From Planctomycetota bacterium (GTDB lineage: Bacteria; Planctomycetota; Planctomycetia; Pirellulales; PLA5), in the NCBI GenBank assembly GCA_029259895.1, contig JAJDEG010000133.1:1-38340 (forward strand): a stretch of 38,340 nt of DNA, given 5' to 3'. Position 1 is the stretch's first letter. Each line of letters starts with the position of its first letter. A program made the position numbers and the translations under genes. The notes under the pieces were generated by a model. The model worked only from the letters and a program-made list of their open reading frames with translations. It had not been told where the DNA came from and did not search any database. Of the stretch, positions 1 through 38,340 are shown one piece after another.

Positions 1-711
1 GAGCAGCCCAACGCCGTATTGGTTTGGATCGGATTCGGTGTTGAGCCACTTTCCGTCGAACACGACCTCGGCTTTGACGCCGTCGGCGATGGGGCTTGCT
101 GGTTGGCCGATTCGCAGCGAGCCGCCCTCGAAGACGATCAACGTGCCGACGTTTAATCTCGTGTCGACCTTGATGCTGAATCGCAACTCGGCGCCGGGAT
201 TGATGCCGATCGCCTGGATCGACGCCGTACTCGTCGTCGCGTATTCGACCACCGTTCCCGCGCCGATTTGAACGACGTCGCCATTGCCCGGCACGCGGTT
301 GGCCGACCAAATGCCAGGGTCCGACCAGTTGCCGCTGGCCACGGTCGTATTCGTTGGGCTGAGAACGAAATTCGGAATTGTGTCGTGCTGAATGCGGATG
401 GAGGACGCAGTCGGATCGCTGGCCTGGATTGGCCCATGCGCAGATTCCGTGGCTGGCGCAGTACCCTGGGCGACGATGCCGGCGGCCGCGCCGATCATTG
501 CTGTCGGCTGTCGCGGCACGGCGAGGGCGGTCAGTGATGGAGGCAATATCGGCCCGATCGACTTTGCCACCGTCCACGATGTCCAGGCGAGTTCGGCCGT
601 TGCCGCAAGCATCGCGCGTTGTTCGAGTTGTTCGAATCGCGGTTGCCAAGTCCGTCTCGCGCTCGACGGACGGCAACCTCCGTGCTGTCTCATATTCACG
701 AAGTTCCTCAT
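1..711 (-). CDS. LEPR-XLL signature, G8-domain-like secreted protein (partial; C-terminus beyond left edge)
   Basis: A minus-strand frame stays open from a stop at 712-714 to the left edge, giving about 237 residues of N-terminus. Residues 26-36 read FEQLEQRAMLA, the planctomycete LEPR-XLL signature found on many giant exported proteins; it follows an Arg-rich head. After about 75 low-complexity residues comes a segment with NWSDPGIW, VPGNGDVVQIGAGTVVEY and LNVGTLIVFEGGSLRIGQP, which matches the start of a G8 domain, a beta-rich module of extracellular proteins often followed by a parallel beta-helix. ATG 711 directly follows the stop; ATG 693 is an alternative with AGGA 11 bases upstream. 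A cell-surface role is inferred, and the C-terminal architecture cannot be seen. The 31400-37660 protein shares the same N-terminal signature. Confidence 0.8.
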   Translation of the reverse strand, partial: MRNFVNMRQHGGCRPSSARRTWQPRFEQLEQRAMLAATAELAWTSWTVAKSIGPILPPSLTALAVPRQPTAMIGAAAGIVAQGTAPATESAHGPIQASDPTASSIRIQHDTIPNFVLSPTNTTVASGNWSDPGIWSANRVPGNGDVVQIGAGTVVEYATTSTASIQAIGINPGAELRFSIKVDTRLNVGTLIVFEGGSLRIGQPASPIADGVKAEVVFDGKWLNTESDPNQYGVGLL

Positions 712-866
712 TCAATGTTCCGCGGCGGTGCGGTGATCTGGCGATCATTGCCCGTGCAGCCGCTACTGAAAACCGACGACGACAGCACCGGTGGCGCGTG
801 CCACGGCGACACCGAATCGCCACGTCCCGGCAGTAATTGGGTTCGTCGACGGCGTAGTTCGGGCAA

Positions 867-895
867 ACTTTAACGGCATTGGTGCCGTGAGTCAA
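867..895 (-). promoter_or_regulatory. Predicted sigma70-like promoter for the LEPR-XLL/G8 gene
   Basis: Read on the minus strand, TTGACT (890-895) is followed after exactly 17 bases by TAAAGT (867-872). These match the -35 and -10 consensus at 5/6 and 4/6 positions. Transcription would start near 860, leaving a leader of roughly 150 bases before ATG 711. This is consensus matching only. Confidence 0.35.
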
Positions 896-898
896 CGA

Positions 899-920
899 AA
901 ATCGCATAGACTAGCGATTT
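899..920. repeat. Short palindrome just upstream of the predicted promoter
   Basis: Seven-base arms AAATCGC (899-905) and GCGATTT (914-920) are perfectly complementary, and the centre carries a further TAG-A-CTA symmetry with one bulged base. It lies immediately upstream of the predicted -35 at 890-895, where an activator or repressor operator could sit. It could also be chance. Confidence 0.35.
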
Positions 921-1026
921 ATCCCTTGACAGTGCGACGCTCTGGCGGGGGACGGCATTTTCCGCGAGATCGTACGCCGCCGATGCCGACACGGTGACGG
1001 GAGAGCGTTGGCGTGGGAGCGTTGGC

Positions 1027-2019
1027 TTAGGCCCGGTCGGTGGCGAAGGGGAGCACGTCGTTGATGTTTCGGCTGCCGGTGGCGGCCATGATGAGGCGGT
1101 CGAAGCCGAGGGCGACGCCGGTGCAGTCTGGCAGGCCGGATCGCATCGCCGCGAGCAGTCGTTGGGCCGGGGGAAGGGTTGGTTTGCCGTCGGTGTGGCG
1201 TTGGTCGTTGGCCACGCCCATGCGGCGCTGTAGCTCGTCGGCGTCGGTTAGTTCGTGATAGCCGTTAGCGAGTTCGAGGCCGTCTACGTACAGTTCGAAG
1301 CGCTCGGCGACGCGTTGGGCCTGGTCGGGCGGTCGACCTTGGGTCGTTATCGCGAAGGCGGCCTGACTGGCCGGGTAGTGATAGAGGATCGTGGGTTGCT
1401 GCTTGCCGAGCTGCGGTTCGACCAGCTCGGCCAGCAGGACGTTGAGGAGTTCGTCGCGGTGATGGGCGCGGATGTCTGCGGAGAGCGCTAGTCCGCGTGC
1501 CGCGGCGAGTGCGGCCAGTGCGCTCGTGTCGGCTGTAAAGGGATCGACGCCGGCGTGCTGGCGGAATGCGTCGCCGTAGGAGATGCGTTCGGCCGGGCCG
1601 CGCGTTAGCAATGCTTCGCAGAGGTCGGACAGTAGCGTCATGCCGTCGATCATCGTGTCGCCGCGGCGATACCACTCGACGATGGTGAACTCGGGGTTGT
1701 GCCGTTGTCCCCGTTCGCCGCCGCGGAACGAGCGGGTGACCTGGTAGATCGCCTGGGCACCGGCGGCCAGCAGACGCTTCATGTGCGCTTCGGGCGAGGT
1801 TTGCAGAAACATGCGTCGGCCGGCGGCCGGTTCTTGCGAGTCGTCGAACAGGACCGCGGAGAGCGGGTCGAGATGCCGCTCGACGAGAACTTCGCTGGAG
1901 AGGAGCGGCGTTTCGACCTCGATGAAGCTGCGCTGGTCGAAGAACTTGCGGAGATCGCGTAGGAGTTTCGCACGCCGCAGAAGCGTTTCCCAGGTTGCCG
2001 TTGGTTGCCAGTCGGACAT
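1027..2019 (-). CDS. epmA: EF-P lysine ligase-like protein (EpmA/PoxA/GenX family)
   Basis: This 330-residue protein is a class II lysyl-tRNA-synthetase catalytic core without the N-terminal anticodon-binding domain, the hallmark of EpmA (PoxA/GenX). EpmA activates (R)-beta-lysine and attaches it to a conserved lysine of elongation factor P. Visible class II features are the motif-1 region FIEVETPLLSS, the motif-2 region FRGGERGQRHNPEFTIVEWY, and near the C-terminus ELANGYHELTDADELQRR and the motif-3 region GVALGFDRLIMA. Length matches the family (about 325 residues). ATG 2019 begins MSDWQPTATWETL, like E. coli EpmA; the frame is open further upstream but that part reads as repeat-derived noise. 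No clear ribosome-binding site is seen, and an inverted-repeat element begins 21 bases upstream. Neither EF-P nor EpmB is in the window. Confidence 0.9.
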   Translation of the reverse strand: MSDWQPTATWETLLRRAKLLRDLRKFFDQRSFIEVETPLLSSEVLVERHLDPLSAVLFDDSQEPAAGRRMFLQTSPEAHMKRLLAAGAQAIYQVTRSFRGGERGQRHNPEFTIVEWYRRGDTMIDGMTLLSDLCEALLTRGPAERISYGDAFRQHAGVDPFTADTSALAALAAARGLALSADIRAHHRDELLNVLLAELVEPQLGKQQPTILYHYPASQAAFAITTQGRPPDQAQRVAERFELYVDGLELANGYHELTDADELQRRMGVANDQRHTDGKPTLPPAQRLLAAMRSGLPDCTGVALGFDRLIMAATGSRNINDVLPFATDRA

Positions 2020-2040
2020 TGTTTCGCGGTGTTGCGCTGG

Positions 2041-2206
2041 TTCTTTAACCACGGAGGACACGGAGAGGGGAAATTCGTGAATTCGAAGTGCAGATCGACT
2101 TACGAGAATACGAGTGTGAGTCGGCGGCCGCTTTATACAGCAATTGCATTCTTCGTTCTGCCTTTTGTATTTCCTCTGTGCCCTCCGTGTCCTCCGTGGT
2201 AAAGAA
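2041..2206. repeat. Dispersed inverted-repeat element, copy A
   Basis: An 18-base perfect inverted repeat (2048-2065 and 2183-2200, core ACCACGGAGGACACGGAG) is extended by flanking TTCTTTA (2041-2047) and TAAAGAA to about 33-base imperfect arms, with about 95 bases between. The arm has an internal period of about nine bases (ACGGAGG, ACGGAGA). It fills the gap between epmA and the RraA-like gene. Its architecture resembles the elements at 3014-3098 and 22301-22383. Confidence 0.75.
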
Positions 2207-2234
2207 TCCTGCTTGTTACCTAGCGACGAACGGG

Positions 2235-2960
2235 TTACCGCGGCGACCTTCGAACGCGGTCGGTTAGTTTTTTGACGACGGCCGCGAACTCTTTGCGGCG
2301 GGCCGTTAGTTCGGCGACTTTTTTTTCGGCGGTCGAGCGGACGTAGTCGAGGACGATGGATTCGGCGTCGACGAATTCGGCCGCGATGTCGGCGACTTCG
2401 GCGGCGATGTCGATGGGGATGTTCGTCACGCCGTTGGCGTCGCCGTGTAGCAGGTCGCCTTCGCTGACCACGAGACCGCCGACGCGAACGGGTAGGCCGA
2501 CGTGGAGGATGTGGCAGTAGGCGTGCGAGCAGATCGTGCCGCCGGTGAAGACCGGATAGTCGAGGGCTTGGACTTGGAGCAGGTCGCGGCCGGCACCGCT
2601 GGTGATGAGGCCGGACGAGCCGAAGGCCTTGTAGACGGAACACATCACCTCGCCGAACGTGGCCGATACGGATGGATCGTCGAGGTCTTGAAACACGACG
2701 ACGGCCGGGCCGGGGAGGGCGGCGAAACGCTCGGCTTGCGATTCCATCGAGCCGTAAGCGTCTCCGCCGGTGGGCGGGGCGTCGCTGCGGAAGGATGCGG
2801 TGGCGGCGAACCCGACCATCGGCGGCAACTGCCCAAAGGCCGCGCGGATTCGCCCATCCATGTAACCGGCGTTGCGGGGGCGGACGTCGAACAGCTCGAT
2901 GGCGTTGCAGATCGTGGGGGTGTCGAAGTTGGCGAGCTTGGCGAGCGTTTGGGGGTTCAT
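2235..2960 (-). CDS. RraA-family protein (4-hydroxy-4-methyl-2-oxoglutarate aldolase-like)
   Basis: This 241-residue protein belongs to the RraA / dimethylmenaquinone-methyltransferase-like superfamily, whose known members are divalent-metal-dependent aldolases (HMG/CHA aldolase) or RNase E inhibitors. The N-terminus has FDTPTICNAIELFDVRP, typical of the family. Residues 120-170 contain YKAFGSSGLITSGAGRDL followed by YPVFTGGTICSH, in place of the usual G-G-x-x-R-D segment, and then GLVVSEGDLLHGDANGV with the conserved GD-x-(I/L)-x-(G/A)-D motif. The C-terminus is a Lys/Arg-rich helix. ATG 2960 was chosen because residues just before it look unstructured. A catabolic aldolase is as likely as any other role, and the substrate cannot be read from sequence. 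It is divergent from the macroglobulin gene. Confidence 0.85.
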   Translation of the reverse strand: MNPQTLAKLANFDTPTICNAIELFDVRPRNAGYMDGRIRAAFGQLPPMVGFAATASFRSDAPPTGGDAYGSMESQAERFAALPGPAVVVFQDLDDPSVSATFGEVMCSVYKAFGSSGLITSGAGRDLLQVQALDYPVFTGGTICSHAYCHILHVGLPVRVGGLVVSEGDLLHGDANGVTNIPIDIAAEVADIAAEFVDAESIVLDYVRSTAEKKVAELTARRKEFAAVVKKLTDRVRRSPR

Positions 2961-3546
2961 GGCGGTGGAATGTCGGTGGGGAGTTGCGGCGATTGGCGTT
3001 GCCAAACCGGAGAGTAACCGCAAAGGCGCAAAGGCGCGGAGAAAATCATAGAGCGCCCAAAATGGGCGATTCTTTGCGTCTTTGCGGCTTAGCGGTTAAC
3101 TTCCGTGCGGCGGGTAGGTTGCAATTTATCAGAGCCGGTTCGCGGCGTAGAGGTATGCGGCGTAGGGGCATGATGTCGCGTCGAATCGGGCCGTGGCGGC
3201 CTTGCGGCGGCTGGCGACGAGTATGGCGTACAATTTTTGGGCGGTATTGGCCGAATGTGGCTGGGAACTTTTGGCATTTGGCCGTCGTCTACCATGTTGT
3301 GGGTTGGCGGAAACCGGCGTCGAGTTGAACTCGACTGCGGTTCGCCGGCGGCCGTAAACTGTAACGCTGCAATGCGTTAGCTGCTTGCCTGGCCGGCGCT
3401 GACCGAGCGATTCGTGGCTCCGCCCACGTCGGCTCCATTTCGCGGAACACTTCACGGAACACTCACGCATCGAACTTGGCCGATGGCGCGTCGCCATTTG
3501 GATCGTCGCGCGGATCGGCCACATCAACTTTGCTGGATCGAATCTC
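2961..3546. other. Divergent intergenic region between the RraA-like and macroglobulin genes
   Basis: This 586-base gap contains inverted-repeat copy B (3014-3098). The remaining 450 bases hold no convincing gene; frames open across it have Arg/Pro-rich translations on both strands and no recognisable motif. Promoters for both divergent genes must lie here, but I found no confident -35/-10 pair. Confidence 0.5.
3014..3098. repeat. Dispersed inverted-repeat element, copy B
   Basis: The left arm (about 3015-3047, TAACCGCAAAGGCGCAAAGG then CGCGGAG) pairs imperfectly with the right arm (3069-3098, TCTTTGCGTCTTTGCGGC then TTAGCGGTTA). The loop itself carries a hairpin with CGCCCA/TGGGCG around 3053-3067. 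The left arm has an eight-base period (CGCAAAGG twice). It aligns closely with the arm of copy C at 22301. Confidence 0.7.
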
Positions 3547-6500
3547 ATGACTCGCAAACAAGTTACGGGCGCGTCGCGCCAGGTTTTCGTATTGTCCGTC
3601 TTCCTGGCCATCGCGGCGGTGTCCGTCGTGATCTCGGAGGAAGCGTCGCCGGTCGATCAGCGGACGACGGCCAAGGCGGCGTTCGACAAGGGCAATTTCA
3701 AGGATGCCTACGATATCTATCGGAAGCTGGCCCTCGATCCGGCCGACGACGAGAAGTTAGTGGGATCGGATTTGACGCAGGCGCTGCAGTGTCTGAATCA
3801 GCTTGGTCGGCAGAAGGAGATCGACGAGCTGCGCGAGGGCGTGATTGCCGCGCATGGGAAGAACTGGCGATTGCTTAGGACGGCGGCGCAGACGTTGTTC
3901 CAACAGCCGCAGTTCGGCTACATCATTGCCGGCAAGTTCGAGCGGGGGCATCATCGCGGCGGCGGACAGATCGTGAACTCGACCGAGCGGGATCGCGCCC
4001 GGGCGATGCAGCTTATGCAACAGGGGATGATGGCGGCGCGGGCCGATGACGACAAGCAGGCGGCTTCGCAGTATCTGTTCGATTTCGCCGGCATGCTGGT
4101 CAACAACCGCGGGCACTACGACGCCTGGCGGTTGCAGGTGTTGACCGATCTGTCGACGCTGCCGGACTACGACGAAGGCTATCGCTACACCCGCTATGGG
4201 CAAGCGTATCCCGGAGCGCCGGTCGACGAAGAGGGGAAGCCGGTCTATCACCAGACGCCGAAGAGTTGGGAAGCGGCCGCGACGGACGGCGAGCGATGGC
4301 GATGGCTGCTCGAACAGGCCGCCGAGATCGCGCCGAATCGACGCACGGAGATTCGCAAGCACTTTGCCGATTTTCTATTCGGCCAGTTCGGCGTGCAGAC
4401 GATGGGCTACTACGGGCGGATCTTTGGCCGCGTGGCGGATGGCGACGATGCGGAAGGTGACGACGAAGACAAGGACGAGAGCGGCACGTATGCGCTGCAT
4501 ACGTTGGGCGAGGGCGAGACGATCGCCAAGCTGGCCAACGGCATCAAGCGGTTCAAGCTGCCGGACGAATTCAACTTCGTAAAGATCTATCGCGAAGTGG
4601 CGGATGCGGGCAAGGACACACACTGCGAAGGAAGCTTGACGCAGCTTGGCCAGATTTTCGAGAACCGGCGACAGTATCCGAAGGCGGCCGAGCTTTGGCG
4701 GCGGGCGATCGAGGAGTACGGCAAGGGAGATCACGAGTGGCGGCAAAAGCGGCTCGATCAGATCGTGGGGAACTGGGGCCGCTTCGAGCCGGGCGAGCCG
4801 ACCGTGGCGGGCAAGGGGACTACGTTCGACTATCGTTTTCGCAATGGCAAGCAGGTGAGCTTCGAGGCCCACGAGGTGTTGGTCGACAAGCTGCTCGACG
4901 ACGTGAAGGCGTACATCAAGACGCGGCCGGAGCGGCTGGAATGGGAACAGCTCAACATTCAGAACATCGGCCATCGGCTGGTGCAGAAGGACGAGAAGAA
5001 ATACATCGGCGAGAAGGTGGCCGAGTGGAAGCTGGACCTCGAACCGCGCGAGAATCATTACGACAAGCGGTTGACGGTGACTACGCCGCTGCAAAAGCCG
5101 GGGGCGTATCTGGTTCGCGCGAAGATGGCCGACGGCAGGACGGCAGACGGTGGCGACGCGAAGGGGAACACAAACTTCATCGTGCTGTGGATCGCGGATA
5201 CGGCGATCGTGAAGAAGCCGATCCAAGGCCAGACGATGTACTACGTGGCCGACTCGGCGAGCGGAACGCCGATCGCTAAGGCGAACGTCGAGTTTTTCGG
5301 CTATCGGCAGCGGTACGTGCAAAACACGAAGCGTTACGAAATCGACGTCAAGAACTTCGCGGAGTTCAGCAGCGGCGAAGGTCAGGTGCGGCTGGATGGG
5401 AATCGGTTGCCGCAGAATCATCAGTGGTTGATTATCGCCAGGACGGATGCGGGGCGGTTTTCGTATCTCGGGTTCGGCAATGTGTGGTACGCGAGTTATC
5501 AGGACGGGGCGTACAACGAGAAGAAGATTTTCGGCATCAGCGATCGGCCCGTCTATCGGCCGGCTCAGCCAGTGAAGTTCAATTTTTGGGCGGGGCGGGC
5601 GCGATACGATGCGCCGGAGGACAAGTCGGAATTCGCCGGACTCACGGCGACCGTGAAAATCAACAATCCCAAGGGCGAGAAAGTTCTAGAGAAGAAGTAC
5701 ACGCTCGACGAATACGCGGGATTGCACGACGAGTGGATGCTGCCGGTCGACGCGACGCTGGGGCAGTATTACGCCCAGATCATCGTGCATCGCGGCGGGG
5801 ACAACGACTTTGGCGGCAATCTTTCGTTCCGCGTAGAGGAATACAAGAAGCCGGAGTTCGAGGTGATCGTCGATGCGCCGAAGGAGCCGGTCAAACTGGG
5901 CGAGAAGGTGACGGCGAAGATTACGGCCAAGTATTACTTCGGGTCGCCGGTGACCGAGGCGAAGGTGAAGTACAAGGTGCTGCGGACGAGCCACAGCGCG
6001 GAGTGGTTTCCTTCGGCGCGGTGGGATTGGTTCTACGGCCCGGGATATTGGTGGTGGTCGTACGATTACGCCTGGTATCCGGGTTGGTCGAAGTGGGGCT
6101 GCATGCGGCCGTATCCGTGGTGGCACGGCGGGCGATGGGAACAGCCGGAAGTGATCGCCGAGCGGGAAGCGGAGATCGGCAAGGACGGGACGTTGGAGTT
6201 CGAGATCGACACCGCGCCGGCCAAGGCCGTGCACGGCGATCAGGATCACAAATATTCGATCACGGCGGAAGTCGTCGATCAGTCGCGGCGAACGATCGTC
6301 GGCTCCGGCGAGATTCTCGTGGCGCGGCGACCGTTCAAGGTGTTCGCGTGGATCGATCGCGGCTACGTGAAGACGGGCGATACGATCGAAGCGAGCTTCA
6401 ACGCGCAGACGCTCGACGCTCAGCCGGTGAAGGGCGACGGTACGCTGCGGCTGCTGAAGATTTCGTACGCCGGCGACGATCCCAAGCCGGTCGAAACGGA

Positions 6501-9500
6501 AGTTGGTAAGTGGGAATTGAACACCGGCGACGACGGCCGGGCGAGCCAGAAGCTGACGATGCAGGAGCCGGGACAATATCGGCTGTCTTACGAAGTCGTC
6601 GACAGTAAGGGCAACCGCATCGAAGGTGGATACGTGTTCACCGTGATCGGGCAGGGCTTCGACGGCGGCGACTTGCGGTTCAACGATTTGGAACTGATCC
6701 CGGACAAGCGGGAGTATCAACCGGGCGACGTGGTGAAGCTGCAAATCAACACGAACCGCGCGGGCGGGACGGTGCTGTTGTTCATGCGGCCGATCAATGG
6801 CGTTTGCCCGCCGCCGAAGCTGATTAAGATGGCCGGCAAGAGCCACATTGAGGAAATCGAAATCGCCAAGGGGGACATGCCAAACTTCTTCCTCGAGGCG
6901 GTGACGGTGGCGGGCGGTCGCGTGTTCAGCGAGGCGAAGGAGATCGTCGTGCCGCCGGAGAAGCGGATTGCCAACATCGAGATCAAGCCGTCGGCCGAGG
7001 AGTATAAGCCGGGCGAGAAAGCGAAGTTCGTCGTCAAGTTGACCGACCTGGACGGGCGGCCGTTTATCGGCTCGACGGTGATATCGATGTACGACAAGGC
7101 GGTCGAGTACATTTCCGGCGGGACGAACGTGCCGGGCATTAAGGAGTTTTTCTGGGCGTGGCGGCGGCACTATCACAGTTACGTCGAGCACAACCTGACG
7201 CGATACATCCATACGATCGTGCCGCCCGGCGAGGCGGGCATGGGCGATCTGGGGGTGTTCGGGGCGTCGGTGGCGGATGAACTGGCCGACGACTCGGGGG
7301 TGGATCAGGACGGGGCGAAACGGCGAACCGCTACTTTTAGCGCGCGTGGTCTGGGTGCCGGCGGTGGCAGGCCTGGCGAGCCGATGGCGGAAGCGGCTGC
7401 GGCCGAAAGTCCGTCGGTTAGCTTGGCGAAGGATGACGCGCAGGGCAACTTATACCGGGGTCAGGATAGGAAATCGGGCGGCGAAGCAGGGCCGAACCTG
7501 ACGACGCCGGCGGTGCGGACGAATTTCGCCGATACGGCCTATTGGGCGGCGGCGGTGGTGACCAACAGCGACGGCGTGGCGGAGTTTTCGCTCGACATGC
7601 CGGAGAATCTCACGACGTGGAAGTGCAAGGTGTGGTCGATTGGCCACGGCGCGCGCGTGGGCGAGGCGTCGACGGAGGTCATCACGCGGAAGAACGTCAT
7701 CGTCCGACTGCAAGCGCCGCGGTTCTTCGTGCAGAAGGACGAGGTCGTGCTGTCGGCCAACGTGCATAACTATTTGAAGACGGACAAGGACATTAAGGTC
7801 GTGCTCAAGCTCGACGGCGACGTGCTCGCGCCGCTGGACGAGCTGACGCGCTTGGTGAGCATCAAGGCCGGCGGCGAGCGGCGCGTCGATTGGCGCGTGC
7901 GGGCGATCCGCGAAGGCGAAGCGACGATCCAGATGCAGGCGCTCACCGACGAGGAGTCGGACGCCACGCAGATGACGTTCCCGGTTTACGTTCACGGCAT
8001 CGCCAAAACCGAGTCGTACTCGGGGGCGATCCGCGCGGACGAAGCGGCGGGCAGCTTTATCGTCCGCGTGCCTGAGGAGCGGCGGCCGGAGCAGTCGCGG
8101 CTGGAAGTGCGTTATTCGCCGACGCTGGCCGGGGCGATGGTCGATGCGCTGCCGTATCTGGCGGAATATCCGTATGGGTGCACGGAGCAGACGCTCAATC
8201 GCTTTTTGCCCACAGTGATTACGCAGAAGATATTGCTCGACATGAAGCTCGACCTGAAGGCGATTCAGGAGAAGCGGACCAATCTCAACGCGCAGGAAAT
8301 CGGCGACGACGTCGAGCGGGCGAAGGGTTGGAAGCGGTTCGACCGCAACCCGGTGTTCGACATCGACGAAGTGAAGAAGATGGTCAAGGATGGCGTCGAT
8401 CGACTGACCGAGATGCAGCTAACCGTCGGCGGCTGGGGCTGGTTCAGTGGGTACTACGAACGGAGCACGCCGCATACGACGGCGGTGGTCGTGCATGGCC
8501 TGCAAGTGGCCAAGGCCAGTGACGTGGCGCTCGTGCCAGGGATGTTGGAGCGGGGCGTGAAGTGGCTGGAGAACTATCAGAGCGCACAGGTGCAGAAGAT
8601 CAAGAACGCGCCGAGCAAGACGCAACCTTGGAAGGATCGGGCCGACGAAATCGACGCGTTCGTGTTCATGGTGCTGACGGACGCGGGCGTGAAGAATGCC
8701 GACATGCTGGGCTTTTTGGACCGCGACCGCGTGAAGCTGGCCGTGTATGCCAAGGCGTTGTTCGGGCTGGCGTGCCATACGCTTGGCGAGAAGGACAAGC
8801 TGGCCGTGGTGATGGAGAACATCAGCCAGTACGTCGTTCACGACGACGAGAATCAGACGGCGTATCTCAAGTTGCCGGCCGACAATTACTGGTGGTACTG
8901 GTACGGCAGCGAGAACGAGGCGATGGCGTATTACCTGAAGCTGCTCGCCAAGACTGACGCGAAGAGCAAGACGGCTTCTGGGCTGGTCAAGTACCTGCTC
9001 AACAATCGCAAGCACTCGACGTATTGGAACTCGACGCGCGATACGTCGCTGTGTATCGAGGCGATGGCCGATTATCTGAAGGCCAGCGGGGAGAGCCGGC
9101 CCGACATGACGGTCGAGGTGTGGGTCGACGGTAAGAAAGCCAAGGACGTGCGGATCACGGCGGAGAATCTGTTCACGTTCGACAACAAGCTCGTGCTGAC
9201 GGGCACGGACGTGCGGTCGGGCAGTTACAAGATCGAGCTAAAGAAGAAGGGGAGCGGGCCGCTGTATTACAACGGCTATCTGACGAACTTCACGCTAGAA
9301 GACCCGATTACGAAGGCGGGTCTGGAAATCAAGGTCGAACGCCGGTACTACAAGTTGGTCCGCGTGGAGAAGAGCATCAAGGCGGCCGGCTCGCGTGGTC
9401 AGGCGGTCGACCAGAAGGTCGAGAAGTACGAACGCGTGCCGCTGGAGAATTTGGCGACCGTGAAGAGCGGCGACTTGCTGGAGATCGAATTGGAGATCGA

Positions 9501-9795
9501 GAGCAAGAACGATTACGAGTACATCTTGTTCGAGGACATGAAGGCGGCCGGCTGCGAGCCGTACGACGTGCGGAGCGGCTATGGCGGCAAGGGCTTGCCG
9601 GCGTATATCGAGCTGCGGGACAATCGCGTGGCGCTGTTCCTGGGCAAGCTCGCTCGGGGGAAGCATAGTATCGCTTACAAGATGCGGGCGGAGATTCCGG
9701 GAACGTTTAGTGCGTTGCCGACGCGGGCTTCGGCGATGTACGCGCCGGAGTTGAAGGCGAATTCGGATGAGATTAAGCTGAGGATTGAGGATTGA
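3547..9795 (+). CDS. Bacterial alpha-2-macroglobulin family protein with intact thioester motif
   Basis: This 2,082-residue exported protein has a Sec signal at residues 8-30. The N-terminal 400 residues are helical and TPR-like. MG-type beta-domains follow, including GQTMYYVADSASGTPIAKA near 560 and ISDRPVYRPAQPVKF near 665. The macroglobulin core near 1325-1410 includes AYWAAAVVTNSDGVAEFSL. The thioester motif YGCTEQ places Cys1545 and Gln1548 in the standard CxEQ arrangement, followed by the alpha/alpha thioester domain (GGWGWFSGYYE) and a C-terminal receptor-binding-like region. Bacterial A2Ms are thought to trap proteases in the periplasm. No penicillin-binding-protein 1C gene, the usual partner in proteobacteria, is adjacent. 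Residues 820-864 form an unusual insert with 12 Trp and 6 Tyr. A Gly/Ala-rich linker near 1265-1300 may act as bait. ATG 3547 directly precedes the signal peptide. Confidence 0.95.
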   Translation: MTRKQVTGASRQVFVLSVFLAIAAVSVVISEEASPVDQRTTAKAAFDKGNFKDAYDIYRKLALDPADDEKLVGSDLTQALQCLNQLGRQKEIDELREGVIAAHGKNWRLLRTAAQTLFQQPQFGYIIAGKFERGHHRGGGQIVNSTERDRARAMQLMQQGMMAARADDDKQAASQYLFDFAGMLVNNRGHYDAWRLQVLTDLSTLPDYDEGYRYTRYGQAYPGAPVDEEGKPVYHQTPKSWEAAATDGERWRWLLEQAAEIAPNRRTEIRKHFADFLFGQFGVQTMGYYGRIFGRVADGDDAEGDDEDKDESGTYALHTLGEGETIAKLANGIKRFKLPDEFNFVKIYREVADAGKDTHCEGSLTQLGQIFENRRQYPKAAELWRRAIEEYGKGDHEWRQKRLDQIVGNWGRFEPGEPTVAGKGTTFDYRFRNGKQVSFEAHEVLVDKLLDDVKAYIKTRPERLEWEQLNIQNIGHRLVQKDEKKYIGEKVAEWKLDLEPRENHYDKRLTVTTPLQKPGAYLVRAKMADGRTADGGDAKGNTNFIVLWIADTAIVKKPIQGQTMYYVADSASGTPIAKANVEFFGYRQRYVQNTKRYEIDVKNFAEFSSGEGQVRLDGNRLPQNHQWLIIARTDAGRFSYLGFGNVWYASYQDGAYNEKKIFGISDRPVYRPAQPVKFNFWAGRARYDAPEDKSEFAGLTATVKINNPKGEKVLEKKYTLDEYAGLHDEWMLPVDATLGQYYAQIIVHRGGDNDFGGNLSFRVEEYKKPEFEVIVDAPKEPVKLGEKVTAKITAKYYFGSPVTEAKVKYKVLRTSHSAEWFPSARWDWFYGPGYWWWSYDYAWYPGWSKWGCMRPYPWWHGGRWEQPEVIAEREAEIGKDGTLEFEIDTAPAKAVHGDQDHKYSITAEVVDQSRRTIVGSGEILVARRPFKVFAWIDRGYVKTGDTIEASFNAQTLDAQPVKGDGTLRLLKISYAGDDPKPVETEVGKWELNTGDDGRASQKLTMQEPGQYRLSYEVVDSKGNRIEGGYVFTVIGQGFDGGDLRFNDLELIPDKREYQPGDVVKLQINTNRAGGTVLLFMRPINGVCPPPKLIKMAGKSHIEEIEIAKGDMPNFFLEAVTVAGGRVFSEAKEIVVPPEKRIANIEIKPSAEEYKPGEKAKFVVKLTDLDGRPFIGSTVISMYDKAVEYISGGTNVPGIKEFFWAWRRHYHSYVEHNLTRYIHTIVPPGEAGMGDLGVFGASVADELADDSGVDQDGAKRRTATFSARGLGAGGGRPGEPMAEAAAAESPSVSLAKDDAQGNLYRGQDRKSGGEAGPNLTTPAVRTNFADTAYWAAAVVTNSDGVAEFSLDMPENLTTWKCKVWSIGHGARVGEASTEVITRKNVIVRLQAPRFFVQKDEVVLSANVHNYLKTDKDIKVVLKLDGDVLAPLDELTRLVSIKAGGERRVDWRVRAIREGEATIQMQALTDEESDATQMTFPVYVHGIAKTESYSGAIRADEAAGSFIVRVPEERRPEQSRLEVRYSPTLAGAMVDALPYLAEYPYGCTEQTLNRFLPTVITQKILLDMKLDLKAIQEKRTNLNAQEIGDDVERAKGWKRFDRNPVFDIDEVKKMVKDGVDRLTEMQLTVGGWGWFSGYYERSTPHTTAVVVHGLQVAKASDVALVPGMLERGVKWLENYQSAQVQKIKNAPSKTQPWKDRADEIDAFVFMVLTDAGVKNADMLGFLDRDRVKLAVYAKALFGLACHTLGEKDKLAVVMENISQYVVHDDENQTAYLKLPADNYWWYWYGSENEAMAYYLKLLAKTDAKSKTASGLVKYLLNNRKHSTYWNSTRDTSLCIEAMADYLKASGESRPDMTVEVWVDGKKAKDVRITAENLFTFDNKLVLTGTDVRSGSYKIELKKKGSGPLYYNGYLTNFTLEDPITKAGLEIKVERRYYKLVRVEKSIKAAGSRGQAVDQKVEKYERVPLENLATVKSGDLLEIELEIESKNDYEYILFEDMKAAGCEPYDVRSGYGGKGLPAYIELRDNRVALFLGKLARGKHSIAYKMRAEIPGTFSALPTRASAMYAPELKANSDEIKLRIED

Positions 9796-9842
9796 CGCGG
9801 CGAGCGCGTGAATTGTCAACCGGCGTTGCCTGGAGTCCTGCT

Positions 9843-10085
9843 ATGTCCGAAGAGAAAACGATCGGTCGATACGTCGTTTCCGATCCGCAAATCTGCCACG
9901 GAAAGCCAACGTTTCGCGGCACGCGGATTCTCGTAGCCGACGTTTTGGAGCAAGTGGCGACGGGCATGGCTTGGGAGGCCATCGTCGATGAGTGGGATGG
10001 GCGCATCTCGGTTGCGGCAATAGGCGAAGCCGTGCGTTTGGCGCGGGAAGCGTTCTTGGCGCCGTCGGACGTGGTTTCTGCGTAG
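9843..10085 (+). CDS. DUF433-family protein, putative antitoxin
   Basis: This 80-residue protein matches the DUF433 family: IGRYVVSDPQICHGKPTFRG, then TRILVADVLEQVATGM and a C-terminal helix. DUF433 proteins have a small winged-helix/HTH-like fold and are commonly encoded just upstream of DUF5615 PIN-like proteins in presumed type II toxin-antitoxin pairs. ATG 9843 follows GGAG with seven intervening bases, a good ribosome-binding site; the open frame upstream is the tail of the macroglobulin region. The gene starts 47 bases after the macroglobulin stop and ends 11 bases before the DUF5615 start, so the two are almost certainly cotranscribed. DNA binding and autoregulation are inferred from the family. 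Confidence 0.88.
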   Translation: MSEEKTIGRYVVSDPQICHGKPTFRGTRILVADVLEQVATGMAWEAIVDEWDGRISVAAIGEAVRLAREAFLAPSDVVSA

Positions 10086-10096
10086 TCGGGTTGGCG

Positions 10097-10483
10097 ATGA
10101 TCCTTCTCGACGAGAACATCGTTGCGAATCAACTTCGATTGCTTCGCTCGTGGCGAATACGCGCGGTGAGCGTCCAAGAGGCGTTTGGCCGCAGCGGGCT
10201 GAGCGACTCGGCTCTGCTTGCCGTGATGCGGCGCGCGGGATACGCTACGTTTTTCAGCCGGGACCGCGACTTCTTCGAGCCGCGCTTGCGCGACCCAAGA
10301 TTGTGCGTCGTTTGGCTCAATGTTGAGCAGGGCGAGTCGGCGACCTTCGTCCGGCGTGCCCTCCGTCACCGAGCTTTGCGCACGAAGCGTTCGCGAATGG
10401 GTTGCGTCGTGCGTGTGGCGCACGTTGGGCTGTTCGTGTGGAAACCGAAGGCCAACGAGCCAGAAGCGATTGCCTGGACTTGA
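10097..10483 (+). CDS. DUF5615 PIN-like protein, putative toxin
   Basis: This 128-residue protein begins MILLDENIV, the canonical DUF5615 start carrying the first acidic cluster (Asp5, Glu6) of a PIN-like nuclease fold. A second acidic cluster appears in FSRDRDFFE (around 54-61). PIN-like toxins are metal-dependent ribonucleases. The C-terminal portion (RHRALRTKRSRMG and beyond) is basic and longer than in many family members. The start is fixed by the family N-terminus, although the ribosome-binding site is weak. It lies 11 bases downstream of the DUF433 gene. Activity on a particular RNA is unknown. The alternative is a non-toxic PIN-like protein. Confidence 0.85.
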   Translation: MILLDENIVANQLRLLRSWRIRAVSVQEAFGRSGLSDSALLAVMRRAGYATFFSRDRDFFEPRLRDPRLCVVWLNVEQGESATFVRRALRHRALRTKRSRMGCVVRVAHVGLFVWKPKANEPEAIAWT

Positions 10484-10504
10484 TTTCACTTGAGGATGTT
10501 CCGA

Positions 10505-11029
10505 ATGATATCGAAAACCTTTGGTGTTCGTTGCGTTTCGCTGCTCGTTTGCATCGTTGCCTTGAGCGGCTGCAGCGAGAATAAGTTCGGGAGGGAAGTC
10601 GAAACGGAGGAGATCGCCGTGACGCTGGCGCGGCAGGTTCGGACCGGTGAGTACGATTTAATTACGACCGAGGAGCTTAAGAAGCTCATCGACGACAAGG
10701 CGGAATTCTTGCTCGTCGACACGATGCCAGCCGACGATTACGCCAAAGAGCACATTGCCGGCGCGGTGAACTTCGGCCTGCCCAAGGAGGACATGGACGA
10801 ATGGGACGTGTCGAAGACAGACGACAAGACCGAGGAAGACTTCGCTAAAGCGCTCGGCGACGACAAGGAAAGGCTAATCGTCATCTATTGCGGGTTCACC
10901 GCTTGCGGCCGCAGCCATAACGGGGCGATGTGGGCCAAGAAGCTTGGCTACACGAACGTCAAGCGTCATCCGGGTGGCATCTACGCTTGGAAAGGGGCCG
11001 GGCACGCTGTGGAGGCGTCGAAGAAGTAG
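10505..11029 (+). CDS. Rhodanese-domain lipoprotein
   Basis: This 174-residue protein has a signal peptide ending in a lipobox (VALSGC) near residue 22, so it should be a lipidated envelope protein. A rhodanese domain follows: FLLVDTMPADDYAKEHIAGA (asymmetric CDC25-like motif), then IVIYCGFTACGRSHNGA with Cys129, Cys134 and Arg136, then GGIYAWKGAGHAVE. The active loop is longer than the classical C-x4-R-S loop and has two cysteines. Rhodaneses move sulfane sulfur from thiosulfate or persulfides to acceptors. ATG 10505 is chosen because GAGGA at 10492-10496 sits eight bases upstream; TTG 10490 and ATG 10496 are also in frame. The gene begins 21 bases after DUF5615 on the same strand, possibly cotranscribed with it, though the functions look unrelated. 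Confidence 0.88.
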   Translation: MISKTFGVRCVSLLVCIVALSGCSENKFGREVETEEIAVTLARQVRTGEYDLITTEELKKLIDDKAEFLLVDTMPADDYAKEHIAGAVNFGLPKEDMDEWDVSKTDDKTEEDFAKALGDDKERLIVIYCGFTACGRSHNGAMWAKKLGYTNVKRHPGGIYAWKGAGHAVEASKK

Positions 11030-11287
11030 CGCCTCGGCTTGCCCCCAAACTTCCCCGCCGCCGCAACTTTCGACAATGCGTTCCGATTCCGCCGTTGCCA
11101 GCGGCCGACGTGCTGCGCGGTGCGGGCAGCGCGTCGCCCATCGGCCTTGCCGTCGGAGAGCCAAATCGGTAGTTATTCCGCGTTCACGTCTCCGGTCCGG
11201 CCGTTCATAGCCGCGTCGCCGCGGTTCGTTTCGCGCGGCGTCAACGTTTCCGCGGCCGATCGTACTTTGCGATTTCCAGCGGCTGCT

Positions 11288-12175
11288 ATGCGCCTTGCGC
11301 TTCGCTACGTATCGCCGACCGCGCTGACTGTCGCATTATGCTGCGCGGTGGGCTCGGCGATCGGATGCACTTCCGTGATGACCGCGCCGAAGAACCCGGT
11401 CTCTCGTTTCGTGCCATCGAATGAGCGGGTTTGGTCGCCGGATCAGGCGGTGTTGCCGACGGCGACGATCGGGCGAGACGGCGTGCTGGTGCGGAACGTG
11501 CGAAACTGTCGTTATCTTTCCGCGGACGAATACGTTGTCGATTATTACGACCGCGTCGTGCATTTGGACGACCTGGTGTCGGTCGATTATGTGATGGTGC
11601 CGTTTCAGGCGATGTCTGGACTGGCGCACACGATGGTCAGCTTTGGCATGCGCGACGGCGATCGGTTGGCCGTGTCGGTAGAGATTCGTAAGGAGCGCGG
11701 TGAGAGTTACAGCGTTGTGAAGGGCATGCTCAACGAGTTCGAGATCATGTACGTGGTGGCCGACGAGCGGGACGTGATCGACTTGCGAGCGCGGCAACGC
11801 GGCGACGACGTTTACGTCTATCCACTGCGGGCCACGCCGGAGCAGACGCGGGCGTTGTTCGTCGACATGATGGGGCGGGCGAATCAGCTTGCCGAACGGC
11901 CCGAGTTCTACCACACGGTGACGAACAACTGCACGACGACGATCGTCCAGCACTTCAACCGGTTGTCGAAGCGTCCGCTGTCGTTGGCCGACCCGCGAAT
12001 CTTCATGCCGGGTTATTCGGACGAGCTCGTTTACGAGCTGGGGCTGATCGACACGAACGACTCCTTCGCCGAGACGAAGCGGCGGGCGAACGTCAGCGCG
12101 CTGGCGCGGCAGCACCGCGACGCCCCGAATTTTTCGCAAGCGATTCGGGCCGGCTGGGCAGCAACGCGGCGGTGA
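11288..12175 (+). CDS. DUF4105-family lipoprotein
   Basis: This 295-residue protein has a signal peptide and lipobox (GSAIGC, Cys27). Its body matches DUF4105: VDYVMVPFQAMSGLAHTMVS, then YSVVKGMLNEFEIMYVVADE, then FYHTVTNNCTTTIVQHFNRL. Cys215 and His222 in the NNC...H motif are the presumed cysteine-protease-like catalytic pair of this papain/NlpC-like family. The substrate is unknown; a periplasmic amidase, peptidase or acyltransferase role is a family-level guess. ATG 11288 is the first start compatible with a signal peptide; upstream in-frame residues (11039 on) are Arg/Pro-rich and unlikely to be coding. The 258-base upstream gap suggests its own promoter. The stop codon lies inside an 18-base direct repeat. 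Confidence 0.85.
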   Translation: MRLALRYVSPTALTVALCCAVGSAIGCTSVMTAPKNPVSRFVPSNERVWSPDQAVLPTATIGRDGVLVRNVRNCRYLSADEYVVDYYDRVVHLDDLVSVDYVMVPFQAMSGLAHTMVSFGMRDGDRLAVSVEIRKERGESYSVVKGMLNEFEIMYVVADERDVIDLRARQRGDDVYVYPLRATPEQTRALFVDMMGRANQLAERPEFYHTVTNNCTTTIVQHFNRLSKRPLSLADPRIFMPGYSDELVYELGLIDTNDSFAETKRRANVSALARQHRDAPNFSQAIRAGWAATRR

Positions 12176-12208
12176 GCGATGCGATTGTTAGCAACGCGGC
12201 GGTGAGCG
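12161..12208. repeat. 18-base direct repeat spanning the DUF4105 stop codon
   Basis: GCAACGCGGCGGTGAGCG occurs at 12161-12178 and again at 12191-12208, a 30-base offset. The first copy encodes the last residues and the TGA stop of the DUF4105 gene; the second lies in the gap before the convergent lactonase gene. This is probably a small tandem duplication. Confidence 0.8.
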
Positions 12209-12225
12209 GCCGGATGGCTTGCGGG

Positions 12226-13386
12226 TTACTCCGCCACGAACTGAATGCAGACCGGCGACGGGCACTCGACCGGTTCGCCGACTGGCTTTAGCCGGCCGTT
12301 GTCGCCGTTGATGCTGAAGACGGCGATCGTGTCGCTGGATTGGTTCTCCGCAAGCAACCACTTGCCGGTCGGGTCGATGGCGAAGTTTCTTGGCGTCTTG
12401 CCGCGCGCGGATTGGTTTTCGACGTAGGTGAGCGTGCCTGCGTCGGCGTCGATCTTGTAGACGACGATGGTGTCGTGGCCGCGATTCGAGCCGTAGAGGA
12501 ACTTGCCGGACGGATGGACGTGGACGTCGGCCGTGCTCCAACCGCCTTGGTGTTTTTCGTCGGGGCGGAGGGTCGATAGGGTCTGCAATGCGGAGAGCGA
12601 GCCTTTATCCGCGTCGTAAGCGAGGGCAGTCATCGTGCAGTTGAGTTCGTTGATGGCATAGGCAAACTTTCCGCCTGGATGAAACGCGAAATGCCGCGGG
12701 CCGGAGCCGGGCTCGATCTTGGTATGCGGCGGATCGTTCGCGACCAGCGTGCCGTGGGCGGCGTCGAAGCGATAGACGAGCAATTGGTCGAGGCCGAGGT
12801 CGGCGGCGACGGCGAAACGATTGGCGGCGTCGAGGTTGATCGAATGGGCGTGCGGCTCCTTTTGACGGGCCTGGTTCACGCTCGAACCGGCGTGTTGGAT
12901 GTGGGCGGTCATGTCGCCGAGCTTGCCGTCGTCGCCGATGGCGATGGCCGCGACGCTGCCGCCGCCATAGTTGGCGACGAGGACGCTGTTGCCGGATTTG
13001 TCGACGGTCAGGTGGCACGGACCGGCGCTGCCACTGGGGGCGTCGTTGAGCTTGGTGAGCTTACCGGTCGCACGGTCGATGGACAGTGCCGCCACGCCGC
13101 CGGTCCGCTTGCCGGCGAAGTCGCTGATTTCGCTGACGGCGTAGACATTCTTGCCGTTAGGATGCACGGCGAGGTACGACGGGCTTTTCATTTCGGCGGC
13201 GAGACCCAGCGAAGTGAGCTTGCCGCTGGCTGGGTCGAAACGGAATGCGTAGATGCCTTGGCTCTCGCCGCCGGTGTACGTGCCGACGTACATGAGGTAG
13301 GACGACGGGGCGGCGTTGGCGGATGCGTTGAATTGGACGAGTGGAGACGCGGCCAGCGCGAGGGCGAGGAGGAGTTTGGTTTTCAT
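12226..13386 (-). CDS. Exported lactonase-family seven-bladed beta-propeller (6-phosphogluconolactonase YbhE-like)
   Basis: This 386-residue protein has a Sec signal (MKTKLLLALALAASPLVQF, cleavage near ANA). It then has the YbhE/Pgl propeller pattern: LMYVGTYTGGESQGIYAF, SPSYLAVHPNGKNVYAVSE, GPCHLTVDKSGNSVLVANY, EPHAHSINLDAANRFAVAAD, GPRHFAFHPGGKFAYAINE, TADVHVHPSGKFLYGSNRG and TPRNFAIDPTGKWLLAEN. Each repeat is a propeller blade. Cytosolic YbhE hydrolyses 6-phosphogluconolactone; an exported version more likely acts on other sugar lactones. It follows the DUF1080 gene on the same strand with a 68-base gap, suggesting cotranscription and a shared role in sugar oxidation or hydrolysis. ATG 13386 begins the signal peptide; no strong ribosome-binding site is seen. 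Confidence 0.92.
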   Translation of the reverse strand: MKTKLLLALALAASPLVQFNASANAAPSSYLMYVGTYTGGESQGIYAFRFDPASGKLTSLGLAAEMKSPSYLAVHPNGKNVYAVSEISDFAGKRTGGVAALSIDRATGKLTKLNDAPSGSAGPCHLTVDKSGNSVLVANYGGGSVAAIAIGDDGKLGDMTAHIQHAGSSVNQARQKEPHAHSINLDAANRFAVAADLGLDQLLVYRFDAAHGTLVANDPPHTKIEPGSGPRHFAFHPGGKFAYAINELNCTMTALAYDADKGSLSALQTLSTLRPDEKHQGGWSTADVHVHPSGKFLYGSNRGHDTIVVYKIDADAGTLTYVENQSARGKTPRNFAIDPTGKWLLAENQSSDTIAVFSINGDNGRLKPVGEPVECPSPVCIQFVAE

Positions 13387-13454
13387 GGGGATGCTTTTCT
13401 TTGAGGGGAGAGGAAGATTTGCGTACTGTGTCTTGCGGGTCACGTCGCGGCAAA

Positions 13455-14084
13455 TTAATGCCGTATCTCGACGTCCTTGAAATGCACTTCGACGTCTTGG
13501 CCGCCGTGGATTTGTAGGGCGAGGTGACCTTTCGTGCGGCCTGGGTCGTTCTTCAGTCCGGCGGTTTTCGTGCCGTTGATGGCGACCGTTACGTCGCGGC
13601 CTTTGGCGGTGACGGTCATTTCGTTCCACTCGCCGGGTTTGAAGTATGTCTTGACGAACTTCGCGTCCGGCTGGACGACCCAGGCGCGGCCGAACGTTTC
13701 GTAGAGTCCGCCGACGTCGTTCATCGGATCGATCTCGGCTTGAAAGCCTTTGATGCCGACGTCGCCTTCGACCTTTTCCGTGCGGAAGTAGAGGCCGCTG
13801 TTGCCGCGGACGGACTTGAACTTGAGGCGGATCGTGAAGTCGCCGACTTCGTCGGTGAGGAACAAGTGGCCGTGCTGCGGTTCGGTGGCGGCGTTCTTGC
13901 CGGTGAGCACGCCGCCCTCGACGGTCCACTTGCCGCCGCCTTCGGATTTCCAGCCGGAGAGGTCACGTCCGTTGAAGAGCGGCTTGAAGTCGTCCTCGGC
14001 CGCGGCGGTGCTCAAGATTGCCAGACTCAGCGTAGAAAGACAAACGACGGACGTGCAAACATGTCGTAGCGCACTGCAAAGCAT
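13455..14084 (-). CDS. DUF1080 / 3-keto-disaccharide hydrolase domain protein
   Basis: This 209-residue exported protein has a signal peptide (residues 1-28, ending near AAAED) followed by one DUF1080 domain: FKPLFNGRDLSGWKSEGGGK, WTVEGGVLTGKN, FLTDEVGDFTIRLKFKSV, GNSGLYFRTEKVEG, GFQAEIDP, GEWNEMTVTAKGRDVTVAIN and GHLALQIHGG. The fold is a concanavalin-like jelly roll. Characterised DUF1080 proteins hydrolyse 3-keto-glycosides. ATG 14084 is supported by GGAG seven bases upstream; the frame is open upstream into the terminator hairpin, which argues against an earlier start. It is followed by the lactonase gene, forming a plausible two-gene sugar-processing unit. The length fits a stand-alone domain. 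Confidence 0.93.
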   Translation of the reverse strand: MLCSALRHVCTSVVCLSTLSLAILSTAAAEDDFKPLFNGRDLSGWKSEGGGKWTVEGGVLTGKNAATEPQHGHLFLTDEVGDFTIRLKFKSVRGNSGLYFRTEKVEGDVGIKGFQAEIDPMNDVGGLYETFGRAWVVQPDAKFVKTYFKPGEWNEMTVTAKGRDVTVAINGTKTAGLKNDPGRTKGHLALQIHGGQDVEVHFKDVEIRH

Positions 14085-14169
14085 GACCTTACTCCATCGA
14101 CGATCGTGGCGTTGGGAAGATGAGGCAAGTATCGTTTTAGCCTTCGCTACGCCGCGAGGCAAACAAAAC

Positions 14170-14204
14170 GGCCCGTGGAGACGTTTCAAGCGTCTTCACG
14201 GGCC
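14170..14204 (-). terminator. Rho-independent terminator downstream of the mono-heme gene
   Basis: Read on the minus strand, GGCCCGTGAAGACG and CGTCTCCACGGGCC form a 14-position stem with one mismatch and a seven-base loop, followed directly by GTTTTGTTT. It lies 60 bases past the stop of the 14265-14702 gene and separates it from the DUF1080 gene. Confidence 0.75.
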
Positions 14205-14264
14205 GCGCGAATTGTTTTCTCAAGCGTCGAACCAGAGGCGTTCGAGCGACGGCGAATGGGGAAT

Positions 14265-14702
14265 CTACTCGTCGCCAGCGTCGTCGGCTGCGTCGTCGGC
14301 TGCGACCTCGACGGGCAGTTTGCCCTGGAGGATCAACTCGCCGAACGTCGGTCCTTCGCCGTCCTTCATGGCCTCGACTTTGGTGAGGGCGTCCTGGATC
14401 TTGTCCAAGTCCTTCTTGTCTTTCTTGCCGATGAACTTGTGGAGCGCTTCGCCGTAGGCATTACGGTTCTTCTTGCTGGCCTTGCCTTCGGCGTCTTTCT
14501 TGGGATCGTGACAGACGTTGCACTTGGCGACCTTGACGGCCGCGGCGATCGCTTTTTGGGCGTCCGTGCTTTCGTCGGCGACGTACTTCTTATCGAATCC
14601 TTTTTTGAACTCCGGAAACGCGCTGGCCGTGTTCGAGCGGATCGAGCCGAGCACGCCCAGGGCCAACACACAACAGCACAACGTCAGACAAACCTTCTTC
14701 AT
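14265..14702 (-). CDS. Small periplasmic mono-heme c-type cytochrome-like protein
   Basis: This 145-residue protein has a signal peptide with an unusual CLTLCCCVLALGVLG core and cleavage near ASA|FPEF. A single heme-binding motif CNVCH has Cys61, Cys64 and His65. The rest is Lys/Asp-rich and helical (KKDKKDLDKIQDALTKVEAM), ending in an Ala/Asp-rich acidic tail (VAADDAADDAGDE). No obvious methionine sixth ligand can be assigned. A role as a soluble electron carrier is inferred; I do not recognise a named family. ATG 14702 has GGGAG nine bases upstream. The gene has a predicted promoter (14873-14901) and its own terminator, so it is probably monocistronic. Confidence 0.85.
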   Translation of the reverse strand: MKKVCLTLCCCVLALGVLGSIRSNTASAFPEFKKGFDKKYVADESTDAQKAIAAAVKVAKCNVCHDPKKDAEGKASKKNRNAYGEALHKFIGKKDKKDLDKIQDALTKVEAMKDGEGPTFGELILQGKLPVEVAADDAADDAGDE

Positions 14703-15022
14703 GCGTAGATTCTCCCAGTCACGGTTAGCGTGTCGCAAAGGACACAGGATGTCGGCCCACTCCCGACTTACGAATCGGGGCATTTTCAGGGTCGTAGGCG
14801 GGATCAGTTCGCCGCAACGGACGCAATGCGAACCAGCGAGGAGCAGGCGGTAGGTAGGCAGTTAACCCTTTCAGTAAAGCTACGATGAAAGGAGTTGTCA
14901 AGTTCGACGGAAATCCCTCGCGAGTGCTGTTTGGTCGAGACTTGCGCGGATTCGCACGGAAAATGGCGTGCGGGTTAGGGGGCTAGGGATGTGAGCCGGA
15001 CGCGACCGAGCGCGGTTCGAGA
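14703..15022. other. Upstream region of the mono-heme gene
   Basis: This 320-base gap holds the predicted promoter at 14873-14901 and a leader of about 165 bases. The distal part, towards the symporter stop, shows nothing recognisable. Confidence 0.5.
14873..14901 (-). promoter_or_regulatory. Predicted sigma70-like promoter for the mono-heme gene
   Basis: Read on the minus strand, a perfect TTGACA (14896-14901) is followed after 17 bases by TTTACT (14873-14878), which matches the -10 consensus at 4/6. The expected start near 14866 gives a leader of about 165 bases to ATG 14702. Confidence 0.45.
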
Positions 15023-16651
15023 CTATGCGAAATACCAACAGAGTGCGAGGGTTAGAGCGACGAGAATCGCCGCTAACACGCGGTCGCTCTTGCGGCGGTC
15101 GGCGGCGTCGGCCGGATCGCGACGGTATCTTGCCCAGAGATATTGCTCGCGGTCGGGGGATCGTTCGGCCTGGGTCCGGAAACTGACGACGGCCAGGACG
15201 GCGTAGCAGATTGCGGTGACGATGGCAACGCGATGGAACATCTGAATGCCGCCGTCAAACACTTCTGGCCAACCGAGATCGACGCCCAACGATGCCAGCG
15301 GACCGACGACAATACACGCCACCGCGCCGGTCGGCGTGACGAAGCGGTGGAAGATGCCGGCCATAAACGCGACGAGCACGCCCGGCACGAGGTACGACTC
15401 GTAGTCCACCATCGTGAGGAATACACCGCTGCGCGTTTCGCCGAATTGCAGCGAGACGGCGATGGCCAGCGCCACGACGGTCGCCATCACACCGCGGCCT
15501 ACCCAGATCAATCGCTTTTCGGAGGCGTGCGGATTGATGTATTGGCGATAGATATCGAACGTGAAGAGTGTGGCCGTGGAGTTCATCATGGAGTCGATGG
15601 TCGAGAGGATTGCGCCGACCAGTGCGGCCATGACCAATCCCAAAACGCCGTAGCCCGGCGCGATCAATTCTCGCGTCAAACCGGCGAACGCTGCATCGGC
15701 CTCATTGACCGGGTCTAGGTTGAGGATGTATCCGGCCGCGATGCCGGGCACGACGCAGATAAAGGGAATGAGCAACTTGAAGAATCCGGCCGAGATGATG
15801 CCGACTCGGGCGTCCCAGCCGCTCTTGGCTCCTAGTGCGCGCTGGACGATATATTGGTTGGTGGCCCAATAGTTGAAGTGCAACACCATTAAACCGGTGA
15901 GTACGCCCGTCCACGGCAGTTGTTCGTGGTCGGCGGGCAAGAAGAGATGGAACTTACTCGGATTCTTGTCCATCAGATTGGTTAGCCCGCCAACATTCTC
16001 GTGGTTAATGGCCAGCACGGCGATGACCGCAGCACCGCCGAACAAGAGAATGCTTTGTAGCACATCGGTGTAGATGACGGCTTTGAGTCCGCCGAAAACG
16101 GTGTAAGTGGCGGCGAATAGGGCGAGGCCCCAGACGGCGGCCTCGAAGCTGATTTCGTACTGTGTATTTGCCGTCAGCGCATTGATGGTGATCGCGCCGA
16201 GAATGAGCGCACCGCACATCTGAATCGTGACGAAGCCCATATTCGTCAGGGCGTAGAGCAGCCGACTGCGATCGTCGTAGCGGCGACCGAGATACTCGGA
16301 GAGCGTATACAAGCCCATCCGTCGGTATAACGGCAAGAACAAGAAACAGAGGACCATCAGGCCGATGATCGCGCCGTATTCAAAATTTGACTGTGCGAAT
16401 CCTATCGCAAGGCCTGCGCCCATCATGCCGATCAGATGGTGCGAACTGACGTTGCTTCCCAGAATCGATCCGGCCACGGCCCACCAGGCGACGCTGCGTC
16501 CGGCCAGAAAGAAATCGCCGGCACCCTCCTCACGTCGCCCCATGTACAGGCCAAACCCGGCGATGCCGAGCATCGTGATGACCAGCACAGCCACGTCGAG
16601 GTTTTCGAGCGCGAGGTTCGCCGCCGCCAGGGTTGGGCAATGCGTCATCAT
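15023..16651 (-). CDS. Sodium:solute symporter (SSS family), SGLT-like
   Basis: This 542-residue multi-spanning membrane protein fits the SSS family (13-14 helices). Landmarks are the first helix AVLVITMLGIAGFGLYMG, the DFFLAGRSVAWWAVAGSILG segment, the YTLSEYLGRRYDDRSR loop and TYTVFGGLKAVIYTDVLQ, the classical SSS signature region. Also visible are NYWATNQYIVQRALGAKS and a helix with STIDSMMNSTATLFTFDIY, the Na2-site region in vSGLT-like carriers. It should import a sugar or organic solute with sodium; the NYW-TNQ segment is typical of sugar-type members. ATG 16651 is supported by AAGGA about ten bases upstream. It is divergent from the SGNH hydrolase gene. The substrate is not determinable here. 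Confidence 0.93.
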   Translation of the reverse strand: MMTHCPTLAAANLALENLDVAVLVITMLGIAGFGLYMGRREEGAGDFFLAGRSVAWWAVAGSILGSNVSSHHLIGMMGAGLAIGFAQSNFEYGAIIGLMVLCFLFLPLYRRMGLYTLSEYLGRRYDDRSRLLYALTNMGFVTIQMCGALILGAITINALTANTQYEISFEAAVWGLALFAATYTVFGGLKAVIYTDVLQSILLFGGAAVIAVLAINHENVGGLTNLMDKNPSKFHLFLPADHEQLPWTGVLTGLMVLHFNYWATNQYIVQRALGAKSGWDARVGIISAGFFKLLIPFICVVPGIAAGYILNLDPVNEADAAFAGLTRELIAPGYGVLGLVMAALVGAILSTIDSMMNSTATLFTFDIYRQYINPHASEKRLIWVGRGVMATVVALAIAVSLQFGETRSGVFLTMVDYESYLVPGVLVAFMAGIFHRFVTPTGAVACIVVGPLASLGVDLGWPEVFDGGIQMFHRVAIVTAICYAVLAVVSFRTQAERSPDREQYLWARYRRDPADAADRRKSDRVLAAILVALTLALCWYFA

Positions 16652-16867
16652 CGGGACGATTCCTTTCGAGATAGAGGACGGATGCAGCCACGGGCTAGCG
16701 GGAGGCTTGGGCTTAGTCGATGCGTTTACTGGCCGACGCACGGCAGCAGATCACGTTGCCCGCGGCGGGCTGAGCTGATGGTGCCGGGGGGTGGTCACGG
16801 TCGACTCACTGGACCAGAATATCGCCCATTACTGCACTCTTCGCAACGCACGACCAAGGTCGCCATC

Positions 16868-17518
16868 ATGTCGCATCGATTCGTCATGCTCGCGGTAGCC
16901 GTCTGTTCGCTCGCCGCCGTTGGTACAACGTCTCTGGCCGCCGACGATCCGTTTAAGCCCATCGAGGACCAGAAGGGCCTGCCGCGCGTGCTGATTATTG
17001 GCGACTCGATCAGCATCGGTTACACCTTGCCCGTGCGCAAGGCACTCGACGGCAAGGCGAACGTCCATCGTATCGCGGCGAACTCCGGCACGACGGCGAA
17101 TACGCTCAAAAACCTCGACAAGTGGCTCGGCGATGGACGCTGGGACGCGATCCACGTGAACGTGGGTTTGCACGATCTCAAATACGTTGACGGCAAGCGG
17201 CAAGTTGCACCGGAGGATTACGAAAAGAATCTTCGCGCTATTGTGGCGCGGCTCAAGATGACGGGCGCGAAGATCGTCTGGGCGGCGACGACGCCCGTGC
17301 CCGAAGGCGCGAACGCCCGGCATCCGGGCGACGAGGTCGAGTACAACGCCATCGCGGCAAAGGTGATGAAACAAGAGGATATCGCCGTCAATGATCTATA
17401 CGCCTTGGCCAAGAAACATCAGGCCAGTTGGCAGCGAAAGGCCGACGTTCACTTCAATCGCGAAGGTTCGCAGGGTCTGGGGAAGCGCGTTGCCGAAGGG
17501 ATATTGAAGGTGCTCTGA
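16868..17518 (+). CDS. Exported SGNH/GDSL-type hydrolase with His in place of block III Asn
   Basis: This 216-residue protein has a Sec signal (MSHRFVMLAVAVCSLAAVG, cleavage near LAA). Block I is VLIIGDSISIGY with nucleophile Ser47. Block II is NSGTTANTLKNL, supplying an oxyanion Gly. Block III reads VNVGLHDLKY, where the usual G-x-N-D Asn is replaced by His102. Block V is ADVHFNREG with Asp193 and His195. The family hydrolyses ester bonds of lipids or acetylated sugars. From memory, planctomycete paralogues with GLHD exist, so this may define a subfamily rather than an inactive protein. ATG 16868 has AAGG nine bases upstream. The next gene (MTHFS) follows within 36 bases on the same strand, suggesting an operon, though the two functions are not obviously linked. 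Confidence 0.9.
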   Translation: MSHRFVMLAVAVCSLAAVGTTSLAADDPFKPIEDQKGLPRVLIIGDSISIGYTLPVRKALDGKANVHRIAANSGTTANTLKNLDKWLGDGRWDAIHVNVGLHDLKYVDGKRQVAPEDYEKNLRAIVARLKMTGAKIVWAATTPVPEGANARHPGDEVEYNAIAAKVMKQEDIAVNDLYALAKKHQASWQRKADVHFNREGSQGLGKRVAEGILKVL

Positions 17519-17554
17519 AGCACGTTGGCAGTGCTATCGAGCGAACTATTGTCG

Positions 17555-18157
17555 ATGATGACTGACCCGAAGAGCGACGTTCGTCGAGCGGCCTACGACG
17601 CTCGAAATGCTCTGGCCGATAAGGAAAGCTCGAGCGATTTGGCGATCGCCCGGTTGCTGGAACTGCCCGAGTATCGGCGAGCGGAAACCGCGATGTGGTA
17701 TATCGATTGCCGTTCCGAACTGCGGACGCGGCAAGCCGTGCCGGCCGCGCTGGCCGGTGGCAAGCGGATCGTCATTCCGTATTGCACCGTCGACGAGCGC
17801 GGCGTAAACGTGCTGGGGCTTTGGCGCTTGGAGCGTTTGGACGAACTGGTCGTGGGAAAGTGGAGGATTCTCGAACCGCCGCGGCAGCGGTGGGACGAGC
17901 CGGGCAAGACGGTCGCGCCGGGCGAACTCGATGTCGTCGTGACGCCGGGCGTTGCGTTCGGCCGCGACGGTCGCCGGCTCGGCAACGGGCAGGGATATTT
18001 CGACCGGTTGTTGACCAGCGTTCGCGCCGATTGCCCGCTGGTCGGCGTATGTTTCGAGTGTCAGCTTTTCGACGATCTCGCAGTCGAGCCGCACGACGTG
18101 TTCCTGAACAAGGTCGTGACGGAGCGGGCGGTCTACGAGGGACGCAGAAACGGCTAG
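17555..18157 (+). CDS. fau: 5-formyltetrahydrofolate cyclo-ligase
   Basis: This protein of about 200 residues matches the MTHFS family, which converts 5-formyl-THF and ATP to 5,10-methenyl-THF in the cytoplasm. The signature appears as VVVTPGVAFGRDGRRLGNGQ followed by GYFDRLL; it includes the nucleotide/folate-binding G-R-x-G-x-R-L-G-x-G-x-G-Y-x-D-R pattern. An N-terminal R-x-x-A-Y-x-A-R helix and the A-M-W-Y segment are also typical. Two adjacent ATGs (17555, 17558) begin MMTDPKSDVRR; TTG 17525 and GTG 17531 are possible earlier starts in the same frame. It follows the SGNH gene closely and converges with the gene at 18188, leaving a 30-base gap. Confidence 0.93.
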   Translation: MMTDPKSDVRRAAYDARNALADKESSSDLAIARLLELPEYRRAETAMWYIDCRSELRTRQAVPAALAGGKRIVIPYCTVDERGVNVLGLWRLERLDELVVGKWRILEPPRQRWDEPGKTVAPGELDVVVTPGVAFGRDGRRLGNGQGYFDRLLTSVRADCPLVGVCFECQLFDDLAVEPHDVFLNKVVTERAVYEGRRNG

Positions 18158-18187
18158 GTGGTGCTCGCGTCTGGAGCCGTCGGCCCA

Positions 18188-19873
18188 TCAATCGAGACCG
18201 CCGCGGACGAGATCAATTTCCAAATCGCCGCTCTTGGCGAATAGACGGTATTGTAGCTGACCACGATCATCGATCGCTTGAACCAACCGGTTGGCGGCGT
18301 CGACCCACGCCAATTCGCCTTTGATTCGCTTTAGCTCGTCGTCGAGTTTCTTGTATTCGCGCTGGGCAGAAACCAGCCGCGACTGAAGCGTGCGGACCGA
18401 AACGGTCGGGTTGATGCCGGCCTTGGTTTCGCCGATACGGCGGTCGAGGAAGACAGTGGCGTCGTGGGCGTTCTTCCAATCGCGCTCGACGCTCGCCAGC
18501 TTCTGCTCGCGCGGCAAACGATACAGTTCCAACGACCTGGCAGTTAGATCGTCGACGATTTTGCCGCGAACGATCCGCGATGCGAATTGAATGGTAACGT
18601 CGCCAGCGTCACCGCGTCGCGCGTCGATCCACAATTGGGGCTGTTCGCCGTCGACGAACTTGTCGAACAAGATCGTGACTCGCTCCGGCCCGTCGGCCGC
18701 GTCGGACGTACTGGCCACGTCGTTGGCGGGCGGCTTCGGCCGGGCCGGACGCAGCCGCTTGGTATCGCTCGTCGGCGACGCGGCGGCGGCACCAACGGCA
18801 ATGGTCCGAATGTCGTTTTCGTAATAGGCGTTCACCGGCATGTCGCGCACGCCGAGCACTTCCAAGTGCAGCGAATCCGCACGCGGCGGGTGTGCGATCG
18901 TGGCGGCGACGTCGTTCGAGCGGTCCGATAGGTCGAGCGTGTGAATCCGCTGCGCGACGGCATCGCGGAGCGCCATCACCTGGTGATGCGTCCCCAAAGA
19001 AAATCGCATTGCCGCGTTGCGTAGTTGCTCAGACGCCGGAATGTCCTTCGCTTCTGCGCGCCAGCGAAACATGAGCGACGACTGCACGCACCAAACGTCG
19101 GCCACGACGGCGTCAACGGCCGGCGCGGCGTCGTTTTGCGTGGAATCGTCTTCCGCCGTATCGTTATTCTCCGCGGCACCATCGCTTGCCGAAAACGCAA
19201 CGTTCGCGGGGCCGGCAAATCGAATTGTCCACGCGTTCTTCTGGCCATCGCGTTCGAGTCGAAACGTCTGCCCATCGCCGATCGCGGCCAACTCGGTGAG
19301 AAGTTGCACGTCGTCGAAACGCATTTGCTCCGCCTCGTGCAAATAGGATATCGTCGTGTCGCCTATGTCGGTCACGGGCGGCAAGGCTACCGCCGGTTTG
19401 AGATCGCGCAGTAGAGCGATGTCGCGTTCGATCGTTCGCTCCGGCGGCGGAGTTGGCCTCGGCCGTACGCTCGGCGGTGGGTCGTTATTGTCCGTCGGGG
19501 CAAACGATTCTGGCGACGGCGATACCGGATCGTCCGGCAACGTGGGCGGTTCGTCGGTTTCGGGATCGACGAGCGGCGCGGGCGCGGGGGCCGGCGGAGC
19601 TTGCGACGTTGCCGGTGAAGACGCCGGTGACGAAGTTCGTGGCGAGTCCTTGCGCGTTGCTGGCTCCGACGTGGCCGTCGAGTCGCGCATTGCGTAGATG
19701 CCGAACAGATCGATCGACGGCACCGACGCGGCGACGACGACGCCGACCCCGGCCACCGCTACGGCGGCCACCACCGCCATCTTGATCAATTGGGCGAGCG
19801 ACGGACCGTCGTCCTCGCGCCGGTCGAGCTTGGGCCGCAAGATGGGTGCGCCGGGCCGTTGGTTCGTGTCCAT
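18188..19873 (-). CDS. Unrecognised membrane-anchored protein with Pro-rich linker and C-terminal coiled coil
   Basis: I do not recognise this 561-residue protein. It has a short basic N-terminus and one transmembrane segment near residues 30-52 (LIKMAVVAAVAVAGVGVVV). A Ser/Thr/Pro/Ala-rich linker runs to about 145 (for example QAPPAPAPAPLVDPETDEPP). Two globular regions follow: one contains LHEAEQMRFDDVQLLTELAA and VWCVQSSLMFRWRAEAKD, the other VTILFDKFVDGEQPQLWIDA. A coiled-coil-like stretch near 490-530 includes LVSAQREYKKLDDELKRIKG. The topology suggests a cytoplasmic N-terminal stub and a large periplasmic domain; its composition resembles planctomycete envelope proteins. A GAGG lies about ten bases upstream of ATG 19873. 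It is convergent with the cyclo-ligase gene, so there is no informative operon context. Confidence 0.8.
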   Translation of the reverse strand: MDTNQRPGAPILRPKLDRREDDGPSLAQLIKMAVVAAVAVAGVGVVVAASVPSIDLFGIYAMRDSTATSEPATRKDSPRTSSPASSPATSQAPPAPAPAPLVDPETDEPPTLPDDPVSPSPESFAPTDNNDPPPSVRPRPTPPPERTIERDIALLRDLKPAVALPPVTDIGDTTISYLHEAEQMRFDDVQLLTELAAIGDGQTFRLERDGQKNAWTIRFAGPANVAFSASDGAAENNDTAEDDSTQNDAAPAVDAVVADVWCVQSSLMFRWRAEAKDIPASEQLRNAAMRFSLGTHHQVMALRDAVAQRIHTLDLSDRSNDVAATIAHPPRADSLHLEVLGVRDMPVNAYYENDIRTIAVGAAAASPTSDTKRLRPARPKPPANDVASTSDAADGPERVTILFDKFVDGEQPQLWIDARRGDAGDVTIQFASRIVRGKIVDDLTARSLELYRLPREQKLASVERDWKNAHDATVFLDRRIGETKAGINPTVSVRTLQSRLVSAQREYKKLDDELKRIKGELAWVDAANRLVQAIDDRGQLQYRLFAKSGDLEIDLVRGGLD

Positions 19874-20245
19874 GTAAGGGACGCCTCTTCGTTTGGTAAT
19901 GCCCCGCCCTACTTACGACACCCCTACGCAGTCCTAGGCACAAAAATATCTAGCCGAGAGGGGCAGCGTCGATTATCCTACGCCTGGAAAAATTCCGCAA
20001 CGTGAATTGGGAGTTAGTTGCCTGAGTTGCCAGGTTAGTTCGTCGACCTAGTCGACTTACTTGTGACTTGGAACGACGACACGATCACCGCCGGGAAACT
20101 CTACGTTGCCGCCGCACGGAAATGTCGAGACGCGACGACAGGTTACAAGTCCCCACAATCGGCAGCGCTTGTCTCGGCAATCGCCATCGCCTTCCGAGAT
20201 CTAGAGGTATCTAACCCCGATCGAACCCGGCGGATTCGCGCGATT
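19874..20245. other. Intergenic region between the DUF1553 stop and the unrecognised membrane protein
   Basis: This 372-base gap carries the upstream region of the 18188-19873 gene. It contains paired palindromic GTCGAC hexamers three bases apart (20043-20057) and short repeats of GTTAGTT/GAGTTAGTT near 20008-20040. A plus-strand frame from 20063 extends into the antisense of DUF1553 and has no recognisable motif. I see no promoter I would defend. Confidence 0.45.
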
Positions 20246-22456
20246 TCAATCCAGATAGAGAAACTCGCTGCCGTTCATCAGCACCAAGCAAAAATCGACG
20301 AAAGCCGCACTTTCTTGGCGCGAAAAAGTGGCGGGCAGCGGCACCGGGGTCGCAAGTGGACCGTGGGCGTCGTTTTTGCCGAGCGTACTTGCCTGAATCG
20401 AAACGAATTCGACGCCCGACGCGATTTCGTCTGACGTCGGCGAGCGGGACAAGGTCAGCTCAAAAGCGAACGATATAGCTTTCGTCAAGTTTCCCTTTGA
20501 CGATTGCGCGACGCTGGCAAATTCGTCGTCGGACAAAACGCGGCCAGCCATCCGCCGCGCCACGTCGAGCGCAAACTTCGAGTTGAACAGCTCCAATGCC
20601 TGTGGGGCGGTCGTCGAGCGATTGCGGACCGGGCAACTCGCGTTGGCGTCGGGTCGATCGAAAACTTCGAACAGCGGATCGCGCAGATTTCGCCGCGCGA
20701 ACAAATAGATACTGCGGCGATAGTGGTTTTCTTCGTCGCGATCGACTTTCCATTGATTTGCCAGCAGCGACCGCGTCACTTCGTCGGGCAACGGCTGCAT
20801 GATGCCCTGGCCGCCGCGGCGAGTGCTCAACACACCGGCCACCGACAGCATCGCATCGCGAAGCGACTCGCCATCGAGCCGGCGGCGCGGGTATTTCCAC
20901 CACAGGCGATTCGCCGCGTCGGCCTCCGTGGCCTTCGTCCATGCTTCGCTTGCCGACGTGCGCTCGGCAACGGTCCAGCCGGGTGTGGAGAGTCGGCTCG
21001 CTTGGCGATAGGTCGCGCTCGTAACGAGCAGCCGTCGCAGCGACTTCAGGCTGCCGCCGCGTTGCGGAAGTTCCACGGCCAGCAAATCGAGCAATTCTAG
21101 ATGCTCCGGTTCGTCGCCCATAATGCCGAAGTCGCTCGGCGTTTGCGACAGGCCGACGCCGAAATGCTGCTGCCAAAGGCGATTGGCGATCACCCGCCAC
21201 GTGAGCGGATGGTCGGGCCGTGCGAGCCAATCGGCGAACGCGACGCGCGGATTCTTCTCCGTCTTCGCGCCCGGCGTCGGTAGCGACGTCTGCCAGAGGT
21301 CGGCAATCCGCGGCACGGCCGGCGGCGCGATCGCCCCGCGGCGGCGGAAATCGCCGCGCACCGCCACGTGCGTCGTCATCGGCTTGTCGAGCACGCGCAT
21401 CATGTCGTTCGGCTTGTTCTTCTCGAACTTGACGGCCGACTCGAAGCACGCCCGCAGGCGGTAGAAATCGCGTTGACTAATTGGATCGTATTTGTGGTCG
21501 TGGCACTGGGCACAACCGACCTGCAACGCGAGGAATACGCTGCCGACCGTCGACGCCACGTCGTTGAGCACGTTGTGCCGGCGTTCCTGTTGTGAATTGA
21601 TGTCGGGCATGTCGGGCCCGGCGACGCAGAAGCCCGTCGCGATCGCGGCTCGTTCGTCGTCGCTCTCCATCTCGTCGCCCGCCAGTTGCAGCGCGACGAA
21701 CCGGTCGTACGGCATATCGGCGCCCAACGCGTCGATCACCCAATCGCGATATCGCCAGGCGTTCTTGCGGACCAGATCGTGCTCGAAGCCGTCGGTCTCC
21801 GCGAACCGAGCCAGATCGAGCCAATACTGCGCCATCCTTTCGCCGTGAGCAGGCGAGGCCAGCAGCCGGTCGACCAACCGCTCGTAAGCGTCCGGCGCTT
21901 CATCGGCCAAAAACGCGGCCACTTCGCTGGGCGACGGCGGCAAGCCGGTCACATCGAACGACAGCCGGCGAACGAGCGTTACGCGATCGGCCTGCGGCGT
22001 GGGCCGAAGCTCCCTCTCCTCCAACTTTGCCAACACAAACCGGTCGACGCCATTGCGGCACCACGCGCCATCCGCAACGTCGGCCAACACGGGCCTGCTT
22101 AGCTGTCTAAACGCCCAATGCTCGCGGTCGTCGTCGCCGATGGGCGTTTCCGCGGCCCCTTCGTGAACGTGCTCAATCGCCGGCTCGGCGTCGAGAACCG
22201 GTTCGACCGCAACCGTCGGCTCGGCGGGCGTTTCGTCCTCGGCGCGAAGCGCAATCGAGGAAAGACCGCACGAAAAAGCAATCAGAGCAACGCACGACAA
22301 ACCGCCGAGGCGCAGAGACGCGGAGAGAAGAGCAGATTGCACGCACGCACTCGCAACGCTCAGCGTCTCTGCGCCTCGGCGGTCCAAAAGCGCTCGGTTG
22401 GGTGCAGGCACCCGCGCCGAACGATCGTTCTGTAAAGTGTTTCGCAGTTTACTCAT
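20246..22456 (-). CDS. DUF1549/DUF1553 (PSD1-type) planctomycete heme-motif protein
   Basis: This protein of about 736 residues has a DUF1549 half (WAFRQLSRPVLADVADGAWC, VDRFVLAKLEERELRPTPQA, RRLSFDVTGLPPSPSEV, YWLDLARFAETDGFEHD) and a DUF1553 half (NPRVAFADWLARPDHPLTWR, VIANRLWQQHFGVGLSQTPS, DFGIMGDEPEHLELLDLLA, RRRLDGESLRDAMLSVAGVL). A CAQCH motif near residue 315 lies in CAQCHDHKYDPIS, the family's heme-like site. The N-terminal PSCyt1 domain found in many homologues is absent. The start is uncertain: ATG 22456 has GGAG nine bases upstream, ATG 22477 is possible, and GTG 22342 would leave a compact signal peptide. Inverted repeat copy C falls between these. It follows the 22521-26846 gene on the same strand. 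The function of this expanded planctomycete family is not established. Confidence 0.93.
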   Translation of the reverse strand: MSKLRNTLQNDRSARVPAPNRALLDRRGAETLSVASACVQSALLSASLRLGGLSCVALIAFSCGLSSIALRAEDETPAEPTVAVEPVLDAEPAIEHVHEGAAETPIGDDDREHWAFRQLSRPVLADVADGAWCRNGVDRFVLAKLEERELRPTPQADRVTLVRRLSFDVTGLPPSPSEVAAFLADEAPDAYERLVDRLLASPAHGERMAQYWLDLARFAETDGFEHDLVRKNAWRYRDWVIDALGADMPYDRFVALQLAGDEMESDDERAAIATGFCVAGPDMPDINSQQERRHNVLNDVASTVGSVFLALQVGCAQCHDHKYDPISQRDFYRLRACFESAVKFEKNKPNDMMRVLDKPMTTHVAVRGDFRRRGAIAPPAVPRIADLWQTSLPTPGAKTEKNPRVAFADWLARPDHPLTWRVIANRLWQQHFGVGLSQTPSDFGIMGDEPEHLELLDLLAVELPQRGGSLKSLRRLLVTSATYRQASRLSTPGWTVAERTSASEAWTKATEADAANRLWWKYPRRRLDGESLRDAMLSVAGVLSTRRGGQGIMQPLPDEVTRSLLANQWKVDRDEENHYRRSIYLFARRNLRDPLFEVFDRPDANASCPVRNRSTTAPQALELFNSKFALDVARRMAGRVLSDDEFASVAQSSKGNLTKAISFAFELTLSRSPTSDEIASGVEFVSIQASTLGKNDAHGPLATPVPLPATFSRQESAAFVDFCLVLMNGSEFLYLD
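22301..22383. repeat. Dispersed inverted-repeat element, copy C, within a coding frame
   Basis: A perfect 21-base inverted repeat lies at 22301-22321 and 22363-22383 (arm begins ACCGCCGAGGCGCAGAGACG), separated by 41 bases. It lies within the predicted 5' coding region of the DUF1549/DUF1553 gene: one arm encodes RRGAETLS and the other SASLRLGG, just before the hydrophobic signal segment. The arm matches copy B (3014) at most positions over about 27 bases. Confidence 0.85.
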
Positions 22457-22524
22457 CGCCCATTGCTCCGCACTCATCCCTCATCGCTGCTCACTATCCC
22501 CTTGCCCACTGCCCACTTCCTCAC
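22450..22524. repeat. Purine-rich short repeat cluster at a gene junction
   Basis: On the minus strand this segment reads as GTGGGCA twice, GTGAGCA, ATGAGGGATGAG and ATGGGCGATGAG in close succession, with 7-12-base spacing. It fills the gap between the 22521-26846 stop and the DUF1549 start and supplies both candidate ATG codons and the GGAG ribosome-binding site. Confidence 0.6.
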
Positions 22525-25500
22525 GGTCCCTCGACCGTCACCGCCATCACCACCGGCGCGGTCTCATCATTGCCCTTGACGAACTCCACCTGGGCGATTG
22601 TCTCGTCCCGCTTCGGCGAGATCGTCACGTGTCGAATTTGCTGTCCGCGCAGCCGAAACGCCCGCTTCGAGTCGCTGACGTCGGTCGATCCTGAGAAATC
22701 GGCAAAGTGCTTGCCGTTGACCAGCGGATGATCTTCCGTCTGCCCGTCGGCGTAATGCAGCCGCACGATCATCGACACGCTCTCGCGGCGGTCGTAGGGA
22801 TAGCCCCAGCCCGACACGCCGGAGAGCAAATGAATCGCCTTCGCCTTCGCATTGCAGGGGGCGACGACGCTCTTGGGATATTTCTGCGTCACGGCGTGCC
22901 GCGGGCCGTACAGCACGATCGCGTTGGGCACGCGGTCGCCCAACGGATCGATGATCTGAAACGGCACGCCGTTGGCGACCTGCTGGCCCCACGACGGGAA
23001 TATCAGCTTCTCGTAGTCCAGCCGATCGCCCTGAAACATGCCGCCCCGCGTGCTGACCACATTCGCCGCCTTCCCGAGCGGCAGCGCGAAGAACTTGCCC
23101 TTGGCGGATAGAAACTCCAGCAGATCGCGAACGCCCGCGTCGCCGAGCTTTTCGAAACCTTCCGGCATCAGCGACATGGTCGACGCCTTCATGGTGTCGA
23201 TATCCTCGCGCAACACGACGTGCCGCTTGGCCTCGGAGTCGACGAGCTCAACCGCCGTCCGCGTTTCGCCGGCCAGCAGCCCGCTGAGCACTTCGCCGTC
23301 GAGCGTCACCAACTGATGCTGGCGGAAGTTTCCTTCTACGTTGCGATTCGGATCGAGGATGTGGATGATCGATTCGCTTTTGGGATGCGCCGCCATGCCG
23401 GAGAGGTCCGGGCCAATCGTCGCCCCTTCGCCGCCGTGGCGATGGCACTTTGCACAGTTGTCGACGAACAGCTTCTTGCCAGCCGCCGCGTCGCCTCTCT
23501 GCGTGAGCGCGTCGGCAAACTTGTCGATCACCTTCTGCCGGTCGGGATTGGGCAACCCGCCCCCCGCGGCCAGCATCTTCGCGGCCCGCGCGGCCAGTTC
23601 CTTGTCCGGATGAGCGGCCAACTGCTGTCGCTGATCGAGGGCCAAATCTTCCAGCGCTAGTTTCTTGGCCTCGACCGCGTCGAGCAGCGCGACGGACCAC
23701 GCCTTTCGCCGCAACAGCACAGCCAGCGCCGCGCGCCGAGCGGTAGGTGTGAACTCGCCGATCCGTTCGACGATGGCCGAACCGATCTTGTCGGACTTAC
23801 CATCGGCCAACGCATCGAGCAACCCGCCAGCCAACTCCGGCGAAGTCCGCGGCGTAATGGCGGCCAACACGGCATCCACCGCCGCAGCATCGCCCGCCGC
23901 AACCAACTGTCGAGCCGATTGCAGCCGCACGTCGTCGGCGATTTCTTCGTCGCCGACTTGCTTGGCCAGCGTTTCGGTGAGTTTCTTCGTCAATTCCGCA
24001 AAACGTTCCGCCGCGCCCCAGCGGTTGGCGAGGGCGACAAGTTCGAGTTGCGAGGCCGGAGAAACTTTCGCCAACACGGTCGTCAGCGAATCGGCCAATG
24101 GCGGCGTGATCTCGACTTTCTTATCGCTCGGCCAGCCCTTGGAGAAACCGGCAATTGTCGCCTCCGCCATCGCAGGTGAAGCGGCATGTAGCGACGCAAA
24201 GATCGTCTTGAGCGAGTCGACATCACCCCCGCGGGCCTCATGTTCCGCAACCGTGCCAATAATCTTCGCGAACTGTTCGGCCAGCGATTTGTCGGGCTTG
24301 GTCAACGTCGCGGAGACGAGAAACTGTGGCGCGCTCCTGGCAGCCGCAGCGGTCGCTGCATCGACCATCCACCGGTCACTAATCATGCCCTCTTTCACGA
24401 ATAAACCCAACACCGCAAACGCCGCCTGCTGATCGCCCGGCATTTCGGCCAGCGCGACCAACGCATCCAAACGCACGCGGGCATTTTCACTCGACAGCGT
24501 CTTAGCATCGTCGAGTAACTTGAGTCCGTCGGCCGTTCTCGGCAACGCGGCGATCGCCGCGCGGCAACTCGACTCTTCGTCGCTGCTAAGAGCGCGGAGA
24601 AACGCCTCGCGTTGATCCGCATCGTTCAAATCGACCAATCCCAATCCTGCAAGTAACCGGAACCCCCCGCCGCGCTTACTGAGAACGTGAAACTTCGGCA
24701 CCATCTTGGTGACCAACTGACGAACGAGCGGTTCATCCTTACCCTGATCCACAACGACGCGCTGTGCTTGCAATTCGCCATCCAAAGCGCGACGAAGTGT
24801 GGTGACGATGTCTTCTTCGTCGTCGCTGGCTGCAATACTCTTGCCTCCATTCCCGTACACCACCCGATACACCCGCCCGTGCGTCTTGTCCCGTAGCGTC
24901 GTCTCGTACGCGGCTCCCTTGCCCGTCCGAAAGCCCTTCGGCGTCGGGTTGTGTTGGATGATGTAGTTGTACCAATCGATGAACCACAGCGCGCCGTCCG
25001 GACCAACCTGCGCCGCGACCGGCGACGTCCACGGATCGGTGCTGGCGAAGAAGTTGTAGCCATCGCGGGCGACGAACCCACTTCCCTGCGGGACGAGCCA
25101 GTTGAGGTGGATCAGGTGGCCCGTCGGTTCGCAGACAAACGCGGCGCGGTTCCAGTATTCTTCCGGAAACTGCCGGGCCGTGTAGAGTTCGTGGCCCGAG
25201 GCGGCCGTGAACTTGCCGTGCCAGTCCATCTGCCGCACGTCTCGGCTGATCGGATGAAAGTTGGCATGATCGGCAATCCCCGCCGAGCCGACGCCGTGCC
25301 AGCCGCGGACGTTCTCGTACAACCGATTCGGCAGCGCAACATGCACGCTGTGCTGATTGTTGGCCGTCGACGCGAACACGTCGCCGTTCTCGCTAAAGCC
25401 CAGGCCCCACGTGTTGTTGCTCGTCGGCGTGATGACCTCGAACGCCGAACCGTCCGGCTTGAAGCGGAACACGCACTGCCCGAACCGCTGCGAAAGCACC

Positions 25501-26846
25501 TTGCCGTCGGTGCCCTGCCGCGCCTGCCCGCCGCTGTAGCCGCAGACGCCCCAGATCCAGTTGTCGAATCCATAGTGCAGGTTCGACGCCACGGCGTGTG
25601 TATCGCCGCGACCGAAACCGCCGATCACCACGTCGCGGCGGTCGCAAACGCCGTCGCCGTCGGTGTCGCGCAGATGCATGATGTACGGAGCAAGCACGAC
25701 CAGCGCGCCGTCTTTGTACGGCAGCAAACTGGTGGGAATGTTCAGCTTGTCGGCGAACACGGTGAACTTGTCGGCCACACCATCGCCGTCGGTGTCTTCG
25801 CAGACCTTGATCCGGTCGTTCCCGTCGGCCCGCGGATCGCCGAGCAGCCGGTTGGGATAGTCGACGCTTTCGATGATCCACAGCCGGCCGCGATGGTCGA
25901 AGTTCATCGCGATCGGCTTGACGATGTCCGGCTCCGCGGCGAATAGCTCGACGCGAAAGCCTTCCGGCACGTGCATGTGCTTCATCGACATCGCCGGATC
26001 GAGCGGCTTGGGCATCTTCATCACGCGGTCGGCCTCGGTCCCCCACCGCTCGCCCGACACGTAATTCGGCAGCCCTTCGCCGGCGTCTTGATACTCCGTC
26101 GGCGGCAGATCGTCGTTCAATTCGCCGCACGCCCAGCGAATGCCCGAATCGAGCAACTGGTGAAAACCCGGATCGCGCCACGTGCGGTCGTCGTGCCCGC
26201 TGGCCGTGTAATACACGCGGCCCTTGCCCTGCTCGCGAACCCACGTCCACGGTTCGTAGCCTCCGTCGTCCCGCGCACGAGCCATCAGCACGCGGATGTC
26301 GCCGCCAAGCTCATTGTGCATGTACGTCTCGTCGAACGACTCGAAGCTCTTCACGCCCCGCATGGCCGGATGCTGCGCGTCGATGATCCGCGCCCGGAAC
26401 ACGCCGGTCTCGTGCTTCCAGAATCGCCCGCCGACGAGTTCGGTGTACTTGCTGCTGTTGCGAAACGTGTGCGTCGCGCAGTGAACGGGAATCACGCCCT
26501 TGCCGCTTTCGAGATATTCAACGAGCGCCGCTTCGTTCGCCGCCGGCAAATCGCCGCTGTCGCGATAGATCAACACGCCGTCGTACTTGGCGAGATTCTC
26601 CTTGGTCAGTTGGGCCACGTCGTCGGTGTACGTGACGTCGATGCCGCGCCGCTGGAGCACCGGCGTGATCGACGCGGCGCGCTTGGCTGGTTCGTGGTGG
26701 CCGTTGTCGCCGAGAAACAGAATCGTCAGCCGCTTTGCTTCGGCCTTTGTTTCGGCCGGTGCATCTTCCGCGGCCCACAAGGCAGGCAGGTGAATAATCA
26801 ACACAGCGGCAATCGCCCAAGCGGCGCGATGGATATAAAAGTGCAT
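22521..26846 (-). CDS. ThuA + PVC-type dehydrogenase propeller + HEAT + c-type heme giant protein
   Basis: This 1,441-residue exported protein has a signal peptide at 1-26. A ThuA-like domain spans about 38-245 (LTILFLGDNGHHEPAKRA, GKGVIPVHCATHTF, GRVYYTASGHDDRTW). A PVC-type membrane-bound dehydrogenase-like propeller spans about 270-700 (PEGFRVELFAAEPDIVKPIA, HRGRLWIIESVDYPNRLL, DTDGDGVADKFTVFAD, DGALWFIDWYNYIIQHNPTP). Ala/Leu-rich HEAT-like helices follow to about 1100. A heme domain has GKKLFVDNCAKCHRHGGEGA near 1120-1135, then the TIGR02603-like HILDPNRNVEGNFRQHQLVT. A C-terminal beta domain of about 190 residues (HAVTQKYPKSVVAPCNAKAK, GYPYDRRESVSMIVRLHY) looks like a putative-glycosyl-hydrolase carbohydrate-binding (NPCBM-like) module. 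It should be an envelope redox protein acting on a sugar-type substrate, but this is inferred. DUF1549/DUF1553 follows within 64 bases. Confidence 0.93.
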   Translation of the reverse strand: MHFYIHRAAWAIAAVLIIHLPALWAAEDAPAETKAEAKRLTILFLGDNGHHEPAKRAASITPVLQRRGIDVTYTDDVAQLTKENLAKYDGVLIYRDSGDLPAANEAALVEYLESGKGVIPVHCATHTFRNSSKYTELVGGRFWKHETGVFRARIIDAQHPAMRGVKSFESFDETYMHNELGGDIRVLMARARDDGGYEPWTWVREQGKGRVYYTASGHDDRTWRDPGFHQLLDSGIRWACGELNDDLPPTEYQDAGEGLPNYVSGERWGTEADRVMKMPKPLDPAMSMKHMHVPEGFRVELFAAEPDIVKPIAMNFDHRGRLWIIESVDYPNRLLGDPRADGNDRIKVCEDTDGDGVADKFTVFADKLNIPTSLLPYKDGALVVLAPYIMHLRDTDGDGVCDRRDVVIGGFGRGDTHAVASNLHYGFDNWIWGVCGYSGGQARQGTDGKVLSQRFGQCVFRFKPDGSAFEVITPTSNNTWGLGFSENGDVFASTANNQHSVHVALPNRLYENVRGWHGVGSAGIADHANFHPISRDVRQMDWHGKFTAASGHELYTARQFPEEYWNRAAFVCEPTGHLIHLNWLVPQGSGFVARDGYNFFASTDPWTSPVAAQVGPDGALWFIDWYNYIIQHNPTPKGFRTGKGAAYETTLRDKTHGRVYRVVYGNGGKSIAASDDEEDIVTTLRRALDGELQAQRVVVDQGKDEPLVRQLVTKMVPKFHVLSKRGGGFRLLAGLGLVDLNDADQREAFLRALSSDEESSCRAAIAALPRTADGLKLLDDAKTLSSENARVRLDALVALAEMPGDQQAAFAVLGLFVKEGMISDRWMVDAATAAAARSAPQFLVSATLTKPDKSLAEQFAKIIGTVAEHEARGGDVDSLKTIFASLHAASPAMAEATIAGFSKGWPSDKKVEITPPLADSLTTVLAKVSPASQLELVALANRWGAAERFAELTKKLTETLAKQVGDEEIADDVRLQSARQLVAAGDAAAVDAVLAAITPRTSPELAGGLLDALADGKSDKIGSAIVERIGEFTPTARRAALAVLLRRKAWSVALLDAVEAKKLALEDLALDQRQQLAAHPDKELAARAAKMLAAGGGLPNPDRQKVIDKFADALTQRGDAAAGKKLFVDNCAKCHRHGGEGATIGPDLSGMAAHPKSESIIHILDPNRNVEGNFRQHQLVTLDGEVLSGLLAGETRTAVELVDSEAKRHVVLREDIDTMKASTMSLMPEGFEKLGDAGVRDLLEFLSAKGKFFALPLGKAANVVSTRGGMFQGDRLDYEKLIFPSWGQQVANGVPFQIIDPLGDRVPNAIVLYGPRHAVTQKYPKSVVAPCNAKAKAIHLLSGVSGWGYPYDRRESVSMIVRLHYADGQTEDHPLVNGKHFADFSGSTDVSDSKRAFRLRGQQIRHVTISPKRDETIAQVEFVKGNDETAPVVMAVTVEGP

Positions 26847-27049
26847 CGTTTCCTCGTCGTAACGAATTCATTGGACGGCACGAAATCTTTGCGCCGTCGA
26901 CATAATTCCAATCCCTGATTGTAGCGTGGGCGTTGAGGTCGCGAAAACGCTCGAAACGATCCAAGGCCGGAATAAGTCTCAATCGCCCCGCGGTTTTGCA
27001 CGGCGCGATTCGGCCGAAGTAGCGCCGCTCGCCTCATCGCAAAGCTGCA

Positions 27050-28483
27050 TCACATATTCGTCAAATCGTCGCCGCCGCCCGGCCCAATCAGCCGGTCGAG
27101 CGCCGCCGATAACGTCGCGGCATGATCGAGCGATTCGGCGTAAATTCGGCAAATCCGATGGCTGATCGGCAACTGCCGGTACAACAGGTCCGTCGACAGC
27201 GGCCGCCCTTGCTTTGAGGTCGGATCGTACAAGAAGTTCAAGCCAGCCGCCGGCCCGCGCGTGTCGGGACGATGCACGTGCCGCGCAATGTCGATCCGCA
27301 GCGGCGTTGATTCGATCGCCGCCGGAAGCTGTTTTCGCAACGCTTGCTCGACGAAATCCGCATCGCTGAACACGCTCGCCCGCTCGCCCTCGCCGGCGGC
27401 GAATACGAGATGCCGCTGGCACGCCATCTTCCAGCGGACTTCGCGTCGCAGAAACCGTTGCCATGCCTCGCCAACGGCCCGCTTGCCTTCTTCGGCCGAT
27501 GCGTGCCAGGCGGCAACGTCGATCAGCATCGACCAGTCCGTAAATCGCTGATAGGCGTTGAGGTGTTCCAGCGGATTGCCCGGAAACAGGAACTGCTTGC
27601 TCGCGCGAAACAAGTCCTTGAGCGAAAGATCGATCGCCCGCACCGTGCGATGGAAGTAGACGGACCGAAACAATTCCGCCCGCACGCCGACGAAGCGGAT
27701 CAGGGCGTCGACGGCCCGCTGGTGGATCGTGAGTCCTTGCTCGGTGAAGAAGCTGTAATTGAGCAAGCGATCGAGATCGAACGCCCGGCTGCTATAGCCC
27801 GACATGTACGCGTCGCGGAGCACGAAGTCCATGTTGTCGATGGTGTAGATGCCGCTGAACAGGCTTTGCAGCAAACGCAACCACCGCGGCGGTTCGATCG
27901 TTTCGCCGCCACTGGCGTTCTCGCCGGCCGCGTCGGTCGCCGCCTTCGGCCGCGTGATGAGAAACGCGATCTGCTCCGGGTCGAGCGTCTCGTGCGGTTC
28001 CAGCCGGCCGTTGGGATTGCGCCGTATGCCGCGGATCAACTCGGCGAGCGGTCCGCGAATGATCGCGCTGCCGAGCGTTTCGTGCGTCAGACCGTAATCG
28101 GCCAAATACTGATCGTCGAAGAAGTGGCCGAATGGCCCGTGGCCGACGTCGTGCAACAAGCCCGCCAGCCGCACGAGCGACTCTACGTATCCGCGGCTCG
28201 GCACATCGGGACAGACCTCGCGCAAACTGTCGTACAGTGCCGCCACCGCGCGACTGCCCAAGTGCATGACGCCCAGCACATGCTGAAACCGGGTGTGCTC
28301 CGCCGATGGAAAGACCCACCAGGCGGTCTGCAACTGGTGGATCTGCCGCAACCGTTGCAGCCACGGGTGGTCGACGAGCGTCCGCTCGGCGACCTCGCCG
28401 GGATCGAGCAAACGGTCGGCCGTAAACGGGATGTATCCGTGTACGGGGTCGTGACTGAGGCTTTCGCGTTGCAGATCGCGCAT
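27050..28483 (-). CDS. HD-domain nucleotidohydrolase (SAMHD1/dGTPase-like)
   Basis: This 477-residue cytoplasmic protein matches the COG1078 HD phosphohydrolase family. The N-terminus has DPVHGYIPFT, then LVDHPWLQRLRQIHQLQTAW and the metal-binding set: TRFQH (His68), LLHDVGHGPFGH (His111, Asp112, with flanking HGPFGH) and a later DNMDFVLRDAYMSG aspartate. Members hydrolyse dNTPs to deoxynucleosides and triphosphate. ATG 28483 places DPVHGYI near residue 12, as in homologues; ATG 28576 would add 31 residues of no obvious function. No clear ribosome-binding site is seen for either. A linker of about 30 residues (AATDAAGENASGG) lies between the HD core and the C-terminal half. It is divergent from the TsaC-fusion gene. 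Confidence 0.9.
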   Translation of the reverse strand: MRDLQRESLSHDPVHGYIPFTADRLLDPGEVAERTLVDHPWLQRLRQIHQLQTAWWVFPSAEHTRFQHVLGVMHLGSRAVAALYDSLREVCPDVPSRGYVESLVRLAGLLHDVGHGPFGHFFDDQYLADYGLTHETLGSAIIRGPLAELIRGIRRNPNGRLEPHETLDPEQIAFLITRPKAATDAAGENASGGETIEPPRWLRLLQSLFSGIYTIDNMDFVLRDAYMSGYSSRAFDLDRLLNYSFFTEQGLTIHQRAVDALIRFVGVRAELFRSVYFHRTVRAIDLSLKDLFRASKQFLFPGNPLEHLNAYQRFTDWSMLIDVAAWHASAEEGKRAVGEAWQRFLRREVRWKMACQRHLVFAAGEGERASVFSDADFVEQALRKQLPAAIESTPLRIDIARHVHRPDTRGPAAGLNFLYDPTSKQGRPLSTDLLYRQLPISHRICRIYAESLDHAATLSAALDRLIGPGGGDDLTNM

Positions 28484-28799
28484 CGTGGCTATTACGTGTT
28501 GGAATTGCGTGTTAGAGATTTCGCCGAGCACCGTGCCCGAGGTGGCCGGCGATCCAGCATTCCCGTGCCAGAGCATTGTAGAGTTCGCGCCACCGGATGA
28601 AACGCCGCAAAAGGGCGAGACGCCGCCGAATTCTCCGCCCCTTGACCCATGCGTAACGTCCCTTATAGTAAGGCATTACGTCACGAAACGTCGAATCGCC
28701 CTCCCGTCGTAGCTTGGCGCGCCCGAATGCCCCGCCGCGCTGGGCGATCCTTTCTCACTCGTCTCGACCGATCTTTCGCCAGCGCAAAGCTGCTTTGCC
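28484..28799. other. Divergent intergenic region between the HD-hydrolase and TsaC-fusion genes
   Basis: This 316-base gap contains a plus-strand promoter (28642-28669) with an imperfect palindrome over its -10. If the HD gene starts at 28576 the gap is shorter. I see no further gene. Confidence 0.5.
28642..28669 (+). promoter_or_regulatory. Predicted sigma70-like promoter with overlapping palindrome, driving the TsaC-phosphatase fusion
   Basis: TTGACC (28642-28647) is followed after 16 bases by TATAGT (28664-28669); each matches consensus at 5/6. An imperfect palindrome, CGTAACGTCCCTTA (28652-28665) against TAAGGCATTACG (28669-28680), overlaps the -10 and could be an operator. The leader to ATG 28800 would be about 125 bases. 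Confidence 0.5.
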
Positions 28800-29921
28800 A
28801 TGCCGCCGGTCGTCATCGACATCCGCAACGTCGACGATTCGCGCGACGTCGTGCATCGAGCCGTGCAGGCGCTCGCGGAAGGAAAAATCGTCGCTTTCCC
28901 GACCGAGACCGTTTACGGTGTGGCGGCCTCGGCCCTCGACGCCAGCGCCGTCGAGCGGTTGGCGGCCATCAAGGGGCGGGCGGCTGGCCACCCATTTGCG
29001 CTGGCCGTGAAGAGCCTCAACGACGCGCGCGACTATGCTCCGGCCATGTCTCCTTTAGCCGAGCGAATCGCACGTCGATGTTGGCCCGGTCCGCTCACGC
29101 TGGTCGAGACCTGCGACCATCCGCTGAGTTTGGCGGCGCAACTTCCCGCTAGTGTTCGCGCGGCCGTAATTCCGACGGGCACGATTGGCTTTCGCGTACC
29201 GGCCCACGCATTCATTTTGGACGTGCTGCGCATGCTTGCCGGACCCTTGGCGCTGACTAGCGCCAACCGACACGGCGAGCCCGACGCCGTCACGGCGGAA
29301 CAGGTCGTGGCGTCGCTGGGCGACGACGTTCAAATGGTTTTCGACGACGGGGCATGTCGCTACGGCCAGTCTTCTTCCGTCGTCCGCGTCGAAGGGAAAC
29401 AGTTCAAGATGCTCCGCGAAGGGGTGATTTCCGAAAAGAACCTGCGTCGTCTGGCCAGCTTGCTCGTGTTGGTCGTGTGTACGGGCAACACGTGCCGCAG
29501 CCCGATGGCCGAAGCGATCTTTCGCCATCGCATCGCTCAAAAAGTTGGGTGCCGCGACGAGGAACTGGAGGAGCACGGCGTGGTCGTCATGTCGGCCGGG
29601 ATCTCGGCGATGCTGGGATCGCAAGCGGCACCGGAAGCCATCGAAGTCGTCGCCCGACGCGGACTTGACCTTTCGCGTCACGAAAGCCAGCCGCTGACCG
29701 CCCAGTTGGCTCGCCAGGCCGACGCGATTTTTGCCATGACGCGCTCGCATTTGACGGCGATCGCGTCGCAGTGGCCCGATGCGGCCACGCGGGCGAAGTT
29801 GCTATCGCCGGACGAATTCGACATTGCCGATCCGATCGGGGCGTCAGCGGAAGTTTACCAGCGATGCGCCGAACAAATTGACGCCGCCATTGCCGTTCGC
29901 TTAGAAGATCTTGGGTTGTAG
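28800..29921 (+). CDS. Fusion: threonylcarbamoyl-AMP synthase (TsaC/YrdC) + LMW phosphatase (YwlE-like)
   Basis: This 373-residue protein joins two cytoplasmic enzymes. Residues 1-210 are a YrdC/TsaC domain (KIVAFPTETVYGVAASALD, AAIKGRAAGHPFALAVKSL, CWPGPLTLVETCD, GTIGFRVPAH, PLALTSANRHGEPDA). It makes threonylcarbamoyl-AMP for tRNA t6A37; the KxR/SxN lysine/arginine region is present. Residues 220-373 are a low-molecular-weight phosphatase: VCTGNTCRSPMAEA has catalytic Cys227 and Arg233, and the general acid Asp344 lies in DPIGAS. The loop residue Thr231 matches the YwlE threonine associated with phospho-arginine specificity, where ordinary LMW-PTPs have Ile or Leu. The LVVCTGN start follows the YrdC end within about ten residues, with no intervening stop or frame change. 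rpiB follows 92 bases downstream. In Bacillus the separate genes ywlC, ywlE and ywlF are similarly clustered. Confidence 0.93.
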   Translation: MPPVVIDIRNVDDSRDVVHRAVQALAEGKIVAFPTETVYGVAASALDASAVERLAAIKGRAAGHPFALAVKSLNDARDYAPAMSPLAERIARRCWPGPLTLVETCDHPLSLAAQLPASVRAAVIPTGTIGFRVPAHAFILDVLRMLAGPLALTSANRHGEPDAVTAEQVVASLGDDVQMVFDDGACRYGQSSSVVRVEGKQFKMLREGVISEKNLRRLASLLVLVVCTGNTCRSPMAEAIFRHRIAQKVGCRDEELEEHGVVVMSAGISAMLGSQAAPEAIEVVARRGLDLSRHESQPLTAQLARQADAIFAMTRSHLTAIASQWPDAATRAKLLSPDEFDIADPIGASAEVYQRCAEQIDAAIAVRLEDLGL

Positions 29922-30013
29922 GAAACTCGGCGAATTCGTCGTAGAATGAGATAGTGAAAGCCCCGCCCGCGGAACTATCCGCCGAGCGAGCGCGACCGGG
30001 AGAATCGACGACC

Positions 30014-30472
30014 ATGAAAATCTCGATCGGCAGCGACCACCGCGGATTTACCGTTAAGGGCAAGGTCGTCGACTTGCTCAAGCGGCTCGGCCACGATGTG
30101 GACGATGTCGGCACACACGGTGCCGAGGCGGTCGATTACCCCGACGTCGCCAAAGACGTCGCGCGCAAAGTGAGCAAGCATGAAGTGGACCGCGGCATCT
30201 TGATTTGCGGCAGCGGCATCGGCATGGCGATCGCCGCCAACAAGATTCCGGGCGTACGCGCCGCCCCCTGCCACGACGACCTGACCGCCGAAATGAGCCG
30301 GCGGCACAACGACCTGAACGTGCTGTGCCTTTCGGCCGACATGCTGGGCGAAAAGCTTATCGACCGCATGGTCGAGATCTGGCTGTCGACGGAGTTTGAG
30401 GCCGGCCGCCACGCCCGTCGCGTGCAGAAGATCGACGACATCGAAGCCGAAGCGTTGCGGGCCAACTGCTAG
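30014..30472 (+). CDS. rpiB: Ribose-5-phosphate isomerase B
   Basis: This 152-residue protein matches the RpiB/LacAB family, which interconverts ribose-5-phosphate and ribulose-5-phosphate in the pentose phosphate pathway. It starts MKISIGSDHRGFTVKG with the GSDHRG phosphate/sugar-binding loop. Catalytic Cys65 is in ILICGSGIGM and His98 in SRRHNDLNVLCL. DVGTHGAEAVDYPDVAKDVA and the C-terminal EIWLSTEFEAGRHARRVQKI are also typical. ATG 30014 has GGGAGA about ten bases upstream. It follows the TsaC-phosphatase fusion gene on the same strand with a 92-base gap, so cotranscription is likely. Confidence 0.95.
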   Translation: MKISIGSDHRGFTVKGKVVDLLKRLGHDVDDVGTHGAEAVDYPDVAKDVARKVSKHEVDRGILICGSGIGMAIAANKIPGVRAAPCHDDLTAEMSRRHNDLNVLCLSADMLGEKLIDRMVEIWLSTEFEAGRHARRVQKIDDIEAEALRANC

Positions 30473-30547
30473 CGCAATGGTTGGCCGTACAAGCGACACA
30501 CCTCGGCACCCGCTAACTCGACGAGGCGATGCAGCACCGTACTGCGG

Positions 30548-30871
30548 CTAGCTTTCGGCGCTGTTTTTTTCCGCTTCCGCGGCGGCTTCGGCGTCGATCT
30601 CGCGCAGCCGACTCTGGACGCTAATCAGCTCGTTCTCGATGCGGCGGATATCCCGGCGAATTTGATCCGGATGCCGCTGTGTGAGCATCGCCGTCGCCGT
30701 CCCGCCCATGCCGCTGGCCACGATTTGCTGTCGTTTGTGTGCCGATTCCAATTCGACGTGCAAAATCTTCTGACGCGCCAGCAGCGTACCCGGCGCGGGC
30801 GATTTCGGATCGCCCTGCTTGGCGACGAGAATCGCCCGTTCCTGTGTCAAACTTCGCGAAAGACCTTCCAT
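30548..30871 (-). CDS. Hypothetical 107-residue coiled-coil-like protein
   Basis: I do not recognise this protein. It has an N-terminal RSLTQERAILVAKQG stretch, a middle segment with LARQKILHVELESAHKRQQI, a Gly/Met-rich GMGGTATAML turn and a C-terminal charged helix (RRIENELISVQSRLREIDAE) ending in an Ala/Glu tail. This fits a small cytoplasmic coiled-coil protein. ATG 30871 is the first ATG; a TTG at 30892 with AGGA four bases upstream would add seven residues. It is convergent with rpiB (75-base gap) and divergent from the giant surface-protein gene. Its composition looks coding, but confidence is moderate. Confidence 0.6.
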   Translation of the reverse strand: MEGLSRSLTQERAILVAKQGDPKSPAPGTLLARQKILHVELESAHKRQQIVASGMGGTATAMLTQRHPDQIRRDIRRIENELISVQSRLREIDAEAAAEAEKNSAES

Positions 30872-31399
30872 TATCCCGTTCGTCTCCGTCAAGCATTCCT
30901 ACGGCCGAAATCGATCTCGTCGCCCGCCGTGAGATCGCGACCGCTGGGTAAACGAACCCCTAGCCGCGGCGAACCAAATCTGGCTTCCGTACGGTCGAGA
31001 GGCCACTCGACGCCCAGAGACCACCCACGAACGACTTTCCAGCACCTGTTTTACCACGAGGCGGGTCGTTTTTCCATGAACCCCCCCTAATTTCCTCGTG
31101 GTGCTTTGGTAGTGGCGTGCGTATCCGCGACCGCCGAACGTTAGCGGCCCGTTAAGAAACGAAAATAAGTGGCTGCATAGCGAAACATGTGGCCCGCCGG
31201 CGAGGTTAAATCGCCTGAATATCCCGTTCTGGCGAGTGCGAGGGGGATATGCGCAATTTTTGCGGCCGCCTCGCCGGGGACATTTCCCGATTCCGTCACT
31301 AGAATAGAGGCTTCCGATTAGGTCGGTTCTTCCGTGCATTCGCGGCGACGCAGCAACGACGGCGCACATTCGACTCCCCCCACCTTGAGAGACTCCGCC
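30872..31399. other. Intergenic region upstream of the giant LEPR-XLL gene
   Basis: This 528-base gap holds a predicted plus-strand promoter (31277-31305). The rest (30893-31270) is mixed sequence with no motif I can name. Long minus-strand frames through it are antisense continuations and are not called. Confidence 0.5.
31277..31305 (+). promoter_or_regulatory. Predicted promoter for the giant LEPR-XLL gene
   Basis: GGGACA (31277-31282) is followed after 17 bases by TAGAAT (31300-31305), matching -35 at 4/6 and -10 at 5/6. Transcription would start near 31312, giving a leader of about 88 bases to ATG 31400. Confidence 0.4.
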
Positions 31400-34300
31400 A
31401 TGGCGGCATTGAATTCGGGCCGATTGTCCTTCCGCAACCTCGCCGGCGCGACCTTTGGCAAGCAGCGAAAACGGGACCGTAAACGCGTCGCGTCGCCACG
31501 ACTGCGGCTCGAATCGCTCGAACCTCGGCTCGTGCTCACCGACGTCTCCGGCGCGATTGCGGCCGACACCGTTTGGACTCGTGCCAACTCGCCTTACGAC
31601 GTCGTCGGCGACGTCACCGTCCAGGCCGCCGCCACGCTGAAGATCGAGCCGGGCGTGGTGATGAACTTTACCGCTGGGACGGGCATTACGGTCGCCGGCC
31701 GCCTTGTCGCCGAAGGAACCGCCTTCGACCGCATCACCTTCCAACGTGCCGCCGGTGCGGGCAGCGATTGGGACGGTCTCTCCTTCGCCAACACGCTCAC
31801 CGATAGCCGCATCACCTTCGCCGACTTCGTCGAGGGCGACGGCCAAGGCGAATCGATCCACGTCGTCCATTCGCGGCTGTACCTGGACAACCTCACCTGG
31901 ACCGGCACCGGTGGCACGATCCTCGAACTCGAACATCCGTCGCTGATCGTGCGCAATTCGATGTTTCCCACGTCCGGCGGCGGCGAAGTCATCCACGGCG
32001 AATACATCGAAGGCGACGAGTATCTGATCATCGAAGGCAACACGTTCGCCAATAGCAACAACGGCGGCGACGTGATCGATATTCTCGGCGCGGATCGCCC
32101 CGGGCCGGTGATGCAGATTCTCAACAACGTGTTTCTCGGCGGCGGCGACGACGGACTCGATATGGACGGCACCGACGCCCACATCGAGGGCAACCTGTTC
32201 ATGAACTTCCGTTTGAACACCTCGCGGGCCACCACCTCCAACGCCATCGCCACTGGCTTGCCACAGTCGGGCGAAAGCAACCGCACGCAGGTCACCATTG
32301 TCCGCAATATCTTCGTCGACAACGATCATCACATTCTGCTCAAGGAAGACGCCTTCGCCACCATCGAGAACAACGTCTTCATCGACGCCACGATGGCGGC
32401 CATTCAGTTCAACGAAACTGGCGGTACAGCGGTCGGCGGACCGGCCGTCGGCGCGTATCTCGACGGCAATATCTTCTCGGGCAACGCCGATCTGTTCAAA
32501 AACCTGACGAAGACCGCCACGTTCGAGTCGCAACTGACGGTCAACCGCTCGCTGCTGCCCAACAGCTTGCAAACCTACAGCGACAGTTCGACGGCGCTCG
32601 CCCACAGCTTCGGCGTGGGGAACATCGACGCGAACCCGATGTTCGTCGACGCGGCGGGCAACAATTTCCGCCTCCTCGGCGGTTCGCCGGCCATCGGCAC
32701 CGGACCGAACGGCATTGACATGGGTGCCTACGTCAACGCCGGTCCGACCATCGGTGGCGTGCCGGCGGGGCCGTCGACCAGCAACGATCAGACGTTCACC
32801 GTCGCCGGGCCGGGCATCACCCACTATCGCTATCGCGTCGACGGCGGACCGTACACCGCGACGACGCCGGTAAGTACGCCGATTATTCTGTCGGACCTCG
32901 CCAACGGCGACCACACGATTGACGTACTCGGCATGAACGATGCCGGCGAATGGTTTGCGGGCCAGACGCCCGCGTTCGGCGAGCGGCACGCCGAGGTGAT
33001 CGCCCCGTCGCGCACGCGCACCGGCGAAGCCCTGCCGATGATCGTCCGCGTCCGCGACGCGCTGGGCAACATCAACACGCAACTCACCACGCCCGCCAGC
33101 TTCGCGAACGCCACCGACTTGGCCGCGACCACGTTCGGCGTCAAGAAAGGCGTCGGCTCGCTCGCGCCGGTCGTCACTGCCACGGCCGACTTCGGCCTTG
33201 CCTTCGGCGGGTCGCTCGCCGCCGGTTCGACCGGCAAGTCGATCGATGTGCTCGACGGAGCGTACCCCGTCGAAACGCACAGCGGTACGCTCTCCGGCAA
33301 CACCGTCTGGGACAACACAACCGAACATCGCGTTACGGGCAACCTCACCATTCCCGCCGGCAGCACGCTGACGATCCAGCCCGGCACGCGCGTCATGCTC
33401 GGTAGCGAAGTGAACATCCTGGTCGACGGTGCGATCGCCAGCAATGGCACGGCCGCCGATCCCGTGATGTTCAACGCCATCGATCCGGCCAATGACTGGG
33501 GCGGCATCGAGATCAACGGTGCATCCGCCACCGGCGACTTCGCTTACACGTTCTTCACTCACGGCGGCGACGATCCCACCCGCGGCTTCGCGCATTCCGA
33601 TAGCCAGCCGCTGCTCAAGGCCAACAGCGGCACAATCGATTGTTCAAACTGCTTTATCATCAACAATCCCGGCAAGGGCCTCGGCTCGACGAGCAACGCC
33701 CGCATCAACTTCGACTGGAGCGTCATCTCGCATAGCGACACCGGCGGTCAGGTGAACAACACGGTGCTCAAGATCACCAACAGTTGGATCAAAGACCTGC
33801 CGGACGACGCGCCTGGATTCGTCAACGACGACAACGACGGCCAATATTTCCTCGGCTTCCACAACTCGGGCGAGCCGTCGCTGGTCCAGAACAGCTTCAT
33901 CCTCGACACGAAGGACGACTGCCTCGACCACAACGGCGCGCGGCTTAACATCATTTCGTCGTGGCTCGAAGGCTGTACGCACGAAGGTCTGGCTTCGAGC
34001 GCGAGCAATTGGGCGAACGTCGTCGACACCGTCGTGACCGGCACCAACCAAGGCTACGAAGCCGGTTACGGTGGCCCTCAGCTATCCATCACCAATAGCG
34101 TGGCCGTCCGCGTCGATCACGTGATCGAAAACGACCCGTCGTCCGACGCCGCCGTCAACGCCGGCATCCGCTATGGCGACGGCTACAACGGCAGCAACGG
34201 TGCCTACACCGGCCAAATTACGGCCATCAACAACGTCGTCCACGACAATCAAGACAACGTCCGCAACTACAACGGCCCGCCTCCGCGACCCGTGCTACCG

Positions 34301-37300
34301 GCCAGCGTGATCGACATCACCTATTCGATGACGAACGACGCCGACTACGACGCCGCTACCGGCAACCTCACCGGCATCCCCGTGTTCGGTCCGTTCATGC
34401 ACCTGCTCCGCGGCTCGGCGGGCCTGAACGCCGGCAGCGACGGAGAAACGGTCGGCCGCTTGTTCCCGGCAGTATCCGCCACGTTTACCATCGACAGCCC
34501 CGACGCGTTGCTGCGGATCGACGAAGTGCAAGCAATCAACAACGGCGGCGTCGATTCCGATCTCATCGAACTGGTCAATGCGGGCGGGGCAATGTCGGTC
34601 GATCTGTCCGGTATGACGATCACCAACGATCCGTCGCAGCCCGACCTGTACACTTTCGGCGCCGGCACGATTCTCGGCCCCGGCGAGCGGCTCACCCTGT
34701 TCGCCGACCTGGCGCTCGGTTCGCCCGCGGAAATTCACCTCGGCTTCACGCTCGATGAAACCGGCGATGAGGTATTCCTGTACGACTCGGCGGCAAACGG
34801 CGGCGCGCTTGTCGATTCGGTCACCTTCGGACGACAACTCGACGGCACGTCGATCGCCCGCGTCGGCGGCGCGTTTCGTTTGGCCCAACCGACGATCGGC
34901 TCTGCCAACGTCGCGCTGTCTACGGCTCAGCCCAATGCAGTGAAGCTCAACGAATGGCTGGCCAGTCCTGGCGGCGCGTTCGCCGACGACTTCATCGAAC
35001 TCTACAATCCCAGCACGCTGCCAGTCGACATCGGCGGTTTGCATCTGACGAACGACCCCGTCGGACAGCCGGGCTTGTTCACGATTCGTCCGCTGTCGTT
35101 CGTCGCCGGAGCGGGCTTTGCGGTATTCGTGGCAGACAACGACACGGCGGCCGGTTCCGACCACGTCAACTTTGAACTGGATGCAGCAGGCGGCTCGATC
35201 GCGCTGACCGGCGTCACCTCGACGACAACAATCGATGCGATCACTTACGGCCCGCAAGCCGCCGGCATCTCCGAAGGCCGCACACCCGACGGCGGCTCGA
35301 TCGTCGGCCCCATCGACCCGCCCACACCCGGCGCAATCAATCCCGACCCGACGCTGCCAGACGTGTTCCCGCTCATCACGCTCACCGACACGTGGAGCTA
35401 TGACCAGTCGGGCGCGAATCTAGGCACCGCTTGGCGAGCCACCTCGTTCGATGACTCCGCCTGGCCGCAAGGCCCGTCCGTACTCGGCGTGGAAGCCAAT
35501 CCGCTGCCGACGCCGGCCGTGCTCAACACGATGCTGAACCTCAATCTCGACGGCGTCGCGCCCAACACGACGACGTTCTACTTCCGCACGCACTTCAACT
35601 TCGCCGGCGACACCAGCGACGTGCTGCTGCGGTTAGGCGGCCTCGTCGACGACGGCGCGGTGTTTTACCTAAACGGCGTCGAGCTGTATCGCTACAACAT
35701 GTCGCCCACCGGCACGATCAATTTCGACACCTTCGCCACCACGGGCACCGAGGCAAACGCGTACATTCCCGTCGTCACATTCCCCGCGACGGGACTTCTC
35801 GTGGGCGACAACGTGCTGGCGGTCGAGGTCCATCAGGACGACGCCAACAGCAGTGACATTGTGCTCGGCGTGATCTTCGACGCGGTGGAAATCCTCGACT
35901 TCACGCCGCCTACCGCGCCGACCAATCTCACCGGCGTCGCCGCCAGCAGCAACCGCGTCAACCTGACGTGGAACGCCGCCACCGACGCGGAAACGGGCGT
36001 CGCCGAATATCGCATCTATCGCAACGACGCGCCCGTCGGCACGTCGACAACCACCACGTTCAGCGATACGACGGTCGTCGTCGGGCAGACGTATCTATAC
36101 GAAGTCTCGGCGGTCAATCTGGCCGACCTCGAAGGCGCTCGCAGCACATCGGCCAGCGTCACGGTAACGAACGTCGTCACCGCCATGTATCAGGACGGCG
36201 TGTTCCCAACGCCGGCGTACACCGGCACGCAGGATGCTTGGCTCCGCGGTAGCCAGCCGAACACGAACACGGGTGGCGACGACCGCATGGATTCCGACGG
36301 CGACTCCGGCGGCAGCGACGAGTGGTCGGTTCTTCGCTGGACCCTCAGCGACATTCCCGCCGACGCGGTCGTCGAAAGCGCGACGATCGCCATCGACGTG
36401 AACGACTCGAGCGTCTCGACCTACGACCTCTACGCGGTGCTCAGGGACTGGGTCGAATCCGAAGTCACCTTCACCGACTACCGCGCCGGCCAGCCGTGGC
36501 AATCGCCCGGCGCGGACGGCCCGACCGACCGCGGCGGCAGCGTCGTCGGCGTGCTCGACAGCGGCAACTCGACGGGCATCAAGACGATCGCGCTCAACGC
36601 CGCCGGCATCCTGCTGGTGCAATCCTGGATCGACAACCCGGTTAGCAACAACGGCGTCATCATCGCCAACCCGACGGCGACCGATGGCCTCGAAATGCGG
36701 ACCAGCGAATACGCCACGCTCGCCAGCCGCCCGAAGCTGACGATTCGCTATTCGACCGGCGACTCGATCGCGCCAACCGTCACCGCGTCGAGCGTCGATC
36801 TCGCCGTCGCGCCCCAGCGATTGCAATTCGCATTCAGCGAGGAAGTGCTCGTCGACGCGAGCAACTTGACGCTTACGAACAACACGACGAGCGAGACGGT
36901 GCCTACGGGCAGCATCTCGATGTCTTACAACACATCGACCAATACGGCGACGTTTACGTTCCCTGGTTTCGCCGGCGGCGTGCTTCCCAGCGGCGACTAT
37001 GCGGCTTCGCTTTCGACGGTCGGCGTAACCGATCTCGCCGGCAACCCGCTGAGCAGCAACGGCAACGAAACCCTCGCGTTTAGCTGGCTTCGCGGGGACA
37101 TTGACGAAAGCGGCACGATCGACGCGGCGGACATTGATGGCCTGTACGCGGCCTTCAGCCCGTCGAACGGCAACCCGCGATTCGATCTCAACGGCAACGG
37201 CTCCGTCAATCAACTCGACGTCGACGTGCTGGTGACGACGATCCTCGGCACGCAATACGGCGACGCCAATCTCGACGGCATCGTAGACCGCGCCGACGTC

Positions 37301-37660
37301 GCCGCATTGGCCGGCAATTTCGGCGGCCCCGGCGGTTGGGCGGCCGGCAATTTCGACGGCAGTGCGTCGGGCGTCGCTCTGGCCGATCTTGCGACGGTGC
37401 AGCGGAATCTGGGCTTCGGCACGGGCGGTTCGCCGGCCGCACCGGCAGCGATTGTGGCGACGTCGACCCAACGGCCCATTGCGTCGGCAGGGCGCATCAG
37501 GCGCGAACTACGAGCCGTCGTTCGAGGGCGGCTTGCGTCGACGGCGGTTGACGCGGTTATCGACAACGCTTCGGCGTCCGCCAGCTCGTCGCTCACGGCG
37601 CTACGTGCACGCCGTGCGGCACGCCCGGTGGTCGCGATCGACGACCTGTTTACTCGCTAG
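31400..37660 (+). CDS. Giant LEPR-XLL surface protein: beta-helices, LTD, FN3, DNRLRE, dockerin-like repeats
   Basis: This 2,086-residue protein has a basic N-terminus and the LEPR-XLL signature [11 protein letters not shown] near 36-47. Two parallel beta-helix regions lie near 80-447 and 640-1000, each opening with a TLxIxPGxxV motif ([32 protein letters not shown]). Two lamin-tail domains follow ([12 protein letters not shown] near 1055, [12 protein letters not shown] near 1195), then a galactose-binding-like domain (about 1329-1497) and one FN3 domain ([20 protein letters not shown]). A DNRLRE-type domain near 1596-1787 includes [20 protein letters not shown], followed by an Ig-like domain. 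Dockerin-like calcium repeats lie near 1900-2010 ([34 protein letters not shown]). The architecture indicates a secreted surface protein. ATG 31400 has GAGAGA seven bases upstream; an in-frame GTG at 31334 is less likely. Its 3' end overlaps mtnA by 11 bases. Confidence 0.93.
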
Positions 37661-38340
37661 TTGCACGTTGTACGGCCGCACGCACGTGTTCCTCGCCGAC
37701 TGGCGAAATCACGCCGACTTCGCAGATAATGCCGCGGATGAGCCGCGCGGGGGTTACGTCGAAGGCTGGATTGTAGACCGCGATGCCTTGTGGCGCGATC
37801 GCAATTCCGCCGGGTTTTGCGATTTCATCCGCGGCGCGTTGTTCGATTGGAATCGCCGCGCCATCGGCGAGCGACAGGTCGAACGTACTCGTCGGCGCGG
37901 CGACGTAGAACGGAATGTCGTGGGCGGCGGCGGACAGCGCGACGCCATACGTGCCGATCTTGTTCGCCGCGTCGCCGTTGGCCGCAATGCGGTCGGCCCC
38001 GACGACGACGGCTTGCACGTTGCCGAGCGACATGACGTGCGCGGCCATCGAGTCGGTAATCAGCGTCGCCGGGATGTTGCGCTGCATCAGCTCCCAGGCG
38101 GTGAGCCGAGCGCCTTGCCACAACGGTCGCGTTTCGTCGACCCACACGTGCAGCCGCTTGCCTTGCTCCACGGCGGCAAAGATTACCGACAACGCCGTGC
38201 CGTCGCCGCCAGTCGCCAATGCGCCGGCGGTGCAATGCGTTAAGACGTTGTCGCCGTCGCGAAGTAGTTCCGCACCGTGCCGCCCGATTTCGCGGCACGT
38301 GCGCCGGTCGTCGTCGTGAATGGCTCGCGCTTCCGCCAAT
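37650..38340 (-). CDS. mtnA: Methylthioribose-1-phosphate isomerase (partial; N-terminus beyond right edge)
   Basis: About 230 C-terminal residues of MtnA are visible. The enzyme converts 5-methylthioribose-1-phosphate to methylthioribulose-1-phosphate in methionine salvage. The active-site Cys lies in [18 protein letters not shown] and the catalytic Asp in [40 protein letters not shown] and [14 protein letters not shown] also match the eIF2B-like family. The C-terminus [12 protein letters not shown] is standard. The frame remains open to the right edge, so the N-terminus is missing. Its TAA lies inside the last codons of the convergent giant gene. Confidence 0.95.

Follow-up and report, generated by a model that had tools for sequence, protein, structure and literature searches.

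The locus raises the question of whether one planctomycete protein could both make the precursor of a tRNA modification and dephosphorylate protein arginines, and whether these two activities belong together. In the window (the whole 38,340-nucleotide stretch analysed), an earlier note had described an uninterrupted frame joining a threonylcarbamoyl-AMP (TC-AMP) synthase, TsaC, to a low-molecular-weight (LMW) phosphatase, with rpiB directly downstream.

A single gene encodes a TsaC domain and an LMW phosphatase domain

The frame was confirmed as 373 codons on the plus strand (28800-29921) with no internal stop. Pfam recovered both expected domains: residues 24-208 matched Sua5_yciO_yrdC (E 3.6e-48) and residues 223-363 matched LMWPc (E 5.3e-28). 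The TsaC half scored above the cut-off of the NCBIfam model TIGR00057 (L-threonylcarbamoyladenylate synthase). The loop given previously as VCTGNTCRS was found as C227-T-G-N-T231-C-R-S, in which Thr231, at C+4, does correspond to YwlE Thr11. Downstream, both Pfam and NCBIfam recognised rpiB, whose likely ATG (30014) lies 92 bp past the fusion stop within a called ORF spanning 29954-30472. The features are as follows.

28800..29921, plus strand: TsaC/LMW arginine-phosphatase-like fusion gene, 373 aa (ORF, Pfam, NCBIfam, relatives)
28869..29423, plus strand: TsaC (Sua5_yciO_yrdC) domain (Pfam), the sole PF01300 match found in its own genome
28971..28979, plus strand: K58-G-R60, KxR half of the TsaC catalytic tetrad (alignment; criterion from PMC10321239)
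29259..29267, plus strand: S154-A-N156, SxN half of the TsaC catalytic tetrad (alignment)
29424..29465, plus strand: short inter-domain linker (gap between the Pfam matches)
29466..29888, plus strand: LMW phosphatase domain, YwlE-type (Pfam and sequence comparison)
29478..29501, plus strand: P-loop CTGNTCRS, with Thr231 (29490-29492) at PX5, as in the phospho-arginine (pArg) type
29829..29831, plus strand: Asp344 of the D-loop (DPIG), predicted general acid (alignment)
30014..30472, plus strand: rpiB, ribose-5-phosphate isomerase B (Pfam, NCBIfam); the longer called ORF starts at 29954

Elsewhere in the window, an HD-domain phosphohydrolase-like gene (27050-28576, minus strand) is divergent from the fusion across a common upstream gap of 223 bp, and next but one to the fusion is a gene for a 1441-aa protein with ThuA, DUF7133 and cytochrome c domains (22521-26846, minus strand). 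Downstream of rpiB, a 2108-aa ORF (31334-37660, plus strand) apparently encodes a large secreted repeat protein, judging by the appearance of its translation.

The fusion is spread through nearly all of the phylum Planctomycetota

We analysed 294 evenly sampled Planctomycetota genomes, each at least 90% complete. The phosphatase domain was matched in 240/294, with nearly all of the better matches in open frames of at least 340 residues, and a recognisable TsaC half was present in about 123 of the 130 proteins read. The two-domain architecture, which the earlier note had proposed to look for in planctomycetes, is thus not peculiar to the host genome, and rpiB lies just downstream of it in many members of the phylum. 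The assembly of the host genome comprises 791 contigs, as might favour a fusion created by misassembly or a frameshift. Nevertheless, the same unbroken frame occurs on another planctomycete contig (L061, 83% identity across the full fusion) and in most sampled genomes, including single-contig ones. This excludes an artefact for all practical purposes, and with it the suspicion that two separate genes had been merged by a sequencing error. Phyla beyond Planctomycetota were seen solely through plasmid-collection records, because the contig scan used weakly conserved query peptides and recovered two loci only.

The TsaC half is most likely the TC-AMP synthase of the host

The KxR/SxN tetrad has been used as a criterion for TsaC (PMC10321239). 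In the host protein this tetrad is intact (K58-G-R60 and S154-A-N156) and the PTETVYG motif is present. The fused domain was the only PF01300 match found in the host genome (93% complete), and the profile search of that genome recovered no SUA5 domain (PF03481), either in the fusion protein or elsewhere. The fusion therefore shares its catalytic signature and TIGR00057 membership with the TsaC/Sua5 family; in contrast to Sua5, however, the C-terminal place is taken by the phosphatase. TsaD is encoded in the host genome, and t6A is near-universal in bacteria. Together, these features indicate that the fused TsaC is most likely the source of TC-AMP for t6A.

The phosphatase half resembles YwlE

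The phosphatase half carries the C(X)4CR(S/T) motif of LMW protein tyrosine phosphatases. Among PDB sequences, its closest solved relatives were 4egs followed by Bacillus subtilis YwlE, and D344-P-I-G aligns with the D-P-F-G of YwlE, placing the catalytic Asp in a DP D-loop. In YwlE and PtpB, the PX5 residue sets the preference for pArg (Thr) or phospho-tyrosine (Ile) (PMC8001253), and a Thr-to-Ile substitution at this position in YwlE is described, in the account that PMC8001253 gives of Fuhrmann et al., as shifting activity from pArg to phospho-tyrosine. Across 130 fusion-type proteins, PX5 was Thr in 122, Ser in 3, and Leu, Arg or Met in the rest; Ile did not occur. The resemblance to YwlE/PtpB thus extends over the P-loop (CTGNTCRSP), PX5, the DP D-loop and the top PDB matches, and the genome also encodes McsB, McsA and ClpC (see below). 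The differences are that this phosphatase sits covalently behind TsaC, has DPI in place of DPF, belongs to a Gram-negative-type phylum and is assigned its activity from sequence.

Activity on phospho-tyrosine or another small substrate, rather than on pArg, is improbable. Pfam and older annotation do name the family tyrosine phosphatase, the D-loop is not DPF, and 8/130 proteins have a PX5 residue other than Thr. Against this, PX5 is Thr or Ser in 125/130 and never Ile, YwlE is nearest by sequence, McsB and McsA are encoded in the same genome, and typical Ile-type LMW phosphatases are encoded separately in some of these genomes. The remaining LMW phosphatases of these genomes were either of tyrosine type (CLGNICRSP or CMGNICRSP with a DPYY loop) or of ArsC type (CTGNSCRSQ). 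A second LMWPc protein of the host genome (C289) was considered as a second YwlE and rejected, its loop (CVENANRS) being ArsC-like.

In three fused proteins of family f26 (L135, L136, L137) the loop reads C[LV]GNLNRS; PX5 is Leu, Asn replaces the second Cys, and the phosphatase is possibly dead or altered. L137, the sole one of the three that was aligned, has an intact TsaC tetrad.

An McsB-type kinase is encoded in the host and in nearly all sampled genomes of the phylum

The host genome encodes one McsB, which scored 469.5 bits against the cut-off of 385 for NF002194 ('protein arginine kinase'). It retains its catalytic residues and most of the pArg receptor site (E121, C167, E212, S285, R337 and R341), the site having a D338N replacement. 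Host mcsA adjoins mcsB and matched NF053706 at E 4.9e-34, a score under the Bacillus-type cut-off of that model. Host ClpC has a full N-domain with both GTEHILLG motifs, the Glu residues of which we take to be the pArg readers. The earlier note had suggested searching for an McsB-type kinase; with McsB found alongside McsA and ClpC, the objection that the genome might have no arginine kinase falls away. The pair was located as follows.

G000:C377 (L001 874-2802), minus strand: mcsA-mcsB pair, planctomycete locus

At the positions of B. subtilis Asp338 and Arg194, the receptor site of the G000:C377 McsB carries Asn and Lys, respectively, each of which is typical of the related planctomycetes read. 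More widely, mcsA was adjacent to mcsB in 27 of the 30 loci read, and the McsB family occurred in 288/294 genomes. With McsB this common, its co-occurrence with the fusion has little power. This co-occurrence is also imperfect, as a YwlE-type phosphatase was not found, within the phylum sample, in several McsB-bearing families (f38, f59 and f64 among others). Families f38, f59, f64, f26 and f32 (e.g. L051-L060) have an intact mcsA-mcsB pair together with ArsC-like LMW proteins or none. Either another phosphatase acts in the McsB families without a YwlE-type enzyme, or pArg is not reversed there. The B. subtilis control genome gave no match for PF00217 or Clp_N even though B. subtilis has mcsB and clpC, and negatives from this control call for caution.

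Most Sua5-bearing relatives lose the TsaC tetrad and often keep the domain

Sua5 was detected in 104/294 genomes of the phylum. Among proteins chosen non-randomly for spread and for both Sua5 states, the full KxR/SxN tetrad was intact in 54/67 from genomes without Sua5 compared with 5/63 from genomes with it (Fisher, P = 3.6e-18). When each genus was counted once, K and SxN were kept in 54/58 without and 5/43 with Sua5. Some of the exceptions in the group without Sua5 probably reflect another PF01300 protein in the genome: G183 and G277 each carry one on a different contig, and G014 has two matches. Where families included both Sua5 states, the same trend was seen in f2, f30, f39, f53 and f60, with f54 ambiguous and none reversed; this concordance indicates that tetrad decay occurred more than once. 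A tree-based pair test on a 155-residue phosphatase alignment identified 22 changes of Sua5 state and six supported pairs, of which about three agreed with the expectation and none ran counter to it; with so few pairs, this is not significant.

The tetrad-less domain retains W95-P-G-P98, P134, P149, G184 and G208, whereas K58, R60, S154 and N156 are replaced, and the phosphatase loop remains intact in these proteins. In genus g13, dN/dS for the tetrad-less domain was about 0.04-0.16 (mostly 0.05-0.13), whereas genera g2 and g4, in which the domain is intact, gave 0.02-0.04; many dS values were high, so that close pairs weigh most in these estimates. Retention under purifying selection points to a second role of the TsaC half, one apart from catalysis that benefits the phosphatase, at least in certain lineages. 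This benefit may lie in docking, regulation or stability.

The remnant in Sua5-bearing lineages might instead serve the phosphatase only as a scaffold for folding or solubility and be in the process of being lost. In G199, G249, G175, G214 and G262, the TsaC half is eroded beyond recognition or gone, and all ten listed genomes in which the best phosphatase frame is short and unfused have Sua5. Fused TsaC is thus not indispensable for the phosphatase. We nevertheless regard a passive scaffold as rather unlikely, given the g13 dN/dS values and the fact that Pfam still matches the tetrad-less domain in several genera of family f7 (E 3e-14 to 1.5e-24).

Related clusters and a second fusion

The arrangement had been likened to the ywlC-ywlE-ywlF cluster of B. 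subtilis with its first two partners fused. Separate-gene clusters agree with this: Acetoanaerobium (L224) has prfA...sua5-ywlE-rpiB-upp and Listeria has sua5-ywlE as neighbouring genes. The comparison holds for the three adjacent functions and fails for the identity of the first partner, which is a short TsaC here and Sua5 in the Bacillota prfA-sua5-ywlE-rpiB cluster. In Monoglobus pectinilyticus, a clostridium, we found a 508-aa Sua5-SUA5-LMWP fusion (WP_320690508.1; L222 2480-4006) directly before rimI and tsaD, annotated as a t6A synthase only. Like the planctomycete protein, it combines a t6A synthase and an LMW phosphatase with CTGNTCRSP in one chain; unlike it, it is built on a full Sua5, has the SUA5 domain in between and lies beside rimI-tsaD. 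It is probably an independent fusion event. The closest PDB match, Thermoanaerobacter tengcongensis 4egs, is a YwlE-like LMW phosphatase deposited as RpiB, and this link by name suggests that YwlE-RpiB fusions, to the other neighbour, may also exist.

No description of the planctomycete fusion turned up in the literature that could be searched, a body that takes in few subscription papers or database annotations. The component families are known; what appears to be undescribed there is their joining, its distribution through the phylum and the recurrent loss of catalysis from a domain that is retained.

A possible link between t6A synthesis and arginine dephosphorylation

We consider it likely, on the strength of the predicted activities, that the protein is bifunctional, acting as a TC-AMP synthase for t6A37 and a YwlE-type arginine phosphatase, with the phosphatase possibly held at the t6A machinery. 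The TsaC half would supply threonylcarbamoyl-AMP for tRNA t6A37, while McsA-McsB would mark arginines that the phosphatase of the fusion would unmark before ClpC acts; proteins still marked would be removed by ClpC-type proteolysis. By keeping the phosphatase at the t6A machinery, the fusion might protect TsaC, and TsaD with which it partners, from McsB marking and ClpCP degradation, and so link accurate translation with proteostasis. Sua5-bearing relatives would have a TsaC half that no longer makes TC-AMP and persists as a part of the phosphatase serving docking or structure.

A link between t6A and arginine phosphate is plausible because, in B. subtilis, McsB, YwlE and ClpCP are reported to set the stability of TsaD, the user of TC-AMP, via Arg282 (PMC7546277). 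By this analogy, we infer that t6A synthesis and dephosphorylation may be coupled, and the retention of tetrad-less TsaC in Sua5-bearing relatives makes such coupling more plausible. The DPI D-loop, compared with DPF in YwlE, and the D338N replacement in McsB speak against the coupled, bifunctional reading.

Both activities could also be real and uncoupled, the fusion being the frozen end-product of a tsaC-ywlE-rpiB operon that ensures equal expression and nothing else. This is slightly less likely than true coupling, though nearly as likely. The same genes are separate neighbours in Acetoanaerobium and Listeria, 4egs hints at fusion with the other neighbour, and rpiB, for which we know of no link to t6A synthesis or arginine dephosphorylation, sits in the same cluster. 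A purely passive fusion, however, would not predict that tetrad-less TsaC is often kept under strong purifying selection after Sua5 takeover, and the Monoglobus protein joins the same two functions a second time. Returning to a coupled protein, the TsaC half may also be a regulatory or targeting subunit that recruits the phosphatase to the t6A machinery or acts as a sensor of threonine or ATP, becoming a dead-enzyme docking domain once Sua5 has taken over; we put this forward tentatively, as one of the less probable possibilities.

Implications for Planctomycetota

Protein arginine phosphorylation has mainly been studied in Gram-positive bacteria. Here, the kinase, its activator and a predicted arginine phosphatase turn up across a phylum of Gram-negative type, and the enzyme that opens the pathway to a near-universal tRNA modification is fused to that phosphatase. 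Where the tRNA activity has repeatedly been lost in nature while the domain was retained, catalysis is separated from the other role of the fusion, and this repeated decay of TsaC provides a direct test case for a link between t6A synthesis and phospho-arginine signalling. If the TsaC half were indeed a regulatory subunit, t6A synthesis and phospho-arginine quality control would be physically one system throughout the phylum.
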